Of a DNA stretch of 64,000 bases, positions 1-64,000 are shown one piece after another. The notes under the pieces are model-generated. The model had not been told where the DNA came from. It saw only the letters and a list, made by a program, of their open reading frames with translations, and searched no databases. The position numbers and the translations under genes were made by a program. This DNA comes from Desulfurococcaceae archaeon (GTDB taxonomy: Archaea > Thermoproteota > Thermoprotei_A > Sulfolobales > Desulfurococcaceae). The stretch is from positions 124,001 to 188,000 of the forward strand of contig JAWBQJ010000001.1 of NCBI GenBank assembly GCA_038845865.1, in the 5' to 3' direction. How positions within the stretch are numbered: the stretch's first letter is position 1; every line of letters starts with the position of its first letter.

Positions 1-1
1 G

Positions 2-2263
2 GAAATGATCCTAGCGCAACCTATGCCTCCCGAGGTCGAGGAGGAGGTTAAAAACCACTACTACGAACTAGCTAAGAGGCTCAACATGGATCCGAATAAC
101 CTCCGCGTAGCTGTTAGGAGCAGTGCCACAGCCGAGGACCTGCCCGAAGCTAGTTTCGCCGGGCAACAAGACACCTACTTAAACGTTTACGGCGCCGAGA
201 AGGTAATAGAGCACGTTAAAAGGTGCTGGGCAAGCCTATTCACCGCGAGAGCGACATTCTACAGAGTCGCGCACGGCATACCACATGAGAGAACGCACAT
301 GAGCGTCACAGTCCAGAAGATGGTCAACAGTAGAGTTGCCGGCGTAATGTTTACACTGCATCCCGTTACAGGGGATGAAAGCGTAATCGTAATCGAAGGT
401 AGCTGGGGTCTTGGAGAATCAGTTGTAGGAGGCAAAGTAATACCGGACGAATACGTTGTTGAGAGAGGCAGCATGAGGATTGTCGAGAAGAAGATTAATA
501 AAAAGACTTATATGATCACATTCGACCCCGTTCTAGGGAAGAACATACACTTAAAGTGGGACGAGGAGAAAAAACAGTGGATTGCCGAAGAAGGCGTTGA
601 AATAAACACCCCACTAGTCAAGATCGCTGAGCCCGAAACGCAGGCTCTAACAGACGACGAAATAAGGAAACTGGCCGAGCTCGGCGAGCTGATATATGTG
701 CATTACGGCAGGCACATGGACATAGAGTGGGCAATCGATGCCGATCTGCCGTTTCCACAAAACGTATTCATAGTACAAGCAAGGCCCGAAACAGTCTGGA
801 GCCTCAAGAAAGTGAAAGAAAAGGAAGTGGAGAAGAAATCGGCTGAAACAATCATCGCAGTAACGAGAAAAAGCGTTAAGCTATCAGAAGCTAAAGTGCT
901 TGCAAAAGGGTTGCCGGCTAGTCCGGGTGTAGCTGCAGGCGTTGCTAGGGTGATCTTCGACCCGAAGAGCCCCGAGGCCATGGAGTTTAAGCCGGGAGAT
1001 ATACTGATAACTAAAATGACCGATCCCGACTGGGTTCCACTGATGAAGAAGGCGGCTGCCATCGTCACGGATGAAGGTGGAATGACAAGTCACGCTGCCA
1101 TCGTTAGCAGAGAGCTCGGCATACCTTGCGTAGTGGGAACGGGTAACGCGACGAAGACCGTTCAAACCGGTATAGATGTCACCGTAGATGGCGGTAAAGG
1201 TATGATTTACGAGGGTGTGGTAGAAGAGCTGGTAAAGCCCAAAGTAGAAGTAGCCGCTCCGGCACCAGGAGTTGTTGCAGCAGTCGGTATCAGCCCAGAG
1301 CAGTTGCTACCATTGTACCCGGTAACGGCCACCAAGATCTACATGAATCTTGGCGAGCCAGACGCCATTGACAGGTATAAGGACCTGCCCTTTGACGGTA
1401 TCGGGCTAATGAGAATAGAGTTCATATTCACTGACTGGATTGGATATCATCCAATGTACTTAATAGACAGCGGGAAGGAAGACTTCTTCGTAAGTAAGCT
1501 GGCAGAAGGCGTTGCCAAAGTAGCTCAGGCGATATACCCAAGACCTATAGTTGTCAGGTTTAGTGACTTTAGAACAAACGAGTTCAGAGGATTAAAGGGA
1601 GGCGAGAAGTACGAGCCGGAAGAGAGGAACCCGATGATCGGCTGGAGAGGAGTATCTAGGTACATACATTCAAAGTATGAACCCGGATTCAGGTTAGAGT
1701 GTAAGGCTATAAGAAAAGTCAGGGAGGAATTCGGGCTAGCTAACGTGTGGGTGATGTTACCATTTGTGAGAACCACTTGGGAGGTCAAGCGCGTTCTAAA
1801 GATCATGGAAGAGGAAGGACTGAGAAGGAGCAAGGACTTCAAGGTGTGGATCATGGCAGAAGTTCCTAGCGTATCGCTATTAGCAGAAGAATTCGCGGAG
1901 CTGGTGGACGGTTTCAGTATCGGAAGCAATGACTTGACGCAACTAGTCCTAGGAGCCGATAGAGATAGTAACATACTAGCCGAGATGGGTTACTTCGATG
2001 AAAGGGACCCCGCGGTTCTTAAGGCTATTAGCATGATTATCAGGGGTGCCCACGCAAAAGGCGCCACGGTCAGTATCTGTGGGCAGGCACCAAGCGTCTA
2101 CCCGGAAATAGTGGAATTCCTGGTTCGAGAAGGTATAGACAGCATCAGCGTTAACCCTGATGCAGTAATACCAACGAGGAGGTTAGTAGCGAGCGTTGAA
2201 AGGAAGATAATGTTAGAAAGGCTAGAAAAGGTGCTCGAAAAATTAAAGAACACCAACTTCTAG
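2..2263 (+). CDS. ppsA: Phosphoenolpyruvate synthase, 5' end cut by window
   Basis: Interconverts pyruvate and PEP with ATP/AMP, at the entry to gluconeogenesis in the archaeal cytoplasm. The frame is open from the first bases, so the true start lies upstream; about 60-70 N-terminal residues are missing compared with the usual 800-plus. Visible parts are the ATP-grasp nucleotide-binding domain ([16 protein letters not shown] near residue 40 of the visible part), the swivelling phosphohistidine domain ([17 protein letters not shown], His near 363), and the C-terminal TIM barrel with the catalytic Cys in SICGQAPS near 692. The stop is followed by a hairpin at 2299. The next gene also belongs to three-carbon phosphate metabolism but has its own promoter region. 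Identification is firm. Confidence 0.95.
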
Positions 2264-2298
2264 TAATGACCGTGTAGAAGCGTGGCTTAGCCTTTTAA

Positions 2299-2322
2299 GT
2301 TCGGTTTCTCTTTTTACCGAAC
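2299..2322 (+). terminator. Hairpin downstream of ppsA, possible terminator
   Basis: A perfect 7-bp inverted repeat (GTTCGGT / ACCGAAC) encloses a pyrimidine-rich loop of ten bases that contains a run of five T. It lies 36 bases after the ppsA stop. Archaeal termination depends mainly on T-runs, so the T-rich loop may matter more than the stem. The other 190 bases up to the next gene hold AT-rich promoter-like sequence (a TATA-like stretch around 2443-2475) and no gene I can support. Confidence 0.4.
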
Positions 2323-2541
2323 GGCATTAATATTAAGTCTCTCAGAGACCATTCATGGTGCTATTGTCCGATCACTAAACCAAATAATAAAACTCTCGGG
2401 CAGCTGAACCAGCTTAACCTCTATTAAAGTTAGCAGTTCGTGCATAAATATTAGCTTATCATGTATATACATAATCATGTCCGCTGCCACTAAACTCGCG
2501 GAAACTAGGCCTTGTTAGTGCACTACAGAGGTGATCCCACG

Positions 2542-3870
2542 TTGAGGAAAGTAGTCATTATAGGTGCCAGCGGAAGGGATTACCACAATTTTAACGTAGT
2601 TTTTCGAAATAACCCAGAATATAGGGTTGTTGCCTTTCTACAGACGCAGATACCCGGTGTTGCTGGAAGACGATACCCGCCGTCACTGGCAGGGCCCTAT
2701 TATCCCGAAGGCATACCCATAATCAGCTTCGAACTCCTCGAGGAGATCGTTAAAAAACAAGGAGTTGAGGAGGCTGTGCTCGCATATAGCGACTTGACAT
2801 ATGAAGAGCTAGGCCACGTACTTTCACGCGTAGTCGCTACCGGTCTTTCATTCAAAATAATAGGACCCCTCGAAACCGTTTTAGAGGCCTCTAAACCCGT
2901 TATAGCGGTTTTAGGTGTTAAAACCGGTGTTGGCAAGAGCACTGTTTCAAGAGAGGTTGCACTAGAATTAAGGAAGAGAGGCCTTAGAGTAGGTATTGTA
3001 AGGCATCCGATGCCCTATGGCAACCTCGAGAAAGCAGCTATACAGGTATTTCATGAGCCTGAAGACCTGGAGAGATACGAGTGCACGGTTGAGGAAAGAG
3101 AGGAGTATGAACCTTACTTAAAGATGGGCCTTTACGTCTACGCTGGAGTCGATTACGGTAAGTTATTACAAGTTGTGGAAAAGGAGAACGACATAATACT
3201 GTGGGATGGTGGAAATAACGACTGGTCATTTTATAGGCCGGATTTCTCAATGGTGGTAGCAGATGCTATGAGGCCCGGCATAGAGGTAAAAGCCTATCCT
3301 GGTGAAATAAATCTACGCATGGCCGATGCCGTGATAATAAACAAAGCAGATCAAGCGCGCCCCGCCGCCATCGAAGAGATAAAGAAAAACGTTCACTCGA
3401 GAAACCCGAAGGCCATGATAACCGTCGTTGCCAGCGAGGTAGCAGTTGACAACCCGGACTTGATTTCAGGAAAGAAAGTGCTAGTAATCGAAGACTCTCC
3501 AACAGTTACTCACGGTGGGTTGCCCTACGCCGCAGGCTATGTTGCAGCAAAAAGGTATAACGCCGAAGTCGTAGATCCGAGGCCCTATGCAAGGGGGCTT
3601 TTCAAAAAAGTTTACGAAGAGTACCCGCACATGGGACCTGTACTGCCAAGCACCGGGTACACTCCAGAACAGCTTAAAGAGCTCGAAGAGACTATCAAGA
3701 GAGTGCCCGCAGACGCCATAGTGCTGGGAACACCGTCTGATATAACTAGGTTAATTAGCGTAGATAAGCCCGTTGCTAGAGTAACATACAGGTTGAAAGT
3801 TATTGAAGGGCCAAGTATTAAAGACTACGTGGACATATTCTTAGAGAGATCAAGGAAAAAGCTCGTATAG
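2542..3870 (+). CDS. cpgS: Cyclic 2,3-diphosphoglycerate synthetase-like P-loop protein
   Basis: Resembles the family that closes 2,3-bisphosphoglycerate to cyclic 2,3-diphosphoglycerate with ATP, a compatible solute of some hyperthermophiles. Relatives are also annotated simply as predicted GTPases. The N-terminus is Rossmann-like (VVIIGASGRDYHNFNVVF), followed by a P-loop (GVKTGVGKST, about residue 128) and a WDGGNNDW segment. I place the start at TTG 2542, not at the longer TTG 2512, because GAGGTGAT at 2528-2535 is a near-perfect Shine-Dalgarno site six bases before it. That gives 442 aa. The family is clear; the cDPG-forming activity is inferred, and no 2-phosphoglycerate kinase is visible in the window to supply its substrate. 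Confidence 0.72.
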   Translation: MRKVVIIGASGRDYHNFNVVFRNNPEYRVVAFLQTQIPGVAGRRYPPSLAGPYYPEGIPIISFELLEEIVKKQGVEEAVLAYSDLTYEELGHVLSRVVATGLSFKIIGPLETVLEASKPVIAVLGVKTGVGKSTVSREVALELRKRGLRVGIVRHPMPYGNLEKAAIQVFHEPEDLERYECTVEEREEYEPYLKMGLYVYAGVDYGKLLQVVEKENDIILWDGGNNDWSFYRPDFSMVVADAMRPGIEVKAYPGEINLRMADAVIINKADQARPAAIEEIKKNVHSRNPKAMITVVASEVAVDNPDLISGKKVLVIEDSPTVTHGGLPYAAGYVAAKRYNAEVVDPRPYARGLFKKVYEEYPHMGPVLPSTGYTPEQLKELEETIKRVPADAIVLGTPSDITRLISVDKPVARVTYRLKVIEGPSIKDYVDIFLERSRKKLV

Positions 3871-3938
3871 TTGCATTTATAGGCGCTAAACCACGCAGGT
3901 ACAGTAATGCAACAATAGTAACGCAGTGATAATAATGC

Positions 3939-3946
3939 ATAAAATA
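3939..3946 (+). promoter_or_regulatory. TATA box for PINA gene, leaderless start
   Basis: The motif ATAAAATA is centred about 27 bases before ATG 3970, the usual distance from an archaeal TATA element to the transcription start. There is no Shine-Dalgarno sequence before the ATG. Together these suggest a leaderless mRNA beginning at or next to the start codon. Confidence 0.5.
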
Positions 3947-3969
3947 CTCTTTATGATTCCATCCTCTTG

Positions 3970-5562
3970 ATGCACATTAGAACGCGGTGTCTATTCGTGA
4001 GAATAGCCGGTGAGGTCATCTACGTGCCCGACTACTCTGCAATAGTTCAAGGGGGAGTCAGTAAACTCGTCGAAGAAGGAGCCATAAGTGGTAGAGTAAT
4101 AGTGCATAGAGCCGTCATATTACTACTAGAATTGCTGGCCTCGAAGGGGCACGGTATAGGTCACGCCGGGTTAGAAGAGCTGAGTAAACTTAGAAAACTT
4201 CACGAAGAGGGAAAAATCACACTTGAATACTCGGGTGAACGGCCTAGGTTTTATGGTGATGAGGCTGAGGATGTGGCAATTAGCGAAGTCAACAGCGCCG
4301 TCAGGGAACTCGCCATGAGTGTCGGCGGAGTAGTCATTACAGGTGACAACATAGAGTATAACGTGTGTAGAGCTATGGGGATACAGGCGTTGATCGTCGA
4401 GAAGCGGGGTGAAGGCGAACTTAGCTTTGAAAAGTATTTTGATGACAGCACGATGAGCGTTCACCTGAAGGAAGACACGGCCCCCATAGCTAAGATAGGT
4501 AAACCAGGCGAGTGGAGGTACGTCAAACTGGAGGACAGAACTCTATCGCGTGAAGAGGTAGAGAGAATTGCTAATGAGATAGTTGAAAGCGCGAAGAGGA
4601 GGAGCGACGCGTTCATAGAGATGGATAGAGCAGGGTCTACAATAGTGCAACTTGGTCCATACAGGATAATCATAGTGAGGCCTCCACTTAGTGATGGGTG
4701 GGAAATCACCGTAGTTAAGCCCATCAAGAAATTAAAACTCGAAGACTACAACCTGCCACCAGAACTAACTAAGAGGCTAAATGAGAGGGCTGAGGGAATT
4801 TTAATAGCCGGTGCCCCCGGCATGGGTAAAACCACTTTTGCACAAGCACTCGCAGAGTACTATATGAGAATGGGTAAAGTAGTGAAGACCGTTGAATCGC
4901 CTAGAGATATGGTCCTACCGAACGAGATAACTCAGTACAGTAAACACTATGCTAACATGGGCGAGTTACACGACATATTGTTATTGTCGAGGCCTGACTA
5001 TACGGTATTTGATGAGATGAGGACGGACGAGGATTTTAAACTCTACGCCGATTTGAGGCTTGCGGGAATAGGCATGATCGGCGTAGTGCACGCCACTTCG
5101 CCAATAGATGCCATTCAGAGGTTTATTGGAAGAGTGGATCTCGGCATGATACCGTCAATAGTAGATACCGTCATCTTCATAAAGAAAGGGTGGGTTGAAA
5201 AGGTTTACGAGATCAGAATGACCGTTAAGCTACCTACGGGTCTGCGCGAAGCGGAGCTCTCCAGGCCCGTTGTCGAGGTAAGAGACTTCCTGACGGGAGA
5301 ACTAGAATACGAGATATACACATTCGGTGAACAAACAGTTGTAATTCCCGTCAAGAAATTGAGGGCAGGGCCCGGTAAGTGGTATAACCTACTGGAAAAG
5401 GCACGCTCTGCCTTGCCTGAAGCGACTATAAAAGTCAACGAAGACGGTATAGTAATAGAACTCGATAAGAACCAGCTCAAGACATGTAGGAGGAAAATTA
5501 ACCGCTTGAGAAAGATGTGCGAGAAACACGGCGCACAATTAAGGATAGCCATTAAGGACTAG
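3970..5562 (+). CDS. PINA: PIN-domain and KH-domain hexameric ATPase
   Basis: A 530-aa protein with an N-terminal PIN nuclease-like domain (about 1-140; acidic residues in VPDYSAI and GDN), a VirB11/PilT-like ATPase core (Walker A GAPGMGKTT near 284, Walker B-like TVFDEMR near 348, HATSP sensor segment), and a C-terminal basic KH-like region. This is the architecture of Sulfolobus PINA, reported as a Holliday-junction branch-migration ATPase that binds Hjc and Hjm. Fittingly, its 3' end overlaps that of the convergent hjc gene by 11 bp. ATG 3970 is preferred over TTG 3967 because of the leaderless promoter. The role in recombination follows from the family and the neighbour. Confidence 0.85.
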   Translation: MHIRTRCLFVRIAGEVIYVPDYSAIVQGGVSKLVEEGAISGRVIVHRAVILLLELLASKGHGIGHAGLEELSKLRKLHEEGKITLEYSGERPRFYGDEAEDVAISEVNSAVRELAMSVGGVVITGDNIEYNVCRAMGIQALIVEKRGEGELSFEKYFDDSTMSVHLKEDTAPIAKIGKPGEWRYVKLEDRTLSREEVERIANEIVESAKRRSDAFIEMDRAGSTIVQLGPYRIIIVRPPLSDGWEITVVKPIKKLKLEDYNLPPELTKRLNERAEGILIAGAPGMGKTTFAQALAEYYMRMGKVVKTVESPRDMVLPNEITQYSKHYANMGELHDILLLSRPDYTVFDEMRTDEDFKLYADLRLAGIGMIGVVHATSPIDAIQRFIGRVDLGMIPSIVDTVIFIKKGWVEKVYEIRMTVKLPTGLREAELSRPVVEVRDFLTGELEYEIYTFGEQTVVIPVKKLRAGPGKWYNLLEKARSALPEATIKVNEDGIVIELDKNQLKTCRRKINRLRKMCEKHGAQLRIAIKD

Positions 5563-6019
5563 TCTCATGTCTGCTGAACTCTGATAGCTTCTTTACGCCT
5601 TTAATCAACGAGATTAACGCCTCTAGCCTTACGCCTTCGTTTATGGCATCTTTACCGAGTTTATATCTTCCGCTCTCCATCCTTTCCAGCTTCGAAACGG
5701 GTATGAAGAACCATTCGCCTGTACCTACAACTTTGAGTGCGATGTACGCTTCGGCGCCAGCTCTATTGGCAAAATCTAGCAGCTTCTCGATCTGCCTGGA
5801 CTCGATGTACACCGTCCTGGTCTTTCTTGTAGTCTTAACTTCTGCTACGATGACTTTGCCTTTGTATATGGCCACGACATCTGGGTATAGAACCCTTTTG
5901 GCTTTACTACCACTAGCTGGCGCTCTCATGACTGCCAATCCATGGTTCCACAGCTTCTTGAGAAGGTCCCGTTCATGTGCAAAACCACGAGACCTCTTAG
6001 AAGGCACGTCCCTTAACAC
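5552..6019 (-). CDS. hjc: Holliday junction resolvase Hjc
   Basis: A 155-aa archaeal structure-specific endonuclease that cuts four-way junctions during recombination and fork repair. Family features are the early Glu in GFAHERDLL, the basic GSKAKRVLYPDVVA loop with the metal-binding Asp, and the IVAEVKTTRK strand with the E-x-K pair of the nuclease fold. The C-terminal 20 residues run beyond the conserved core. Transcription is divergent from the phosphoesterase gene at 6114 and convergent with PINA. A TATA-like stretch at about 6045-6056 sits at leaderless distance from GTG 6019; a second GTG five codons in is a possible alternative start. Confidence 0.92.
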   Translation of the reverse strand: MLRDVPSKRSRGFAHERDLLKKLWNHGLAVMRAPASGSKAKRVLYPDVVAIYKGKVIVAEVKTTRKTRTVYIESRQIEKLLDFANRAGAEAYIALKVVGTGEWFFIPVSKLERMESGRYKLGKDAINEGVRLEALISLIKGVKKLSEFSRHETSP

Positions 6020-6113
6020 CCTTAGTGTTCACGGGGGAAAGACCTCATAAACATTATCCAGATCAGTGCATTAATAAAGCCTGGTGATTCCATTATATCT
6101 AGGTGAAGAGGAG

Positions 6114-8315
6114 TTGAAGCTGAAGACCACGTTGTTCGCGATAGTGTTTCTACCACTTCTGCTAGGGCTTTTGCAAGCGCCTACCACACTTCCAAGTCCA
6201 TATATAAGCACACTGAGTTACATAGATGTCGCTAAACCTTTACCCGTTACTACTATCGGTCCTGCCGCACCGGTAGTAGTTGCGCCTGGTTCCTGCTTTA
6301 ACGTAGTTCTCGGAGAAGCCTTTGATGTGTCGACTGGTTACATGTGGCAGGTAGCTGAAAACGGTAAAGGATTATTGGTAGAAAACTACACAGTAGTAGT
6401 CAATAAGCTAGAAGCCAGAAGCCTCGAGATCTGCGTTCCCCCCAACGTCGTTGAAGGCCTTTACGACCTCGAATTGGTGGGATCGACTCACCACAGTATT
6501 CCAAGATCTATATGGGTCTTGGAAAAGGTGCCAAGAAAGATTAGAGTAGTCATTATGAGCGACCTGCACTTTGGCGCGGGACCTCAAACACTGCTCGAGG
6601 GCGATATCTGCAGGTTTTCAGCAGCTTTTCTAGCGTCATCTCTAAATTCTACATTCATGATCTGGGCCGGCGACATAACTGACAGCGCCTCGGAGAGCGA
6701 GACCATCCAAGCGCAGGTTTACAGATATTTGTTCTTGTACAAATACCCGGTTCTAAGCGTTCCAGGAAACCACGATAATCCCGGCAACTTTTATGCCAAG
6801 TACTTGGGCCCCGTTAGGTGGGTACGGGTACTTGGAGACCGGCTACTACTCGTTGGAATATACACGAACCCCTATAGAGAGGGAGGCATAGGGGCATGGG
6901 AAGAGATCTCTTTCCTGGAAGAAGCGCTCAAAAACTATTCTCATATACCACTGAAGATCGTTGTGTTCCATTACCCCCTGTTCTACTATCAGGGTGAAGT
7001 AGTAGCAAGGTATGATGACGAGGAAACCCTAAAACCCTACGAACCGGGTGTCGAAACACCTGTCAGTAGCTACTGGAGCAGTAATATGACCAGTTTTCGC
7101 TACGTACTAAAGCTGATCGAGGACTACAACGTTACGGCAGTAATATCGGGGCATGTTCATAGAGATCAGTTCGTTAAGTACACCAGTACTAGGACGAATA
7201 CAACAACGTACTTTATAACAGTAACAGCTACTGGTATGGGCGCCGCAACTTATCAGGGCATCATCTCCTTTGAAATAGATACCGAGACTGGCGATCTCTC
7301 ATTTCCCGTTACTCCGCCGAGCTTCATAGGCTTCAAATATAGTTCAAGTAAACTATCCTTGAACTCTATACCTGTCAAGAGCTTGCAAACTAAGCTAGTT
7401 AAGTCATCCGTATTCTACAAGCTCGAGGTGAAGAATACCGTTCCTTGGCTTAGCGTGAACAGCACCCTCGTAGTGGCACTACCGTGGAACCGGGATTTAA
7501 CACCTAGGTTTAAGAATTACGCATCAAGCCCCAACTCTTCCATAACGGTGTTGAACCATATAACCACGGGCGACATGTTGTATTTGAGCATGAAGCTTTA
7601 CCTAGGCCCCGGAGCCACCGACGAGCTAATGGTCATGGGTTTAGATGACACATTACCGCCAACTATACTGCTAAAAAAGTACATCCCAGCAATACCAACA
7701 ATTAACAGAACCTTGACGATCTACATGGAGATCGTAGATGTCGAATGGGGTGTGGATGTTAGCAGCGTATCGGTTAAGTTTAATGGAACCTCTATATCGG
7801 TTAAGTACGCGCCAGAAACGCTAATGGCAGAATTTAATACTGTAACTCTTACCATGACTCTCTCGCTAAAAGCTGAGGAAACCACCCCAACCCTATTAGA
7901 AGTCTACGCAAGAGACTACTACGGGCACGAGGCTTTAAAGAAGTTTAAAATACTATTCTATCCCCCTGGTGTAAAGCCTGGCGAAACGCCCGTAGAGGAA
8001 ATCATAGAAGTTACGGAAACGCCTACAACTACATCAACGATCGGAGTGCCGACAGAGACCACTACAATTACCCCTACTACGGCGGTAACTCCCATTACGC
8101 AAACGATTACATCTACGCCTGTACTCACGCCTACAACGACCACGCCACTTCAGAGCACGGTGATAGCAACCGAGTCCACCCTACTACAAACAACAACACG
8201 CCAAGAAACTACACCACCGAAAGGCATGGATTCTGTGGTCGTTGTAATTATAGTAGCAATAATAGCGGTTTTCATCATTACCTTCCTATCTTTAAGAAGA
8301 AAACATACTCAGTAA
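6114..8315 (+). CDS. Surface-anchored metallophosphoesterase
   Basis: A calcineurin-like phosphoesterase displayed outside the cell. From TTG 6114 (preceded by AGGTGAAGAGGAG) it is 733 aa: a signal peptide (LFAIVFLPLLLGLLQA), a beta-rich N-terminal domain, then the five metallophosphoesterase motifs SDLHFG (about 149), GDITDS (about 186), GNHDN (about 219), FHYPL (about 285) and GHVHRD (about 345). A second beta-rich region, a Thr/Ser-rich stalk (about 633-702), a membrane helix and a basic tail follow. The substrate is unknown; phosphomonoesters, phosphodiesters or nucleotides are all possible. It heads a block of surface proteins and an ABC importer on the same strand, consistent with nutrient release outside the membrane. 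The longer GTG 6084 start would spoil the signal peptide. Confidence 0.82.
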   Translation: MKLKTTLFAIVFLPLLLGLLQAPTTLPSPYISTLSYIDVAKPLPVTTIGPAAPVVVAPGSCFNVVLGEAFDVSTGYMWQVAENGKGLLVENYTVVVNKLEARSLEICVPPNVVEGLYDLELVGSTHHSIPRSIWVLEKVPRKIRVVIMSDLHFGAGPQTLLEGDICRFSAAFLASSLNSTFMIWAGDITDSASESETIQAQVYRYLFLYKYPVLSVPGNHDNPGNFYAKYLGPVRWVRVLGDRLLLVGIYTNPYREGGIGAWEEISFLEEALKNYSHIPLKIVVFHYPLFYYQGEVVARYDDEETLKPYEPGVETPVSSYWSSNMTSFRYVLKLIEDYNVTAVISGHVHRDQFVKYTSTRTNTTTYFITVTATGMGAATYQGIISFEIDTETGDLSFPVTPPSFIGFKYSSSKLSLNSIPVKSLQTKLVKSSVFYKLEVKNTVPWLSVNSTLVVALPWNRDLTPRFKNYASSPNSSITVLNHITTGDMLYLSMKLYLGPGATDELMVMGLDDTLPPTILLKKYIPAIPTINRTLTIYMEIVDVEWGVDVSSVSVKFNGTSISVKYAPETLMAEFNTVTLTMTLSLKAEETTPTLLEVYARDYYGHEALKKFKILFYPPGVKPGETPVEEIIEVTETPTTTSTIGVPTETTTITPTTAVTPITQTITSTPVLTPTTTTPLQSTVIATESTLLQTTTRQETTPPKGMDSVVVVIIVAIIAVFIITFLSLRRKHTQ

Positions 8316-8384
8316 TTGGTGCATACCCGCATAATCTTTTTTAACTCTCGTCACTTTACTTACCTCGTAGAGGTGTATATTGCC

Positions 8385-9665
8385 GTGAAGAAAGCACTCT
8401 TTCTAGCGCCATTAATCCTATTAACACTGCTAGTAGCCATTAAACTACCAGTGGCAACTAGCAAGCCTGAAACAGTAACGATAGCCGTAGACCTGGCACA
8501 CGGCGAGAGTGATAAGTACTTGAATTTTATTCAGGGCAACATTACGCAGGTAACAGTCAACAATAGGGTGTACTCAATAAAATGGATTAACATAACGACA
8601 GGCATGACAATTACGCAAGAACTACTATCTGAAGTAGACATATTGCTAATAGGCCAGCCCACGACCGGTCTTAGCCCAGATGAGATGGAAGCCATCTTAG
8701 ACTGGCTTAAAGGAGGAAACAAGGTGCTCTATGTCGCTGGAGACAGCGATTACGGCCCAGGGCCGGACAGGATAGACATCGTTAACAAGCTACTAGAATA
8801 CATTGGAGCAAGGCTTAGGCTGGAACAAGCCTCTGTATACAGTGAAGTAGGTAGAACGTACAAGTATAAAGGTACCGTGTACCCAACGGTGGCAGCTGCC
8901 TACTACAGGGTACTTGTATTCGTAGAGCCTGATTCTACTACGCTACCACATCTCGATACATCCATACTAGCCGAGGGTATTACTAAGCCTATACTAATGC
9001 ACGGACCAACCTGCGTAGTATGGGTAGATGATGAAGGCCATTACCACGACCCCGTCACCGAGGTGTTTCCGGGTTTAATTAGAATAGCGTGGTTTAGAAA
9101 TTCGTATATAGGAGATAACAACCCGCCACCGGCATACGTATATGACCCGATGTTCTACGGCCTCGGCGCGCCTAGAGACAACTCCAGCTTCGTGGGCTAC
9201 GCGGCTGAGTACTGGCTCGACGTAAACTCCTTAATAACGGTAGCTGGAGAGTCCCTTTACGGTGACTACGAGCCGGCTTGGGCGTCATCTTACTATGGAG
9301 TAAGCTTAGATGGCCCCGCATTCGTTGAAAACCTCATTAGGTGGTGGATTAGAGTAGTGACGTACACGCCCCCACCTCCTCCCACGTTAACCGTTACCGA
9401 GACCGCCACGGTCATGCAAACTATTACTCACACGGTCACCAGGACCTTGACGCAGACGGTAACGGAGACTATGACGCTCACTACAACTCAGATGCAGACC
9501 ATGCTTCAGACCATCAGAGAGACTACTACGAAAGTCAGCTTAGAGACCCTTTCTACCACAATTACTGTTACGGCACCAGACTATACGGTGGCTGGAGTGG
9601 TAGGAGGAGTTGCACTAATCATCATCGTAATACTTGTGATCATGCTATTTACTAGGAAGAAGTAA
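8385..9665 (+). CDS. Surface-anchored GATase-like (DUF4350-type) protein
   Basis: A 426-aa exported protein: signal peptide (ALFLAPLILLTLLVAI), then a Rossmann-like region with the pattern typical of GATase-like or DUF4350 domains (DILLIGQPTTGLSPDEME, followed by WLKGGNKVLYVAGD). A Thr-rich stalk (about 334-395), a membrane helix and an RKK tail come last. I see no catalytic Cys-His-Glu triad, so it is probably a binding domain. The start at GTG 8385 is supported by AGAGGTG eight bases upstream; the longer frame from 8316 would bury the signal peptide. It directly follows the metallophosphoesterase and shares its stalk and anchor design, suggesting they work together on the surface. Function unknown. 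Confidence 0.6.
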   Translation: MKKALFLAPLILLTLLVAIKLPVATSKPETVTIAVDLAHGESDKYLNFIQGNITQVTVNNRVYSIKWINITTGMTITQELLSEVDILLIGQPTTGLSPDEMEAILDWLKGGNKVLYVAGDSDYGPGPDRIDIVNKLLEYIGARLRLEQASVYSEVGRTYKYKGTVYPTVAAAYYRVLVFVEPDSTTLPHLDTSILAEGITKPILMHGPTCVVWVDDEGHYHDPVTEVFPGLIRIAWFRNSYIGDNNPPPAYVYDPMFYGLGAPRDNSSFVGYAAEYWLDVNSLITVAGESLYGDYEPAWASSYYGVSLDGPAFVENLIRWWIRVVTYTPPPPPTLTVTETATVMQTITHTVTRTLTQTVTETMTLTTTQMQTMLQTIRETTTKVSLETLSTTITVTAPDYTVAGVVGGVALIIIVILVIMLFTRKK

Positions 9666-9764
9666 CTAGTGGAAAGAACTTTAAACATGCCCCTGATTTT
9701 TATTTTGGCCTTAACCATTCAGGTATTTAAACCGCGTTGAGAGTTTTGTGTACGTGGGGAACTC

Positions 9765-11537
9765 ATGAAGAGTCTAATTGCTTCCCTATTAGTAATTTCA
9801 ACCATTCTAGCGCTACCCGCTATTAGCCCTATAAGCACAGAGTGGCCTTGGACTAGTAATGAAGAGCCATTTCCATGGCTTGATTACTTAGCCAGCTTGA
9901 CGACAGAAAGGAATGTAAGGCTGGTTATCTTGACGAGACACGAACAATCAATACAAACCCTTACGAGAATAATGTTCTTGAACTCGCCGGTAGCCAAGAA
10001 ACTAGGTATAACCGAAGTTCAGTTTGTGTATTATCCTGCCGAACTGTGGCCCGATCGCATCGAAAGCGCTAAGAAGCAGGGAATATCAATAGATGTGGCG
10101 TGGGGTGGAGGTCCAACGCTATTCAACATACTCGATGACGCCGGTTACTTAATGCCCATAAACCCACAACAGTATCCAGAGCACTATGCGGTAACGTACG
10201 AACTGAGTAAAGTGCCCAAAACAGTGGCGGGCGCTGAGACCTACAAGGTTGACCTTCAAGGTAATGTAAGATGGATTGGTGCAAGCATAAGTAGCTTCGG
10301 TTTCACTGTAAACCGTGATGTATTAGCGAGGTATGGATTGCCAATGGCCAAGTCGTGGAGCGACCTCGCAGATCCTGAGTACGCTAGGTATCTCCCGGCA
10401 GTACCGCTAATAGGCATAGCAGATCCAACTCTCAGCACCAGTAACTTGAGGATCTTCGAAATAATACTGCAGGCCAAGGGATGGGAAGAAGGGTGGAAGA
10501 TACTAACACTAATGGCCGCCAATTCGAGAGTTTATCCAGGCAGCGGTGACGCCAGAGATGCGGTAATAAAGGGAGACGTGGCTATCGCCACGACGATAGA
10601 CTTTTACGGCTATATGGCGGTGAACATAAACCCTGATTGTGTTTACATCGCACCGGAAGGGGAAACTATAGTGAACTCTGATCCGATAGCGATCATAAGC
10701 ATTACCAAGTACCCCGTTCACGCAGCCGCCTTCGTGGCGTGGGTTTTAAGTGAGTTTGGTGGACAACAAGTATGGCTTAACAAGGACATTAACAGAATAC
10801 CGATTAACCCGAAGACGTTTGAAACTAGTGAAGGGGCCAGTAGGCCGGATTTGAAGAAGGCATTTGAAACTCTCACCACGCTCAGGGGAATAGTGTTCAA
10901 TGAAACCTTGTCATCTAGCTGGGTTAACTCCGTAATGTACTATTTTAAAGCAACACTGGTAAACGCTCACGAAGATCTACAAGCTGTATGGGCACAGGTG
11001 GCTAGTGCGTATCTTGAGGGAAGGATTACAAAAGAATGGTTTGATTACCTGGTGTATGAGTTGTCAAAGCCATTAAGATTCACTGATCCCGTATCCGGCC
11101 AGGAAGCTAAGTTTACCCTAGAGTATGCAATACTTGTAAATACCAAGTTGAAGGAAGGCCCCGTGTATCAGGCGTTAATGTCTGCATGGGAGTCCGGTGC
11201 GAGGACGAAGTATAAAAACGTTCTCACGCTACTTAATAAAGCAGTTAGCGGAGAACCTATACCTACAGTAACGACAACTACTACGCAGACAGCTACTACG
11301 ACGCCTACTACGACCGCAGAAACCTGGACATCAATCACAACGACACCTACATCCACATCTATCGCTCCCGAAACAACAATAATAACCTCTCCCGCGACAC
11401 CGCCAACAGCGCCCATCACTACACCGCCTACCACACCACCTACTGGACAGCCCGAAGGGATATCACCAACGTTATTAATACTTGTAGGCGTACTGGTAGT
11501 AGTCATCATTATTATGGTACTATTGAGAAGGAGGTGA
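9765..11537 (+). CDS. ABC transporter substrate-binding protein, membrane anchored
   Basis: A family-1-type extracellular binding protein of the Fe(III)/sugar-phosphate/thiamine/phosphonate cluster (AfuA/FbpA/ThiB/PhnS-like), judged from the fold pattern (VDVAWGGGPTLFNIL-like segment, LARYGLPMAKSWSDLADPEY, AFVAWVLSEFGG). It has a signal peptide (residues 1-20), a two-lobed binding domain, a helical extension, a Thr/Pro-rich stalk (about 500-560) and a C-terminal membrane helix with an RRR tail. Tethering instead of a lipid anchor is common in archaea. The permease and ATPase follow directly. The ligand cannot be read from the sequence; the two phosphoesterases around the operon favour an organophosphate or phosphonate, but iron or thiamine remain possible. 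Confidence 0.8.
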   Translation: MKSLIASLLVISTILALPAISPISTEWPWTSNEEPFPWLDYLASLTTERNVRLVILTRHEQSIQTLTRIMFLNSPVAKKLGITEVQFVYYPAELWPDRIESAKKQGISIDVAWGGGPTLFNILDDAGYLMPINPQQYPEHYAVTYELSKVPKTVAGAETYKVDLQGNVRWIGASISSFGFTVNRDVLARYGLPMAKSWSDLADPEYARYLPAVPLIGIADPTLSTSNLRIFEIILQAKGWEEGWKILTLMAANSRVYPGSGDARDAVIKGDVAIATTIDFYGYMAVNINPDCVYIAPEGETIVNSDPIAIISITKYPVHAAAFVAWVLSEFGGQQVWLNKDINRIPINPKTFETSEGASRPDLKKAFETLTTLRGIVFNETLSSSWVNSVMYYFKATLVNAHEDLQAVWAQVASAYLEGRITKEWFDYLVYELSKPLRFTDPVSGQEAKFTLEYAILVNTKLKEGPVYQALMSAWESGARTKYKNVLTLLNKAVSGEPIPTVTTTTTQTATTTPTTTAETWTSITTTPTSTSIAPETTIITSPATPPTAPITTPPTTPPTGQPEGISPTLLILVGVLVVVIIIMVLLRRR

Positions 11538-11659
11538 CATTGCCGCTTAGACATTAGAGTCCACGTACCCGCTTTTTGCCTAGTCCTTACTGCCAAACAC
11601 GAAGTTTTAAAGCCGTTATCGGTAGAGACTCTAAGGGTAGAGTGGGGTTTGTTTAGGCC

Positions 11660-13891
11660 TTGAAGAGCCCTGGATTTAAGGATCTTTCACTAGGCGGGGT
11701 GTTACTGGCATTACTGTGTTTAATTAGCTATGAAATATTACCCGAAGTAGAGGCGGTCATGTACTCATATGTACTATGGGTTGTTGCCCTAGTATACGGG
11801 CTTTTGCTACTAAACCGCGGATTCAATTATTATAGGATCAAGTATAGCTTCTCACTTACATTCATAGCCGTGGTAATCGCGCTCTACGAGATCATCGTTT
11901 TATTGACTGGCGCCACGGAGTTACTACAAGCAATAGCTATCGGTTTAACACCGTATTTGAGTGTAGCGTTATTCGGTTCCCTACGTGAGAGGATCCAAGC
12001 GACGAAAGAGCGAATTAAAATCATGAAAACACCTGTTCCGCTTTTGAGACGCATTAAAGCCACTTTATACCAGCTTGACACAACATTATGGTCTTTCATG
12101 ATCTTCGGATTTGCTTACTTAATGGTGTTTATGCTAGTGCCGATATTACTCGTCCTACTTCAATCATTCACACCGCCAACTGGAGGTGAGTGGTGGATGA
12201 ACTTCTACAATGTTTTAAGAACTAGCAGTTACGTGAGGTTCAAACCGCTAGTTACTCAACCCTACTCGATCGTTAACTTGCCTGGAGGTGAATGTATTAT
12301 TGTACTGAGAGGCATCGATTACGGCCCAGTACTAAATAGCCTAATAGTAGCGTCCGTGGTCACAGCCGTTGCAACCGTATTGGGTGTCTTTATAGCATAT
12401 GTCCTGGCACGTTACAGGTTTCCTGGCCATACTTTAACCAGGATATTGGCCATAGTGCCGTTATTCAACACACCATTTGTGAACGCATATGTAGTTAAGT
12501 TACTGTGGAGTGAGGGCGGCCCCGTTTCAATACTACTAAGGCCTGTTTTAGGTTGCGCTTTAAAAATAGATAGTCTTCTAGGTGTCATGATAACGCAAAT
12601 AATGTCGTTTTACCCGATAGTATACCTTAACGCGTATACCGCGTTCATAAATGTAGATCCCTCAACGGAAGAGCAGGCTGAAAACCTTGGAGCTAAAGGC
12701 TTTCGGATTTTCAGGACGGTCACGTTACCACTAGCACTTCCGGGTATAGTTGCAGGTTCGACGCTCGTATTCGTGTTCAGTCTCGAGGATCTGGGTGCAC
12801 CAATAGTTTTCAACGAGAAACGTCTCATGAGCTACAGGATATATGATGGACTTATCACCGCTCATGGGGTTATATCACCGGAAATAGCGGCACTGGGCGT
12901 TGTCTTGTTGTTAGCGGCTCTCATAGCGTTTCTAGCCATTAGGAACTATGTGAGTATGCGTAGCTATGCCATGATAAGTCGCGGAGGTAGGTGGAATCCG
13001 AGGATAAAAAAGCCAGGGATCTCCGGTTCACTATTAATATACCTCGTAGTAGTACCATTAATACTGTTCGCTATGCTTCCACAAATAGGCGTCATCCTAA
13101 TGTCCCTTGACATACTTAAACCATATGTTCGTGGAGGCAACCTCGTAATCGAGCTGTCCAGCGATCCCCTGAAATACATTAAAAAGGCACTTTCGGACCC
13201 GGCTATTTACAGGTACATTATCAACACGCTTACGTACGCCGGTATATCAGTCGTCATAGCTGTTTTCCTAGCTGTCTGCGTTGGCTACAGCGTTAACAGG
13301 CTCAAGGTAAAATATGTACCCAGTATACTGGACTCCCTGGCAACCGCACCGCTTGCAATACCTGGACTAGTGTTCGCGCTAGGGTACTATGTAATGTTTA
13401 CGCGTTTTGCTGAACTGTTGCCTCGAGACATGGCCGTGAGGTTCAGCCCCGCTAGCGTGGCGTTCGAAGCATGGATTATATTTATATTGGCCTTTAGCGT
13501 AAGGAGGCTTCCCTACGTTGTACGATCGGTGTTTGCTGGATTCCAGCAAGTACACGGAAGCTTAGAGGAGACGGCCATGAACCTTGGCGCGTCGAGGTAT
13601 AAGGTAATATTTGGTGTAATAATGCCGTTCATCATAGGCTACGTACTGAGCGGTGCTTTAATAGGCTTCATATACATGGCCACAGAAGTAACAACAAGCA
13701 TTACTTTTGGGGGTATAAGAGAAGATCAGGCGCCACTAACATTCTACATGAAGCAACAATTCATCGGTGGCGCGGGTGAGGGGCCTTACTTAGCAGCGGC
13801 TATGGGCACGTTGCTAATACTGATCCAGTTGATCGTCGTCGTGATCGTGGTGTATATATTTAAGCAGAGGTACGCGTTTGTAGGCGTATAG
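11660..13891 (+). CDS. ABC importer permease, two fused permease domains
   Basis: A 743-aa polytopic membrane protein carrying two binding-protein-dependent permease domains in tandem, as in FbpB and ThiP. Each half has its EAA loop for docking the ATPase: EEQAENLGAKGFRIFRTV near residue 340 and EETAMNLGASRYKVIFGV near 640. The first 110 residues add three or four extra hydrophobic helices not needed for the core permease fold. The gene starts at TTG 11660 after its own TATA-like TTTTAAAG (about 11602), so it may also be transcribed separately from the binding protein. The ATPase gene begins 10 bases after its stop. Confidence 0.88.
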   Translation: MKSPGFKDLSLGGVLLALLCLISYEILPEVEAVMYSYVLWVVALVYGLLLLNRGFNYYRIKYSFSLTFIAVVIALYEIIVLLTGATELLQAIAIGLTPYLSVALFGSLRERIQATKERIKIMKTPVPLLRRIKATLYQLDTTLWSFMIFGFAYLMVFMLVPILLVLLQSFTPPTGGEWWMNFYNVLRTSSYVRFKPLVTQPYSIVNLPGGECIIVLRGIDYGPVLNSLIVASVVTAVATVLGVFIAYVLARYRFPGHTLTRILAIVPLFNTPFVNAYVVKLLWSEGGPVSILLRPVLGCALKIDSLLGVMITQIMSFYPIVYLNAYTAFINVDPSTEEQAENLGAKGFRIFRTVTLPLALPGIVAGSTLVFVFSLEDLGAPIVFNEKRLMSYRIYDGLITAHGVISPEIAALGVVLLLAALIAFLAIRNYVSMRSYAMISRGGRWNPRIKKPGISGSLLIYLVVVPLILFAMLPQIGVILMSLDILKPYVRGGNLVIELSSDPLKYIKKALSDPAIYRYIINTLTYAGISVVIAVFLAVCVGYSVNRLKVKYVPSILDSLATAPLAIPGLVFALGYYVMFTRFAELLPRDMAVRFSPASVAFEAWIIFILAFSVRRLPYVVRSVFAGFQQVHGSLEETAMNLGASRYKVIFGVIMPFIIGYVLSGALIGFIYMATEVTTSITFGGIREDQAPLTFYMKQQFIGGAGEGPYLAAAMGTLLILIQLIVVVIVVYIFKQRYAFVGV

Positions 13892-13901
13892 GGTGCTTTA
13901 A

Positions 13902-14984
13902 ATGACACGGGTAACCCTTGAAGGGGTATCAAAGTACTATAGCAATGTAGTTGCGGTCGAAGAAGCAACCTTCACTGTCGAGAAAGGCGAGTTTTTCACC
14001 CTTCTCGGGCCTAGTGGTTGTGGCAAGACGACAACGCTTAGAATCATAGCCGGGTTTGAAGTGCCAGATAAAGGTAGAGTTTACTTCGATGACGAGGACG
14101 TTACGTTCTTAAAGCCCTATAAAAGAAACACCGCAATGGTTTTTCAGAACTACGCCCTATGGCCTCATATGACTGTTTTCGAAAACGTTGCTTACGGGCT
14201 CAAGATAAGGAAAAAAGAGCTTGGATTAACAAGCGAAGAAATCGAGAAAAGGGTTAAATGGGCCCTTGAACTGGTTAAGCTCGAAGGGCTGGAGAACAGG
14301 TATCCCTTACAGCTTAGTGGTGGGCAGCAGCAAAGAGTTGCACTTGCTAGGGCGCTTGTCGTCCAGCCGAGAGTGCTACTTTTAGATGAACCTTTAAGTA
14401 ATCTTGATGCCAAGTTGAGAATAGAGATGAGAGAAGAACTTAAGAAGTTACAAAAATCCCTCGGGATAACGACAATCTACGTCACACATGACCAGCTAGA
14501 GGCCATGAGCATGTCAGATAGAATAGCCATTATGAACAAAGGTAAAATAGTCCAGATAGGTGCCCCTCGCGAGCTGTACTTCCAGCCAAGGTCGCTCTTC
14601 GTAGCGGACTTTCTCGGGAGGAGCAGTATTTACAGGGGCAAAGTGCTCGAACAACGTAACCACGAAGTAAAAGTTCACCTAGAAGACACGGATATCGTCT
14701 TGAAGGGTGTGGTGTTCGAAACGCCGCTACCGGAGAAGGTCGCGGTTGTAATCAGGCCTGAAATAGTAAGAGTGGGAGACAGCGTAACGGATGTCGAAGA
14801 TACCGTTATAAAAGGTGTCTTGGAGTTTGCCATGTTCACTGGCGAGAAGATTGAAGGAAGACTTAAAGTAGGCGAGCTCAGGTTACTGGTCTACATACCA
14901 AACTACATGAACGTTTCAGTAGGCAACGAGCTTGTAGTCACGATACCCTGGAGAAACACGATCGTGCTTCCTCTCGTAGAGTAG
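13902..14984 (+). CDS. ABC importer ATPase (FbpC/MalK-like)
   Basis: A 360-aa ATPase energising the permease encoded just upstream. It shows Walker A (GPSGCGKTTTLR near 38), Q-loop FQNYALWPHMTV, signature LSGGQQQRVALARAL, Walker B VLLLDEPLSNLDAKLR, H-loop YVTHDQLEAMS, and a C-terminal TOBE-like domain (about 235-360) as in the MalK/PotA/FbpC group. It ends four bases before the converging stop of the next gene. The family is certain; the substrate is unknown, as for the rest of the system. Confidence 0.92.
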   Translation: MTRVTLEGVSKYYSNVVAVEEATFTVEKGEFFTLLGPSGCGKTTTLRIIAGFEVPDKGRVYFDDEDVTFLKPYKRNTAMVFQNYALWPHMTVFENVAYGLKIRKKELGLTSEEIEKRVKWALELVKLEGLENRYPLQLSGGQQQRVALARALVVQPRVLLLDEPLSNLDAKLRIEMREELKKLQKSLGITTIYVTHDQLEAMSMSDRIAIMNKGKIVQIGAPRELYFQPRSLFVADFLGRSSIYRGKVLEQRNHEVKVHLEDTDIVLKGVVFETPLPEKVAVVIRPEIVRVGDSVTDVEDTVIKGVLEFAMFTGEKIEGRLKVGELRLLVYIPNYMNVSVGNELVVTIPWRNTIVLPLVE

Positions 14985-14987
14985 TAG

Positions 14988-15578
14988 CTAGGCTAATTTC
15001 TCCGCCGTCCAGCCTCCATTACTGGTCCTAGTAGCTCGGTGAACGCTCTTTTTTAAGTACACGCCTTCAGCCCTATAAGTTGTGATGTATATCGTTTCGC
15101 GCGTGATCTCCAATACCACGAACGAGGGCATATAGCTACCTCCACCACCGCCCCATACACCAGTGAGGGAGCCAGGGTTTATCAGGAGCTCCTTGCCGGT
15201 AGACCCCACTTTGACGAAGTCTGCATGGGTATGTCCTGAGATGAGCACGCTTACACCTAGGGAATGTGCGATTTTAGTAAGCCTTACTACGTCCCCACGG
15301 GGATAGAAACCGTCTCCGTGATGTACGCCTATCGTGCACTTTTCGACCTCAAAAATGGCTGTTTTTGGTAATGGTAAGTAATCCATGTTACCCCTGACAA
15401 CGTAGACTCGGTTACTGAGGCTTCTAATCCACTTTAAAATGCTTTCACTGGTAAGGTCACCTGTGAACACTACTGCATCCCATGGCATGGAGGAGTCGAT
15501 GACCTCCTTTAGAGCCCTCGGTATGTCGTTAGCTCTATCAGGTATGTGCGTGTCACCTATTACAAGTACGCGCACCAC
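14988..15578 (-). CDS. YfcE/MJ0936-type phosphodiesterase
   Basis: A 196-aa cytoplasmic metallophosphoesterase of the small YfcE/Vps29-like class. All metal-site motifs are present: GDTHIPD, GDLTSE, GNMD, a His in VHHGDG, and the GHTH pair. Members hydrolyse model phosphodiesters such as bis-pNPP; natural substrates are mostly unknown. There is no signal peptide, so it acts inside the cell. It converges on the ABC ATPase gene with only three bases between them, putting a second phosphoesterase beside the surface block. Two adjacent GTG codons begin the frame; either could be the start. Confidence 0.85.
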   Translation of the reverse strand: MVRVLVIGDTHIPDRANDIPRALKEVIDSSMPWDAVVFTGDLTSESILKWIRSLSNRVYVVRGNMDYLPLPKTAIFEVEKCTIGVHHGDGFYPRGDVVRLTKIAHSLGVSVLISGHTHADFVKVGSTGKELLINPGSLTGVWGGGGGSYMPSFVVLEITRETIYITTYRAEGVYLKKSVHRATRTSNGGWTAEKLA

Positions 15579-15665
15579 GCTAATCAGCCGGGTAAGTAAT
15601 CTTCACCGCTCAAGCCGGAGGTAACTCATCACGTGCATTTGATAAAGTGATTTTCACTTATAAGT

Positions 15666-16388
15666 CTACTTGATATACTCCTCAGCCTTCTTCGCGAACA
15701 AGTAGTTTAGTGGAAACGGCACGAGAAGATACAATAGCGCCTTAAAATCGCTAGTTCTCAGCGTCTTTAAAACATTTATACCATCCCCATTGCCCTCTAG
15801 GTAGCCTTTTAGAATGAACTCTATTACTCTTCCACTCATATCCGTATTCAGTGCTTTAACGTAGCCTTCCATGAACAGCGTTGAGGCTAAAACCAGCAAA
15901 TCCCAGGCAGCGTATTCGGGGTTATACTCGTTTATGGCCTGTTCGGCGTCTACGATGTAGACACGATCACCTTGGTACACGAAATTAGATATCTTGGTAT
16001 CGCCTAGAACCCAGCCACTTTCATGGCATGAACCCATACCACGACCAAGCTCGAAGTGTACGCTACAAGGAGCATTATAGTTATACACTTTACCCTTAAC
16101 AAATTCTCTTACTATTTTCACCCTTCCATAGTCAACTAGTAGCAGTTCAGGCCTGTGAAAGCACTTAAACGCCCTCCTCATGAACGAGACTTCGCGCTTT
16201 AACCTCTCTACAGGTTCGAACTTAAATGGGTATATTCCCATTGCAATATTAGATAGCGTAACAATATACCACTTTAGTAAACCGATTTCAGAGGCATAGT
16301 CCTTGACCACGTACATTTTACCATCAACAACAACTAATCTTGACTGCTTCGATAAGGTGTCCAGCACGTTAACTAGATTAAGTTTCAT
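15666..16388 (-). CDS. Atypical protein-kinase-fold protein (Bud32/RIO/APH-like)
   Basis: A 240-aa compact kinase-like protein with no hit I can name. Recognisable elements are Lys29 in VVKDY (the ATP-anchoring Lys), Glu66 in a following helix, a catalytic-loop equivalent GDTKISNF (Asp130, Asn135), and a metal-binding Asp147 in YIVDAEQ in place of DFG. This spacing resembles Bud32, RIO and aminoglycoside-phosphotransferase folds. The usual HGD becomes LGD, so the first His is missing. An AGGTG Shine-Dalgarno sequence precedes ATG 16388, and a palindromic TATA-like element lies at 16421-16436. The substrate could be protein or small molecule; the neighbours do not say. Confidence 0.6.
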   Translation of the reverse strand: MKLNLVNVLDTLSKQSRLVVVDGKMYVVKDYASEIGLLKWYIVTLSNIAMGIYPFKFEPVERLKREVSFMRRAFKCFHRPELLLVDYGRVKIVREFVKGKVYNYNAPCSVHFELGRGMGSCHESGWVLGDTKISNFVYQGDRVYIVDAEQAINEYNPEYAAWDLLVLASTLFMEGYVKALNTDMSGRVIEFILKGYLEGNGDGINVLKTLRTSDFKALLYLLVPFPLNYLFAKKAEEYIK

Positions 16389-16463
16389 GGAAACACCTAG
16401 AGATAACGATGCCCAGTCATTCCTATAAGTATATAGGGGTTCACAGGATTTAACTTTAGTGGT

Positions 16464-16526
16464 GGGTGAAGAGGCCTAGGAGAGAGCCTTTGCTCATCCG
16501 CTCCACTTCGGGAGTGTTGCAAAGGC
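16464..16526. ncRNA. Candidate structured RNA in intergenic region
   Basis: The 309-base gap between 16389 and 16697 holds no convincing gene, but this segment can fold two ways. Fold A pairs 16464-16475 with 16486-16499 (12 bp, one 2-nt bulge, two G-U pairs). Fold B pairs 16486-16493 with 16519-16526 (8 bp perfect) around an inner stem 16499-16504 / 16511-16516 (6 bp, one G-U). The two folds share 16486-16499 and exclude each other. A strong TATA (TATATATAATA on the minus strand, 16598-16607) points into the segment with no good ORF behind it. The strand is not settled. It matches no RNA family I know. Confidence 0.35.
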
Positions 16527-16697
16527 ATCATGTTTGAATATTTCAGCAAGAGGGCTATATATGTCTGTACTAACTGTTTTTCCATAAAAGTTTTTGTATT
16601 ATATATAGATCGTTAGAGTTGCATAAAAACATCATTTTATTTTTGTATAATTAGTATCATGAATGGATAATTTAAGTAATGGAATGGTATTACTCAC

Positions 16698-17027
16698 ATG
16701 GTGAAATTGTTGACAACGCTTTTTGATAGTTCAATCAACAGATCCACTACTAGAGGTATTATTATTGAGATACCACTAAAGCCGCGAAAAAGGATGATTT
16801 CGCTTAGAATAGACGAAGACGCGCTCATGGCAGTTGACAAGTTCGTTGCTCTCACAGGTGAATATTCGCGAACACTGCTCATAACCAAAGTAATTGAGGC
16901 CCTTGCTGAGGGTCTTAGAAGAACAGGTTATAACGCCACTAGCTTAGAGCTGAAGTTTACAGCAAAAAATCCGGTTAGCGGTGAAGATACCGTTATAAGT
17001 ATAGTGTTACCGTTGAAGAAGAAGTAG
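16698..17027 (+). CDS. Small ribbon-helix-helix-like protein
   Basis: A 109-aa protein whose centre (about 30-75) has the pattern of a MetJ/Arc/CopG ribbon-helix-helix: a basic strand RMISLRIDEDAL, then two helices (MAVDKFVAL and SRTLLITKVIEALAEGL). A C-terminal beta-rich tail ends in KKK. Such proteins dimerise and bind DNA, often as local repressors. TTTAAGTA at about 16671 lies at leaderless distance from ATG 16698, and there is no Shine-Dalgarno sequence. It converges on the winged-helix gene at 17033 with five bases between them. No toxin partner is adjacent, so an antitoxin role is not supported. Confidence 0.6.
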   Translation: MVKLLTTLFDSSINRSTTRGIIIEIPLKPRKRMISLRIDEDALMAVDKFVALTGEYSRTLLITKVIEALAEGLRRTGYNATSLELKFTAKNPVSGEDTVISIVLPLKKK

Positions 17028-17032
17028 TAACC

Positions 17033-17425
17033 CTATGCCTGCTTCTTGGACTTTATGAAACCAAGTATTATCCTGACTATATCGGCTGGTAGGCTTATCA
17101 TATGTGCTAACTGCTCGGGTGTTATGGAATCTCCGTATAGGCTGTAATACTGCTGGACGGCATATATGGGCTCCATGTAGTATATTCTCCTACCTTCCTT
17201 GATCTTCGCTATTATACCCAGTTTATTTAGCTTAGCCAGGTACCTTGACTCTATTGTTCTCGCCCGTCCAGTGTACTTGGCTACATCGTCTGCTGTGACC
17301 CGCTTTAAAGCGATAACTGCGTCTAAGGTCTTCAACGTAGGTGGCGTTATTATTATTCCGCGCTTAACTAGAAACCTTATGTCATATATGCCGCAGAATT
17401 CCTGTGCTTCAGACACGAACATCAC
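17033..17425 (-). CDS. Winged-helix transcriptional regulator
   Basis: A 130-aa DNA-binding protein. Residues about 30-90 show a winged helix-turn-helix: LKTLDAVIALKRVTADDVAK, recognition helix around ARTIESRYLAKLNKLG, then a basic wing KIKEGRRIYYME. The C-terminal 40 residues are helical and may mediate dimerisation. The first two codons are GTG GTG-like alternatives (GTG 17425, ATG 17422), with a TATA-like GTTTATTAA about 25 bases before, suggesting a leaderless start at 17422. The target is unknown. The gene is divergent from a candidate small ORF at 17491 and the DUF47 gene. Confidence 0.65.
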   Translation of the reverse strand: MMFVSEAQEFCGIYDIRFLVKRGIIITPPTLKTLDAVIALKRVTADDVAKYTGRARTIESRYLAKLNKLGIIAKIKEGRRIYYMEPIYAVQQYYSLYGDSITPEQLAHMISLPADIVRIILGFIKSKKQA

Positions 17426-17490
17426 CTGTCCCTGATAACTTGCCCGAGGTTAATAAACCCTTAAATGGATATTTTATCGAGTAATTGAAC

Positions 17491-17631
17491 ATGGCTCTCA
17501 AAATACGCAACATTGCCGTTCATCAATTAGTTACAGTACTCAAGTACTTTCCGGGATTGTTATGCTCGATGACGCGTCAGTACGGCAAAAGCTACTCAAT
17601 TCAACGTTTAAACACTATTAAGGTACATTAA
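17491..17631 (+). CDS. Candidate 46-aa leaderless small protein
   Basis: An ATG-started frame of 46 codons, rich in basic and aliphatic residues (starts MALKIRNIAVHQLV, ends NTIKVH). A CTTAAATG TATA-like element is centred near 17463, about 27 bases before the ATG, where a leaderless start would be. It fills most of the 224-base gap between 17425 and 17649. No family is recognised and length alone gives weak support; the frame could be chance. Confidence 0.3.
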   Translation: MALKIRNIAVHQLVTVLKYFPGLLCSMTRQYGKSYSIQRLNTIKVH

Positions 17632-17667
17632 TAGGTACAACTATATGTAGTGCTTGAGGTGTTTGTT

Positions 17668-18324
17668 GTGCGTATTGCGGGTGGCAGGCTTCTCGAAGAA
17701 GTAATTAGTGAAATAGAGATTCACGCTTCACTAATTCAAACTGGCGTGAATATGCTTGACAAGATAGTTAAAGAGTATTCTACTCTGAGCCCAGACGAGT
17801 TGGGCGCACTCTATAATGAACTAGATAGCCTGGAAGAACAGGGCGATGAGTACAAGAGGAGGTTGATGAACTTTCTTAAAGCAAGTCACATTCACCCAGA
17901 AGATAGAGAGGACTTTCTCCGCTTAGTATTTACAATGGATGAGGTACTTGGCCTTTCTAAGGCCGTTGCTAAGAAGTTTCTGGTATTTAAGCACTTGAAC
18001 ATTACTATTCCTCAAGGCGTATACGATCAGCTTGTTAGAATCATTGAGAAGTCCGTGGAGGCTGTAAACAACGTTAAAAAACTCATTGAATCGCTTCGAG
18101 GAGAACACGCAGAAGTAGTCGAGCTCGCCCATAAAGTAGAAGAACTCGAGGAGGAAGTAGACGAAATAAGGCTTAATGCTCTCGAGGAGCTTTACAAGGT
18201 GTGTTTACTAGGCTATGATGTAGTGTGCATAGCGTTACCGGTAGTGATAGATGACGCCGAGACTATAACGGATAAGTGCGAGGAGGTTGCAGATATATAT
18301 AGACTCCACCTGGTTTCAAGGTGA
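17668..18324 (+). CDS. DUF47/PhoU-like helical protein
   Basis: A 218-aa all-helical protein of the DUF47 family, which is related to PhoU and often occurs with PiT-type phosphate transporters. The long amphipathic helices (QTGVNMLDKIVKEY, EHAEVVELAHKVEELEEE) and the closing helix with DDAETITDKCEEVAD fit the family's metal-binding E/DxxxD repeats. I place the start at GTG 17668 because TTGAGGTG ends seven bases before it; GTG 17650 gives six more residues. No phosphate transporter is adjacent; the next gene overlaps its translation signals. The regulatory role in phosphate uptake is inferred from the family. Confidence 0.7.
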   Translation: MRIAGGRLLEEVISEIEIHASLIQTGVNMLDKIVKEYSTLSPDELGALYNELDSLEEQGDEYKRRLMNFLKASHIHPEDREDFLRLVFTMDEVLGLSKAVAKKFLVFKHLNITIPQGVYDQLVRIIEKSVEAVNNVKKLIESLRGEHAEVVELAHKVEELEEEVDEIRLNALEELYKVCLLGYDVVCIALPVVIDDAETITDKCEEVADIYRLHLVSR

Positions 18325-18328
18325 GGCC

Positions 18329-18946
18329 TTGATCTACTGCATAGTACCGGCAGCGGGTAGGAGTACCAGGTTTCCCTGGAACAAGCTGCTTTACATTTAC
18401 AGAGACAAGCCCCTCATCGTGCAAACGATCACAAATATCCTGGAATCGGGTTTCGTTAAGAGAGTGGTGCTGGTAACCGGTTACCAGCACCAGTTAATAG
18501 AGAGCATCGTGAGGAAGTTCAATCTCGAAGTAGACATTGCGTATAACCCGGATTATGAGGCCGGAATGAGTTCTTCCATCAAGGTCGGCGTAAAGTATGT
18601 TGTAAACCACGCGAACAATCCCGCGGGAATAATGGTTAATCCTGGCGATGCTGCATGGATTCACCCGGGCGTATATGCTCTCTTAACCGTGAGGTACTTC
18701 GAAAACGTCGATAACTACGACATAGTAGTTGCCTCCTACGAGGGGAGGCGCGGCCATCCAGTAATCTTCTCGAGTAGGCTCATCAACGACCTTCTCTCTA
18801 TTTCGGAGGAAAAGCATGGATTGAAGGAGGTAATTACAAGGTATCAGAGTAGAGTACTAGCAGTGGAGACGAATTATCCCGGAGTGCTATTAGACCTCGA
18901 CACGGTAGTAGACCTGCTCAGGGTTAAAAGCACAATATATGTTTAG
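18329..18946 (+). CDS. MobA-like nucleotidyltransferase
   Basis: A 205-aa protein of the MobA-like NTP transferase family (MocA/MobA/IspD-type fold). Evidence is the N-terminal nucleotide-binding loop IVPAAGRSTRFPWNKLL, the GYQHQLIESI helix, the metal-site region MVNPGDAAWIHPG and GRRGHPVIF. MocA-type members join CTP or GTP to molybdopterin. The start is TTG 18329: the upstream stop (TGA at 18322) lies inside its Shine-Dalgarno AAGGTGAGG, so translation is probably coupled to the DUF47 protein. The GD-AAW motif departs from the usual GDxP, so the substrate may be another nucleotide sugar or cofactor. Confidence 0.72.
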   Translation: MIYCIVPAAGRSTRFPWNKLLYIYRDKPLIVQTITNILESGFVKRVVLVTGYQHQLIESIVRKFNLEVDIAYNPDYEAGMSSSIKVGVKYVVNHANNPAGIMVNPGDAAWIHPGVYALLTVRYFENVDNYDIVVASYEGRRGHPVIFSSRLINDLLSISEEKHGLKEVITRYQSRVLAVETNYPGVLLDLDTVVDLLRVKSTIYV

Positions 18947-18951
18947 TTGCG

Positions 18952-20703
18952 TTACGTATACAGGTCTTCGTGCTTTAAAAAATTGATTTTTACCTCCCCG
19001 TTCACCTGGTCTATAATGATCTCGGGAGCTCCGTATATCAGGTTGTGTTTCATTGCGAGCGTGTCTTGGTATGCACCGGTATCGAGGAACACTAAGTAGT
19101 ACGACTCGCCGCGAACCGGGAGATGTAGAGGTACTCCACGTAGCCTTAGCTTGATACCCGGGACTGCGATTAGCTTACTGTCCAGTAAGGTGAATACCGG
19201 GGAAAGACCTTTAATTGTATTTCCAGGGCTTATGTACTCCGTGATCTCGCCCATGCTATCGCACGTTAAGTCGCTGAGAGAGGCCAGCACATTTGGCTTC
19301 TCGTGAAGCCTCTGCGCTGGCACTACTTGGAAGTATTGATCAACTAGAACAACATCGGGTATGTCCGCAAAAATGGACATGTTCAGTATAAAGCGCTTGG
19401 TTGGGGTGATCATGATCCTCAGGATCTTGTGATCGCAAACTAGTTCGCGGACCTCAACCTTACCGGTACTGACAAGCTCTGCGATCTTCGCTGCCAAATC
19501 CTCTCTAATTAAGGCAACTATGTCTTCGTACATTTCCCTGTTATTATTGTTTGACGTGATGTTTAGCCGTAACTCATTTAATGTAATCTCTAGTTTCGAT
19601 AACAGCGCCTTAACATCTTCAAGGCTGTGCACTTCGCTTACCTGCTCATAGTGCTCTCGTAGAGAGTGAACTGCAGAATAAGACCTCACATCAACGACCT
19701 TTGCCACCACCAAGCGGTGCGATGCTACTATAAACCTTCCCCCTTCGTAAACTAGGTGTGGTTTTACTTGAGACCTAGTAAACGTTTCCAGTAAGGCCTT
19801 AAAGTAATCTACTATGGTGTAGTTAGGCGATTCCTCACTACCGTTTCTCACGTCTAAATAAGGATACGCCATGCCACCTCCGGGGTCGACCACTGAGATG
19901 CTTTCAAACCCCATATTCCTTAGCTCTTCATAAACGAACCTTACTTCGTTAAGGTAGTTCTTTACATCCTCGTACTTGTACACCTGTGAGCCGGGGTGCA
20001 TGTGTAACAGTGTCGTACGCTCGGTTAACCATCTAAACTCCTGCTTCAGCCTAGTTAGAGCATTCAGTGTTAAACCAAACTTGCTGCCTAGCCCCACGGA
20101 TCCTGACCACTTACCGTGCATTTTAACCATGGGCTTAACGCGTATACCGATCTCTAGTTGAGGGTACTTGGAAAGAATCTCGGCCTCGTTTTCGCTTTCA
20201 ACATCAACGAAAACTCTCCATCCTTTAGATAACAACTTTAAAAGTTCCTGTACAGCTTGCTCGGAAACCACGCCATCATATATGAGGACTCTGGGAGAGT
20301 ACTTCTCTGCGATCTTTTGTAGCAATTTAACCTCGCCGAGCGAGCCGGTGTTAAAACCCCACTGGTACTTCTCGCCATGCTTTGCAATGGTCTCAACAAC
20401 TATTGGCGTCGGGTTGACTTTCATCGGGTAAACCAAGATCGGGTTCTTATCGTAGCCAATAACTTCCGCTACTGCCCTATAAGACTCGTACACGGTGTCC
20501 ATAGACTTTTTAATTGCAGGTAGTATTCTGATGTATGCTATATCTAGGTTGTACTTGTCCATCAGGTTTTTTACTCTAAGTTTTTCTTCGTTAAGCTTTA
20601 TTACGAGGAAACCCTCTTCGTCTACGTCTATAATATCTCTTCTAGCGTAGTTTTCAAGTCCATAAACCTTTCTTGCGATATCTATCGTCCACTCGCTACT
20701 CAT
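18952..20703 (-). CDS. speA: SpeA-type (PLP, fold III) arginine decarboxylase
   Basis: A 583-aa enzyme that by family converts arginine to agmatine and CO2, the first polyamine step. The alanine-racemase-like barrel carries the PLP Lys95 in PMKVNPTP, the HPGSQ loop (about 238) and the glycine-rich phosphate site DPGGGMAYPY (about 274). The C-terminal beta domain has the cross-subunit TCDSMGEI motif (about 481). Bacterial SpeA has CDSDG at that place, so Asp is replaced by Met here. It is some 70 residues shorter than E. coli SpeA. Crenarchaea are known to use an AdoMet-decarboxylase-derived pyruvoyl enzyme instead, so this type is unexpected. The minus-strand operon context is simple: the gene stands nearly alone. 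Confidence 0.85.
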   Translation of the reverse strand: MSSEWTIDIARKVYGLENYARRDIIDVDEEGFLVIKLNEEKLRVKNLMDKYNLDIAYIRILPAIKKSMDTVYESYRAVAEVIGYDKNPILVYPMKVNPTPIVVETIAKHGEKYQWGFNTGSLGEVKLLQKIAEKYSPRVLIYDGVVSEQAVQELLKLLSKGWRVFVDVESENEAEILSKYPQLEIGIRVKPMVKMHGKWSGSVGLGSKFGLTLNALTRLKQEFRWLTERTTLLHMHPGSQVYKYEDVKNYLNEVRFVYEELRNMGFESISVVDPGGGMAYPYLDVRNGSEESPNYTIVDYFKALLETFTRSQVKPHLVYEGGRFIVASHRLVVAKVVDVRSYSAVHSLREHYEQVSEVHSLEDVKALLSKLEITLNELRLNITSNNNNREMYEDIVALIREDLAAKIAELVSTGKVEVRELVCDHKILRIMITPTKRFILNMSIFADIPDVVLVDQYFQVVPAQRLHEKPNVLASLSDLTCDSMGEITEYISPGNTIKGLSPVFTLLDSKLIAVPGIKLRLRGVPLHLPVRGESYYLVFLDTGAYQDTLAMKHNLIYGAPEIIIDQVNGEVKINFLKHEDLYT

Positions 20704-20739
20704 CTTCGGTTTAGCCCTGCTAGACTATTATCGTGTTTA

Positions 20740-20961
20740 CTAGATGCGCTTAAAAACATTTACCTCACTGCAATCCTCGAGGATGCCTGCCTTGATTCCT
20801 TCGAGCAGACTTTTAAGCTTAGATTTAATTTCATCGTCTAAATCACTCACTTCGATATCTGCTTCTAATTTTATTATTTCTTCTACGAGTTCAAGATACT
20901 TAGCCGTCATGGAGTTGTTCAGCTCGCTCGCCCTGTGAATGATCCTGGCGAGGCCCTGCAA
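20740..20961 (-). CDS. Small helical protein, unknown function
   Basis: A 73-aa predicted coiled-coil or helical-bundle protein, rich in Glu, Lys and Leu (EEIIKLEADIEVSDLDDEI), with one Cys near the end. TTTAAAATA on the minus strand (about 20988-20996) sits roughly 27 bases before TTG 20961, consistent with leaderless transcription and arguing that this frame is real rather than the opposite-strand shadow. It lies 36 bases upstream of speA in the same direction. No family is recognised. Confidence 0.5.
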   Translation of the reverse strand: MQGLARIIHRASELNNSMTAKYLELVEEIIKLEADIEVSDLDDEIKSKLKSLLEGIKAGILEDCSEVNVFKRI

Positions 20962-20996
20962 GCAGCCCCTTATGTTTATGATACAGTAATATTTTA

Positions 20997-21085
20997 AAGC
21001 TAAGAGGGCGGGGTCGAACGGTCCGTGAACCGCTCACCGCTCGTCTAGGAGGGCTGCTTTCATCCCCTAAAAATTAGTGTTCAGC
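20997..21085. other. GC-rich non-coding stretch, possible RNA
   Basis: Between PDO and the small helical gene lies a block much richer in G and C than other gaps. It contains overlapping short inverted repeats: CGGT...ACCG at about 21019-21032 and GTGA...TCAC at about 21025-21037. A T-run and an AATTTTTAG stretch lie at the 21070 end. I find no ORF, no complete tRNA cloverleaf and no full C/D box pair. It may be a short RNA gene or only a leader; strand and limits are uncertain. Confidence 0.25.
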
Positions 21086-21093
21086 TATGTAGC

Positions 21094-21801
21094 TTAAAGC
21101 CTTTTACCCTTCAAGCTCTTCTCGGCTCTCTTAATTGCCTCTAAAATTTCCTCGTAAGAGACGTATCCGGGAATCGCCTCTAAAGGCTTAGCACCATATA
21201 TGTCGTAGTCTTCAACCCTATTTATTGAAATAAACGGCACGTACTGTACGTAGTATTTGTCTGCTTCATAGGGGTTTTCAAACGCTTCAATGGTCTCTAT
21301 CAGCAAGTTTTCATTAACTAGTCCTGTTTGGTTAAGGAAGTCCACCACTATGGGGCAGTAAGGACATTCAGGCGTCACGAAGACTTTTATATGTAGTGGT
21401 GTTTCGATCGTCTCTATTTCCTCAACAACGCTTCTAGGTAGTTTAATGCCTTCGGAGATGTACTCGTGGATGTATATGAACGGCACGAATTCCTGCCCAC
21501 TCGGTAACCCGTAATACCTTATATTCCTTTTCCGGGTATCATAAATGAATGCTGGAAGATATCGTGGTTTGTAAACCTTACCCTCCTGTGAGTTTAGTAT
21601 TTCAAAAGAGAGTTTTCCCCTCGATATCTGTGTGAGCTCCTCTGCGAGAAGCTTTGCCTCGGAACAAGTATTACATCTGCCGGAAGCGCCGGGCTTCTCG
21701 GCCGAGTCTACTATTAGTATATCCTTTAAGTTCTTTCTAAGCGATTCAAATATCTTTTTGAGTTCCTCTACGGTTTCTTCATCGAATACCTTACGCATCA
21801 C
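21094..21801 (-). CDS. pdo: Glutaredoxin-like protein disulfide oxidoreductase (PDO)
   Basis: A 235-aa two-domain thioredoxin-fold protein that forms and shuffles disulfides in hyperthermophile cytoplasm. Both active sites are present: C43-N-T-C46 in the N-terminal unit and C146-P-Y-C149 in the C-terminal unit. The cis-Pro region appears as YVPFISINR. PDOs are abundant in organisms that stabilise intracellular proteins with disulfides, in line with a hyperthermophilic host. CNTC in unit one is unusual compared with the CxxC pairs of well-studied PDOs, but both cysteines remain. The gene is monocistronic, divergent from the gene at 21871. Confidence 0.9.
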   Translation of the reverse strand: MMRKVFDEETVEELKKIFESLRKNLKDILIVDSAEKPGASGRCNTCSEAKLLAEELTQISRGKLSFEILNSQEGKVYKPRYLPAFIYDTRKRNIRYYGLPSGQEFVPFIYIHEYISEGIKLPRSVVEEIETIETPLHIKVFVTPECPYCPIVVDFLNQTGLVNENLLIETIEAFENPYEADKYYVQYVPFISINRVEDYDIYGAKPLEAIPGYVSYEEILEAIKRAEKSLKGKRL

Positions 21802-21870
21802 TGTTCACCGAGTACCTATTCCGTTAGGAAAATAAGCCTGTTCAGAGGTTTTTATACCTGGAGGTTACGC

Positions 21871-22608
21871 GTGAAGAAATCTCTCCAACACCGCCTTCTC
21901 GAGGTTCTGAAAGGCAATCCAGGAGTTTCGGTAAAAGAGCTTGCATCGATTTTAGAAGTAGATGTAAACAAAGTCAAAGTTGCCGCTTACCGGCTAAAAT
22001 CAATGGGTTACATCGAGAAGGCAGGCAGAGGCTACATAGTGACTAAGCGAGGTTTACAGTTTCTTAACTACTTAGAGTCGAGGTTAGCGTCAAAAACAGA
22101 CGTTGAGAAAGCGAGGAAGACCTTAGAAGAGAAACGCGAGGCTTCAACGGAGGCCCCTCCAAGTAAAGAACCCGTAAGAGAAATGCCCCGGGGTATGGGT
22201 ACTCCACAGGTTGTAGAAGATACCATAAACACCCTTATTGAAAAACTCCAAGAACTCGAAAGACGCATAATTAGTCTCGAAGCACGCGTTAGAGGCCTCG
22301 AAGGAGTTGTAGCATCCACGCAGAAAAGACCCGATATCACCTCGCTACTAGACCCGGTAATGTATTATAACGAAGCGGTCACGAAGTACGGCTCTCTCAT
22401 CGAGAAGATGCTGTCCGACAAGAGGCTCATTAAAATAGGCTCTTTGGTGGTTAATACGGAGTTCTATGCGCATTTTAAGTCCAGGTTTCCGATCAAGCTA
22501 TCAGATGTAGAGAAGCTGTCCCCCCACGAGAAGATTCTCTTAGAGGAAATGAGAAAAGAAGCTTTAATAGTGCTACATGCAGGCAAGGAGTACAGAATGG
22601 TAGAGTAA
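21871..22608 (+). CDS. Winged-helix protein with coiled coil
   Basis: A 245-aa protein. Residues 1-70 are a winged helix-turn-helix (VSVKELASILEVDVNKVKVAAYRLKSMGYI split by a recognition helix, then wing GRGYIVTKRG). A charged Pro-rich linker (about 95-115) leads to a coiled coil (about 118-150, EKLQELERRIISLEARVRGL) and a C-terminal domain of about 90 residues (DPVMYYNEAVTKYGSLIEKM) that I do not recognise. Likely a dimeric chromatin or transcription factor specific to crenarchaea; its target is unknown. Its stop and that of taw1 converge two bases apart. Confidence 0.6.
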   Translation: MKKSLQHRLLEVLKGNPGVSVKELASILEVDVNKVKVAAYRLKSMGYIEKAGRGYIVTKRGLQFLNYLESRLASKTDVEKARKTLEEKREASTEAPPSKEPVREMPRGMGTPQVVEDTINTLIEKLQELERRIISLEARVRGLEGVVASTQKRPDITSLLDPVMYYNEAVTKYGSLIEKMLSDKRLIKIGSLVVNTEFYAHFKSRFPIKLSDVEKLSPHEKILLEEMRKEALIVLHAGKEYRMVE

Positions 22609-22610
22609 TA

Positions 22611-23696
22611 CTAGGCCTCTGCTTCCTCGTATTCATCCGTTATTACAGGAGCGTACTTTTCAGGGCATTTAATGCCTTCAACGCAACCCTTGCCATGTCT
22701 TAGTGGCTTTTCAATCCTGCTCAACAGGACAACTCTGCTTGGTATAGACTCGCCAAGTAGCGTATAACCCGTAAGCTCAGAGAGCTTCCCAGCAAAGTCG
22801 CGTACTTCCCGGTGTAGTGGCATACTACTCTTAGTTAGCCTACTCTTACTAACGCCGAGGTACATGTAAGCCTTAACCTCGACGTAGTGAGGATTACCTT
22901 TTTCAACAAACTTCGCAAAGCTCTTAAGAGCCTCTTCGCGGTCATTGAAGCCCTTAACCAATGTTATCCTAAAGGTTACCGGTGATTTAAACGATCTAAC
23001 GTACTCTAGGGTTTCTTGGAATAGTTCCCAGGCTCTAGGTACCATGGGCCTGTTAAAGTACTCGTATGAATCTTTATTCCACGCCTCAAAGCTTATATAA
23101 AGCTGTGTTGGTTCTTTATCTAGGTTCTTGAGAACGTCCGGCCTGGTTCCATGTGTTACCAGGAAGGTAGTTAAACCCCTTCCGTGGTATTCGTTTATCA
23201 GCTCGCCAAGCCTTGGGTAAAGTAGCGGCTCTCCGGATAGGCTTATCGCGACGTGTTTCGGGTTCATAGCTTCTTCGACCATTTTCAAGTCAGCTTTCGG
23301 ATTGCCTTTGAAACCCGCCATTATCTGCCTGTGCACCCTAATACTTTCCTCTACCAATACCCCAGGATCATCTGTTACCGGGGGGCGGGTGTCATCCCAG
23401 TGCATTCCTACATCTTCTGGCTGTATTCTCCAGCAGTGTAAACACCTATTCCAACACCAAACAACTACAGGCGTCATCTGTATGCATCTATGACTTTCGA
23501 TCCCGTACCATAAACACTTGTAACAGAATCTATGTCTCAGAACGGCTTCCCTTGTCCAGTGACACCGCTTAACGGCACCTACAACGCCAATGATGTGATA
23601 CCCCTGCTTAGAGAGCCTTTCATAAATTGCCTTATACACCGGGCTACTGCCCCAGAATTCTTCGCGCCTTAGCTTAACTGCGTGATTGGTGGACAC
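22611..23696 (-). CDS. taw1: Taw1, radical-SAM 4-demethylwyosine synthase
   Basis: Builds the tricyclic imG-14 base from m1G37 of tRNA-Phe using pyruvate. The radical-SAM cluster motif is C81-WNR-C85-LH-C88. Cys45, Cys58, Cys61 and Cys71 lie upstream and can provide ligands of the second 4Fe-4S cluster known in Taw1. Other family marks are SLSGEPLLYPRLGELI and ITLVKGFND. At 361 aa it is a normal archaeal length, without the flavodoxin domain of eukaryotic TYW1. Its substrate base, m1G37, is made by Trm5, which is encoded in this window at 56863. Confidence 0.95.
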   Translation of the reverse strand: MSTNHAVKLRREEFWGSSPVYKAIYERLSKQGYHIIGVVGAVKRCHWTREAVLRHRFCYKCLWYGIESHRCIQMTPVVVWCWNRCLHCWRIQPEDVGMHWDDTRPPVTDDPGVLVEESIRVHRQIMAGFKGNPKADLKMVEEAMNPKHVAISLSGEPLLYPRLGELINEYHGRGLTTFLVTHGTRPDVLKNLDKEPTQLYISFEAWNKDSYEYFNRPMVPRAWELFQETLEYVRSFKSPVTFRITLVKGFNDREEALKSFAKFVEKGNPHYVEVKAYMYLGVSKSRLTKSSMPLHREVRDFAGKLSELTGYTLLGESIPSRVVLLSRIEKPLRHGKGCVEGIKCPEKYAPVITDEYEEAEA

Positions 23697-23859
23697 CTAC
23701 ACCACCGCCACCACATTCTCCGTAATAAAATCTAATAACCCTACCGCTGTGGCCGCTCGAGGAAGTCCTTATTACCACCGTCAAAGATAGCTATTGTTGT
23801 GATGAGCGAACCCGTGACGGATAGATGAAGATGGTTGGCGTTGCTGAGGATGATTTGCC

Positions 23860-24384
23860 TTGCCCAAGGTTTATAAGGCAAGATCTGTTTTAGGAGTAGG
23901 CATAGAGCTTGAACTAGTTGAAAAAACGAGAAACATCTTGGTCTTCAAGGACACTAAAACAGGTAATTTGTACAAGGTCAGTGTGAAGAAGGCTAGTAAC
24001 GGTAAGTACATCATAGACGTGAATGGTGTTGAGCACCACGTGCTCTCCCACGGTAACGGCGAGATCTTCATAGACTCCTCGCAGCCCCTAATACACGAGA
24101 TCGTCTTCGAAGTCGTGCACAGAGAAAAAGAGCTCAAGGAATCTGGACGAGTTATCCAGGTAGAGCCGAACATCCTGCAGTCTCCAATATCCGGTAGGGT
24201 TATCGAAGTAAGGGTCAAGAGCGGTTCAACGGTTAATATGGGGGATACCGTGATCTTGTTGGAGTCTATGAAGATGATCATAGAAGTCAAATCGCATATA
24301 GCCGGTATTGTTGAAGAAGTATACGTGCAGCCAGGAACGGTGGTGAATAGGGGAGACAGATTATTAAAAGTTAAGCAACTATAA
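23860..24384 (+). CDS. Biotin carboxyl carrier protein of acyl-CoA carboxylase
   Basis: A 174-aa protein ending in a biotinyl domain (about 105-174). The biotin-accepting Lys138 lies in ESMKM, a Ser variant of the common AMKM. The first 90 residues form a beta-rich domain as in archaeal and decarboxylase gamma subunits. The start is TTG 23860 after GAGGATGAT. It carries CO2 between biotin carboxylase and the carboxyltransferase encoded convergently next to it, with which it overlaps by six bases. No biotin carboxylase gene is visible in the window, so that subunit must be elsewhere. Confidence 0.88.
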   Translation: MPKVYKARSVLGVGIELELVEKTRNILVFKDTKTGNLYKVSVKKASNGKYIIDVNGVEHHVLSHGNGEIFIDSSQPLIHEIVFEVVHREKELKESGRVIQVEPNILQSPISGRVIEVRVKSGSTVNMGDTVILLESMKMIIEVKSHIAGIVEEVYVQPGTVVNRGDRLLKVKQL

Positions 24385-25938
24385 GGGCATGTTTGTGTGC
24401 TTTCTTAATGGAGGTATTTCGGCCCTCTTGCCAGACAACGCGACTAACGCTTCATATATCTTTTTCCTCGTTGATGCGATATCTATTACATCGTCAATGT
24501 AGCCTAACTCAGCCGCTCTAAATGGGTTAGCGAATAACTCTCGGTATTCTCGTAGTTTTTCTCTGAACATTGCTTCAGGGTCAGCTGCTTTATCTATTTC
24601 TCTCCTGTGCAGTATTCTGACTGCTCCTTCAGGGCCCATCACGGCGATCTCGGCCGTTGGCCATGCGTAGTTTATATCGCTTCCCAGCGAAAGGCTACCC
24701 ATTGCTATGTATGCTCCACCATAAGCTTTCCTCATTACAACGGTAATCTTGGGAACTGTGGCCTCGGCGTAAGCATGGAGAACTTTCGCACCGTGCTTTA
24801 TTATACCTCCGTGCTCCTGATCAACACCTGGCATGAAACCCGGAGTATCCACGAATGTTACTATGGGTAGGTTAAATGAATCGCAGAATCTAACAAACCT
24901 CGCTATTTTGTTACTTGACTCTATGTCTATCACGCCTGCGTTCACAGCCGGTTGATTGGCAACTATGCATAGAGAGTGACCTCCTATTCTTCCGAAACCC
25001 ACTACGGCTGATTTAGCGTAATTAGCGTGTACTTCGAGGAAGTCTTCGTTATCGACTACTAGCCTGATCACGTGCCTTACGTCAAAGGGCTTCATAGGAT
25101 CTGTTGGGACGATTTCGTAGAGCTCCTCTAGCCTCCTATCTACGGGATCATCCGTAGGCACGTAGGGGGGATCTTCCGTACTATTGCTGGGTAAATATGA
25201 GAGGAGCTTCCGGGTAATCGCAAATGCCTCCTCCTCTGTTTCCGCGACAAAGTGTGCACATCCACTTATAGACCCGTGTATCTCCGCACCGCCGAGCTGT
25301 TCAAACGTGACGCTCACACCAGTAGCAGCCTTTACAACCTCGGGACCCGTTATGAACATGTAAGAGCCTTTGACCATTATTATGAAGTCCATTAAAGCTG
25401 GGCTGTACGCGGCAGCCCCTGCGCACGGACCAAGGATTAGTGCTATTTGCGGTACTACACCACTTGCCTTTACATTTGCGTAGAATATTTTCCCACAACC
25501 GTGTAGTGCCGCGACACCTTCTTGTATTCTAGCTCCGCCCGAGTCGTAGAGCCCTATGACTGGTACCCCAATCTGCGTGGCCTGCTCTATGAGTCTTGCT
25601 ATTTTCTCTCCGTGCGCTTCGCCAATACTGCCTCCCAGAACCGTAAAGTCTTGCGCATACACGTAGACTACTTTTCCATCTAGTTTACCGTAACCCACCA
25701 CTACCCCGTCACTATAGAACTTCTGCTTGTCGAGACCAAAGTACGTGGATCTATGCGTGCGCATCCATTGAAACTCTACAAAGGAGCCGGGATCAAGTAG
25801 CTTTTCTATTCTCTCCCTAACCCACAGCTTGCCCTTCTGCTTTTGCTGTTCTATCTTGTCCTTGCCTCCGCCAAGTACCGAGAGCTCTCTGTACTCGTTG
25901 ATCCTCTTTAGTAGTTCCTCGTGAGAACCCATTATCAT
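24379..25938 (-). CDS. Acyl-CoA carboxylase carboxyltransferase (PccB/MmdA family)
   Basis: A 519-aa crotonase-fold carboxyltransferase that moves CO2 from biotin to acetyl- or propionyl-CoA, or acts in reverse with methylmalonyl-CoA. Family marks are the oxyanion-hole glycines GGARIQEG and a second site VDTPGFMPGVDQEHGG in two short pieces, plus AYGGAYIAMGS and a WPTAEIAVMGPEGA ending. The start overlaps the thiolase stop in ATGA, so the two are cotranscribed. The BCCP on the other strand is the likely partner. Which acyl-CoA is used, and in which direction, cannot be decided here; no decarboxylase sodium-pump subunit is seen. Confidence 0.9.
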   Translation of the reverse strand: MIMGSHEELLKRINEYRELSVLGGGKDKIEQQKQKGKLWVRERIEKLLDPGSFVEFQWMRTHRSTYFGLDKQKFYSDGVVVGYGKLDGKVVYVYAQDFTVLGGSIGEAHGEKIARLIEQATQIGVPVIGLYDSGGARIQEGVAALHGCGKIFYANVKASGVVPQIALILGPCAGAAAYSPALMDFIIMVKGSYMFITGPEVVKAATGVSVTFEQLGGAEIHGSISGCAHFVAETEEEAFAITRKLLSYLPSNSTEDPPYVPTDDPVDRRLEELYEIVPTDPMKPFDVRHVIRLVVDNEDFLEVHANYAKSAVVGFGRIGGHSLCIVANQPAVNAGVIDIESSNKIARFVRFCDSFNLPIVTFVDTPGFMPGVDQEHGGIIKHGAKVLHAYAEATVPKITVVMRKAYGGAYIAMGSLSLGSDINYAWPTAEIAVMGPEGAVRILHRREIDKAADPEAMFREKLREYRELFANPFRAAELGYIDDVIDIASTRKKIYEALVALSGKRAEIPPLRKHTNMPL

Positions 25939-27113
25939 CTAACCCGTTTAAAGACTGCAATGGCGGCTATGGTACTGATGCCTCCAATATTGTGTATTAT
26001 TGCCGTCTCAGGGCTACTCGCTTTATAGCCTGGAAAGTCCCCTCTAATCTGCATCACTGCCTCCGAGGCTTGATATACGCCAGTAGCACCGACGGGGTGT
26101 CCGCGTGCCTTTAAACCACCGCTAAAGTTTACCTCCGGTTTATCACCCTTCTGAAACCTCCCCTCCCTGTACAGTTTTACTGCAAGCCCCTTGGGCGCGA
26201 AGCCGAGATCTTCAAGCGATACGTATGCCGTTATGTGGAAAGCATCGTGTAGCTCGACGTAATCTACATCCCTAATTGTAAGCCCTGCCTTGCTTAGTGC
26301 TTCCCTAGATGCTTTAACCGTGGACTCCATTGTAAGTAGATCATTTCTTGAAGCTAAGTCAACGCTGTCCGTGGATACGGCAATACTCGGTATTTCTACG
26401 AGCACGTCTCTTCCGGTTGATTTGGCAATTTCTCTGGCTTTCTCCTCGCCGCGAACAAGCAACACCACTGCTGCCCCATCTCCTAGGGGGGCTGCGTGGA
26501 AGAGCCTTATGGGGTCAGCTATCATTGGGCTTTCAAGTATCTCTTTTACTGCCGCTTTGCGTGGTAGTTGTGCGTAGGGATTGTAACTGGCATATTCGTG
26601 CATTTTGAGGGGCCAGTATGAAAGGTCTTCATCTGTATAGCCAAACACGTTCATGTAAAGCCTCGCGAGCATTGCATTAAGCCCTGTAAATGTAGCGCCA
26701 TAGAATACCTCGTAATCGGCGTCTGCCGCCTGCGCAAGGGCCCTTGTCGTGACCTCCGTTACAGCTTCTGTGAGCTTTTCCACTCCTCCAACAGCAACTA
26801 CGTCTACTAGGCCCGATTTTACGAGGGCATACCCAGTATATAGTGCTACTCCGCCACTACCACATGCTCCCTCGACTTTGAATGCGGGTATGCCGCGGAA
26901 CCCAGCGTAGTCTGCTACGAGCGCTCCTAAGCTATCTTGCTGCATTAATACGCTTGACGTCATATTACCCACAACTATTGCCTGGGGTTTAAGGCCACCG
27001 GCATCATCAATGGCTTTCCAAAGCGCCTCGGCAAAGAGCTCCTTGGCGTGCTTGTCAAAGTGCCTACCGATCTTAGTCATGCCCACTCCCGCAACGAATA
27101 CCCGATCCACCAC
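25935..27113 (-). CDS. Thiolase (SCP-x-like archaeal acetyl-CoA acyltransferase)
   Basis: A 392-aa thiolase. The nucleophile is Cys84 in EGACGSGG; the other active-site elements are ELHDAFH and the closing GGLKARGHPVGATG. By family it condenses two acetyl-CoA or cleaves beta-ketoacyl-CoA. In many archaea such thiolases sit beside a DUF35 OB-fold protein and HMG-CoA synthase for mevalonate synthesis; neither is present here. Instead the gene overlaps the carboxyltransferase gene by four bases, linking it to acyl-CoA or propionate metabolism. ATG-less start codon alternatives near 27113 do not change the core. Confidence 0.88.
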   Translation of the reverse strand: MVDRVFVAGVGMTKIGRHFDKHAKELFAEALWKAIDDAGGLKPQAIVVGNMTSSVLMQQDSLGALVADYAGFRGIPAFKVEGACGSGGVALYTGYALVKSGLVDVVAVGGVEKLTEAVTEVTTRALAQAADADYEVFYGATFTGLNAMLARLYMNVFGYTDEDLSYWPLKMHEYASYNPYAQLPRKAAVKEILESPMIADPIRLFHAAPLGDGAAVVLLVRGEEKAREIAKSTGRDVLVEIPSIAVSTDSVDLASRNDLLTMESTVKASREALSKAGLTIRDVDYVELHDAFHITAYVSLEDLGFAPKGLAVKLYREGRFQKGDKPEVNFSGGLKARGHPVGATGVYQASEAVMQIRGDFPGYKASSPETAIIHNIGGISTIAAIAVFKRVR

Positions 27114-27248
27114 TAAACACCTGCATGTCTAGGTAGTAAGTATAGCTTGCAGAGGGTATAAAAATCGAGATTAAACCGCGAATTTAAAGTCCAAGCATTA
27201 AATATAGCACCACGAGGTGGTGCTCAGCAATAAAGGTGTACGAAGTAC

Positions 27249-27980
27249 ATGTCACTCAACACTCTCAAAGAGCTTGCGCATGGAATAAGTGACAGAAATA
27301 TCAGGAAAATCGTACTTGACATCTTGGAAAACCCCGTTCTCGGCTTCACTGACGTAAAGCCACTAATAAGGCTAGAAGACTCACCGGCCGCACCTAGAAA
27401 GCACCATTTCTTTACGGGCGGCCTCATTGTTCACACATACTCTGTCGCAAAGATAGCCCTTGCACTAGCTGACATCATTGAGGAGGTTTATGGGGTAAAC
27501 ATTAGCAAAGACGTGATTCTAGCTGCCGCTATATTACACGACGTTTTCAAGTATTACCAGTACACACCAGACAGGATCAACGGCGGCTACAGAGCACGAG
27601 AGGATTGGTATCTCAGTCACGACTACGCCATAGTAGCTGAGCTCTCTAAGAGAGGCGCCCCAGAGAAACTTATACGTGCCGTGTCTGAAGCGCACGGTCA
27701 AGTACTCTTTTCAACCATGGAAGGCTTCGTGGTTCACCTAGCTGATAGCGTTGATGCTAGATTTGGTGAAATTATCCAGAACATTTTATTATCAAAGGTG
27801 AAGGAGTACGAGAAAACGTGCACGGTCTACAAGGCACTGGACTACGTGCTGATGAAGCACGGTATCAGAAATATGTTACAGCTAGCGTTCCACGACGTGG
27901 ATTCGTTTAAAAGAGTGTTCGAAGATGTGTGCAAAGAAATGCAGAGTAACGATAGCGCGTTGAAGCCAAACAACGCGTAG
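27249..27980 (+). CDS. HD-domain phosphohydrolase
   Basis: A 243-aa protein with the metal-binding HD signature: His62 in GGLIVHTYSV and His97-Asp98 in AAILHDVFK, then later histidines in LSHDYA and SEAHGQ. The family hydrolyses nucleotide phosphomonoesters or phosphodiesters; a variant (HDIG-like, as in 3'-5' exonuclease KH/HD proteins) processes nucleic acid ends. AAAGGTG precedes ATG 27249. It stands alone, divergent from the thiolase operon. Substrate not assignable. Confidence 0.75.
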   Translation: MSLNTLKELAHGISDRNIRKIVLDILENPVLGFTDVKPLIRLEDSPAAPRKHHFFTGGLIVHTYSVAKIALALADIIEEVYGVNISKDVILAAAILHDVFKYYQYTPDRINGGYRAREDWYLSHDYAIVAELSKRGAPEKLIRAVSEAHGQVLFSTMEGFVVHLADSVDARFGEIIQNILLSKVKEYEKTCTVYKALDYVLMKHGIRNMLQLAFHDVDSFKRVFEDVCKEMQSNDSALKPNNA

Positions 27981-28082
27981 AATAGAACACCACAGCTTTA
28001 CTGCAATAAGATTAAAGAATGCCGTTCCGAGATAGTAGGAAGGGATTTGCAGAAAATCGTGTAGAAGTGTGTAAGGACGCTG

Positions 28083-28796
28083 TTATACAGTTATCCACCA
28101 GTGGAGAGCGTGCTCTTCTGGTGCGCAATCTGCAATAAACTTCTTGTACTCAAAGTCTCTGATTAGCCTGGCGTAAGCCTCCGTGAGGTCCTTGCTCTTG
28201 ACGATCATATCACCTACGTACTTGACGGCCCAGTTAACTATATCAAGTAAGCTGCATTCCCACTTGATGAAGTTTTTAGCTACTAGTGTTAGTAAGTCTA
28301 ACGGTGTCGGTGCAAACACATCTACAGCTATTAACCTGTCTACGCCATTGAAGAGCTTGATTAGTAAAAAGTAGTCTACGAATCTATCAGTTACTAGTAA
28401 TCCATTCCAGTCGGTAAACCTTAACTCCAGCTTCCTAGGTAGTAAAGACAGCCACTCTGAGACATCGACTTTGCCATACGCACGTGCTTTTACGACTAAT
28501 GAAGCCAGTTTAACGGCAACGTCAATGTTTTTCTTCAATTCTTCTAATTCGAGGTAGCACTCTGTTACAACCTCACCGCTATCGATGAGATCGAGTACGG
28601 GCTTCCAGATCCTCAAAAGACTTGCTGGTACGTGGCCGATCGGAGAGGGGCCTCCCTCACAAAGGGCTCTCGGAATGGGTAACAGGGTTAACACGCCCTG
28701 CGCGTTCTTTCTGAGGAATTTTGCTAGCTTGTAATAACCCATTTCCGTGAGTGGTACTAGCACTAGCCATTTCAACGGGATCACTTTTCTCTGCAC
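28083..28796 (-). CDS. Hypothetical protein, overlaps DUF998 gene
   Basis: I do not recognise this 237-aa protein. It is alpha/beta in pattern, without membrane helices or signal peptide. It has a Gly-rich GGPSPIGHVP segment near 50, two cysteines in the first half, and a Trp-rich end (HALHWWITV). The 5' end overlaps the upstream membrane-protein gene by 16 bases, so the two are translated from one mRNA. GTG 28796 or GTG 28784 may be the start. Codon use and lack of interruptions support a real gene. A role with the membrane partner is possible but unproven. Confidence 0.55.
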   Translation of the reverse strand: MQRKVIPLKWLVLVPLTEMGYYKLAKFLRKNAQGVLTLLPIPRALCEGGPSPIGHVPASLLRIWKPVLDLIDSGEVVTECYLELEELKKNIDVAVKLASLVVKARAYGKVDVSEWLSLLPRKLELRFTDWNGLLVTDRFVDYFLLIKLFNGVDRLIAVDVFAPTPLDLLTLVAKNFIKWECSLLDIVNWAVKYVGDMIVKSKDLTEAYARLIRDFEYKKFIADCAPEEHALHWWITV

Positions 28797-29353
28797 AAGG
28801 TAGAGGCAGACTTGCGGGCCAAGTGCAAGTAAAAGGGTATAGCAGTAAATATCGATATGAGTTCCGGTACTGCTGCGCCTCTAGGAACTCTTATAGCGAA
28901 GTGCAAAGTCCATACAACGATGTTTAGCGATACGAGAATGGAAGCGAGCACGACTATTCTCGGATCCCTTAAGACGAGCCCGTATCCCAGCACTAATAGT
29001 AGTATTGAAACAAAGAAGAGTACCGAAACCACAAAGTGCAGTGCACCGTAGACTTCATCAAATACCCCTACTAGTACCAGCGCGTAACCCGCAATCACCA
29101 CTAAGAGCGCGATTACGCGGCTGAACGCTTCAACGTACTTCACTGCAAACAAGATCATTAGTACCCCTCCGAGTGATAGTCCTGTATTAAATAGCGGTGC
29201 TACGTTGCTTTTAATTGCGTGGCCTAGGTCGCTAAGAGCGTTACTGTACAGGTTAAACCAGCTAGATAACGCGGCAGCCAATCCTATGAGCATTAACGGT
29301 ACACTGAAAGACGCTATTGCGAGGACTAGGGCTCTTAAGGCACACTTACCCAA
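28781..29353 (-). CDS. DUF998-family membrane protein
   Basis: A 190-aa integral membrane protein with six predicted helices. The loop NLYSNALSDLGHAIKS after helix 1 is the hallmark of DUF998 proteins, whose function is unknown. A strong AGGGTGGT Shine-Dalgarno sequence precedes TTG 29353. It is followed by the overlapping hypothetical gene and preceded, nine bases away, by the CinA-like gene on the same strand, so all three may form one operon. Confidence 0.7.
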   Translation of the reverse strand: MGKCALRALVLAIASFSVPLMLIGLAAALSSWFNLYSNALSDLGHAIKSNVAPLFNTGLSLGGVLMILFAVKYVEAFSRVIALLVVIAGYALVLVGVFDEVYGALHFVVSVLFFVSILLLVLGYGLVLRDPRIVVLASILVSLNIVVWTLHFAIRVPRGAAVPELISIFTAIPFYLHLARKSASTLCREK

Positions 29354-29362
29354 GTGACCACC

Positions 29363-30115
29363 CTACTCTGCTTTGATATCTCTTATTTTAATAACCTTCT
29401 TTAATTCTTCAATTATACGATCAAGCTTCACCTGTAGGTCTTTTTGAGAGGAGGATGACACCAGTACGCTTAAAACTACTGGTACGGTTGCGTGAGTCTT
29501 GAAGTATACATCGCTGTGCTTCTCTCTCAATTGAGCTACTAGAGAGTCCACTTCGCTCTCCTTCGTGTAGTCAGTCGTGATGGTGATCCTCGCCATGTAT
29601 CCTCGCGACCTGCCTTCAAGGAGAGGTTTCACCCGATCTTCAAACATCTTAGTCATCTCGGCCGGGACACCGGGTAGGAAGAACAGGTCTTTACCGTTGA
29701 TTTCCAAGTAAACCCCAGGAGAGATCCCAACCTGGTTGTAAAGCGGTTTACCGCCCTCAGGAATGTGTGCTGCTTTGATATAGTATTGCACTTCCTCACC
29801 TTTTACTTTTCTTTTCAGCATTTCAACAGCATCTTCGCTCAGTACTAGTCTTAGACCCAGGGCTTTCGCCGCTGCACTTAGAGTTATATCGTCTTTCGTA
29901 AAGCCAAGCCCTCCTGTGACCACAACAACATCTGCTACTTCGAGAGAGCTCTTTAGCGCCCACGCAATTTCACCCTCGTCGTCGGGAACCGCAATAATAC
30001 GAATGACGCTGAAGCCCATCTCCGTGAGCTTTCCTGCGAGCCACCAGGAGTTGGTGTCTTGTACAAGTCCCCGCAGTATCTCGGAACCTATTACGATGAT
30101 CGAGGCTTTGCGCAT
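29363..30115 (-). CDS. CinA/MoaB-like molybdopterin-binding domain protein
   Basis: A 250-aa protein consisting of the CinA N-terminal domain (MoCF-binding fold): SIIVIGSEILRG, DTNSWWLAGKL, VVVTGGLGFTKDD, LFFLPGVPAEM. In bacteria the equivalent domain of CinA is an ADP-ribose or CoA pyrophosphatase; archaeal stand-alone forms are uncharacterised. No amidohydrolase domain follows. The start is set at ATG 30115 because AGGCGGTG lies just before it; the frame runs four codons further upstream. It is in line with the NadM and hydroxyacid dehydrogenase genes, all dealing with nucleotide cofactors, but that link is loose. Confidence 0.8.
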   Translation of the reverse strand: MRKASIIVIGSEILRGLVQDTNSWWLAGKLTEMGFSVIRIIAVPDDEGEIAWALKSSLEVADVVVVTGGLGFTKDDITLSAAAKALGLRLVLSEDAVEMLKRKVKGEEVQYYIKAAHIPEGGKPLYNQVGISPGVYLEINGKDLFFLPGVPAEMTKMFEDRVKPLLEGRSRGYMARITITTDYTKESEVDSLVAQLREKHSDVYFKTHATVPVVLSVLVSSSSQKDLQVKLDRIIEELKKVIKIRDIKAE

Positions 30116-30140
30116 CCTTAGTAACACCGCCTTACCGCGA

Positions 30141-31169
30141 TTACTTGTAAAATCCCGGCGGTTTCACGTTAACTACATTCTTGTTTACTAGTTCGGGAGG
30201 CACTCTACCCTCATAAAACGCTATTAGGTTTTCGGCCACGATCTCGGCCATGGCATGCCTAGTTTCGTATGTCGCGGATCCTACATGTGGTGCTAGAACA
30301 ACCTTTTTGAAAGCCGTTAATGGGTGATTCGCCGGTAAAGGCTCTTCTTCAAAGACATCTAATCCGGCGCCAGCTATCCAGCCCTCTTTTAAGGCCTTGA
30401 CTAGCGCCTCTGTGTTAACTACTGCACCACGTGACGTGTTAATGAGTATTGCAGTTTTCTTCATTTTCCTGAGCTGCTTCTCGCCGATCATGTGCTTGGT
30501 TTCCGGTGTCAGGGGAACGTGTATGGTGACGATGTCTGCTTCCTGGAGGAGCTGGTCTAGGTCCTTGTACTCCGCGCTCAGTTCTTTCTCTAAGTACTCA
30601 TTTCTAGACCTACCGTAATATATCACCTTCATTCCGAAGCCCCTAGCCCCAATCTCCGCTACCCGAGAGCCAATCCTACCTGCACCTATAATGCCGAGTA
30701 CCTTGCCCTTTAATTCAACCCCGATCATCATTAATGGGTGCCACGCCGTTCCAGTCCTTTCCCACTCACCCCACCTGACGAAGTGGTCTGCCTCCACTAT
30801 TCTCCTGGCAACTGCAAGTATCAAGGCCCACGTCAACTCCGCTGTAGCCTCTGTTAAAACCCCGGGCGTATTTGTTACATACACTCCATGCCTAGTAGCA
30901 CATTCGACGTCTATGTTATCGTAACCTGCAGCCATTTGTGCAATGATTCTTAAATTTTCAGCCTGCTGTACGAGGTTGCAGTCTATCCTGTCAGTTAGCA
31001 ACGTTATAAGCGCGTCTACGCTCTTCGCCTTCTCTACTACGATATCATATGGTGGCGGCTGATAGTTCTCCCACACCTCGATATCATAGTACCGTGCAAG
31101 TCTTTCTATAATATCTGAGAAAAGCCCGCGCGTAGCGAACAGTCTAGGCTTATTCAACACGCTCACCAT
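30141..31169 (-). CDS. D-2-hydroxyacid dehydrogenase (glyoxylate/hydroxypyruvate reductase type)
   Basis: A 342-aa NAD(P)-dependent D-isomer hydroxyacid dehydrogenase. The nucleotide loop is GIIGAGRIGSRVAEI, the catalytic Arg lies in NTSRGAVVN, Glu in the DVFEEEPLP region, and His in LAPHVGSAT. Sequence pattern is closest to archaeal glyoxylate reductase (GyaR), but a 3-phosphoglycerate or other hydroxyacid dehydrogenase role is not excluded. An AT-rich promoter-like stretch near 31195 lies at leaderless distance from ATG 31169. Cofactor preference cannot be judged securely. Confidence 0.88.
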   Translation of the reverse strand: MVSVLNKPRLFATRGLFSDIIERLARYYDIEVWENYQPPPYDIVVEKAKSVDALITLLTDRIDCNLVQQAENLRIIAQMAAGYDNIDVECATRHGVYVTNTPGVLTEATAELTWALILAVARRIVEADHFVRWGEWERTGTAWHPLMMIGVELKGKVLGIIGAGRIGSRVAEIGARGFGMKVIYYGRSRNEYLEKELSAEYKDLDQLLQEADIVTIHVPLTPETKHMIGEKQLRKMKKTAILINTSRGAVVNTEALVKALKEGWIAGAGLDVFEEEPLPANHPLTAFKKVVLAPHVGSATYETRHAMAEIVAENLIAFYEGRVPPELVNKNVVNVKPPGFYK

Positions 31170-31223
31170 TAACTATTTTTGGAGTACCCATTGCAGATAA
31201 ATATGTTATGAAGGTACTTGACA

Positions 31224-31751
31224 CTAAAACCTCTCACCGGGCATACCTGTTCTCAGCCTCCAGAGCAACCTCACGCGGTTAACACCTCCTATTTCCTCTA
31301 TAAACCTCGCTACCTCTTCAGGGACTAGATGCTTCCACTCAAGTCCCTCCCCTATCGCCCTTCTAACGGCAGTTCCACTAACTCCAGGTAATAGTGGGGT
31401 TTCGTGGACACCTAGCCCGTAAGCGCTGAAAAGTGCCCTCACAAACTCGTTATTACTGAAGACCGCCCTTATTCTCGGGGTATACGAGAGAACGTGTCTT
31501 GGCCACTCATAGTTACTGGGTACATTGTCAACTGGCACTATGTACGTCCTCGCGTATAGGTCTCCAACACCAAGCCTCACCATCTCCACACGTTCACCAG
31601 CGGTGAAGGGGTTTTCAGCCGTGTAACTGTATTGCGCGGCCGCTATTACTATTACCACTTCATCGTAGTGCGCAAGAATGTGCTTTACCGCGTAGAGGTG
31701 TCCATTATGGAATGGCTGAAACCTTCCGATAAATAGTGCCCTATTAGCCAC
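31224..31751 (-). CDS. nadM: Nicotinamide-nucleotide adenylyltransferase
   Basis: A 175-aa archaeal NMNAT that makes NAD from NMN and ATP. Nucleotidyltransferase motifs are GRFQPFHNGH near the N-terminus and VSGTAVRRAIGEG (the ISxTxxR equivalent). The start GTG 31751 gives MANRALFIG, typical of the family, and is preceded by AGGGTG; the frame extends three codons further. Length and motifs are normal, so the call is firm. Confidence 0.94.
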   Translation of the reverse strand: MANRALFIGRFQPFHNGHLYAVKHILAHYDEVVIVIAAAQYSYTAENPFTAGERVEMVRLGVGDLYARTYIVPVDNVPSNYEWPRHVLSYTPRIRAVFSNNEFVRALFSAYGLGVHETPLLPGVSGTAVRRAIGEGLEWKHLVPEEVARFIEEIGGVNRVRLLWRLRTGMPGERF

Positions 31752-31856
31752 TAGAAACACCCTACTTACTTCTTACGTTACTTAACTTAATTAGGACTGT
31801 GGATTAACTGTATAGCAGGGCTACCATTAAATGAAGGAAGCAAGTACCCGTATTAA

Positions 31857-32234
31857 TCTAATAGGTGTAGGAACTGCGAATTCTACTACTTCATCGACGC
31901 CTGCAACTCGCCAAGTAAATGCGTAGGTTGACTCGCCTACTACTGGGCATGCTCTCACAATGCCGGGTACATCGTAGAAGAGGATACCGAGGACAAGCTC
32001 GTGGAAATAACCGTTGACGGCATTTAGGTAGTGGTTTCCAGCAACTTAACGGTGACTAAGGCGCTTGAAAGGCTGGGATTTAAGTTCAGCGAGCTCTGTG
32101 CAAAGAAACCAAACCTCTCGTGTAGAACCGGTGGTTGCCGGGATTGTGCAGTGTTGGTGAATGGAGCTGTTTTCTTCTTGATGTTCACGCGAGTTGCTTG
32201 CGTGCCTTGTCCTAATTCATGCGAGCTTTAGTTT
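31857..32234 (+). pseudogene. Decayed Cys-rich ferredoxin-like gene
   Basis: One reading frame keeps protein-like content for about 125 codons but is cut by TGA at 31929 and TAG at 32025 and has no clear start. The first part has a four-Cys cluster (CRNC, later DAC and KC). The second part resembles a 2Fe-2S ferredoxin loop: CRTGGCRDCAVLVNG. Three more Cys end the frame. An ancestral redox or Fe-S protein is likely. The whole 585-base gap 31761-32345 contains nothing else I can support. Recoding of the stops is less likely than decay. Confidence 0.55.
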
Positions 32235-32360
32235 CCCAACAATATCCGGGTTTTCCAGCGCTACAACGATAACGCTGACTCGCGGTTTCTAGCTTTTAGT
32301 CTCCTCAAGGTAATTATCGCTTAGTAGTTCATTGAAGCCAAAGGTTTGCTGGTGCTCGAA

Positions 32361-34334
32361 TTGTACGTAGTAGGAATTGATGTTGGTGGAACGTTCACCG
32401 ACATCATCTACGTGAAGCCTGATGGTTCACTGGGCTATTTAAAGGTGCTTTCAACCCCTCGAAGCCCCGAAGTTGCCATTGTTAATAGTTTAAAGTTTAT
32501 GGGGCTGCAAGATTTCCTAGTGATACATGCAACTACTATTGCTACTAATACCTTGAGAGGACAGATAGGGCTTGAACTACCAAAAACTGCCCTCATTACA
32601 ACACGCGGTTTCAGAGATGTCATTGAGATAGCGAGACAGAATAGGCCTAAACTCTACGACCCGTTCTTTGAAAAGCCTCCTTCACTCGTTCCGCGCGAAC
32701 TCAGGTTCGAAGTAGACGAGAGAGTTGATTATACTGGTAAGGTACTTAAGTCCCTGGATCCTTCAAAGCTGAAAGAGGTGGGCACGAAGTTAAAGGAGCT
32801 AGGAGTAGAGTCCACCGCTATAGTTTTCCTCCACTCGTACGTTAACCCCGTTCACGAAGAATTGGCGGAGAGAATATTGAGCGGGTACGTTAAGTATGTT
32901 ACGGCTTCTTACAAAATTTCACCAGAACCCAGAGAGTATGAGAGGACGTCGACGACAGTGGTTAATGCTGTACTAAAGCCCATAATCTCAAAGTATATTG
33001 AAAGGCTATGGAGTAGTTTAAAGTACCTTGGAGCACGGGAACTGTACATAATGTCTAGTTCTGGGGGCTTAGTAGATGTTAACGAAGCCCGCGAGAGGCC
33101 TGTACAACTCGTTGAGAGCGGGCCTGCGGCAGGAGTGGTCGCATCAGCGGAGTTTGCAAAAGTGCTTGGCATAAGTAATGTCATAAGCTTCGACATGGGT
33201 GGTACAACCGCTAAAGCAGGCACAATAGTGAACCTCGAGATTGAAATAACCTCCGAGTACGAAGTCGGAGGAGAAAGCCACCACGGGCGTGTAGTTAAGG
33301 GCTCAGGCTATACCGTAAGGTATCCCTTCATAGACCTCTCCGAGGTATCGGCTGGAGGTGGCACTATCATTTGGAGAGACGAGGCGGGTGCCCTACGCGT
33401 AGGGCCCATTAGCGCGGGTGCTGATCCGGGTCCTGCGTGCTATGGCCGCGGAGGTAGTGAACCCACCGTGACGGACGCTAACCTCATTCTTGGAAGAGTA
33501 AGTGAGATCCTTGCCGGTGGGGCAATAAGGCTGAACAAAGAGGCGGCGGTCAGGGCTTTCTCAAAGCTCGGAGACCCATTGGAAGTTGCTACTGAAGCCG
33601 TCGAACTCGTGAACTTGGAAATGGCTAGAGGTATCAGGTTAGTTACAGTTGAGCGGGGAGTGGACCCTGAAGGATTTACATTAGTGGCCTTTGGAGGTGC
33701 GGGTCCTCAGCACGCCGCTTTCATAGCCGCCGAGCTTGGGATCAAGCATGTAATCATACCGCCACACCCTGGGCTGTTTAGCGCCCTCGGCCTATTATTA
33801 GCCGACTGGAAGTTCGAAGCCAGTGCCTCATATCCTAGAAACATCGAGGAGGCATATTCGCACCTGGAATCAATGCTACTAGAAAAGCTTAACGGCAAAG
33901 TAGACTACTTCGTGAGGTATGCTGACGTGAGGTATGCAGGTCAAGGCTGGGAGTTAACGGTGCCCGTCAAGAAGCCCTCCCTCCTTGAAGACATTAAGAA
34001 AACCTTCGAAGAAAAGCACTTGACCGCATTCGGCTTTAAACTAGATGAAGATGTCGAAGTCGTCGTTATCAGAATATTTGCTATTAGAGTGAACAGGTTT
34101 AAGCCCGCTCTCACGACCCTGCGCGCGGACATTACCGAGGCGAAGCCTATTGCGTATAGAAAAGTCTTCTTCGAAGACTGGGTTGAAACACCTGTCTACG
34201 CTAGAAACCAGTTGCCAGCATGGTTCGTTGCTGAGGGCCCTGCCGTGATCGATGAGTACAGTTCCTGCACCATCGTGCCACCGGGGTGGAGGTTTCAGGT
34301 TGGTGGATTAGGGGAACTAAGGCTTGAGAGGTGA
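32361..34334 (+). CDS. hyuA: Hydantoinase/oxoprolinase subunit A
   Basis: A 657-aa ATP-dependent ring-opening subunit of the HyuA family (N-methylhydantoinase, 5-oxoprolinase, acetone carboxylase beta). The actin-like ATPase fold begins at once: VGIDVGGTFTDIIYV. Later come FDMGGTTAKAG, SAGGGTIIW, GPISAGADPGPACYG and FGGAGPQHAAF, all characteristic. I set the start at TTG 32361 after GGTGCTC; TTG 32346 is five codons earlier. The hyuB gene follows after six bases with a Shine-Dalgarno site in the A-subunit tail, so the two form an enzyme pair. The substrate (hydantoin, 5-oxoproline or other) cannot be told. Confidence 0.9.
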   Translation: MYVVGIDVGGTFTDIIYVKPDGSLGYLKVLSTPRSPEVAIVNSLKFMGLQDFLVIHATTIATNTLRGQIGLELPKTALITTRGFRDVIEIARQNRPKLYDPFFEKPPSLVPRELRFEVDERVDYTGKVLKSLDPSKLKEVGTKLKELGVESTAIVFLHSYVNPVHEELAERILSGYVKYVTASYKISPEPREYERTSTTVVNAVLKPIISKYIERLWSSLKYLGARELYIMSSSGGLVDVNEARERPVQLVESGPAAGVVASAEFAKVLGISNVISFDMGGTTAKAGTIVNLEIEITSEYEVGGESHHGRVVKGSGYTVRYPFIDLSEVSAGGGTIIWRDEAGALRVGPISAGADPGPACYGRGGSEPTVTDANLILGRVSEILAGGAIRLNKEAAVRAFSKLGDPLEVATEAVELVNLEMARGIRLVTVERGVDPEGFTLVAFGGAGPQHAAFIAAELGIKHVIIPPHPGLFSALGLLLADWKFEASASYPRNIEEAYSHLESMLLEKLNGKVDYFVRYADVRYAGQGWELTVPVKKPSLLEDIKKTFEEKHLTAFGFKLDEDVEVVVIRIFAIRVNRFKPALTTLRADITEAKPIAYRKVFFEDWVETPVYARNQLPAWFVAEGPAVIDEYSSCTIVPPGWRFQVGGLGELRLER

Positions 34335-34340
34335 AAATGC

Positions 34341-35900
34341 GTGGTCTCGTGGGAAGTAGTGTTCAAGGCAACTAGTTTCGTGGCCGAAGAAATGGGCGCA
34401 GCCCTTAAGAGGTCTGCCCTCTCACCGAATATAAGGGAGCGGGTAGACCTGAGCTGCGCGGTAGCTGATGAGAACGGTAGGATAGTTGCGCAGGCCGAAC
34501 ATATACCCGTACACTTAGGGTCTTTTAGGATCGGGGTTTTCAATACGCTGAAGTACGTTGAAGGGGAAGGCATGGTACTAAGTGAGGGAGATGTGGTGGT
34601 TCTCAATGACCCCTACATTGCCGGCACTCATTTAAATGACATCATGCTATTAGCACCTGTATACTACGAGGACAAGCTGATAGGTTACGTGGTAAATAAG
34701 GCCCACCACGTAGACGTCGGAGGACCCTTACCGGGTAGTATTAACCCTTACGCGAAGACTATTTACGAGGAGGGCTTAATAATACCTCCGGTAAAGCTCG
34801 CCGAGAGCTGGAGTATTAAAAAGGAGGTAGTGAGTTTTATAGTAGCTAATGTCAAAACTCCTCAAATCACGCTAGGAGACCTTTACGCACAATACGCCGC
34901 TATACGTGTAGGCGTAGTAAAGGTCAAGGAAGTGGTGAGCAAATACGGTCTGAACACCGTACTGGAGTCATGGAGCAGAGCAATAGAGTACAGTAAGTTG
35001 CTCGCACTGAAAAGTATCGGAACGTGGCAACGTGGAGTGGCCGATGCCGAGGACTACTTGGAGCTCGAAGACAGAGACATAGCCATACACGTCAAGATCA
35101 GCATATCGGAGAATGGTGTACACTTGGACTACACGGGGACATCTCAGCAAGTAGATGTACCACTGAACGCTGTACTGGGCGTTACATACGCTGCCTCGAG
35201 TTACGCTATCAGAACCCTACTTCCCGGAGACATACCAGTAAACGAAGGCTTTTACAGCACCATTAAAATCCACGCACCTGAGGGTACAATCCTAAACCCG
35301 AAAAGGCCAGCACCTGTTGCCGGTGGTAATTTAGAAACCAGTCAGAGAGTCGTAGACGTGGTACTACTGGCTATATCAAAGCTCATGCCGGAGCGAGTTC
35401 CAGCTGCAGGTTCAGGGACCATGATGAACATAATGCTCGGTGGCTATAACCCCGCGAGAGGCTACTGGGCCTATTACGAAACCATTGGCGGCGGAACCGG
35501 TGGCAGGCCCGGTAAGCACGGCGTAAGCGGTGTACACGTAAACATGACCAATACCCTGAACACACCAATAGAGATGGCCGAGCGAGCGTACCCGATACTA
35601 TATGTCACTTACAGAATTCGTGAAGAAAGTGGTGGAGAAGGCCTGTACCGTGGCGGTGACGGAGTAGTGAGAGCATTCAGGGTATTAGAACCAGCCACGC
35701 TCTCAGTACTCGCAGATAGGTTTAGGCGAGGACCTTACGGACTTGCTGGTGGAAAACCAGGTAGGCCTGGACGCGTTATCATCAAGAAAAGAGATGGCAA
35801 GGTGTTAGAGATGCCGAGCAAGTTTACAGTGCAACTCGAACCAGGAGACGAGGTAATCGTGGAGACGCCTGGTGGAGGCGGCTGGGGTAGTTCCCATTGA
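34341..35900 (+). CDS. hyuB: Hydantoinase/oxoprolinase subunit B
   Basis: A 519-aa partner of HyuA. Diagnostic segments are LSPNIRERVDLSCAV, the metal-site region NDPYIAGTHLNDIMLL and KAHHVDVGG, then GTGGRPGKHG and the C-terminal TPGGGGWG. The start GTG 34341 follows GAGGTGAAA, which overlaps the hyuA stop. Both subunits are complete with no gap or frameshift. In bacteria these genes often travel with amidohydrolases and transporters for hydantoins; none is adjacent here. Confidence 0.92.
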   Translation: MVSWEVVFKATSFVAEEMGAALKRSALSPNIRERVDLSCAVADENGRIVAQAEHIPVHLGSFRIGVFNTLKYVEGEGMVLSEGDVVVLNDPYIAGTHLNDIMLLAPVYYEDKLIGYVVNKAHHVDVGGPLPGSINPYAKTIYEEGLIIPPVKLAESWSIKKEVVSFIVANVKTPQITLGDLYAQYAAIRVGVVKVKEVVSKYGLNTVLESWSRAIEYSKLLALKSIGTWQRGVADAEDYLELEDRDIAIHVKISISENGVHLDYTGTSQQVDVPLNAVLGVTYAASSYAIRTLLPGDIPVNEGFYSTIKIHAPEGTILNPKRPAPVAGGNLETSQRVVDVVLLAISKLMPERVPAAGSGTMMNIMLGGYNPARGYWAYYETIGGGTGGRPGKHGVSGVHVNMTNTLNTPIEMAERAYPILYVTYRIREESGGEGLYRGGDGVVRAFRVLEPATLSVLADRFRRGPYGLAGGKPGRPGRVIIKKRDGKVLEMPSKFTVQLEPGDEVIVETPGGGGWGSSH

Positions 35901-36040
35901 CCGATTTTAAAACCGTGGTGATCATTCGAAGTATAAGAGGGCTGCCGAGGAGTACCAGTAGAGCTCGTTGAAATTAAAGTTTAAGATAAGGAGAGGCGCT
36001 TCTAAAACACAAAGTTGTTAATTAATGCAGGTGGCACGTC

Positions 36041-36736
36041 GTGGATCTGTGCATAAACCTCGAAGATCTCGTACAATTAACCGATGATGTACGGAACCTG
36101 GGCGTTCACTTAGCCTATACGGCTTCATGGCTCGAATGGCCTATGGTCCCAAAAGAGTACGCTTTCGAAGAGGAGGTTTTTAGGTTAATGGAGTACATCA
36201 AGTCCAAGTACACGCTTAACGGCTTAAAGAGCGACAAGGCCGTGAGGGCGTATCGTGACTTCTACTGGAAGATTGGAATAGACCCAACGAAAACCAGGCC
36301 TTCGAGCGAGGCTCTTGTGAGGAGAATTTTGCGTGGAGAATTCCCTAGGATAAACCCGGTTGTGGATGCGGGTAACATCGCATCAGCATATACAATGGTC
36401 CCGATAGGAATGTACGATCTGGACAGAATAACTCCACCCCTGGCACTTAAACTCAGCGCTGGCGGAGAGCCGTTTAAGCCGCTCGGCGGCCGCGAGGAGA
36501 TCTTAGTACCGGGATACCCAGTACTAGTTGACGGTAAAGGATTAATAGTGCACGTATACCCTCACAGAGATTCCTCCGAAACCTGCGTAACCAGCACGAC
36601 GAAAAAAGTACTCGTGGTAGCAGCTGGAGTACCTCGCGTGGAGAAGGAGCTACTAATTGAAGCTGTGAAAACTGTGGTTAGGCTGATGGAGAAGTTAGCG
36701 TGGAGATCCTGCGAGAAGGTAGAGTATAAGGCCTAA
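36041..36736 (+). CDS. Free-standing B3/B4 domain protein (tRNA editing type)
   Basis: A 231-aa protein equal to the B3/B4 editing domain of the PheRS beta subunit, standing alone. Recognisable features are DKAVRAYRDFYWKIGIDPTK, RPSSEALVRRIL and the pocket region INPVVDAGNIAS. In PheRS this domain removes Tyr from tRNA-Phe; stand-alone relatives deacylate other mischarged tRNAs. The Shine-Dalgarno sequence GCAGGTGG precedes GTG 36041. The following gene encodes AlaX, another tRNA-editing enzyme, 110 bases downstream on the same strand, so this locus looks devoted to trans-editing. The 140-base gap upstream holds nothing recognised. Confidence 0.82.
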   Translation: MDLCINLEDLVQLTDDVRNLGVHLAYTASWLEWPMVPKEYAFEEEVFRLMEYIKSKYTLNGLKSDKAVRAYRDFYWKIGIDPTKTRPSSEALVRRILRGEFPRINPVVDAGNIASAYTMVPIGMYDLDRITPPLALKLSAGGEPFKPLGGREEILVPGYPVLVDGKGLIVHVYPHRDSSETCVTSTTKKVLVVAAGVPRVEKELLIEAVKTVVRLMEKLAWRSCEKVEYKA

Positions 36737-36845
36737 ACACAACTGGCCGAGGAAGCACGTTGGCATGAAGTTTATTACTACCGCGGTATTAGTTAGAAAT
36801 CTTGTGGTGTATATATTGGTTAATTTACACGCATGGACTAGGAGC

Positions 36846-37577
36846 ATGAAACCTACTCTTAGAGTATATTTAGAAGACCCTTATGTCAGGGAGCTGTCTG
36901 CAACTGTGATTGATTACGTGCACGAGAAAGGTGATCGATACTACGTAGTCCTAGATAGGACCATATTCCATCCACGAAGCGGCGGTCAACCCAGCGATAC
37001 AGGTGTAGCGATGGGGCATAACTTAGAATTCTCTGTCCTCAAGGTTCTCGAAATAGACAATGTCCTAGTACACTACGGTAAAGTCGTGAAAGGCGCGCTT
37101 GAACGCGAACTCCCTATAAAGCTACTGGTGAATTGGGACTTCAGGTATCTCGTCATGAAGCTACACACAGCCGGGCACATACTAGACGGAGCCGTCATGA
37201 GGGTTTATGGCAAGGTGCTAAATACTCTGGATGCCCATCACGGGCCACCGGAGGCATACGTAGTTTACGATGCTGGAGACGTGCCAGGTATTGACAAGCT
37301 AAAGCTCATTGAGGAATACGCAAACAAAATTACCCAGGAGTCTAGGCCGGTTAAGGCGTACTGGGTTAAACGCGAAGAGCTACCATTAAGAGCGTACAAT
37401 GCGCCAAATCTCCAGAGGTTACCGGTGAGGGACGCCTATAGGATAGTTGAAATAGAAGGCATTAATGCCATACCGTGCACAGGTACACACGTTAAGGATA
37501 CTAGTGAAGTGGGTAGAATAAAGGTACTCAAAGCAGAGCCTCACTCCCGGGGCTTCAAACTAGTATACAGCATCTAG
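36846..37577 (+). CDS. alaX: AlaX trans-editing alanyl-tRNA deacylase
   Basis: A 243-aa enzyme that hydrolyses Ser- or Gly-mischarged tRNA-Ala. It shows the zinc-binding set H107-TAG-H111 and C211-TGT-H215, and the family loop FHPRSGGQPSDTG. ATG 36846 is preferred: GTATATATTGG near 36810 would start transcription close to it, and the 27 residues encoded upstream look unconserved. The length suits AlaX-M with the extra N-terminal glycine-rich domain. Its 3' end overlaps the converging LOG-like gene by 18 bases. Confidence 0.9.
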   Translation: MKPTLRVYLEDPYVRELSATVIDYVHEKGDRYYVVLDRTIFHPRSGGQPSDTGVAMGHNLEFSVLKVLEIDNVLVHYGKVVKGALERELPIKLLVNWDFRYLVMKLHTAGHILDGAVMRVYGKVLNTLDAHHGPPEAYVVYDAGDVPGIDKLKLIEEYANKITQESRPVKAYWVKREELPLRAYNAPNLQRLPVRDAYRIVEIEGINAIPCTGTHVKDTSEVGRIKVLKAEPHSRGFKLVYSI

Positions 37578-38204
37578 TCGGGGAGCGGTGCGATTTACAT
37601 TACTACCACTATTAGCAACGTGTTCACAAACGCTCTTTGCCATCACTTCCGGGTCATTAAAGCTCTTCAAATTTCCTTTAGTCCACCTATTGAGCCTAGA
37701 AGGCAGTACTTTCACAACATCTGTTGGAAGCCCTGTATCGGTAAGGATGTATACCTCCTTACCCTCATTGTGTGCTGTTATCACTTCCTCCAACGTACCC
37801 GAACCGCCCCCAAGCGCCACGAGGAAATCCGATGCATGCACGAGTATAGAGCTTCTAAGAGTTGCCGTTACCCCGGTCTTGATGATTATCGCTTCCTCGG
37901 GGAAATCATCGCGCTCCCGTTCCGCGGGAGGCAGTATTACCACTTTGAAGCCTCTTTCAAGCGCTTTATCAACGAATATCTTCATGAGGCCCTCGTAACC
38001 GCCAACCAGGAATATTATTCTACCGGAAACCCCTCCGCAATAATCCTGTAACTTTTCAACGAATACATTAACTTTTTCCACGGCATGTAGAGGCGGCGTA
38101 CCTGAATACGCCGCGATACCTACGTATACGGCCATCAAGACACCGTCTGAGGCTTTAACGTAGAGCTTTCTGGCACTTTCCTTTACGAGGCTTGAACCAG
38201 CCAT
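37560..38204 (-). CDS. LOG/TIGR00725-like Rossmann protein
   Basis: A 214-aa protein of the LOG (lysine decarboxylase-like, cytokinin-type) superfamily. The signature GGGSGTLEEVITA matches the PGGxGTxxE nucleotide-binding motif with Gly for Pro. FLVGGYEGLM and ILPPAERERDDFP also fit TIGR00725 proteins. The C-terminal 20 residues are low in family conservation and come from the stretch overlapping alaX. Members with PGGxGTxxE release ribose-5-phosphate from nucleotides in plants and bacteria; function in archaea is unknown. Confidence 0.72.
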   Translation of the reverse strand: MAGSSLVKESARKLYVKASDGVLMAVYVGIAAYSGTPPLHAVEKVNVFVEKLQDYCGGVSGRIIFLVGGYEGLMKIFVDKALERGFKVVILPPAERERDDFPEEAIIIKTGVTATLRSSILVHASDFLVALGGGSGTLEEVITAHNEGKEVYILTDTGLPTDVVKVLPSRLNRWTKGNLKSFNDPEVMAKSVCEHVANSGSNVNRTAPRLDAVY

Positions 38205-38535
38205 TAGCGCTTGAAGGGGTCACTGGTGGCTGTGCGCACTCCGGCAACTCGTAGCGTATAGATACCACCCGCTCGGTCTTTCTATCTTTGAAGGTACTTC
38301 ATTCAGGGTTTTAATAAATAATAATTTGAGGACGCGTTTATGTAGCTTCCAAGGGTAGTTCGTGTTCTAACTCGGCAGCGGAAAAGTAGGCTTTTCTAAA
38401 AGCACTGCTAAGTGTAGCTAGTAGGCCATGGTGGTGAGCCTGTTGCGCAGGAAACCAAGTGCCAGAATCGACGGCCCTTTACGCGTAGAATACAATGACA
38501 TGGAGACCGGGTAAATGATTACGTGGTTTACCCCT
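38205..38535. other. Intergenic stretch with one 28-codon frame
   Basis: A 331-base gap between two minus-strand genes. It contains an AT-rich promoter-like zone (about 38310-38335, upstream of the LOG-like gene on the minus strand) and a short plus-strand ATG frame at 38428-38514. I see no repeat, tRNA or stable hairpin in the remainder. Confidence 0.4.
38428..38514 (+). CDS. Very short candidate ORF (28 aa) or gene remnant
   Basis: ATG 38428 opens 28 codons (starts MVVSLLRRKPSARIDG, ends YNDMETG) before TAA. The residues are protein-like, with mixed charge and no low complexity, and AGTAGG precedes the ATG as a weak ribosome site. No family is recognised. It may be a real small protein, the tail of a decayed gene, or chance. 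Confidence 0.2.
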   Translation: MVVSLLRRKPSARIDGPLRVEYNDMETG

Positions 38536-38862
38536 CTAAGGCTCTCGCTTCCCCGCATTTTCACTTGCGAGTACCAAGCCCATTGTCTTATTGTAGAGGT
38601 CTGCTGCGAGAATGTCTAGTAGCGCTAGTAGCGCTAATTCCTCTTCAATGCTTTTATTGTCTTTAGTTAGCAGTTTAGTGGTCAGTTCTATCACCTTGTT
38701 TACCAGCTCTCTATTTTTATCTGGGTACATCAGCGCTTCTAGATACCTGGAGGCTATGTCGTTGTATAGGCTGTCTAGCTTGTCGTAGAGATCTAGCATT
38801 TCATCCTCTGAGAGCGCATTGTACCTTGAGATCTTATTCACTAGTTCGCTAAGCTCGCTCAC
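38536..38862 (-). CDS. Small helical protein, unknown function
   Basis: A 108-aa all-helical protein without cysteines or membrane helices. Residues 14-30 (NALSEDEMLDLYDKLDSL) resemble a segment of the DUF47 protein at 17668 (TLSPDELGALYNELDSL), hinting at a shared helical-bundle ancestry. The start GTG 38862 is backed by GGGGTGA about 13 bases upstream. It is divergent from kbl. Function unknown. Confidence 0.55.
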   Translation of the reverse strand: MSELSELVNKISRYNALSEDEMLDLYDKLDSLYNDIASRYLEALMYPDKNRELVNKVIELTTKLLTKDNKSIEEELALLALLDILAADLYNKTMGLVLASENAGKREP

Positions 38863-39006
38863 CCGGGTTTCACCCCACGTTTCAGATGTGCCTTTAAACA
38901 GTAATATATCGTATGACCACGCGCTGTGAGCAGTAAGTATTCATAAATATGCTATGTTCAAATATAGATAGCTTAAAAACCGAGTCGTAGTAAACTTGTT
39001 AAGGGG

Positions 39007-40203
39007 GTGTCCTTGGCCAAGTCGTGGGTTAGAGAAACGTATAAAAATAAGTTAAAAGAGCTTTACGAGCGCGGCGAGTTCTGGGAGATCAGGAGATTAA
39101 TGGGGCCCGCTGGCCCCCGAGTAGTTGTTGAGGGTAAAGAAGTGGTAATGCTGGCATCAAACAACTACTTGAACCTAGCTAATGATCCCAGGCTTAAACG
39201 GGCCGCCCTCGAGGCCATGGAAAAGTACGGATGGGGTCCCGGCGCCGTTTGGGCCATTGCTGGCTATCATGAAATATTAGCAGAACTGGAGAAGAAGATA
39301 GCGGAGTTCAAGAGGACAGAGGCCGGCCTCTTCTTCCCCACAGGCTTCGCCGTCAATGCGGGTACGATACCAGCTATTGCTGACCAGGGGGACCTAATAC
39401 TCTCAGATCAGCTAAACCACGGAAGCATAATCGATGGAGTGAGGTTGTCGAGAGCCGAGAGAATGATATACAACCACTGCGATGTAGCGGACCTCGAAGA
39501 CAAGTTAAGAAAGGCTCAGGGCAAGTATAACAAAATACTCATAGCGACTGATGCCGTTTTCTCAATGGACGGAGACATCGCGCCACTAGACAAAATAGTG
39601 AAGCTTGCAGAAGAGTTTAATGCAATGCTATACGTAGACGACGCACACGGCGACGGGGTGCTGGGGGAGGGCCACGGCACGCCGGCACACTTTAACGTGG
39701 AAGATAAGGTGGACTTCCATATGGGCACATTCTCTAAGGCGCTAGGCTCGAGCGGGGGCATGATCGGCTCGGACCACGAAATAATAGAATATATTAGAAA
39801 CAGGGCAAGAACGTGGCTACTAAGCACAGGGCCACCGGTACCGGTAATAGCTGCTAACATTAAAGCCATTGAAATAGTCATGAGTTCCGAAGGCAAAGAA
39901 AGGGTCAGGAGGTTGCACAGCAACGCAGATTACTTTAGAAAAGAGCTTCAATCCATAGGTTTCAATACTGGTAACAGTCAAACACCAATAGTACCCGCCA
40001 TAATCGGGGACACTAAGAAAACCCGTGAACTAGCTAAAGCACTATTTGAAGAGGGGGTGTTCGTCGTACCAATAGTTTACCCAATGGTCCCTAGAGGCAC
40101 CGAGAGGATAAGGAACCAGGTTAACGCGGACCACACGAAAGACGACTTAAACAAAGCCTTAGCAGTGTATGAGAAGTGGGGTAGGAAACTAGAAATAATT
40201 TAG
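39007..40203 (+). CDS. kbl: Glycine C-acetyltransferase (2-amino-3-ketobutyrate CoA ligase)
   Basis: A 398-aa alpha-oxoamine synthase-type PLP enzyme that splits 2-amino-3-ketobutyrate with CoA into glycine and acetyl-CoA. PLP Lys244 lies in GTFSKALGSSGG; DDAHGDGVLG holds the cofactor-pairing Asp, and SNNYLNLANDP the substrate loop. GTG 39007 or TTG 39013 may start it; a TATA-like CTTAAAAA at about 38973 places transcription onset close by. The threonine dehydrogenase gene follows after 11 bases, making a two-gene threonine-degradation operon. Confidence 0.92.
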   Translation: MSLAKSWVRETYKNKLKELYERGEFWEIRRLMGPAGPRVVVEGKEVVMLASNNYLNLANDPRLKRAALEAMEKYGWGPGAVWAIAGYHEILAELEKKIAEFKRTEAGLFFPTGFAVNAGTIPAIADQGDLILSDQLNHGSIIDGVRLSRAERMIYNHCDVADLEDKLRKAQGKYNKILIATDAVFSMDGDIAPLDKIVKLAEEFNAMLYVDDAHGDGVLGEGHGTPAHFNVEDKVDFHMGTFSKALGSSGGMIGSDHEIIEYIRNRARTWLLSTGPPVPVIAANIKAIEIVMSSEGKERVRRLHSNADYFRKELQSIGFNTGNSQTPIVPAIIGDTKKTRELAKALFEEGVFVVPIVYPMVPRGTERIRNQVNADHTKDDLNKALAVYEKWGRKLEII

Positions 40204-40214
40204 GTGTTTCTCTA

Positions 40215-41180
40215 TTGACGAGAATACTCGTTATTGGTTCAACCGGCCAGATCGGTGCAGAGCTCGTACCAGCGTTGAGGGAAATTTACGGGAGGAACAA
40301 TGTCATAGCGGGATATCACTCGAAGCCTCCTACCGGGAGGCTAGCAGAGGGTCCTGTAGAGCGCGTGGACGTCACTAGTAGGGAATCCGTTGAAAGCGCC
40401 ATTAAAAAATACGATGTAACCGAAATCTACAACCTCGCTGCATTACTCTCTGCTGCAGGCGAGAAAAACCCGCAACTGGCGTGGAAGGTGAACATGATTG
40501 GGCATTACAACGTGCTGGAACTAGCTAGAGAGTACGGGTTAAGGGTGTTCTGGCCTAGCACGATAGCCGTTTTCGGTCCCACAACACCCAAGTACAATAC
40601 ACCGCAGCATACAATAATAGAGCCCATTACGATGTACGGTATAACTAAGTATGCTGGCGAGCTTCTAGCTAGATACTACGTGAACAAGTACGGTATCGAC
40701 GTCCGCGGGGTGAGGTGGCCCGGCATAATAAGTAGTGAGGCGCTACCAGGAGGAGGCACTACGGACTACGCCGTGGAGATATTTTATTACGCCGTAGAGG
40801 GTAAACCGTACACTTGCTACTTGAGGGAAGATACGATGCTGCCAATGATGTATATGCCTGATGCTGTAAAGTCCGCCATCCAATTAATGCAGGCGGACAG
40901 ATCGAAGTTAAAACTATTTGTAGGTTACAACGTAACGGCATTCAGCTTCACACCAAAGCAGTTAGAAGAGGAAATTAAGAAATACGTACCGGACTTCAGA
41001 GTGGAGTACAAACCAGACTTTAGGCAACAAATAGCTGACTCGTGGCCCAGGACGATAGATGATAGCTCTGCCAGGGAGGAGTGGGGCTGGAAGCCGGACT
41101 GGACCTTCGAAGTGATGGTCAAAGATATGCTAGTAAAAATAGGCAGGAAGCTTGGTAAGCCCATAGAGGTAGTGGAGTAA
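40215..41180 (+). CDS. tdh: L-threonine 3-dehydrogenase, SDR/epimerase type
   Basis: A 321-aa extended short-chain dehydrogenase that oxidises threonine to 2-amino-3-ketobutyrate. NAD loop GSTGQIGAELVPAL, substrate site PSTIAVFGP, and catalytic YGITK (Tyr near 142). This is the UDP-galactose-epimerase-like TDH class, known from Thermoplasma and some bacteria, rather than the zinc-dependent type of Thermococcales. It directly follows kbl, whose enzyme uses the unstable product. The start is TTG 40215. Confidence 0.88.
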   Translation: MTRILVIGSTGQIGAELVPALREIYGRNNVIAGYHSKPPTGRLAEGPVERVDVTSRESVESAIKKYDVTEIYNLAALLSAAGEKNPQLAWKVNMIGHYNVLELAREYGLRVFWPSTIAVFGPTTPKYNTPQHTIIEPITMYGITKYAGELLARYYVNKYGIDVRGVRWPGIISSEALPGGGTTDYAVEIFYYAVEGKPYTCYLREDTMLPMMYMPDAVKSAIQLMQADRSKLKLFVGYNVTAFSFTPKQLEEEIKKYVPDFRVEYKPDFRQQIADSWPRTIDDSSAREEWGWKPDWTFEVMVKDMLVKIGRKLGKPIEVVE

Positions 41181-41362
41181 AGGGTTCAGCGATCCGTTTT
41201 CGGCCCTATGGTAGTGCGGGGAACAATGTAGAGGAATTAGTAATATTTTTTATTTTCCCTTTGTTTACCGGATGACCACCTTGTGCAACTGTTTCGGTTT
41301 TCGTATTTGTTCGTATTGGTTGATATTGATAGAAATGTTTATAAACACCTTTATACAGCAAT

Positions 41363-41550
41363 ATGCGGAGGTACCTCGATGGGGGATCGAGAGCTCTCAA
41401 CAAGGGCTCTCCTCGAGACACAGCAAGATGTGGGGTGCTCGGGGTCGCCCTGAACACCCCAAAGGGTAATGCAAACCCAAGACCAATGCAGGGGAACAGA
41501 GATGAAGCGATGACACCAACCAACATAAACCTATATAAGAGCTGAACCCC
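41363..41550 (+). mobile_element. Relic of IS605-type TnpB 3' end with right end
   Basis: The frame from 41363 reads like the C-terminal tail of archaeal TnpB proteins (RCGVLGVALNTPKG, then GNRDEAM and NINLYKS), with nothing of the upstream catalytic domain left. A strong hairpin lies at 41432-41460 (GGGGTG/CACCCC around GGG/CCC). In intact elements this same region, 3' end of tnpB plus right end, encodes the guide RNA scaffold, and the bases after the right end act as guide. The element ends at 41550 with GAGCTGAACCCC, shared with a second relic at 61253. The rest of the gap (41181-41362) is AT-rich with promoter-like stretches only. Confidence 0.6.
41491..41550 (+). repeat. 60-base right-end repeat, copy 1
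   Basis: Begins GGGGAACAGAGATGAAG and ends TATATAAGAGCTGAACCCC. It aligns with 61253-61310 over its whole length with one 2-base gap. Several differences are third-position changes in the frame G-N-R-(D/N)-E-A-M, as expected of a coding remnant. Flanks differ beyond the final CCCC in both copies, marking the element edge. Confidence 0.75.
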
Positions 41551-42806
41551 TAACCAGCTAGTAAGACCTTCTCCCTCTCCAACGTTCTTAGTGAAATGGT
41601 CATTACCGCTAACGAGAGCATCACTAGGAAGGAAACACTCGCCGCCACCATATTGTAGTCCCCGTACACGTAGCTTTGAATAATGAGAATGCTGTGAGCG
41701 TATGGGACTGCCAAGAGGGCTGTGAATATTTCACGTGATAGCTTGTAGAAATCCACCATCCAGCCCGAGACGAAGAATGCAAGCCCTACAATCGAGAGAA
41801 GTCCTGCAATGTTACTTGCGGTTTTAATACCACGTGTTCTTGTTATGAAAGGTATTGAAATCGACACCGTTACTAGTATCGTCAAGAACGCTGTGAACGC
41901 GTGTAGTAGTACAAGTCTAGCATCGTACACGGCCATGAACCAGCCCCCCAGAGCGGTAACGAGCACTCCAAAATACGCCAGCAAGCCGAGAATATCGGCT
42001 AGGGAAGCTATCAAACCTATTACCGACGCAGCAACGATCTTGGCTACTAGCATGTCCCATAACCCCGCGGGAGATGCCAATAGCATTTCCATGGTTTTCC
42101 TCTCGCGTTCGCCTACGATACCATCAATTATGAAAGACGATGCCGGCGTAACTATGAAGGAAAATGAGAGGATCAGTAACCTAGCGATGAAAGGTCTTAC
42201 GATGTCCTCGGGCTTAGCAGGCTCGCCCTTGGGAGTGACGTATACTGGAACTTTGATTTGAACGGGGTTTCTAATGGCCTCCACGCTATATTCCTCCACA
42301 CCGGCCTTCTCGGCTAATTCGCGTATCTTCATCTCAGATAAACTCAGAGATATGCTCGTAATAGTGTTTCTAACATCCTGCTCGACTCGGTTAACCCTTT
42401 CTTCCGAAACTCCAGCGCGCCTGATTATCTCTACGTATGCTACTTTATCAAAGCTCGTTGCGTTTTCGTGAAAGCCCCCAGGAATAATCAGGATCAAGTC
42501 TATTGTGGCGTTTCTCAGCGCCGATTCCAAGTCATCCACCTCGACCACGGAATGGCCTGCCGAGGTGAGTGCGCTGACTACGTTCTCAATAAACCAGCTA
42601 GTAACAGTACTTGGGCCGGCGTCCTCGTTCACTATAGCGATTACTACTGGCTGGTAGTAAAGGAGCAAGGCGGTGAGAAACCCTATAGCCGGTAATGAGA
42701 CCAAGGGAAACAATATAGTGGTCGCCACTAGTTTCTTATCCCTTGAGATCTCTTTCAACTCCTTCCATAGCAGGATTCTAAGCTTCTTGGCGAGCTTCAA
42801 CCTCAA
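41550..42806 (-). CDS. ABC-2 type exporter permease (NatB-like)
   Basis: A 418-aa membrane protein of the ABC-2/NatB class: one N-terminal helix, a large extracytoplasmic domain (about 45-205), then five or six helices with the family signature IIDGIVGERERKTMEMLLASP. It pairs with the ATPase whose stop codon overlaps its start. TTG 42806 or TTG 42800 (better spaced from AGGTGAT) begins it. The TAG stop takes its last base from the TnpB relic at 41550, so the original C-terminus may have been changed by the insertion. The substrate is unknown; sodium, drugs or lipids are all known for the class. Confidence 0.85.
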   Translation of the reverse strand: MRLKLAKKLRILLWKELKEISRDKKLVATTILFPLVSLPAIGFLTALLLYYQPVVIAIVNEDAGPSTVTSWFIENVVSALTSAGHSVVEVDDLESALRNATIDLILIIPGGFHENATSFDKVAYVEIIRRAGVSEERVNRVEQDVRNTITSISLSLSEMKIRELAEKAGVEEYSVEAIRNPVQIKVPVYVTPKGEPAKPEDIVRPFIARLLILSFSFIVTPASSFIIDGIVGERERKTMEMLLASPAGLWDMLVAKIVAASVIGLIASLADILGLLAYFGVLVTALGGWFMAVYDARLVLLHAFTAFLTILVTVSISIPFITRTRGIKTASNIAGLLSIVGLAFFVSGWMVDFYKLSREIFTALLAVPYAHSILIIQSYVYGDYNMVAASVSFLVMLSLAVMTISLRTLEREKVLLAG

Positions 42807-43519
42807 TCACCTACAACAACTTCGAAGACTTCTTCGAGGTTTTTAGCACCGTATTTCCCTAGAAGCTCATCCACGGCACCCTCGGCAATTATTTTACCTC
42901 CATATATAAGCCCTACCTTATCGCAGAGGTACTCTATTTCAAGCATGTTGTGGCTACTAACTATGACCGTTGCCCCCGTTTCAACGACGTATTTCCTAAT
43001 GGCTCTCCTAACGGAGAGGCTTGCATGCACGTCCAGCCCCGCCGTGGGCTCGTCGAGCAACGCGACTTTAGGTCTCCTCATGAGCACTAACGCTACTAGA
43101 AGTCTACGTTTCATGCCCTTACTGTAGGTCTTTGTGAGATCGTACAGCCTACTACCTAGGGCGGCTAGTTCCACCCCGTACTTGATACTATCGCTTGAAG
43201 CCCCATAGAGGTTTGCGTAGAGAACTAGGTGCTCGTACCCGGTTAATAAGTCGTACGTATTTGCGTCCTCAGGTAAGTATCCGATATATCGACGCGCCTC
43301 TTCGTAGTTCCTGTAAGGGTCTAGTTCACAGACCTTCACGGATCCTTTAGCTGGCTTTGCGAGCCCCGCCAGTATCCTCAAAAGCGTGGTTTTGCCCGCA
43401 CCGTTAGGTCCTACGAGCCCGTAGACCTGGCCTTCCTTCACTGTTAATGAAGCCCCTCGAAGTGCCTGAACCTTACCGTAGTTTTTGTAAACCTCTTTTG
43501 CTTCGACTACAACACTCAC
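42803..43519 (-). CDS. ABC-2 exporter ATPase (NatA-like)
   Basis: A 238-aa ATP-binding subunit: Walker A GPNGAGKTTLLR, YLPEDANTYDLLTG after the Q-loop, signature YSKGMKRRL (a KG form typical of ABC-2 exporters), Walker B VALLDEPTAGLD, H-loop SSHNM. It overlaps the permease gene by four bases. It is a paralogue of the ATPase at 48164. Family certain, cargo unknown. Confidence 0.9.
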   Translation of the reverse strand: MSVVVEAKEVYKNYGKVQALRGASLTVKEGQVYGLVGPNGAGKTTLLRILAGLAKPAKGSVKVCELDPYRNYEEARRYIGYLPEDANTYDLLTGYEHLVLYANLYGASSDSIKYGVELAALGSRLYDLTKTYSKGMKRRLLVALVLMRRPKVALLDEPTAGLDVHASLSVRRAIRKYVVETGATVIVSSHNMLEIEYLCDKVGLIYGGKIIAEGAVDELLGKYGAKNLEEVFEVVVGD

Positions 43520-43595
43520 AGTAATACCCCACTAGAACTAGTAGTGGAAAAGAGTTATATCCTGTAATACTACAATATAGTATGCGGGTGTTTTA

Positions 43596-44294
43596 TTGCA
43601 GCAATTAAACGTAGCTGACAGGGTACGGCTATTCCTGGAAAGATTCGGTGAAAGAGGCTTAGTGGTACTTAAGGCTGCGTACGAGGTGGCGCAGGACCCC
43701 AATATAGACCATAGATTCGGGGATTTTAGCTTTAAGCACCTAGTGCTAAAGTTGAGCTCGGCGGGCTTCGTATACAACCCCGCAAATGTACTCAGAATCC
43801 TTGAAAAGGAGTACGGTGTAGTAGAGAAATCATATTCTTCATCCAGCCAAACCTGGTGGAAATTTGTAGATATGGAGGCTACCAGGAGCGTTCTCAACGA
43901 GTACCTCGGCATGTCGGTGGAAGACCCTAAGTTGAAAGCATTATTGGTAAAGTACAGGTGCATGGAACCGCGCAATACACTCGAAATGTTACGACGCCTA
44001 GCACTCAAAGAGAGCCTCACAAACGGTGATAGAGAACTATTTAAGAACTTCGTTTTCAATAAACTTGACAAAATTGTAGAGCTCATAGTAGAAATGGAAA
44101 AGTACGAGGAGGCCTTCGCCGGCGAGCTCGCAATCCTCAGGGAGATCTTGAATTTCGCCGACATGGTATCAAGCAAACTTGAAAAACCCCGTTATACTGT
44201 AAGTACTCGTGGTGCCGGTGCACTAGCTAATGTTAATACACGAGCTAGTTTCATCAAAAATACTACCAGCTATGAGGGGAATACTAGCACATAA
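43596..44294 (+). CDS. Hypothetical helical protein upstream of ThiR
   Basis: A 232-aa protein I do not recognise. It is almost all helical and charged, with a possible winged-helix in residues 10-70 (SFKHLVLKLSSAGFVYNPAN) and a coiled-coil-like stretch near 150-185 (DKIVELIVEMEKYEEAF). The last 30 residues, Thr/Asn-rich, are encoded by bases that also encode the ThiR N-terminus in another frame (65-base overlap). TTG 43596 follows GCGGGTG. Placement before a thiamine regulator suggests cotranscription; no function is assigned. Confidence 0.5.
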   Translation: MQQLNVADRVRLFLERFGERGLVVLKAAYEVAQDPNIDHRFGDFSFKHLVLKLSSAGFVYNPANVLRILEKEYGVVEKSYSSSSQTWWKFVDMEATRSVLNEYLGMSVEDPKLKALLVKYRCMEPRNTLEMLRRLALKESLTNGDRELFKNFVFNKLDKIVELIVEMEKYEEAFAGELAILREILNFADMVSSKLEKPRYTVSTRGAGALANVNTRASFIKNTTSYEGNTST

Positions 44295-45111
44295 ACTAAG
44301 CTCAGCCGGGATAAGTCAGAGAAAAATAGCTAACTACCTCGAAGTTACGCAGCCCATGATCAGCAAAATCCTGCGAAAACCACTAGAGGAATATTACGCG
44401 GGGCTCGCGAAGCTGGGGCTTTCTCGTGACTTTATCGAGCACTACGTGAATATTCTCGTGGAGATCGCCATTAGCGAGGACTATGAGAGGTTCATCTCAA
44501 CGACCTTCACCGTAGTAAATCAGCTTGCACTCAGAGCTATATGCGGTACCCGGAAAGACCTCATACAGCTCTGCATAACGGGGGTTTTCAGGGACCCCGA
44601 AATAGAGTACTACAAGGGGCTACTTTTTACAGTGCTAACAATTCGGGGCCTCGAGAAACTAATTCCCGAAGTTGGGTCTAATTTAGCGTATGCACCGAGG
44701 ACGCCGAAAAGTGTGAGTGACATAATAGGCCTGACAGGGAGGATAATCAAAATAGCCGGAGGCGTGACTTTCTACGGTGAGCCGGCTTATGGTGGTAGTA
44801 GGCACGTCGCCCGTGTACTGTTAATGGCCACGAAGAGTAATCCTAAGTTGAAGTTCTGCTTTAACGTTAAGTGCGCCAAACGGGTTAAAAACACACTTGC
44901 AGAGATGGGCATGCACGTCGTAGATACAGGGCCGCATCTTCGAGAAGACGATTTCTGGGTCAGCATCGAAAAAGCCCTTCTCGAGAAGCCACAAGTAGTA
45001 TGCGATTTCGGGGGCCTAGGGCTTGAACCGGTAGCATACATTTTTGCAGAAAGCTTTCATCAGTTAGAGTCATACTTGAAGAACATTGTAGGTGGTATTC
45101 ATGAGCCGTGA
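44230..45111 (+). CDS. thiR: ThiR-type regulator: HTH plus ThiN domain
   Basis: A 293-aa transcription factor with an N-terminal helix-turn-helix (about 18-50, SQRKIANYLEVTQPMISKIL) and a C-terminal ThiN domain (about 150-290: VSDIIGLTGRIIKIAGG, YGGSRHVARVLL, CDFGGLGLEP). In archaea such fusions, without ThiD, repress thiamine synthesis and transport genes with thiamine phosphate as effector. The start at ATG 44230 is kept since the ILPAMRGILAHKL segment before the HTH is conserved in relatives. No thiamine biosynthesis gene is next to it; the following genes make pantoate for CoA. I do not see a defined operator. Confidence 0.78.
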   Translation: MLIHELVSSKILPAMRGILAHKLSSAGISQRKIANYLEVTQPMISKILRKPLEEYYAGLAKLGLSRDFIEHYVNILVEIAISEDYERFISTTFTVVNQLALRAICGTRKDLIQLCITGVFRDPEIEYYKGLLFTVLTIRGLEKLIPEVGSNLAYAPRTPKSVSDIIGLTGRIIKIAGGVTFYGEPAYGGSRHVARVLLMATKSNPKLKFCFNVKCAKRVKNTLAEMGMHVVDTGPHLREDDFWVSIEKALLEKPQVVCDFGGLGLEPVAYIFAESFHQLESYLKNIVGGIHEP

Positions 45112-46039
45112 TGACGGTATCTGCATCATCGGCGGAGGCGCTGTGGGCGGGGTGCTCGCATACTTCCTATACCGTAGTGGCATTAAACACATACCAGTAT
45201 ACTACGCCTCCGAAGAGAGCTACAAAGAAGTAAAAAATCAGGGAGGTGTGTATGTGTATGATAAAAAGCTCAACGAAGAATTTTTGGTACCGGTCGTGCC
45301 AAGGCACCATGAAACCCCCATTGATAGGTGCTTCTTCGTATTCAACGCTGTTAAGGCATACGATGTACCAGGGAGCCTAAGGCTCACGCAGAAAATAGCT
45401 ATTCGCGAAGGACTAGTCATAATGCTTCAAAACGGGTTCGGGAGCCTAGAATTAGCCGAGGAAAGTATTCACGGAACTAAAGTGGCTGGGGGCGTGGTGT
45501 ATTACGGCGCGGAAAGAGCAAAACGTGGCAGAGTGATCTATCATGGAGGGAACGTAATGCTGGTTGGATGTAGAAAAGCGCTGTGCTTGGAGCTCTTAGA
45601 GCTCACTAGAGTCTTCAGGTTGGGCGGCTTAGATTTCAGGGTTGTAAGTGACATTGATTACTACAGGTGGCTAAAGCTCGCACTAAATGCGGTCGTCAAC
45701 CCCATGACCGCAGTACTAAGGGCACGTAATAAGGTTATCTTGGAAGAGGAAGGCCTTGAGCTTGCCAGGCTGATCTTAAGAGAGGTTTGCGAAGCCGCAA
45801 AACTCCAAGGATACGAGCTAGACGAGGAAAGGCTCTTAGCTTACGTTAAGAGGAACGTGGAAGCCGTAGCGGACAACATCTCCAGCATGGCGCAAGATGT
45901 CGTTCACGGTAAAACGACAGAAGTAGACTACATTAACGGATATGTGGCTAGAACACTAGGTAAAGGCACCTCTGTTAATCACACACTCACGTTGCTAGTA
46001 AAGCTCGCTGAAAAGGCGAGAAATGCACTTATTGAATGA
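45101..46039 (+). CDS. panE: Ketopantoate reductase
   Basis: A 312-aa NAD(P)H-dependent enzyme reducing 2-dehydropantoate to pantoate. The nucleotide loop is IIGGGAVGGVLAYFL. The catalytic Lys lies in YRWLKLALNAVVNPMTA, and the substrate-binding EVDYINGYV is present. ATG 45101, with GGTGGT before it, overlaps the thiR end by 11 bases; the longer GTG 45092 is unlikely. With panB 39 bases downstream it forms the pantoate part of CoA synthesis. Confidence 0.9.
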   Translation: MSRDDGICIIGGGAVGGVLAYFLYRSGIKHIPVYYASEESYKEVKNQGGVYVYDKKLNEEFLVPVVPRHHETPIDRCFFVFNAVKAYDVPGSLRLTQKIAIREGLVIMLQNGFGSLELAEESIHGTKVAGGVVYYGAERAKRGRVIYHGGNVMLVGCRKALCLELLELTRVFRLGGLDFRVVSDIDYYRWLKLALNAVVNPMTAVLRARNKVILEEEGLELARLILREVCEAAKLQGYELDEERLLAYVKRNVEAVADNISSMAQDVVHGKTTEVDYINGYVARTLGKGTSVNHTLTLLVKLAEKARNALIE

Positions 46040-46078
46040 ATTTTATGGTTTCCTACACTAATTTGATGCGGTGGAACT

Positions 46079-46888
46079 ATGTCGAAGAAAACGGTGCGAG
46101 AAATCCTCAAGATGAAAGGCCGCGAGAAAATCGCCATGATTACCGCGTACGACTACATCACCGCGAGACTTGCCGATGCAGCGGGGGTAGACGTGTTACT
46201 CGTTGGTGATAGCGCCGGAATGGTCGTGCACGGTTTCGACTCCACGCTACCTGTCACCATGGAGATGATGCTTCTACACGTTTCGAGCGTTGCAAGAGCA
46301 AAACCCCGCGCTCTTGTTGTAGGCGACATGCCATTTCTTAGCTACGAGGTTAGTGCTGAAGATGCTGTTAAAAACGCCGGCCTGATGATCAAGGCGGGAG
46401 CAGAAGCCGTCAAAATAGAGGGCGGTGCTGAGATGGCAGATGTGGTAAAAGCCCTTATAAGAGCTGGCATACCCGTAATGGGGCACATAGGATTAAATCC
46501 TCAAAGGGCATTGCTAGTAGGTGGTTACAGAAAACACGGTATTAGCGAGGCGGAAAGGGAAAAGATTATTGAAGACGCGAAGGAGCTAGAGAAGGCGGGC
46601 GCCTTCTCCCTTGTTATAGAGTATACAGCAGCTGACGTGGTGGAAGAGGTAACACGGGAGCTATCTATACCGACCATATGTATTGGGAGCGGCCCGTACT
46701 GTGATGGTCAAGTACTAGTTCTACACGATGTTCTCGGCCTGTACGAGAACATTCCGCCATTTGCGAAGAAGTATGCCGACTTGAGAAGCATCATCATAGA
46801 CGCCATTAAAAAGTACGTTGAAGATGTAAAAAGTGCTGCCTTCCCCTCTAGAGAGCACTACTTCTACTCCCACGAAAAGAGGCACTAA
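46079..46888 (+). CDS. panB: Ketopantoate hydroxymethyltransferase
   Basis: A 269-aa TIM-barrel enzyme that adds a hydroxymethyl group from methylene-(tetrahydropterin) to ketoisovalerate. Metal and substrate sites are recognised in [36 protein letters not shown] and [13 protein letters not shown] 46079 follows GCGGTGG. Length and motifs are standard. It supplies panE; the order here is panE then panB, the reverse of the pathway. Confidence 0.95.
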
Positions 46889-46891
46889 CAC

Positions 46892-48160
46892 TCACTCGCG
46901 TTTTAGTTTTAACCTAAGGCCCAGCACTACGATATCCCTATTAAACAGGAATACGGATGTCGCAATTAGAAGCAGACACGTTGTTACCGCTATTGTTATT
47001 GAAATAGTGACGTAGGAAAATTCCCCTACTATTAGCGATAATATGTAAATGGTCGGTATAGGCATTACCGCAATACCGGCAATTATAGAAAGCGGAATAC
47101 TCAGTTGTATTCCCATAAACATGAACACAAATGCTATTCCGAAGTAAAGTAGCATTACAGGGGTCGTTAATATGCCGGCCGTCCTCTCATCGGGAGCTAA
47201 AGAGCCAAGCACTATGCCAATGGAACCCGAAACAAGTAATCCGAGAACAAGCGATATTATTACCGAGAGCGCTATGTGGGGTGCCAAGTCCACTCCAAGT
47301 TGCCGTGAGAGCTCTGAAAGGATAGCTGAAGCCATTGTTTGACCGGACTCTATGGTACCTGTCGGCGCCATGCCAGTAAACATGGCAAACAGCCCTACCA
47401 GGTATATTACCGAGAATATCATAGTTGCTATTGATGCGCCCATGATCTTCGCTAGCACTATATAGCTTCTCCTAATAGGCTGTGCTAGGAGCATTTCAAA
47501 AGCCTTTTCGGCTTTTTCAAACGCAACAAGTTGCGAAGCGTATGTTGCGTTAGATCCAAATACTATTGCCACCAGTAACGGCAACATCAGAATAAACGAG
47601 AAGAAACCCGTTAAGACGTAAACATCCACTTCTTTGTTGTAGAAAAGCGCCGTTCCCCGGATCACCACGTCTACTTCTTTAGAGGGTCGCTGACCATAAA
47701 TAGCGCTGAGAACTAGCGGGAGTATTCTCTTTATAATGTTTTCTATTTGCGATATCACAGCTGTTTTGGCTTGTATAATGGTTGTAGAGAAGCTGTCAAC
47801 CTTAACTATACTATTCAGCGAAATTTTACCACTACCGGTAGCGTTCGCCGTGAAGCCCATGGGTATTTGTATCCCAATACTGGCTTTTTCCGCTGCTTCT
47901 CTTAACGAGCCATGCAGACTAACGCGTCCTTGTAACGTTACATTGAGCGCATTGATTAACTCACGTGTTAGCGGTGTGTCTTCCTCCAAGACCACTCCAA
48001 TACTAGTCTCCACCACGGCTTTCTGCGCTTCTTCAATACCTCTTCGCATCATGCCGCCTAGAGCGGCGTAGAAGACTACAAGTAATATGAGGGTGCCTAT
48101 GAATGCTGGATTCTTCAAAAATGCTTTTATCTCCCTCTTAACTAACTGCGCTAGAACCAT
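46892..48160 (-). CDS. ABC-2 exporter permease, second system
   Basis: A 422-aa membrane protein with the same plan as that at 41550: N-terminal helix, extracytoplasmic domain (about 40-180) and about six helices with the motif FEKAEKAFEMLLAQPIRR (ER-rich ABC-2 signature). It starts three bases after its ATPase. Sequence similarity with the first permease is limited to the signature and topology. Its stop converges on panB with three bases between. Cargo unknown. Confidence 0.85.
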   Translation of the reverse strand: MVLAQLVKREIKAFLKNPAFIGTLILLVVFYAALGGMMRRGIEEAQKAVVETSIGVVLEEDTPLTRELINALNVTLQGRVSLHGSLREAAEKASIGIQIPMGFTANATGSGKISLNSIVKVDSFSTTIIQAKTAVISQIENIIKRILPLVLSAIYGQRPSKEVDVVIRGTALFYNKEVDVYVLTGFFSFILMLPLLVAIVFGSNATYASQLVAFEKAEKAFEMLLAQPIRRSYIVLAKIMGASIATMIFSVIYLVGLFAMFTGMAPTGTIESGQTMASAILSELSRQLGVDLAPHIALSVIISLVLGLLVSGSIGIVLGSLAPDERTAGILTTPVMLLYFGIAFVFMFMGIQLSIPLSIIAGIAVMPIPTIYILSLIVGEFSYVTISITIAVTTCLLLIATSVFLFNRDIVVLGLRLKLKRE

Positions 48161-48163
48161 GCT

Positions 48164-48907
48164 TTATGCCCTCTCCTTAAGCCTAATGAACACCTCTTCC
48201 AGGTTGACGGCGCCAAGGGCTTCTTTAAGCTCTTTGGGCAATCCCTCACCTATTAGCTTGCCCGCATACATTATTCCAACTCTGTCCGCGAGGTATTCAA
48301 CTTCGAGCATGTTATGACTACTTAGAAGAACCGTTATGCCGTATTCCCTATTATACTTCCTTATTAAATTCCTCACGAAAAGGGCCTTCTCCACGTCAAG
48401 TCCTGCCGTCGGCTCGTCGAGTAGTAGTAGCTTGGGCTTAGATGCGAGTACCGCGCTGAGCGCGAGGATCCTCTTCATACCCTTACTATACGTCCTAATA
48501 GGTCTCTTCAAGTCCTTACCGAGTCCGCTGATCTCAATGGCCTCCTCTACGGCCTCTTCAAGCATGCGTTTACTAAACCTCATAGACAGCATGAACCTTA
48601 AGAAGTCCTCGCCTGAGAGATCCCTGTAGGCACCGGCCTCTTCAGGAAGGTAGTTTATCAATGAGCGAACCTTAAGGGGCTCTTGAACGACGTTTATACC
48701 ATGTACTTCCACCAACCCCTTTGTAGGCTTTATTAAGGTAGCGAGTATTCGGAGAGTAGTAGTTTTGCCACTACCGTTAGGGCCTATTAGCGCGTATATC
48801 TCCCCATGGTTTACAGTAAACGTAAGGCCGCTGAGCGCCATTGTCCCTCTACTGTATATTTTAACGAGGTTCTCCACTCTAATAGCATACTTTGAAATAA
48901 TTGCCAC
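48164..48907 (-). CDS. ABC-2 exporter ATPase, second system
   Basis: A 247-aa ATPase with Walker A GPNGSGKTTTLR, YLPEEAGAYRDLSGE, signature YSKGMKRIL, Walker B LLLLDEPTAGLD and SSHNMLEVEY. It is clearly paralogous to the one at 42803. It is divergent from apgM with 61 bases between, where each gene has its own AT-rich promoter. Family certain, cargo unknown. Confidence 0.9.
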   Translation of the reverse strand: MAIISKYAIRVENLVKIYSRGTMALSGLTFTVNHGEIYALIGPNGSGKTTTLRILATLIKPTKGLVEVHGINVVQEPLKVRSLINYLPEEAGAYRDLSGEDFLRFMLSMRFSKRMLEEAVEEAIEISGLGKDLKRPIRTYSKGMKRILALSAVLASKPKLLLLDEPTAGLDVEKALFVRNLIRKYNREYGITVLLSSHNMLEVEYLADRVGIMYAGKLIGEGLPKELKEALGAVNLEEVFIRLKERA

Positions 48908-48942
48908 CTCTGGTCTTTCAGTAAAGCACGATTTCTTAGGGT

Positions 48943-48950
48943 TATATATT
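48943..48950 (+). promoter_or_regulatory. TATA box of apgM
   Basis: TATATATT centred about 23 bases before ATG 48969, with no Shine-Dalgarno sequence between. Consistent with a leaderless apgM transcript. Confidence 0.5.
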
Positions 48951-48968
48951 TTGGCTTCTAGCTAATAA

Positions 48969-50267
48969 ATGCCCTGGGAACCGGTGCGAGGCTTGAAGTA
49001 CAAGTTACTCTACCTGGTTATAGACGGTGTAGCCGATAGCTTGAAAGATCCAGTTACCACACTAGAGCTCGCCGAGAAACCCGGCCTGGACTGGATAGCT
49101 AGTCGAGGCGTGTGCGGCTTAATGTACACTGTAGAGCGCGGAGTTTCGCCGGAAAGCGATGAAGCGGTAATATCGATTCTCGGCTACAACCCTCACGAGG
49201 TCCACACGGGTAGAGGCTTTCTTGAAGCGCTAGGAGCCGGTCTTAGTATAAAAGAGGGTTTCGAGGTTGCGTTCAGGGCTAACTTCGCCACGATAGATCC
49301 TACTACGAGGAAGATAATCGATAGAAGGGTTGGCAGAAACCTCTCAACAGAAGAAGCTAAGAAGCTCGCAGAGGCGCTCGACGAGATGAACCTCGGTACG
49401 CATGGTGGTTACGTTAGGGTCGTAGCAACTATAGGGCACAGAGCAGTAGTCGTTATTGGCAGCGTGAATAAGAGGCTTTCACCCATGGTAAGTAATAACG
49501 ACCCTGCTTACGTGAGAAAGGGGCTTGTCAGCTTGGCAGTTGACAAGCCAAAGCTCTTCGTAGAAAGCATAGTACCGCTTGATGATAGTGAGGAAGCCCG
49601 GATAACGGCCGAATTAGCGAACTTGTTTTTCGACAACGCCGTTAAGATTCTCGAAAACCATCCAGTCAACGAGGAGAGGGCTCGAAGAGGTCTTCCACCA
49701 GCTAATGCAATACTACTTAGAGATGCGGGCGGGAGAGCCCCTAGAGCCACGCCATTGAACACTAAGTATGGTTGCAAGTTCGCGGTTCTGGCTGAAATGC
49801 CCGTCGAAATAGGCATCGGTAAAGCTTTCGGGGCAAACATCGTACCACTAGAACCCCCCACCGGTAACTTGAAACTCGATTACGAGAAAAGACTTGACGT
49901 GACGCTGAACGCGCTCGAGAAAAACGATATCGTATACGTACACTTGAAAGGCCCCGATGAGCCGGGCCATGACGGGGACCTCGAGTTGAAGAAACGTAGA
50001 GTAGAGGAAATCGACAAGTACTTCGTACGGTCGCTCCTAGATTACGCTGATAAGTATGCTGTTCTAGTTACAGCGGACCACGCTACCCCGCCTAGCAAGA
50101 GAGCTCATACTGATGATCCTGTACCCGTAGCATTCTACGTGCCGGGTATACAACCCGATGGCGTAATGCGGTTCACAGAGCGGGATTGCTCTAAGGGGCT
50201 ACTCGGATTAATTGAGCACGGATGGCAGCTCCTACCGCTGGTACTAAACAACTACTTAAGGAAATAG
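48969..50267 (+). CDS. apgM: Phosphoglycerate mutase, cofactor-independent archaeal type
   Basis: A 432-aa alkaline-phosphatase-superfamily enzyme interconverting 3- and 2-phosphoglycerate in glycolysis and gluconeogenesis. The metal Asp lies in LVIDGVAD, the phospho-acceptor Ser63 in SPESDEAV, and the second metal site in HLKGPDEPGHDGD and TADHATPP. ATG 48969 suits a leaderless transcript. It makes 2-phosphoglycerate, two steps from the PEP handled by ppsA at the start of the window. The pantoate kinase start lies six bases beyond its stop. Confidence 0.93.
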   Translation: MPWEPVRGLKYKLLYLVIDGVADSLKDPVTTLELAEKPGLDWIASRGVCGLMYTVERGVSPESDEAVISILGYNPHEVHTGRGFLEALGAGLSIKEGFEVAFRANFATIDPTTRKIIDRRVGRNLSTEEAKKLAEALDEMNLGTHGGYVRVVATIGHRAVVVIGSVNKRLSPMVSNNDPAYVRKGLVSLAVDKPKLFVESIVPLDDSEEARITAELANLFFDNAVKILENHPVNEERARRGLPPANAILLRDAGGRAPRATPLNTKYGCKFAVLAEMPVEIGIGKAFGANIVPLEPPTGNLKLDYEKRLDVTLNALEKNDIVYVHLKGPDEPGHDGDLELKKRRVEEIDKYFVRSLLDYADKYAVLVTADHATPPSKRAHTDDPVPVAFYVPGIQPDGVMRFTERDCSKGLLGLIEHGWQLLPLVLNNYLRK

Positions 50268-50272
50268 CCTCC

Positions 50273-51136
50273 ATGAGCTCTCCTAAGCCTTTAATCGTGG
50301 TACCTCTTCACGTCTCCGGTATATGGGTACCCTACTACGCTGAAAATCCACTGGAAGCTGGAAGTATTGGTGCTGGACTGAACTTATCGCTTTACCTCAA
50401 TGCCACGTTTCAGCTGGGTCCTTGTAGTATCGTGCTAAATGGAGAAAGCTTGTTTAGTGAGCAGGCGGAGAAAATCTGCAAGAGCGCGGGCGTGAACATC
50501 AAAACCACGGCTACTGCACCGCTGACACTGGGACGGGGTTTCGGGGTTTCAGCTGCCATACTCATAGCGCATTCCATTGCAACGCACATCGCTACTAGTA
50601 GGCCGCTACTTAGAGCCCTACAAGCAGCGCATGTCCTTGAGGTGGAGTACGGTACGGGTTTGGGTGATGTTATAGCTGAATATACAGGTGGGTTCGCAAT
50701 ACGCTTGAAGCCGGGAGCTCCAGGAATAGGTTTTGCTTACAGGATTATTCTCCGCGAACGGGTGGACCTCGTGGTCATAGAGCTCGGGGAATTGGAGCCG
50801 ACAAAGGCGATGCTCTCCCGCATGAAGCCGGAAGATTACGGGCTAGGCAAGGTTTTATTGGAAAAAGTAATTGAAAATGAGGATTTAAAAACGTTTTTCG
50901 AGTGCTCCAAGAGGTTCACGAGCAAGCTGTTTAATTATACCAGAGTGGGGAGCATAGTTGATGGATTGCCGGGAATCGTTGATTACTACTTGAAGAAGTC
51001 AGCCTTAGTAGTGTGGATTGAGAGGGAATACGCATGGGACATCCTAGAAGAGCTGAGGAGACGGGGTATTAAAGCTCTTCACGCAACTATATCGAGTATT
51101 GGTGTTACAATTGCACATTCCACCAAATCACCCTAG
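50273..51136 (+). CDS. Pantoate kinase (archaeal GHMP type)
   Basis: A 287-aa GHMP kinase that phosphorylates pantoate to 4-phosphopantoate, the archaeal replacement for pantothenate kinase. The family pattern includes [13 protein letters not shown] near the N-terminus, [12 protein letters not shown], a GHMP loop [14 protein letters not shown], and [17 protein letters not shown] 50273 is chosen over the upstream GTG-like frame start at 50222, which lies inside apgM. The ligase gene overlaps its end by 38 bases, so translation is coupled. The identification rests on motif and neighbour together. Confidence 0.9.
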
Positions 51137-51917
51137 AAGGGCCAGCTTACTCATCAGAGAAAGACTCGTTGAGTGCTTTAGAAGAAGAATAGTAGTAGAA
51201 GAGGGCCTAATAGCACATGGGCGCGGTGAGTGCTTCGACTACCTAATCGGGGAAAAAACACAACCATTCGCTGTAAAGGCGGTAGAAGCCGCTATCGCGT
51301 CGCTCATACTGGCGAAGTACCCCGTGATCTCAGTTAACGGCAACACGGCCGCACTTATACCCCGTGAAATCGTTGAACTTGCAAGAGAAGTAAACGCTAA
51401 AATAGAGATAAACCTCTTTTACAGGTCGCGTGAAAGGGAAGAAGCAATAGCTATGTGGCTTAGAGAGCACGGCGCCGAAGAAGTGCTCGGCGTAGGCGAA
51501 GACGCCTCCGCAACGATACCCGAGTTGTTTAGCGAGAGGAGGCGAGTTAGTCCAAGAGGAATACTAATAGCCGACGTCGTGCTCGTACCGCTAGAAGACG
51601 GCGATAGGACTGAAGCATTACGTAAAATGGGTAAAACCGTCATAGCCATAGACTTAAACCCGCTTTCTAGAACTGCCCGTGCCGCCAGCATAACGATAGT
51701 TGATAACGTAGTTAGGGCTGTCCCCCTGATGATTGAGAAGGCTAGGGAATTTAAGAGGAAAAAGCGCGAAGAGCTCGAAGAAATAGTTAGTAAATACGAT
51801 AACAACGCTACACTGCAGGACGCGTTAAAGCACATACTGAATAGGCTCAAGGAGCTCTCGGAATCCAAAATTACATTGAGCTTCCCCCAACTTAACCCCC
51901 CACCTCACATAGATTAG
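51099..51917 (+). CDS. 4-phosphopantoate--beta-alanine ligase
   Basis: A 272-aa archaeal enzyme (phosphopantothenate synthetase, DUF137 family) that joins 4-phosphopantoate and beta-alanine using ATP. Seen are [17 protein letters not shown], the conserved [24 protein letters not shown] and a C-terminal [10 protein letters not shown] segment. GTG 51099 or TTG 51108 starts it. The overlap with pantoate kinase and closeness to panB, panE and coaBC give very consistent context. The final 25 residues are variable. Confidence 0.92.
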
Positions 51918-52096
51918 ATGGGGAATCCCGCGCAATTTCCTATAAACCCGCTACGCGAATCAACGGCTAATACTGTTTTGCACCCCCACCGTACACACTC
52001 CATAATACCACATTACTGCACGCTACTCACCAGCTACCATCTCGCCTACCGGCATTTATATTCCCGGACATCGCATTATCCTGTACAAGGGCCCTA

Positions 52097-53005
52097 ATGC
52101 TAAGGCTTGGCATCGCGAACGTGTGCATAGAGGTCGAAGCTGGTAACCCGGCAGAACTTTTAAGGGCCTTGGAGTCGAGCTTTACTAGGAGGTATCTGCC
52201 TACGGTTAACTTGAATGTGTGTTCTAGTATTGCGGCGAAGGTATACTGGCTCCCTGGAAAGGGTTTTCAGGTTTTATCTGCTACGTTTTCGAGCATGGAA
52301 CCTGATACGTACGTAGTTCAAGGTGAATACCCGGAGGCTTATGTGAACGAACCACCCGTCTTCTTCCTGGTACAGGTTTTCGCACGTAGCCTCGCAAAGG
52401 AGGGCTATATCATGTTAACAGACTCCGTTGCATTAAGACTGAACAACAAGAACGTGCTACTACTAGGCTTTCCCCACACCGGTAAAAGCACGATGTCTTC
52501 CATAGCCCTTAGCCTAGGCTATGAGGTGTACTCGACCGAGAACACAGTCGTCAAGGCAAATGATGCAATTTATATAATAACCGGCACACGGGTACTGGTT
52601 TTTGATCCCAGAGTGAGAGAGCTCTACGGCGTTACTGTAAAGTCCACTAGTAAGACAAAACACGGCTATGAAGTGGTAGATTTAGATGCATTAATAGGCC
52701 ATACTCCTCATGACTTACAGGTACCTGTAGACGAGCTGTACGTCATCTACACGTCTTTCAATTCGAGCGGTGTTTCCACGGTACCCGTTAAAGGTAGAAA
52801 GATCGACAAACTTCTATGGTATTTCGCTACGAGCCTTATCAAAGGCATGGACTATTACTATCCACAGCCACTAGACATGCCGATGGACAGCGTCGTTGCC
52901 AAGACTATTAACGATTTCATGAACACCGCGAGGAGGAGTTATGCTGGTAAATTCTACGAGGTGTTCGGATCGCCACTCGAGGTCTTGAAGGCTATAGCAT
53001 CCTAG
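52097..53005 (+). CDS. HprK-like P-loop protein, unknown role
   Basis: A 302-aa protein. The N-terminal 100 residues are alpha/beta and unfamiliar; residues 108-150 carry ALRLNNKNVLLLGFPHTGKS, Walker A at 124-131, then GYEVYSTENTVVK. Order and spacing resemble HPr kinase and PqqD-linked kinase-like P-loop domains, where the second motif is usually a DD pair; here it is EN. No PTS proteins occur in the window, so phosphorylation of HPr is not implied. The 179-base gap before it holds only a TATA-like TTTATATT near 52055. Its 3' end overlaps the coaBC end by four bases. Confidence 0.5.
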   Translation: MLRLGIANVCIEVEAGNPAELLRALESSFTRRYLPTVNLNVCSSIAAKVYWLPGKGFQVLSATFSSMEPDTYVVQGEYPEAYVNEPPVFFLVQVFARSLAKEGYIMLTDSVALRLNNKNVLLLGFPHTGKSTMSSIALSLGYEVYSTENTVVKANDAIYIITGTRVLVFDPRVRELYGVTVKSTSKTKHGYEVVDLDALIGHTPHDLQVPVDELYVIYTSFNSSGVSTVPVKGRKIDKLLWYFATSLIKGMDYYYPQPLDMPMDSVVAKTINDFMNTARRSYAGKFYEVFGSPLEVLKAIAS

Positions 53006-54240
53006 TGTTTACCTAGATTCTCCACGACATAGTCCAAGATAAGTCTTGAAGCTTCGTATTTCAGTAATATACCTTTCTTGACGATGCCCTTCGAATCGAT
53101 AATCACAGCATCCAAGAACTCCTTACCGAAGCCTCCCAAGTCGGATAAGACGTTGTTCGCTACTAGCAAATCCGCTCCGTATTCTGCTAGTTTTTCACGC
53201 GCTTTCTCGGCGAGCTCCTCGCCACTAGCCGTTTCAGCGGCAAATGCGATCAGTAGGCGCGGTCTCCGCACTACCTGCTTAATGACCTTGGGCGTGGTTT
53301 CCAGCTCTAACGTTAGTCGCGGCATCATTCTCGAAGAGACCTTTACACTACTGGAGACGGTAGGCCTATAGTCTGCCGGCGCAGCTGCGAACACCCCTAC
53401 ATCAAACTCTAAGTCGCTGGTTAAGCTCTTCACCGTGCTGGCCATTTCTTCGGTAGACTCCGCGTAGATCTTCTTTACGAGGTAAGGCGCCTCCACGGAT
53501 AGCTGCCCCTGAACAAGCGTTACCTCTGCCCCTCTGCATGCAGCTTCCCTTGCTACGAGCACTCCCATTAACCCGGAACTCGGATTTGTTATTACCCTAA
53601 CAGGGTCTATACGCTCCCGTGTCGGGCCAGCTGTGACCAGAACTCTCAGCCCTGCTAGGTCTTTGCCCCTGTTCACGAGTGCATCTATGCAGTGCGATAG
53701 ATCGGCTAGCGGTGGATATTTCGCCTTATCCTCCTCTATGAGAGGTGGGACTATGAATACACCCTGATCTTGGAGCACTTCTACTGCCTTCTTGTACTGA
53801 GGTGAGTTCATTAGCCTAATATTCATCGCCGGAACTACGATTACTCTTTTTCCATCTCCAAGCATCGTTACAGCCGTTAGTGGTAAGAGCTCGTCGAGTA
53901 CGCCATGGGCTATCTTGCTCATTGTATTTAGAGTTGCTGGGGCTATTACCATCGCATCCCCCCACTTGGCTAGGTCGATGTGCTCTGTCTCGCCAGTCAT
54001 CTCCGTGTAGGGTTTGTTACCTGTCGCCCAGTAGAAGAGATCAGGGCTCATTAGCTTAGTGGAGAACCTGGTCATAACTACCTTCACAGAAGCTCCCATC
54101 CTAATGAGCTTTCTTGCCAAGTCAACTGACCTGTATATAGCAGATGACCCCGTCACTCCTAAAACCAACTTCTTACCTTGAAGCGGCTGGTATACTAGGG
54201 CACTGATTTCCTCGCTTAGCGAGGCTTTACTGGGGCTCAT
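53002..54240 (-). CDS. coaBC: Bifunctional CoaBC (PPC synthetase and decarboxylase)
   Basis: A 412-aa two-domain enzyme making 4'-phosphopantetheine from 4'-phosphopantothenate and Cys. The N-terminal flavin decarboxylase has GVTGSSAIYRSVDLARKL, the His of GETEHIDLAKWGD, PATLNTMSKIAHG and the Cys-containing flap region. The C-terminal synthetase has VTAGPTRERIDPVRVITNP in two parts and a FAAETASGE end. ATG 54240 fits a leaderless start from the shared TATA at 54264; the frame extends 19 codons further across that promoter and is not used. It completes the CoA gene set in this region. Confidence 0.93.
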   Translation of the reverse strand: MSPSKASLSEEISALVYQPLQGKKLVLGVTGSSAIYRSVDLARKLIRMGASVKVVMTRFSTKLMSPDLFYWATGNKPYTEMTGETEHIDLAKWGDAMVIAPATLNTMSKIAHGVLDELLPLTAVTMLGDGKRVIVVPAMNIRLMNSPQYKKAVEVLQDQGVFIVPPLIEEDKAKYPPLADLSHCIDALVNRGKDLAGLRVLVTAGPTRERIDPVRVITNPSSGLMGVLVAREAACRGAEVTLVQGQLSVEAPYLVKKIYAESTEEMASTVKSLTSDLEFDVGVFAAAPADYRPTVSSSVKVSSRMMPRLTLELETTPKVIKQVVRRPRLLIAFAAETASGEELAEKAREKLAEYGADLLVANNVLSDLGGFGKEFLDAVIIDSKGIVKKGILLKYEASRLILDYVVENLGKH

Positions 54241-54263
54241 ATTATATCCCTTACTTGAGTTAA

Positions 54264-54271
54264 TTATATAA
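54264..54271. promoter_or_regulatory. Palindromic TATA box between coaBC and the acetyltransferase
   Basis: TTATATAA reads the same on both strands. On the minus strand its centre is 27 bases before the coaBC ATG 54240, ideal for a leaderless start. On the plus strand transcription would begin near 54293, just inside the frame of the next gene, which may mean that gene starts at TTG 54317 instead of ATG 54281. Confidence 0.5.
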
Positions 54272-54280
54272 GGGTTATTT

Positions 54281-54820
54281 ATGAAGGAGACAGACATTTA
54301 TACGATATTTGGAGAAGCCTTGAAAAGGCTTTCCTCGAAAGCACCTGGTTACAGGGTTCGCAACGCGACTAGGGATGACCTGGATAAGGTAATAGAGGTA
54401 AACTTGACCTCGCTTCCCGAGCACTACCCCAGGCAGTTTTTCGAAGAGCTTCTTGAAAGCTGGGGTAAGGCGTTTTATGTAGCAGAGTCACCCGAGGGCG
54501 AAGTGGTAGGGTACATTATGACCCGCGTAGAGCTGAAACCGGGTTTCTTCAAGCACTTCTTAGTAAGAAGCGGCCATGTAGTAAGTATAGCTGTGCTGGA
54601 AGATTACAGACGCCACGGACTAGGCTACGCTTTAATGGCATATGCCATGAAAAGTATGCACGATGACTACAGGTGCGGTGAAACCTACTTAGAGGTCAGG
54701 GTATCGAATACGCCAGCCATAAGCCTCTACGAGAAGCTCGGCTACAAAAAGGTCAAGGTGGAAAAGGGCTATTACCTAGATGGTGAAGATGCGTACGTTA
54801 TGGCCAGGAGGCTCCCCTGA
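54281..54820 (+). CDS. Archaeal N-terminal acetyltransferase (RimI/Ard1-like)
   Basis: A 179-aa GNAT enzyme that acetylates protein N-termini with acetyl-CoA. It has the acceptor-region SLPEHYPRQFF, VGYIMTRVE, and the acetyl-CoA loop SIAVLEDYRRHGLGYALM, then EVRVSNTPAISLYEKLGY. These match the Sulfolobus Nat enzyme of the Ard1 type closely in order and spacing. ATG 54281 is the frame start. A promoter at 54264 would favour TTG 54317, which removes 12 unconserved residues. It is read towards the AsnRS gene. Confidence 0.9.
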   Translation: MKETDIYTIFGEALKRLSSKAPGYRVRNATRDDLDKVIEVNLTSLPEHYPRQFFEELLESWGKAFYVAESPEGEVVGYIMTRVELKPGFFKHFLVRSGHVVSIAVLEDYRRHGLGYALMAYAMKSMHDDYRCGETYLEVRVSNTPAISLYEKLGYKKVKVEKGYYLDGEDAYVMARRLP

Positions 54821-54872
54821 GAAAAAGAGGTTTTAAAGAACCATAATCTTGTTAAGCATAGTAGGGACGCGT

Positions 54873-56177
54873 ATGCTCATAGAGCTTAAACACGTTGAAG
54901 ACGTGATGAGCAAGGCTAATGTTGGCCAGAGAGTATGCATACGTGGCTGGATTTACAGGAGAAGCGTTGTCGGTAAAAAAGCGTTTGTAAGAGTACGTGA
55001 TTCCACGGGAACCATCCAAGTAGTCGCTGATGCCTCTAGACTTGGAGAGCACCTCATAGACGAGTTGAAGGACATCGGGCTGGAAGCCAGTGTGATAACC
55101 TGCGGTGTCGTTAAAGAGTCTGAAAGGGCTCCAGGAGGTTATGAGATAGAAGCAGATTACTTCGTGATTACGGGTTACAGTAGGGACTTTCCAATAAAAG
55201 GTGGTGAAGGCGTAGACTACCTACTTGATAACAGGCACCTCTGGATAAGGAGCCCGAAGTACGCGAAGATCTTCAAGATAAAACACACTGTTCTCAAAGC
55301 TGGCAGAGAGTACTTTATTGGTAACGGGTGGTGGGAGGTCACTCCACCAATCATAACGGCATCAGCTTGTGAAGGGGGTGCAACCCTCTTTCCAGTAGAC
55401 TATTTCGGCACGCGCGCTTACCTGAGCCAGAGTGCTCAGCTATACCTTGAGGCATTAATATATGTTCTCGAAAAAGTATTTAGTCTCACTCCGAGTTTTA
55501 GAGCCGAGAAGTCGAGGACTCGAAGACACCTCGCAGAGTACTGGCACCTCGAGCCTGAGGCTGCCTGGTACCACATGGACGATATGATGCGAGTCGCGGA
55601 AGAGCTTGTAGCGTACATTGTGGAAAAGGTACTCGAGGAGAGGAGAAGTGAGCTTGTCGACTTGAGAAGAGATGTTGAAGCCTTAAAGAAGGCTACTCGA
55701 ATACCCTATCCGAGAATGAAGTACGACGAAGCAATAGAAATCCTTCAGAAGAAGGGCGTAAACATTAGGTGGGGGGATGATCTGGGCGCCGACGAGGAAA
55801 AGGTCCTTACCATGGACTTCGATACACCTTTCTTCATAACTCACTTCCCAAAGGAGATTAAGAGCTTTTACATGAAGGTTGATAGGTCGCAGCCCGATGT
55901 CGTTTTAGGCTTTGACCTCCTCGCGCCGGAGGGCTATGGGGAGATCATTGGTGGTGGTGAACGCGAAGACGACTACAATACATTGTATAGGAAAATAGTG
56001 GAGCAGGGCATGAACCCGGACGACTACAAGTGGTATCTAGATCTCCGTAAATACGGTAGCGTACCTCATAGTGGATTCGGTCTAGGCATTGAGCGGGTAG
56101 TGATGTGGATTGCCAGGCTGGACCACATAAGGGAGACCGTGCCGTTCCCCAGGTTCCGCGAAAGGGCTTATCCTTAA
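54873..56177 (+). CDS. asnS: Asparaginyl-tRNA synthetase
   Basis: A 434-aa class IIb synthetase: OB-fold anticodon domain (about 20-105, RGWIYRRSVVGKKAFVRVRD), then motif 2 (FRAEKSRTRRHLAEYWHLEPE) in two pieces and motif 3 (GSVPHSGFGLGIERVVMW). HLEPEAAW and the absence of AspRS-specific sequence after motif 2 favour Asn over Asp. ATG 54873 is preferred; TTTTAAAG near 54835 provides a promoter, and the frame upstream is short. A charging role for Asn rather than an asparagine-synthetase paralogue is supported by the full OB domain. Confidence 0.88.
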   Translation: MLIELKHVEDVMSKANVGQRVCIRGWIYRRSVVGKKAFVRVRDSTGTIQVVADASRLGEHLIDELKDIGLEASVITCGVVKESERAPGGYEIEADYFVITGYSRDFPIKGGEGVDYLLDNRHLWIRSPKYAKIFKIKHTVLKAGREYFIGNGWWEVTPPIITASACEGGATLFPVDYFGTRAYLSQSAQLYLEALIYVLEKVFSLTPSFRAEKSRTRRHLAEYWHLEPEAAWYHMDDMMRVAEELVAYIVEKVLEERRSELVDLRRDVEALKKATRIPYPRMKYDEAIEILQKKGVNIRWGDDLGADEEKVLTMDFDTPFFITHFPKEIKSFYMKVDRSQPDVVLGFDLLAPEGYGEIIGGGEREDDYNTLYRKIVEQGMNPDDYKWYLDLRKYGSVPHSGFGLGIERVVMWIARLDHIRETVPFPRFRERAYP

Positions 56178-56188
56178 GGGTCACCAGC

Positions 56189-56866
56189 TTGATTGGAGAT
56201 GAAATATATAAGGAGCTTTTGAAGGCACACCTTCTCGGCACAGAGGATTTCGTGGCGCCGAGGCTTAGGAATACCTCGCTGTTTGAGTTCATTGTAGCGG
56301 TAATGTTAAGCCAGAACACCAGCGACAGGAACGCATTGAAGGCCTATACCAACTTAAAGTCCAAGCTAGGCTCAGTGACACCGAGCAGGGTTCTAGAAGT
56401 AGGCGTCGAAGAACTAGCTGATCTTATAAGAATTGCGGGCATGCACTATGAAAGGGCCCGTAGAATAAGGGAGTTGGCAGAGGTCTTCCTGAGAAGAGAT
56501 GTGGATAATGCTATTAGGCTGTACATTGAGCAAGGAGATGTGAATAGCGCGCGGAAGGAGCTCATGGGTCTTTCAGGCGTAGGATACAAAACAGCTGACG
56601 TTGTTTTGTTAATGTACTACGGTGTACCGGTATTCCCTGTGGATACGCACATAGCTCGTATAACCAGGAGGCTCGGTTATGCAAAGTCAGGTAACTATGA
56701 AGAAATAAGGAAGTTCTGGATGGAAAATACTAGTCCAAACAATTATCTGAAGCTGCACTTGCTACTAATAGCGCATGGACGTAAAACATGTAAAGCCCGT
56801 AAACCCAAGTGCTGGGAGTGCCCTATTAATGGCCTCTGCGGCTTCAACAAAGGCATGGGAATTTGA
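56189..56866 (+). CDS. nth: Endonuclease III-type DNA glycosylase/AP lyase
   Basis: A 225-aa base-excision repair enzyme for oxidised pyrimidines. The helix-hairpin-helix LSGVGYKTADVV carries the catalytic Lys; VFPVDTHIARI carries the catalytic Asp. The 4Fe-4S loop C-KARKPK-C-WE-C-PINGL-C has the family spacing 6-2-5. TTG 56189 after AGGGTCA is the likely start; the open frame reaches back into asnS. The trm5 gene starts within its stop (TTGA). Family assignment is firm, glycosylase specificity is inferred. Confidence 0.92.
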   Translation: MIGDEIYKELLKAHLLGTEDFVAPRLRNTSLFEFIVAVMLSQNTSDRNALKAYTNLKSKLGSVTPSRVLEVGVEELADLIRIAGMHYERARRIRELAEVFLRRDVDNAIRLYIEQGDVNSARKELMGLSGVGYKTADVVLLMYYGVPVFPVDTHIARITRRLGYAKSGNYEEIRKFWMENTSPNNYLKLHLLLIAHGRKTCKARKPKCWECPINGLCGFNKGMGI

Positions 56867-57723
56867 CACGCGGAACGCTGTTGAAGAGGATCGCGAGAGA
56901 GGTTCTCGGGGAGGAGTATGCGAAGAAGTTATGGAAAAGAGTGGAATTCGTAGGCGACCTGGCCCTTATTAGAGTCCCCATTGGGCTGGACCCAGCGGAA
57001 CTGAGGCCGATCGCAGAAGAACTCTTGAATAGGTTCTCTTACGTTAAAAGCGTGTGGGCTGCAATACCCGGTATTGAAGGAGAATACAGGCTGAGGAAGT
57101 ATGTGTGGCTTGCTGGCGAAGCACGTAGTGAAACAGTATACAAAGAGCATGGTTGCTTGTTTAAGGTTGACGTAACTAAGGTCTATGTATCGCCAAGTTT
57201 AAACTACGAGCACATGAGGGTGGCTAGACTAGTAAAACCCGGCGAAGTCGTGGTGAACATGTTCGCTGGCGCAGGGCTTTTCAGCATAATCATAGCAAAA
57301 CACGCTAAGCCCTTTAAGGTATACAGCATCGATATAAATCCCCACGCGTACAACTACATGGTTGAGAACGTAAAACTAAATAAAGTAGACGGGGTAGTCG
57401 TGCCGCTTTTAGGAGACGCCAAAGAACTCGTTGAAGGGCGCTTAAAAAACGCGGCGGATAGGGTTTTAATGCCTTACCCGGAATTGGCACTGGAGTATCT
57501 GCCTTATGCCCTCAAGGCGCTTAAGTGCAATAAGGGCTGGGTGCACGTATATCTTCACTCTAAGGTAACTAAAGGCGAGAACTGGAAGGATAGATCGTGG
57601 AAAACGGTTGAAGAGAGGTTCAAAGAGCTTGGTGTAGACGACTATGAAATAGCATTAGTCCGGAAGATAAGGAACGTGGGTCCAAGAATACACCAAGTAG
57701 TTTTAGATGTACTTATTAAGTGA
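56863..57723 (+). CDS. trm5: Trm5, tRNA (m1G37) methyltransferase
   Basis: A 286-aa class I methyltransferase that makes m1G37, needed for reading-frame maintenance and as substrate for Taw1 in this organism. Motifs: VNMFAGAGLFSIIIAKH for AdoMet, YSIDINPHAYNYM, and VLMPYPELALEYL (the NPP-like catalytic loop with NMP replaced by MPY). The N-terminal part is short, pointing to a Trm5b-like or compact form. TTG 56863 overlaps the nth stop by four bases, so the two are cotranslated. Confidence 0.88.
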   Translation: MTRGTLLKRIAREVLGEEYAKKLWKRVEFVGDLALIRVPIGLDPAELRPIAEELLNRFSYVKSVWAAIPGIEGEYRLRKYVWLAGEARSETVYKEHGCLFKVDVTKVYVSPSLNYEHMRVARLVKPGEVVVNMFAGAGLFSIIIAKHAKPFKVYSIDINPHAYNYMVENVKLNKVDGVVVPLLGDAKELVEGRLKNAADRVLMPYPELALEYLPYALKALKCNKGWVHVYLHSKVTKGENWKDRSWKTVEERFKELGVDDYEIALVRKIRNVGPRIHQVVLDVLIK

Positions 57724-57739
57724 CATATTCAAAGTTGTA

Positions 57740-59110
57740 ATGGGGATTACTGTGCTCAAGTCTAGTAGGTTGCTATCACTTGCACTAATAACGCTCTCAC
57801 TCTCACTCGCACTCCTCATGAACGCGTTCTCAACAAGCTCGGATACGAGTCTTCCACTTACAGAATGTAGTACGATGTACTTCCTTAACGGCATCGTGGT
57901 GTATAATTCTACCATAAGCGAGGACTTGTTTCTTGAAACGCCTACAAACATCTCCCTAGTAGAAGGCTTCGAACAAGTGGTTGAGCACATAGCATACTAC
58001 AACTTGGAGTTTAATGAATCACTAAAAGCATTCACGTTCAAGGTTGAAGCCGGTAGTCCCTTTGAAGGGTTTTTCATCAGCAAGGTACGATTGTGTAGTA
58101 AAGAATTCAGCATGATACGATCGTACTTAATGATGGCTATGTATAACCCTAAATATTCTTATCCCAGCTTCCAAGACTCGATCCCCTCAGAGGTGCGGAA
58201 AGACTACATAAGTCCCCCTCATCCCAAAGTAATTGAAGTGGTTGTCCCCGCATACGAGGAGTGGTTTCGCGACAAATTCGGCATGGACATTAAAAACGCC
58301 AGTTCGCTGGGACTCGCGGTCACGGCCGCGCGGTTCATATACTCCGAGTACATTAACTACACGGCGAGCGAGGTCCCTAGGAGCATAGAAGACGTGATTG
58401 AGGCGCGTAAAGGGGACTGCGATGACATGTCTAGAATACTGGTCGAACTGCTCAATTACTATAACATACCGGCCCTCATGGTCAGCGGATATACGTATAT
58501 AGATGGCTTCGAATATCGTATGCCGGTGGAAAATGTTACATACATCTTTCTGAATAATGGACCTCACGCTTTTACAATGGCTTACATTCCTGGACTAGGG
58601 TGGGTCTCCCTAGACTTTCTGGCTGGATCCCTAATATACTATCCATTCATAGTAGAACAATACACTAGGGAAACAGCTACACCTGGTGAAGAGGTAGTCG
58701 AAGAGTTTTTCAACCTGCACAGAGCATTAAATGCTACGCAGGTTATTGCAATACTCTCCGAGAAAGCCGTGGAAGATAGAATTGGTTTTCCTGTAACGCC
58801 TGAAAACCTTCGTAGGTACTTTAACGGAGTAATTAGTAGCTTATACACCGTTACCACCCCAATCGAAACTACGCAGACACCCACGTATACCACTCCCATC
58901 ACGTCCGTCAGCACGGTAACTCAGACAGCACACACAACCGATCAACCGCAACCAATAGTTAACAGTACCGCTCCCACAGGCTTCCAATACACAGAAACCG
59001 GGAATGTCAGAAATAACTTACTTAGCAAGGCATGGAGTATCGTAGTGATAATTATCATTACCGGGATTACCGTGGCGGTCTGTTACATGGTGATTAGAAG
59101 ACGTACGTAG
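57740..59110 (+). CDS. Surface transglutaminase-like protein with stalk and anchor
   Basis: A 456-aa exported protein: signal peptide (LLSLALITLSLSLALLM), an extracellular domain and a transglutaminase-like core with the papain-type triad visible as Cys in RKGDCDDMSR, His in NNGPHAFTM and Asp in SLDFL. A Thr/Ser/Pro-rich stalk (about 375-425) and a C-terminal membrane helix with a RRRT tail follow. It may act as a protease or amide-modifying enzyme on surface proteins. ATG 57740 or GTG 57752 gives a clean signal peptide; the frame itself begins in trm5. Stalk design matches the proteins at 6114-11537. Confidence 0.75.
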   Translation: MGITVLKSSRLLSLALITLSLSLALLMNAFSTSSDTSLPLTECSTMYFLNGIVVYNSTISEDLFLETPTNISLVEGFEQVVEHIAYYNLEFNESLKAFTFKVEAGSPFEGFFISKVRLCSKEFSMIRSYLMMAMYNPKYSYPSFQDSIPSEVRKDYISPPHPKVIEVVVPAYEEWFRDKFGMDIKNASSLGLAVTAARFIYSEYINYTASEVPRSIEDVIEARKGDCDDMSRILVELLNYYNIPALMVSGYTYIDGFEYRMPVENVTYIFLNNGPHAFTMAYIPGLGWVSLDFLAGSLIYYPFIVEQYTRETATPGEEVVEEFFNLHRALNATQVIAILSEKAVEDRIGFPVTPENLRRYFNGVISSLYTVTTPIETTQTPTYTTPITSVSTVTQTAHTTDQPQPIVNSTAPTGFQYTETGNVRNNLLSKAWSIVVIIIITGITVAVCYMVIRRRT

Positions 59111-59114
59111 TGCT

Positions 59115-60275
59115 TTACTTCTTGCGCTTCTCTTTTCTCTCCTCTTTGGCGGGTTCTACTTCGTAGCACCTTACACCGATATCTACGAGTTTCCTGAAAA
59201 AGTGGTCTAAGAACCTCACATGTCCACCTTTTTGCCCGACGAACGCGCCATAAGCGTCGCTCTCTACCTTAACTGCCAGGTTCGGTCCAGCGAAGTCCAC
59301 GTCTACTACGTGCTTGTAGATCCAACTTACGGGGTGTATTGCCCTAATGAAGGGCTTAAAGTCAAGTGTTAATTCTACCCCCCTCAGCTTCATTTCAACG
59401 TCTTTTTCAATCGCGCCTATTCTCTCACCACCCTTACCGATGAGTCTGCCAAGGTGCCCCTCCTTGACCACTATTAAAGCATCTGGCGAGTGTTCACCCG
59501 TAATATTGTATTTCTTCTTCAAGTCCGTTACGTTTACTACCGTTATCAAGTCGGCATCAGGTGCATGTACTCTAGCTGAAGCAAGAACCTGTTTCTCGAC
59601 TTCATCGACTACGCGGCTCCTCATCTTAGATTCCAATAGTAGCTTTATACCTCTCCTCGCGCCCGGCCTCACGATGTCTTTTAAGCCTAAGTCTATTACC
59701 CTAGTGTTTTCCTCTCCTAGTAAAAGCTCTCTTAGCATCGATGCGACATCTTTACTACCAATACTTCGTTGAAAAATGGGATCTCCCGCGATTATCAGCC
59801 TGCTATTCCTACCAAGCCTCGTGATTACTTCAATAGCGCTTTCTACCGGTAGGCTTTGCACGTCATCGAGGAATACAATTGAATCATCAAAAGTTCTACC
59901 TTTGAGATAATGCGTGTCCGCAAATAATAGCTGTCCCTTATTTGCCAGTTCTTGGACCTTGCTCATATCTAGGAATCCTGACACTATGTCCTCCACGTAC
60001 GAAGACACTATCCTGTAGTACATGTCACCGAGATCAGCGGCGGTGAGCTCCTTATTGGTGACGACGTCTATCAGCGGCCTCGTAATGATAAATCTCCTGT
60101 ACTTACTCGAAAGCACCGCGTCTATGCCGTAAAGTATGCTCATTAAGCTCTTGCCGCATCCTGTAGGGCCGAAGAGCCCGATTATCTCATACTTCCTGTC
60201 CGCGAGTACCTTGATAACTTCCTCCTGGTTAGGTGACTGGGGTTGAAGTTTCGCGAACACACTTTCACTACTCAT
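59115..60275 (-). CDS. PhoH-like ATPase with KH domains
   Basis: A 386-aa cytoplasmic ATPase. The PhoH-type P-loop (GLFGPTGCGKS, 33-43), ITRPLIDVVTNKEL, Walker B SIVFLDDVQ and AGDPIFQRS arginine-finger region come first. A KH motif (GRLIGKGGERIG, about 275) and a second KH-like GAFVGQKGGHVRF near the end follow. An RNA-dependent helicase or RNA-degradation role is typical of PhoH relatives, inferred here. A textbook Shine-Dalgarno AGAGGTGATT sits ahead of ATG 60275; the frame runs on 50 codons further and is not used. It lies next to pcna, in the same direction. Confidence 0.82.
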   Translation of the reverse strand: MSSESVFAKLQPQSPNQEEVIKVLADRKYEIIGLFGPTGCGKSLMSILYGIDAVLSSKYRRFIITRPLIDVVTNKELTAADLGDMYYRIVSSYVEDIVSGFLDMSKVQELANKGQLLFADTHYLKGRTFDDSIVFLDDVQSLPVESAIEVITRLGRNSRLIIAGDPIFQRSIGSKDVASMLRELLLGEENTRVIDLGLKDIVRPGARRGIKLLLESKMRSRVVDEVEKQVLASARVHAPDADLITVVNVTDLKKKYNITGEHSPDALIVVKEGHLGRLIGKGGERIGAIEKDVEMKLRGVELTLDFKPFIRAIHPVSWIYKHVVDVDFAGPNLAVKVESDAYGAFVGQKGGHVRFLDHFFRKLVDIGVRCYEVEPAKEERKEKRKK

Positions 60276-60451
60276 ATGCCAATCACCTCTAACTCGCGTT
60301 ACTCGGGTCAAGCGAAAGCCATAACCATGTGTGAAATATGAAGGGGTTTTTATAAAGGTTACCCAGAATCTGTTCACCTCTAATATCGGTTTATCCTGTA
60401 AGTTAATGCCGATTCCGAGGAGCACAGGGCTCTAAAGTAATTTCACTAAGA

Positions 60452-61195
60452 CTAAGATACCTCGAAGGGTGCCAATAGGTATACTACCCTGCCGGGACCT
60501 ATGGAAAACTCTGCCTTAATGGGCATTTTAGTGGCAAACCGAAGCGTCACAACGTCTGAGACCCTTGCAACGTTGAGGATGTTTATGAGCTTCGCCGTGT
60601 CGTATACGGCTTCAGCGGGTTCAGACACCTCTAGCGATATTAGTGCCATTGAACCGATAGTAAATTTTACTTCGAGCTTGCCTGTCCCCGTGGATTTAAA
60701 CACTATCTCTTCTTGTGTGGCCTTTATCTGCGTGCTACCTCCAATGGTTTCAATATCTTCTATGACTTTTTTAAGTGATTGAGCTAGTATTTTGGCGGTA
60801 ACGGTGAAATTCAATTCCAGCTCGGGGACCTCGGGTACAGCCACGTCTAAGTTTCTGAATTTAAAGATGCGGCTGACAACCCCGCTCGAACCCACAACGA
60901 ACTTTATGAAATCCCCTTCAGGCTCTATTGCCAGGTTTTCTCCTTTCTTCAGGTGTCTGAGGACTTTCTTTAAACTGTTTATCGAGACGCCTATGCTAAG
61001 CGTCTCCGCGATATCGTAATCTGAAAACATATCTCGAGGCATAAGCACATCTACTAGGGATGACTGGTCCACGTCGAGGGCCCTAACTGTAAGCCCGTCC
61101 TGTGAGAACACCAGTGCGACTTCTTCGGCGACATTGCCGATCGTTTCGATAACCTCTTTGAAGAGCTTAGCTTCAGGCAAGACAACGCGCGCCAT
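60452..61195 (-). CDS. pcn: DNA polymerase sliding clamp PCNA
   Basis: A 247-aa sliding clamp, the usual length of archaeal PCNA. Typical are the start MARVVLPEAKLFKEVIETI, LDVDQSSLVDVLMP, the interdomain loop region near 120 (VPEVPELELNF) and the C-terminal LLAPFEVS, where client PIP boxes dock. AAGGTGAT lies at the proper distance before ATG 61195, and a TATA-like TTTTAAAT at about 61222-61229 (minus strand) is its promoter. Crenarchaea usually have three PCNA genes forming a heterotrimer; only one is in the window. Confidence 0.95.
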   Translation of the reverse strand: MARVVLPEAKLFKEVIETIGNVAEEVALVFSQDGLTVRALDVDQSSLVDVLMPRDMFSDYDIAETLSIGVSINSLKKVLRHLKKGENLAIEPEGDFIKFVVGSSGVVSRIFKFRNLDVAVPEVPELELNFTVTAKILAQSLKKVIEDIETIGGSTQIKATQEEIVFKSTGTGKLEVKFTIGSMALISLEVSEPAEAVYDTAKLINILNVARVSDVVTLRFATKMPIKAEFSIGPGRVVYLLAPFEVS

Positions 61196-61252
61196 CGAAT
61201 CACCTTTCTTAAATCTCTCCGTACTAGATTTAAAACCTATACCATAGCTGTC

Positions 61253-61310
61253 GGGGAACAGAAATGAGGCAATGAAATCACCTAATAATCTTATATAGGA
61301 GCTGAACCCC
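61253..61310 (+). repeat. Right-end repeat, copy 2
   Basis: A 58-base copy of the sequence at 41491-41550, from GGGGAACAGAAATGAGG to TATATAGGAGCTGAACCCC. Same end, one 2-base deletion, scattered substitutions. Its frame reads G-N-R-N-E-A-M before a TAG at 61296. Confidence 0.75.
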
Positions 61311-61634
61311 CACTACCACGGTGCTTCAGCTGTTGCTCTCGAAAACCCAGGCGTGATCGGCTACTTGAGGTACTACTGGGTTAGAAACGGTGAAAGAGGA
61401 TGCAGAAGCTACAACTACAAGGTAGCCACGTTCAGAAGCTCGATCATTGAGAGAATAGCGTGGAAAACACCGCTCTACGGGTTGAAAGCAGTATACGTAG
61501 ACCCCAGGGGAACAACCAGTTCACGAGAACACGCGGAAACAATGAAGAAACTGAGATTAGATAAGCACACTGCCAGCGCGTACCTAATCGCATCAAGAGC
61601 TCTAAGCACCCCAAAGAAACCTACAAAAACCTAA
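61253..61634 (+). mobile_element. Relic of IS605-type TnpB transposase upstream of PCNA
   Basis: After the right-end copy, the same frame continues from 61299 through 61634 as a fragment like a late central part of TnpB: ENPGVIGYLRYYWVRNGER, TFRSSIIERIAWKTP, YVDPRGTTSSREH, LDKHTASAYLIASRAL. The DPRGTTS region normally lies near the third catalytic residue and Zn-finger, and here lacks cysteines. A TAG at 61296 separates it from the right-end remnant. No N-terminal part or start was found. The arrangement right-end then body is inverted compared with an intact element, suggesting two nested insertions or rearrangement. The remaining gap to 61819 holds nothing I recognise. Confidence 0.65.
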
Positions 61635-61819
61635 AGAAAAGAAACAGCTACCAAACCCTTCAAATTCACGCCTAGTAGTGTTTCACCCATTACGAGGTTT
61701 TAAGACTCTACATAGTTACATTCCATGCCCTTATTCGCGAACTCTGAGTCCCCTCTAGGGCTAAGTATTCCATTAATGCGCTCAGTAGCGTAGATGATGC
61801 ATTCAGGGCGTTGAAGGCT

Positions 61820-62488
61820 CTAGCTTGCTATCTTAATAGGCTTTATTTCAAAGTACTCTATTATTTCGTATTTCTCGGCGAGAAAGTGGGGGAGCTCTCT
61901 GATGGACAGTAACAGTACTCCATCATGCGCTCTGACCGTGGGAGTTAGTAGAGTTATTACTAGCGGAACTACGTACTTAGCGTTCTTAGCCATCTTATAT
62001 TTCGACCTAACGAGCAGGTAATGCTTGATCATCTTACTAACCCTCTCGGAGTGCCTTGTCGCCGCCTCCATCAACCTACTTGGAGATCTCGAGGACCAAT
62101 GCTTGCAATCTACTGCAATGCTAAAACCTGTGGAGGGTTCTACGGCAAAGACATCTATTTCAAACCGTACAGGGCTAGTTATCCTTAATCCGTGAACTAC
62201 ATCATAGCCTGCCTCACTTAATAAGTTTGACGAAAATACCTCGAAGTCTCTCCAGTCAAGTAGCTCACTGACTTTTCTCAGCTCAACGTTCATACTAAGC
62301 AACTTTAAAGCTAGAAGGAGAGGATTTGACGCTACTACTTCCTCTCCTTGAATTCTTATGGCATCGGAGTACCTTTCTAGTATATGGGTTACTACTTCGC
62401 CGGAGTAACCGGTTAGACTTAGTAGTTCTCCTAAAAGCATTCTCCTGTACTTTAACATCGTGAGCAAGACTCTTGATTCGGCGTTCAT
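61820..62488 (-). CDS. Winged-helix plus Mrr-like nuclease-fold protein
   Basis: A 222-aa protein with an N-terminal winged helix-turn-helix (about 1-60) and a C-terminal restriction-endonuclease-like core (about 78-180). WRDFEVFSSNLLSEAGYDV is the Mrr-type helix with Glu83; the metal and catalytic set is Asp112 in FEIDVFAV and Asp127-x-Lys129 in IAVDCKHW. All PD-(D/E)xK residues appear in place, so it may be active. Position next to a transposon relic could mean an old defence gene or a housekeeping archaeal nuclease. No methyltransferase is nearby. ATG 62488 starts it. Confidence 0.7.
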   Translation of the reverse strand: MNAESRVLLTMLKYRRMLLGELLSLTGYSGEVVTHILERYSDAIRIQGEEVVASNPLLLALKLLSMNVELRKVSELLDWRDFEVFSSNLLSEAGYDVVHGLRITSPVRFEIDVFAVEPSTGFSIAVDCKHWSSRSPSRLMEAATRHSERVSKMIKHYLLVRSKYKMAKNAKYVVPLVITLLTPTVRAHDGVLLLSIRELPHFLAEKYEIIEYFEIKPIKIAS

Positions 62489-62555
62489 TTAACCATTCGA
62501 CCCATAAAAGTAATTAGTTAATTAGGTATTAAACTAGGAGTGCCTTTAAACACCG

Positions 62556-63545
62556 ATGGTGTTATACGTGGGCAGTGACTTGGTCAACGCCGTTAGGAAC
62601 GAGTTACTCCGGGAAGAAATCGTGGATTTTACTGTTAGAGAGGACATGAGCGTGTGTGAGCTTATCGAGGGATATGGTCAATCACACGGTTTCATGGCAG
62701 GACACGTTTACAGAGCTAGTAAAGTGCTAGCTGAAATGGCACTAGATCATAACACAATACGCATACTCTCGTTTACGGGAAACGTAGTTTCAACCGGGTT
62801 GAGAGGCCTGCTTGCGCAGTTAGTACGTGAAGGTTGGTTTCACGCCGTAATAACGACTTGCGGTGCGATAGACCACGACATTGCTAGAGGCACGGGGCAC
62901 AAGTACTATAAAGGTGACTGGGTATACGATGACGCAATGCTACACTCTATCAGCATACACAGGCTTGGAAACGTGTTGATACCCGCCGAGAATTACGGGG
63001 TCGCCGTTGAAAAATTCGCGAGAAGACTCTTTGAGGAGTTGACCAGAGTTAAGAAGAAGTGGGCAGTCAGTGAAGTGCTCCGTGAGGCTGGGAGGAGAAT
63101 TGCGGATGAAAAAAGCATCTTAAGGGCTGCCTACGAGCGAGGAATACCTATATACGTTCCCGGGATATATGATGGTGCATTCGGTTCCCAGGTTGTTTTC
63201 AACCAGGATGTAATGGGTCTAGAACTAGACCTCGTGGCAGACGAGAAGAACATAATTGAGCTGATCGTGACTTCGAAGAAGGCCGGAGCACTAATTGTAG
63301 GTGGAGGTATTAGTAAGCACCACACCATATGGTGGGCTCAACTAAAAGACGGTTTAGACTATGCTGTCTACATTACAACAGCCGTTGAATACGACGGTAG
63401 TCTGAGCGGCGCGCATCCAAGAGAGGCCATTAGCTGGAGCAAAATAAAGCCGGGCGCTAAGCACGTTGTAGTCTACGGTGATGCGACTGTAGTGCTACCT
63501 CTAGTAGTTGCTGGAGCTAAGTGCATGTCGAGGATGGCAAAGTGA
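62556..63545 (+). CDS. dys: Deoxyhypusine synthase
   Basis: A 329-aa NAD-dependent enzyme that moves the aminobutyl group of spermidine to one Lys of archaeal IF5A. The reactive Lys is in VGGGISKHHTIWW. NAD and spermidine sites show as FTGNVVSTGLRG, TTCGAIDHDIARG and AVEYDGSLSGAHP. ATG 62556 starts it. Its TGA overlaps the tiaS GTG start. Both it and TiaS depend on polyamine precursors, the source of which could be the arginine decarboxylase at 18952. Confidence 0.94.
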   Translation: MVLYVGSDLVNAVRNELLREEIVDFTVREDMSVCELIEGYGQSHGFMAGHVYRASKVLAEMALDHNTIRILSFTGNVVSTGLRGLLAQLVREGWFHAVITTCGAIDHDIARGTGHKYYKGDWVYDDAMLHSISIHRLGNVLIPAENYGVAVEKFARRLFEELTRVKKKWAVSEVLREAGRRIADEKSILRAAYERGIPIYVPGIYDGAFGSQVVFNQDVMGLELDLVADEKNIIELIVTSKKAGALIVGGGISKHHTIWWAQLKDGLDYAVYITTAVEYDGSLSGAHPREAISWSKIKPGAKHVVVYGDATVVLPLVVAGAKCMSRMAK

Positions 63546-64000
63546 TCGAAGTACATGTTGGGATAGATGACGTAGACTCTCTTAAAGGTGGGTGCACAAC
63601 CCACTTTGCCGTTGAAGTATCGTGGAAGCTGAAAAATAAAAACATAAAGTTCACAGATTACCCTAACCTTGTTAGGCTAAACCCCGCTGTACCCTGGAAA
63701 ACGCGTGGTAATGGTGCGGTTGCCCTTAGATTACTACTAACCTCTGAAAGCGATATTGAAGACGTTTGGGGGTTCTTAACTAATGAGCTTGAAGAATACA
63801 CTAGGTGCTTTCCCGATCCGAAGCACCAACCAAGCGCTGTACTACACGTAGGCGAGGTGCCGCGTGAATACGTGTGGCTGGCCCAAAAGGCCCTTCACGA
63901 TATCGTCCCTCTAGACCTTGCTCTCAGGGCAATTAGTAAACACGAGAATACGAGGTACTACTCCATTACCGGTAAGAGAGGCATTATAGGGGCGCTCTCA
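63542..64000 (+). CDS. tiaS: TiaS, tRNA-Ile2 agmatidine synthetase, 3' end cut by window
   Basis: Modifies C34 of tRNA-Ile2 with agmatine so it reads AUA; an essential archaeal enzyme. The first 153 codons are present and the frame runs out of the window. Family marks are GIDDVDSLKGGCTTHFA, DYPNLVRLNPAVPWKTRGN in two parts, and ITGKRGIIGALS. GTG 63542 overlaps the dys stop as GTGA, so they are cotranslated. The C-terminal OB and zinc domains of TiaS are not in view. Confidence 0.92.
   Translation, partial: MIEVHVGIDDVDSLKGGCTTHFAVEVSWKLKNKNIKFTDYPNLVRLNPAVPWKTRGNGAVALRLLLTSESDIEDVWGFLTNELEEYTRCFPDPKHQPSAVLHVGEVPREYVWLAQKALHDIVPLDLALRAISKHENTRYYSITGKRGIIGALS

Follow-up and report, generated by a model that had tools for sequence, protein, structure and literature searches.

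At one point in the window, the 64,000-nucleotide (64-kb) stretch of DNA analysed here, which belongs to a 1.45-Mb draft genome of 8 contigs (G000), the right end of a TnpB-type transposon meets the stop codon of an ABC permease gene. An earlier note on this DNA described a TnpB relic starting at 41363, suggested that its insertion may have ended the permease early, and proposed that the retained guide-RNA scaffold could regulate the exporter. The coincidence from which it started is literally true: base 41550 is the last base both of the right end and of the permease TAG (41552-41550, minus strand). The locus raises the question of whether the insertion altered the permease and, beyond that, of what kind of element was inserted.

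The permease is an ABC-2 type protein of 418 aa (41550..42806, minus strand; Pfam PF12698, E 1.8e-23) with the C-terminus REKVLLAG*, and its ATPase gene lies upstream of it (42803-43519). The ends of its orthologues mark it as full length. In 35 of the 39 other genomes of the family, the alignment of the orthologue extends to query residue 416-418, and in 29 relatives with no insert at the site the protein stops no more than a few residues from where the permease of the window stops. The 29 printed ends read REKVLLAT*, REKVLLAG*, REKVLLAK*, REKILLASEK* and similar, the longest (L029) having four extra residues. The nearest of these orthologues are 67% identical and have different DNA downstream, which makes them the closest comparison and not an empty site in a close strain; matches in two Desulfurococcaceae archaeon metagenome assemblies show 60% and 57% identity. 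When the flanks of the insert were rejoined by script, the stop fell in the same codon, after VLLAG, as TAG or TAA, under all four placements of the boundary (-1 to +2 bases). Since the orthologue C-termini are unchanged and the rejoined flanks restore the stop, the permease was not shortened. That the insertion made the stop codon and truncated the protein draws on the right end supplying the third base of the TAG, but the insert-free relatives and the four rejoined boundaries make it extremely unlikely; an unchanged end in relatives lacking the relic is also the outcome that the earlier note had itself set against its proposal. At the level of sequence, the C-terminus is the natural one and the insertion site lies at a pre-existing stop codon, and the coincidence is explained by the flanks with no predicted effect on the protein.

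Elsewhere in the family the right end can supply a neighbour's stop, unlike in the window: at L063 and L077 a convergent neighbouring ORF overlaps the right end by about 20 bp and takes its stop codon, a TAG, from there. In a first sample, the right end lay within 25 bp of the right-hand gene in 8 of 26 copies with a called gene, where the spacers of the window would lead one to expect 7% (binomial p about 2e-4 to 4e-4, from hand-counted totals). A rule that right ends abut the 3′ ends of convergent genes was rejected as a general one, with only 1 of 23 in a genome from another family of the order (G119). By eye, sequences like C/D box small RNA genes (GATGATGAACCC...TATGAAGTATTCAGCCTTAGCTGATC) lie just 3′ of the stop of the permease orthologue in several relatives (L041, L042 and L052).

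The inserted DNA is a 272-bp mini-element (41279-41550, plus strand) that has its own left and right ends on the same strand. The left end (CCTTGTGCAACTGTTTCGGTTTTCGTAT..., 41279..41328) carries a motif common to full-length TnpB elements (L077, L070) and mini-elements; its consensus matches at 41279-41280 with 1 mismatch, the sole match with 6 or fewer mismatches in 64 kb, 270 nt upstream of the right end. Homology to other copies extends up to this point, and the mini-elements of G119 begin at the same base; the CC at 41279-41280 may belong to the target or core instead of to the element. Inward of the left end stands a TATA-like box (41338..41346, with TTATAAA at 41339-41345), probably the former tnpB promoter, as TTTATAAAC also precedes the TnpB start of L077 and L070. 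It is followed by a 5′ coding remnant of tnpB (41363..41422) that aligns with ATGGTGAGCTACTCCGTGAGGGGTGAAGAGCC...GGGCTCTCCCCGAGGG of the intact gene and holds the start codon position and an inverted repeat, GAGAGC...GCTCTC, which is able to fold as a hairpin and shows covariation. This remnant has been joined to the 3′ portion of the element, where the C-terminal codons of TnpB, RCGVLGVALNTPKGNANPRPMQGNRDEAMTPTNINLYKS*, overlap the presumed guide-RNA (reRNA/omega-RNA) scaffold (41423..41545). Here the six-frame translation matches TnpB residues 377-416 at 51%, and the scaffold shares 87% identity with its counterpart in an intact G119 TnpB element. A right-end hairpin that covaries in the family (41521..41538) is degraded in this copy, with 3 of 6 pairs kept, and the right end closes with the terminal ATATAAGAGCTGAACCCC (41533..41550), which recurs in the genome.

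This order, in which left end, TATA-like box and first tnpB codons pass straight into the last 40 codons and the right end, identifies an internally deleted mini-element. The description in the earlier note is borne out as far as it concerns the DNA at 41363-41550, which by the C-terminus match and the scaffold identity is TnpB-derived and contains the guide-RNA scaffold and a right end shared with a second site in the window. Its starting point and its restriction to a 3′ part have to be given up: both ends were located, and base 41363 is the old tnpB start codon position and not the left edge of the element. The residual ORF (41363-41545) is in frame with the TnpB C-terminus in its C-terminal half, the last 40 TnpB codons; on our own reading of the aligned sequences, an indel has put it out of frame with the N-terminus. 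At 272 bp, and with a residual ORF that is C-terminus alone, the element is too short for a transposase. A 106-aa minus-strand ORF (41206-41526) spans the mini-element and similar minus-strand frames occur in other copies; these apparent frames we put down to DNA homology alone.

Both homologues of the same short form and intact parents were found in other genomes. A sample of 197 genomes from 74 genera of the order yielded the scaffold in 26 genomes and 10 genera. Copies of the short form, about 256-282 bp long, lie at sites unrelated to this one in a second species of the genus (L055 in G036, 76% identical over 278 bp to the window copy) and in G119, where full-length mini-elements stand at 27 separate sites with different flanks and are mostly 76-83% identical to the window copy. 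Most of the full-length G119 alignments run from query base 1 or 3 to 270; all 27 copies begin CCT and nearly all end CCCC. To the left of the CC, G119 copies prefer (A)AG, with G in 26 and A at -2 in 22 of the 27; on the right, the flank is close to random. The window copy reads CCA|CC against the preferred (A)AG|CC, so target choice is not fully explained, and none of the compared loci shares its insertion site. About 19 copies are found in G001, some of them 197-229 bp long with a different deletion junction.

The intact parent elements are about 1.5 kb long, have the same ends, and encode a TnpB with D/E/D motifs (L077/L090 in G035, L136 in G099, L170 and L176 in G119). In L077 (about 1514 bp), the left end GCCCTTTTGCGACTGTTTTGGTTTTCATATAGG, TTTATAAAC, ATGGTGAGCTACTCCGTGAGGGGTGAAGAGCC..., the TnpB C-terminus and the right end follow one another. 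At least 3 TnpB genes in G119 are open over essentially the whole protein, and two of these genes, checked in detail, lie in elements that measure about 1495 bp, share the family's ends and encode VNFDN, VLENL and GDRDV, which we take to be the D/E/D motifs expected of a RuvC nuclease. The window copy agrees with these IS1341-type transposons (L077, L136, L170/L176) in left end, right end and scaffold, and differs from them in that they are coding elements whereas it has lost nearly all of tnpB.

Elements of a comparable kind are the palindrome-associated transposable elements (PATEs) of Haloquadratum walsbyi, which are short, non-coding and present in many copies, which lack inverted terminal repeats and target duplications, and some of which are IS605/IS1341-type TnpB transposons minus their core (PMC3119063). 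The window mini-element is likewise short, belongs to a multi-copy family, has a core-deleted TnpB origin, and shares its ends with full TnpB elements. Its ends (CCTTGTG.../...GAACCCC) form no inverted terminal repeats, and inspection revealed no target duplication in the flanks of the window copy or of the 27 G119 copies. As to near-terminal palindromes, the right-end hairpin covaries in the family and is degraded in the window copy, at the right end only. The present family differs from PATEs in its hosts, being found in Desulfurococcaceae and other families of the order, and in what it retains: the tnpB promoter region and the whole scaffold (about 270 bp), whereas PATEs consist of fused ends only (52 bp). 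Judged by layout, the family is one of crenarchaeal PATE-like, internally deleted TnpB elements; core-deleted TnpB mini-elements are already known as PATEs in Haloquadratum, and the window copy adds a member.

In all, 9 places in G000 carry the scaffold and right end. The second site in the window is a right-end fragment of the same family (61253..61310, plus strand; 58 nt matched), which carries ATATAAGAGCTGAACCCC at 61293-61310 and for which no left end was found. A search of G000, a draft assembly in whose gaps an intact copy may lie, for an intact TnpB of the family or a full-length nuclease-dead homologue returned fragments only: one at C1:361.6-362.8 kb with many stops, one at C6:38.8-39.6 kb that has lost an internal part and contains a stop, and one at C7:15-867 whose start falls at a contig end and which extends no further than residue 311. 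Y1 transposase and serine transposase/resolvase are each represented in G000 by a single, decayed match. An IS607 origin, brought to mind by the CC at both ends, was rejected on the grounds that serine TnpA loci of the genus are without these ends; neither the right nor the left end of the window copy was found in the fetched parts of the genus's serine TnpA-TnpB loci. Complete serine-recombinase TnpA-TnpB pairs (IS607-type), with a TnpB of a different group, are present in sister species of the same genus (L083, L084, L085).

The explanation we favour, with a probability of about 0.9, is that the window element is a non-autonomous mini-element, a TnpB-only transposon with an internal deletion, which was moved in trans, inserted beside an existing stop codon, and is now old and immobile, with the permease intact. 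An internal deletion in an IS1341-type element would have joined the left end, promoter and first tnpB codons to the tnpB 3′ end, scaffold and right end. The product would then have been moved by a transposase encoded elsewhere and have landed next to the permease stop codon, leaving the gene intact. The copy would now be old and immobile in G000 because the genome contains only broken TnpB copies and decayed Y1 and serine transposase matches. If the promoter still works, a short RNA composed of the scaffold and antisense permease sequence could be made. The mini-element structure and the intact permease are the parts of this account that can be read from the DNA itself.

Alternatively, a full-length TnpB element could have inserted at this site and lost its middle afterwards. 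Decay in place clearly occurs in G000, as the copies on C1 and C6 illustrate, but the same short form with a near-identical layout is present at 27 sites in G119 and at unrelated sites in G036. Such a distribution accords with transposition as a mini-element and makes loss in situ very improbable here. A different alternative concerns function: the window copy might be a domesticated guide-RNA gene whose antisense guide controls the exporter, through a TnpB-like protein or by base pairing. The TATA-like box and the scaffold are kept, and the putative guide position, placed by analogy with TnpB loci in host DNA at 41551..41570 (plus strand), would indeed read antisense into the permease 3′ end, as the earlier note had it. 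A TldR-like regulator is a full-length nuclease-dead TnpB homologue, and its guide has its target elsewhere, typically in a promoter. TldRs, nuclease-dead TnpB repressors with guide RNAs (PMC13418256), resemble the present case in the idea of a TnpB-type guide beside a host gene and in nothing else; no TldR-like protein and no promoter target were found for the window copy. The 18-nt putative guide matches only itself in the genome at up to 3 mismatches, it lies at a 3′ end and not at a promoter, the insertion site is not common to relatives, and the right-end hairpin is degraded. Domestication is very unlikely on this evidence. A regulatory role of any kind for the window mini-element is unlikely because no TnpB partner for it was found in G000, and the proposal that a TnpB right end here shortens and controls a transporter, having failed in both its parts, is a false lead removed.

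TnpB guide RNAs are known as omega-RNA or reRNA and in archaea also as sotRNA (PMC10097598, PMC12558985). The 3′ part of the mini-element is homologous to the DNA that encodes them, the tnpB 3′ end plus right end with a guide expected just outside, with the differences that the window scaffold is not attached to a tnpB gene in a genome where no intact TnpB was found, and that it has no Rfam match, either at the gathering score or at E up to 1. Compatible with the favoured origin is the view that mini-elements are stand-alone guide-RNA genes used in trans by the TnpB of full-length elements, which would aid their persistence, the window copy having been orphaned. In G119, 27 full-length mini-elements occur beside intact TnpB elements; the scaffolds of the two TnpB elements checked share 75-97% identity with the mini-element scaffolds, and their identity to the scaffold of the window copy is 87% and 81%. 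Of the 27 mini-elements, 18 have an exact TTATAAA and 22 have it with one mismatch allowed, and certain hairpin pairs change together in copies too short to code for TnpB. With intact TnpB, similar scaffolds and a promoter-like box kept in most copies in the same genome, mini-elements in G119-like genomes could make guide RNAs for TnpB in trans. Against this view, scaffold variation in G119 is dominated by two inherited haplotypes that are present also in the TnpB elements and so may be no sign of selection acting in the mini-elements; along the element, conservation is even (80-90% mean identity per 25 columns), which may only reflect recent common descent; and the mini-elements of G001 have a different junction and no 5′ hairpin. 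We consider use in trans a possible but tentative reading. More tentative still is its extension to the whole family as TnpB-less mobile guide-RNA genes, expressed from the old tnpB promoter with their own right flank as guide, by means of which TnpB in trans would cut empty sites and keep the mini-elements in the population. The interest of the family, which is modest, lies mainly in this question of trans guides, as it arises in relatives that have TnpB. Where a genome combines dozens of mini-elements that keep the scaffold with a few intact TnpB genes, trans use of nuclease-less guide RNAs becomes testable; if true, it would mean that guide RNAs without a nuclease gene of their own maintain non-autonomous transposons.

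The structure of the scaffold was examined across the family. At the right-end hairpin, 78% of cells are paired, where shuffles give 73% and the best slid control 62%, and covariation is 0.227 versus 0.160, with counts of two-sided changes not above those in shuffles; these pairing changes are consistent with a structure in the family. RNAalifold found almost no consensus over all right ends (-3.3 kcal/mol) and -38.6 kcal/mol for closely related mini-elements, among which there are two inherited haplotypes. A conserved function of the 5′ hairpin was rejected, given its absence from the G001 mini-elements; the hairpin goes back to an inverted repeat that tnpB itself contains. The 3 of 6 pairs left in the right-end hairpin of the window mini-element we read as the sign of an old copy whose maintenance has probably ended.

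Among the remaining loci, L066 (G024:C7:6.9 kb) has a left-end motif (3 mismatches) 1036 bp before a right end, and the largest ORFs between them are membrane protein-like and not TnpB; it is possibly a mini-element with cargo, or a product of chance. At L002 (G000:C6:39.4 kb) and L058 (G024:C17:28.2 kb), in two genera, the right end lies upstream of the same membrane-protein gene (30% identity over 242 aa), followed by a small cysteine-containing ORF (52%), and the flanking guides differ; the likeness reflects either shared ancestry of the site or coincidence.
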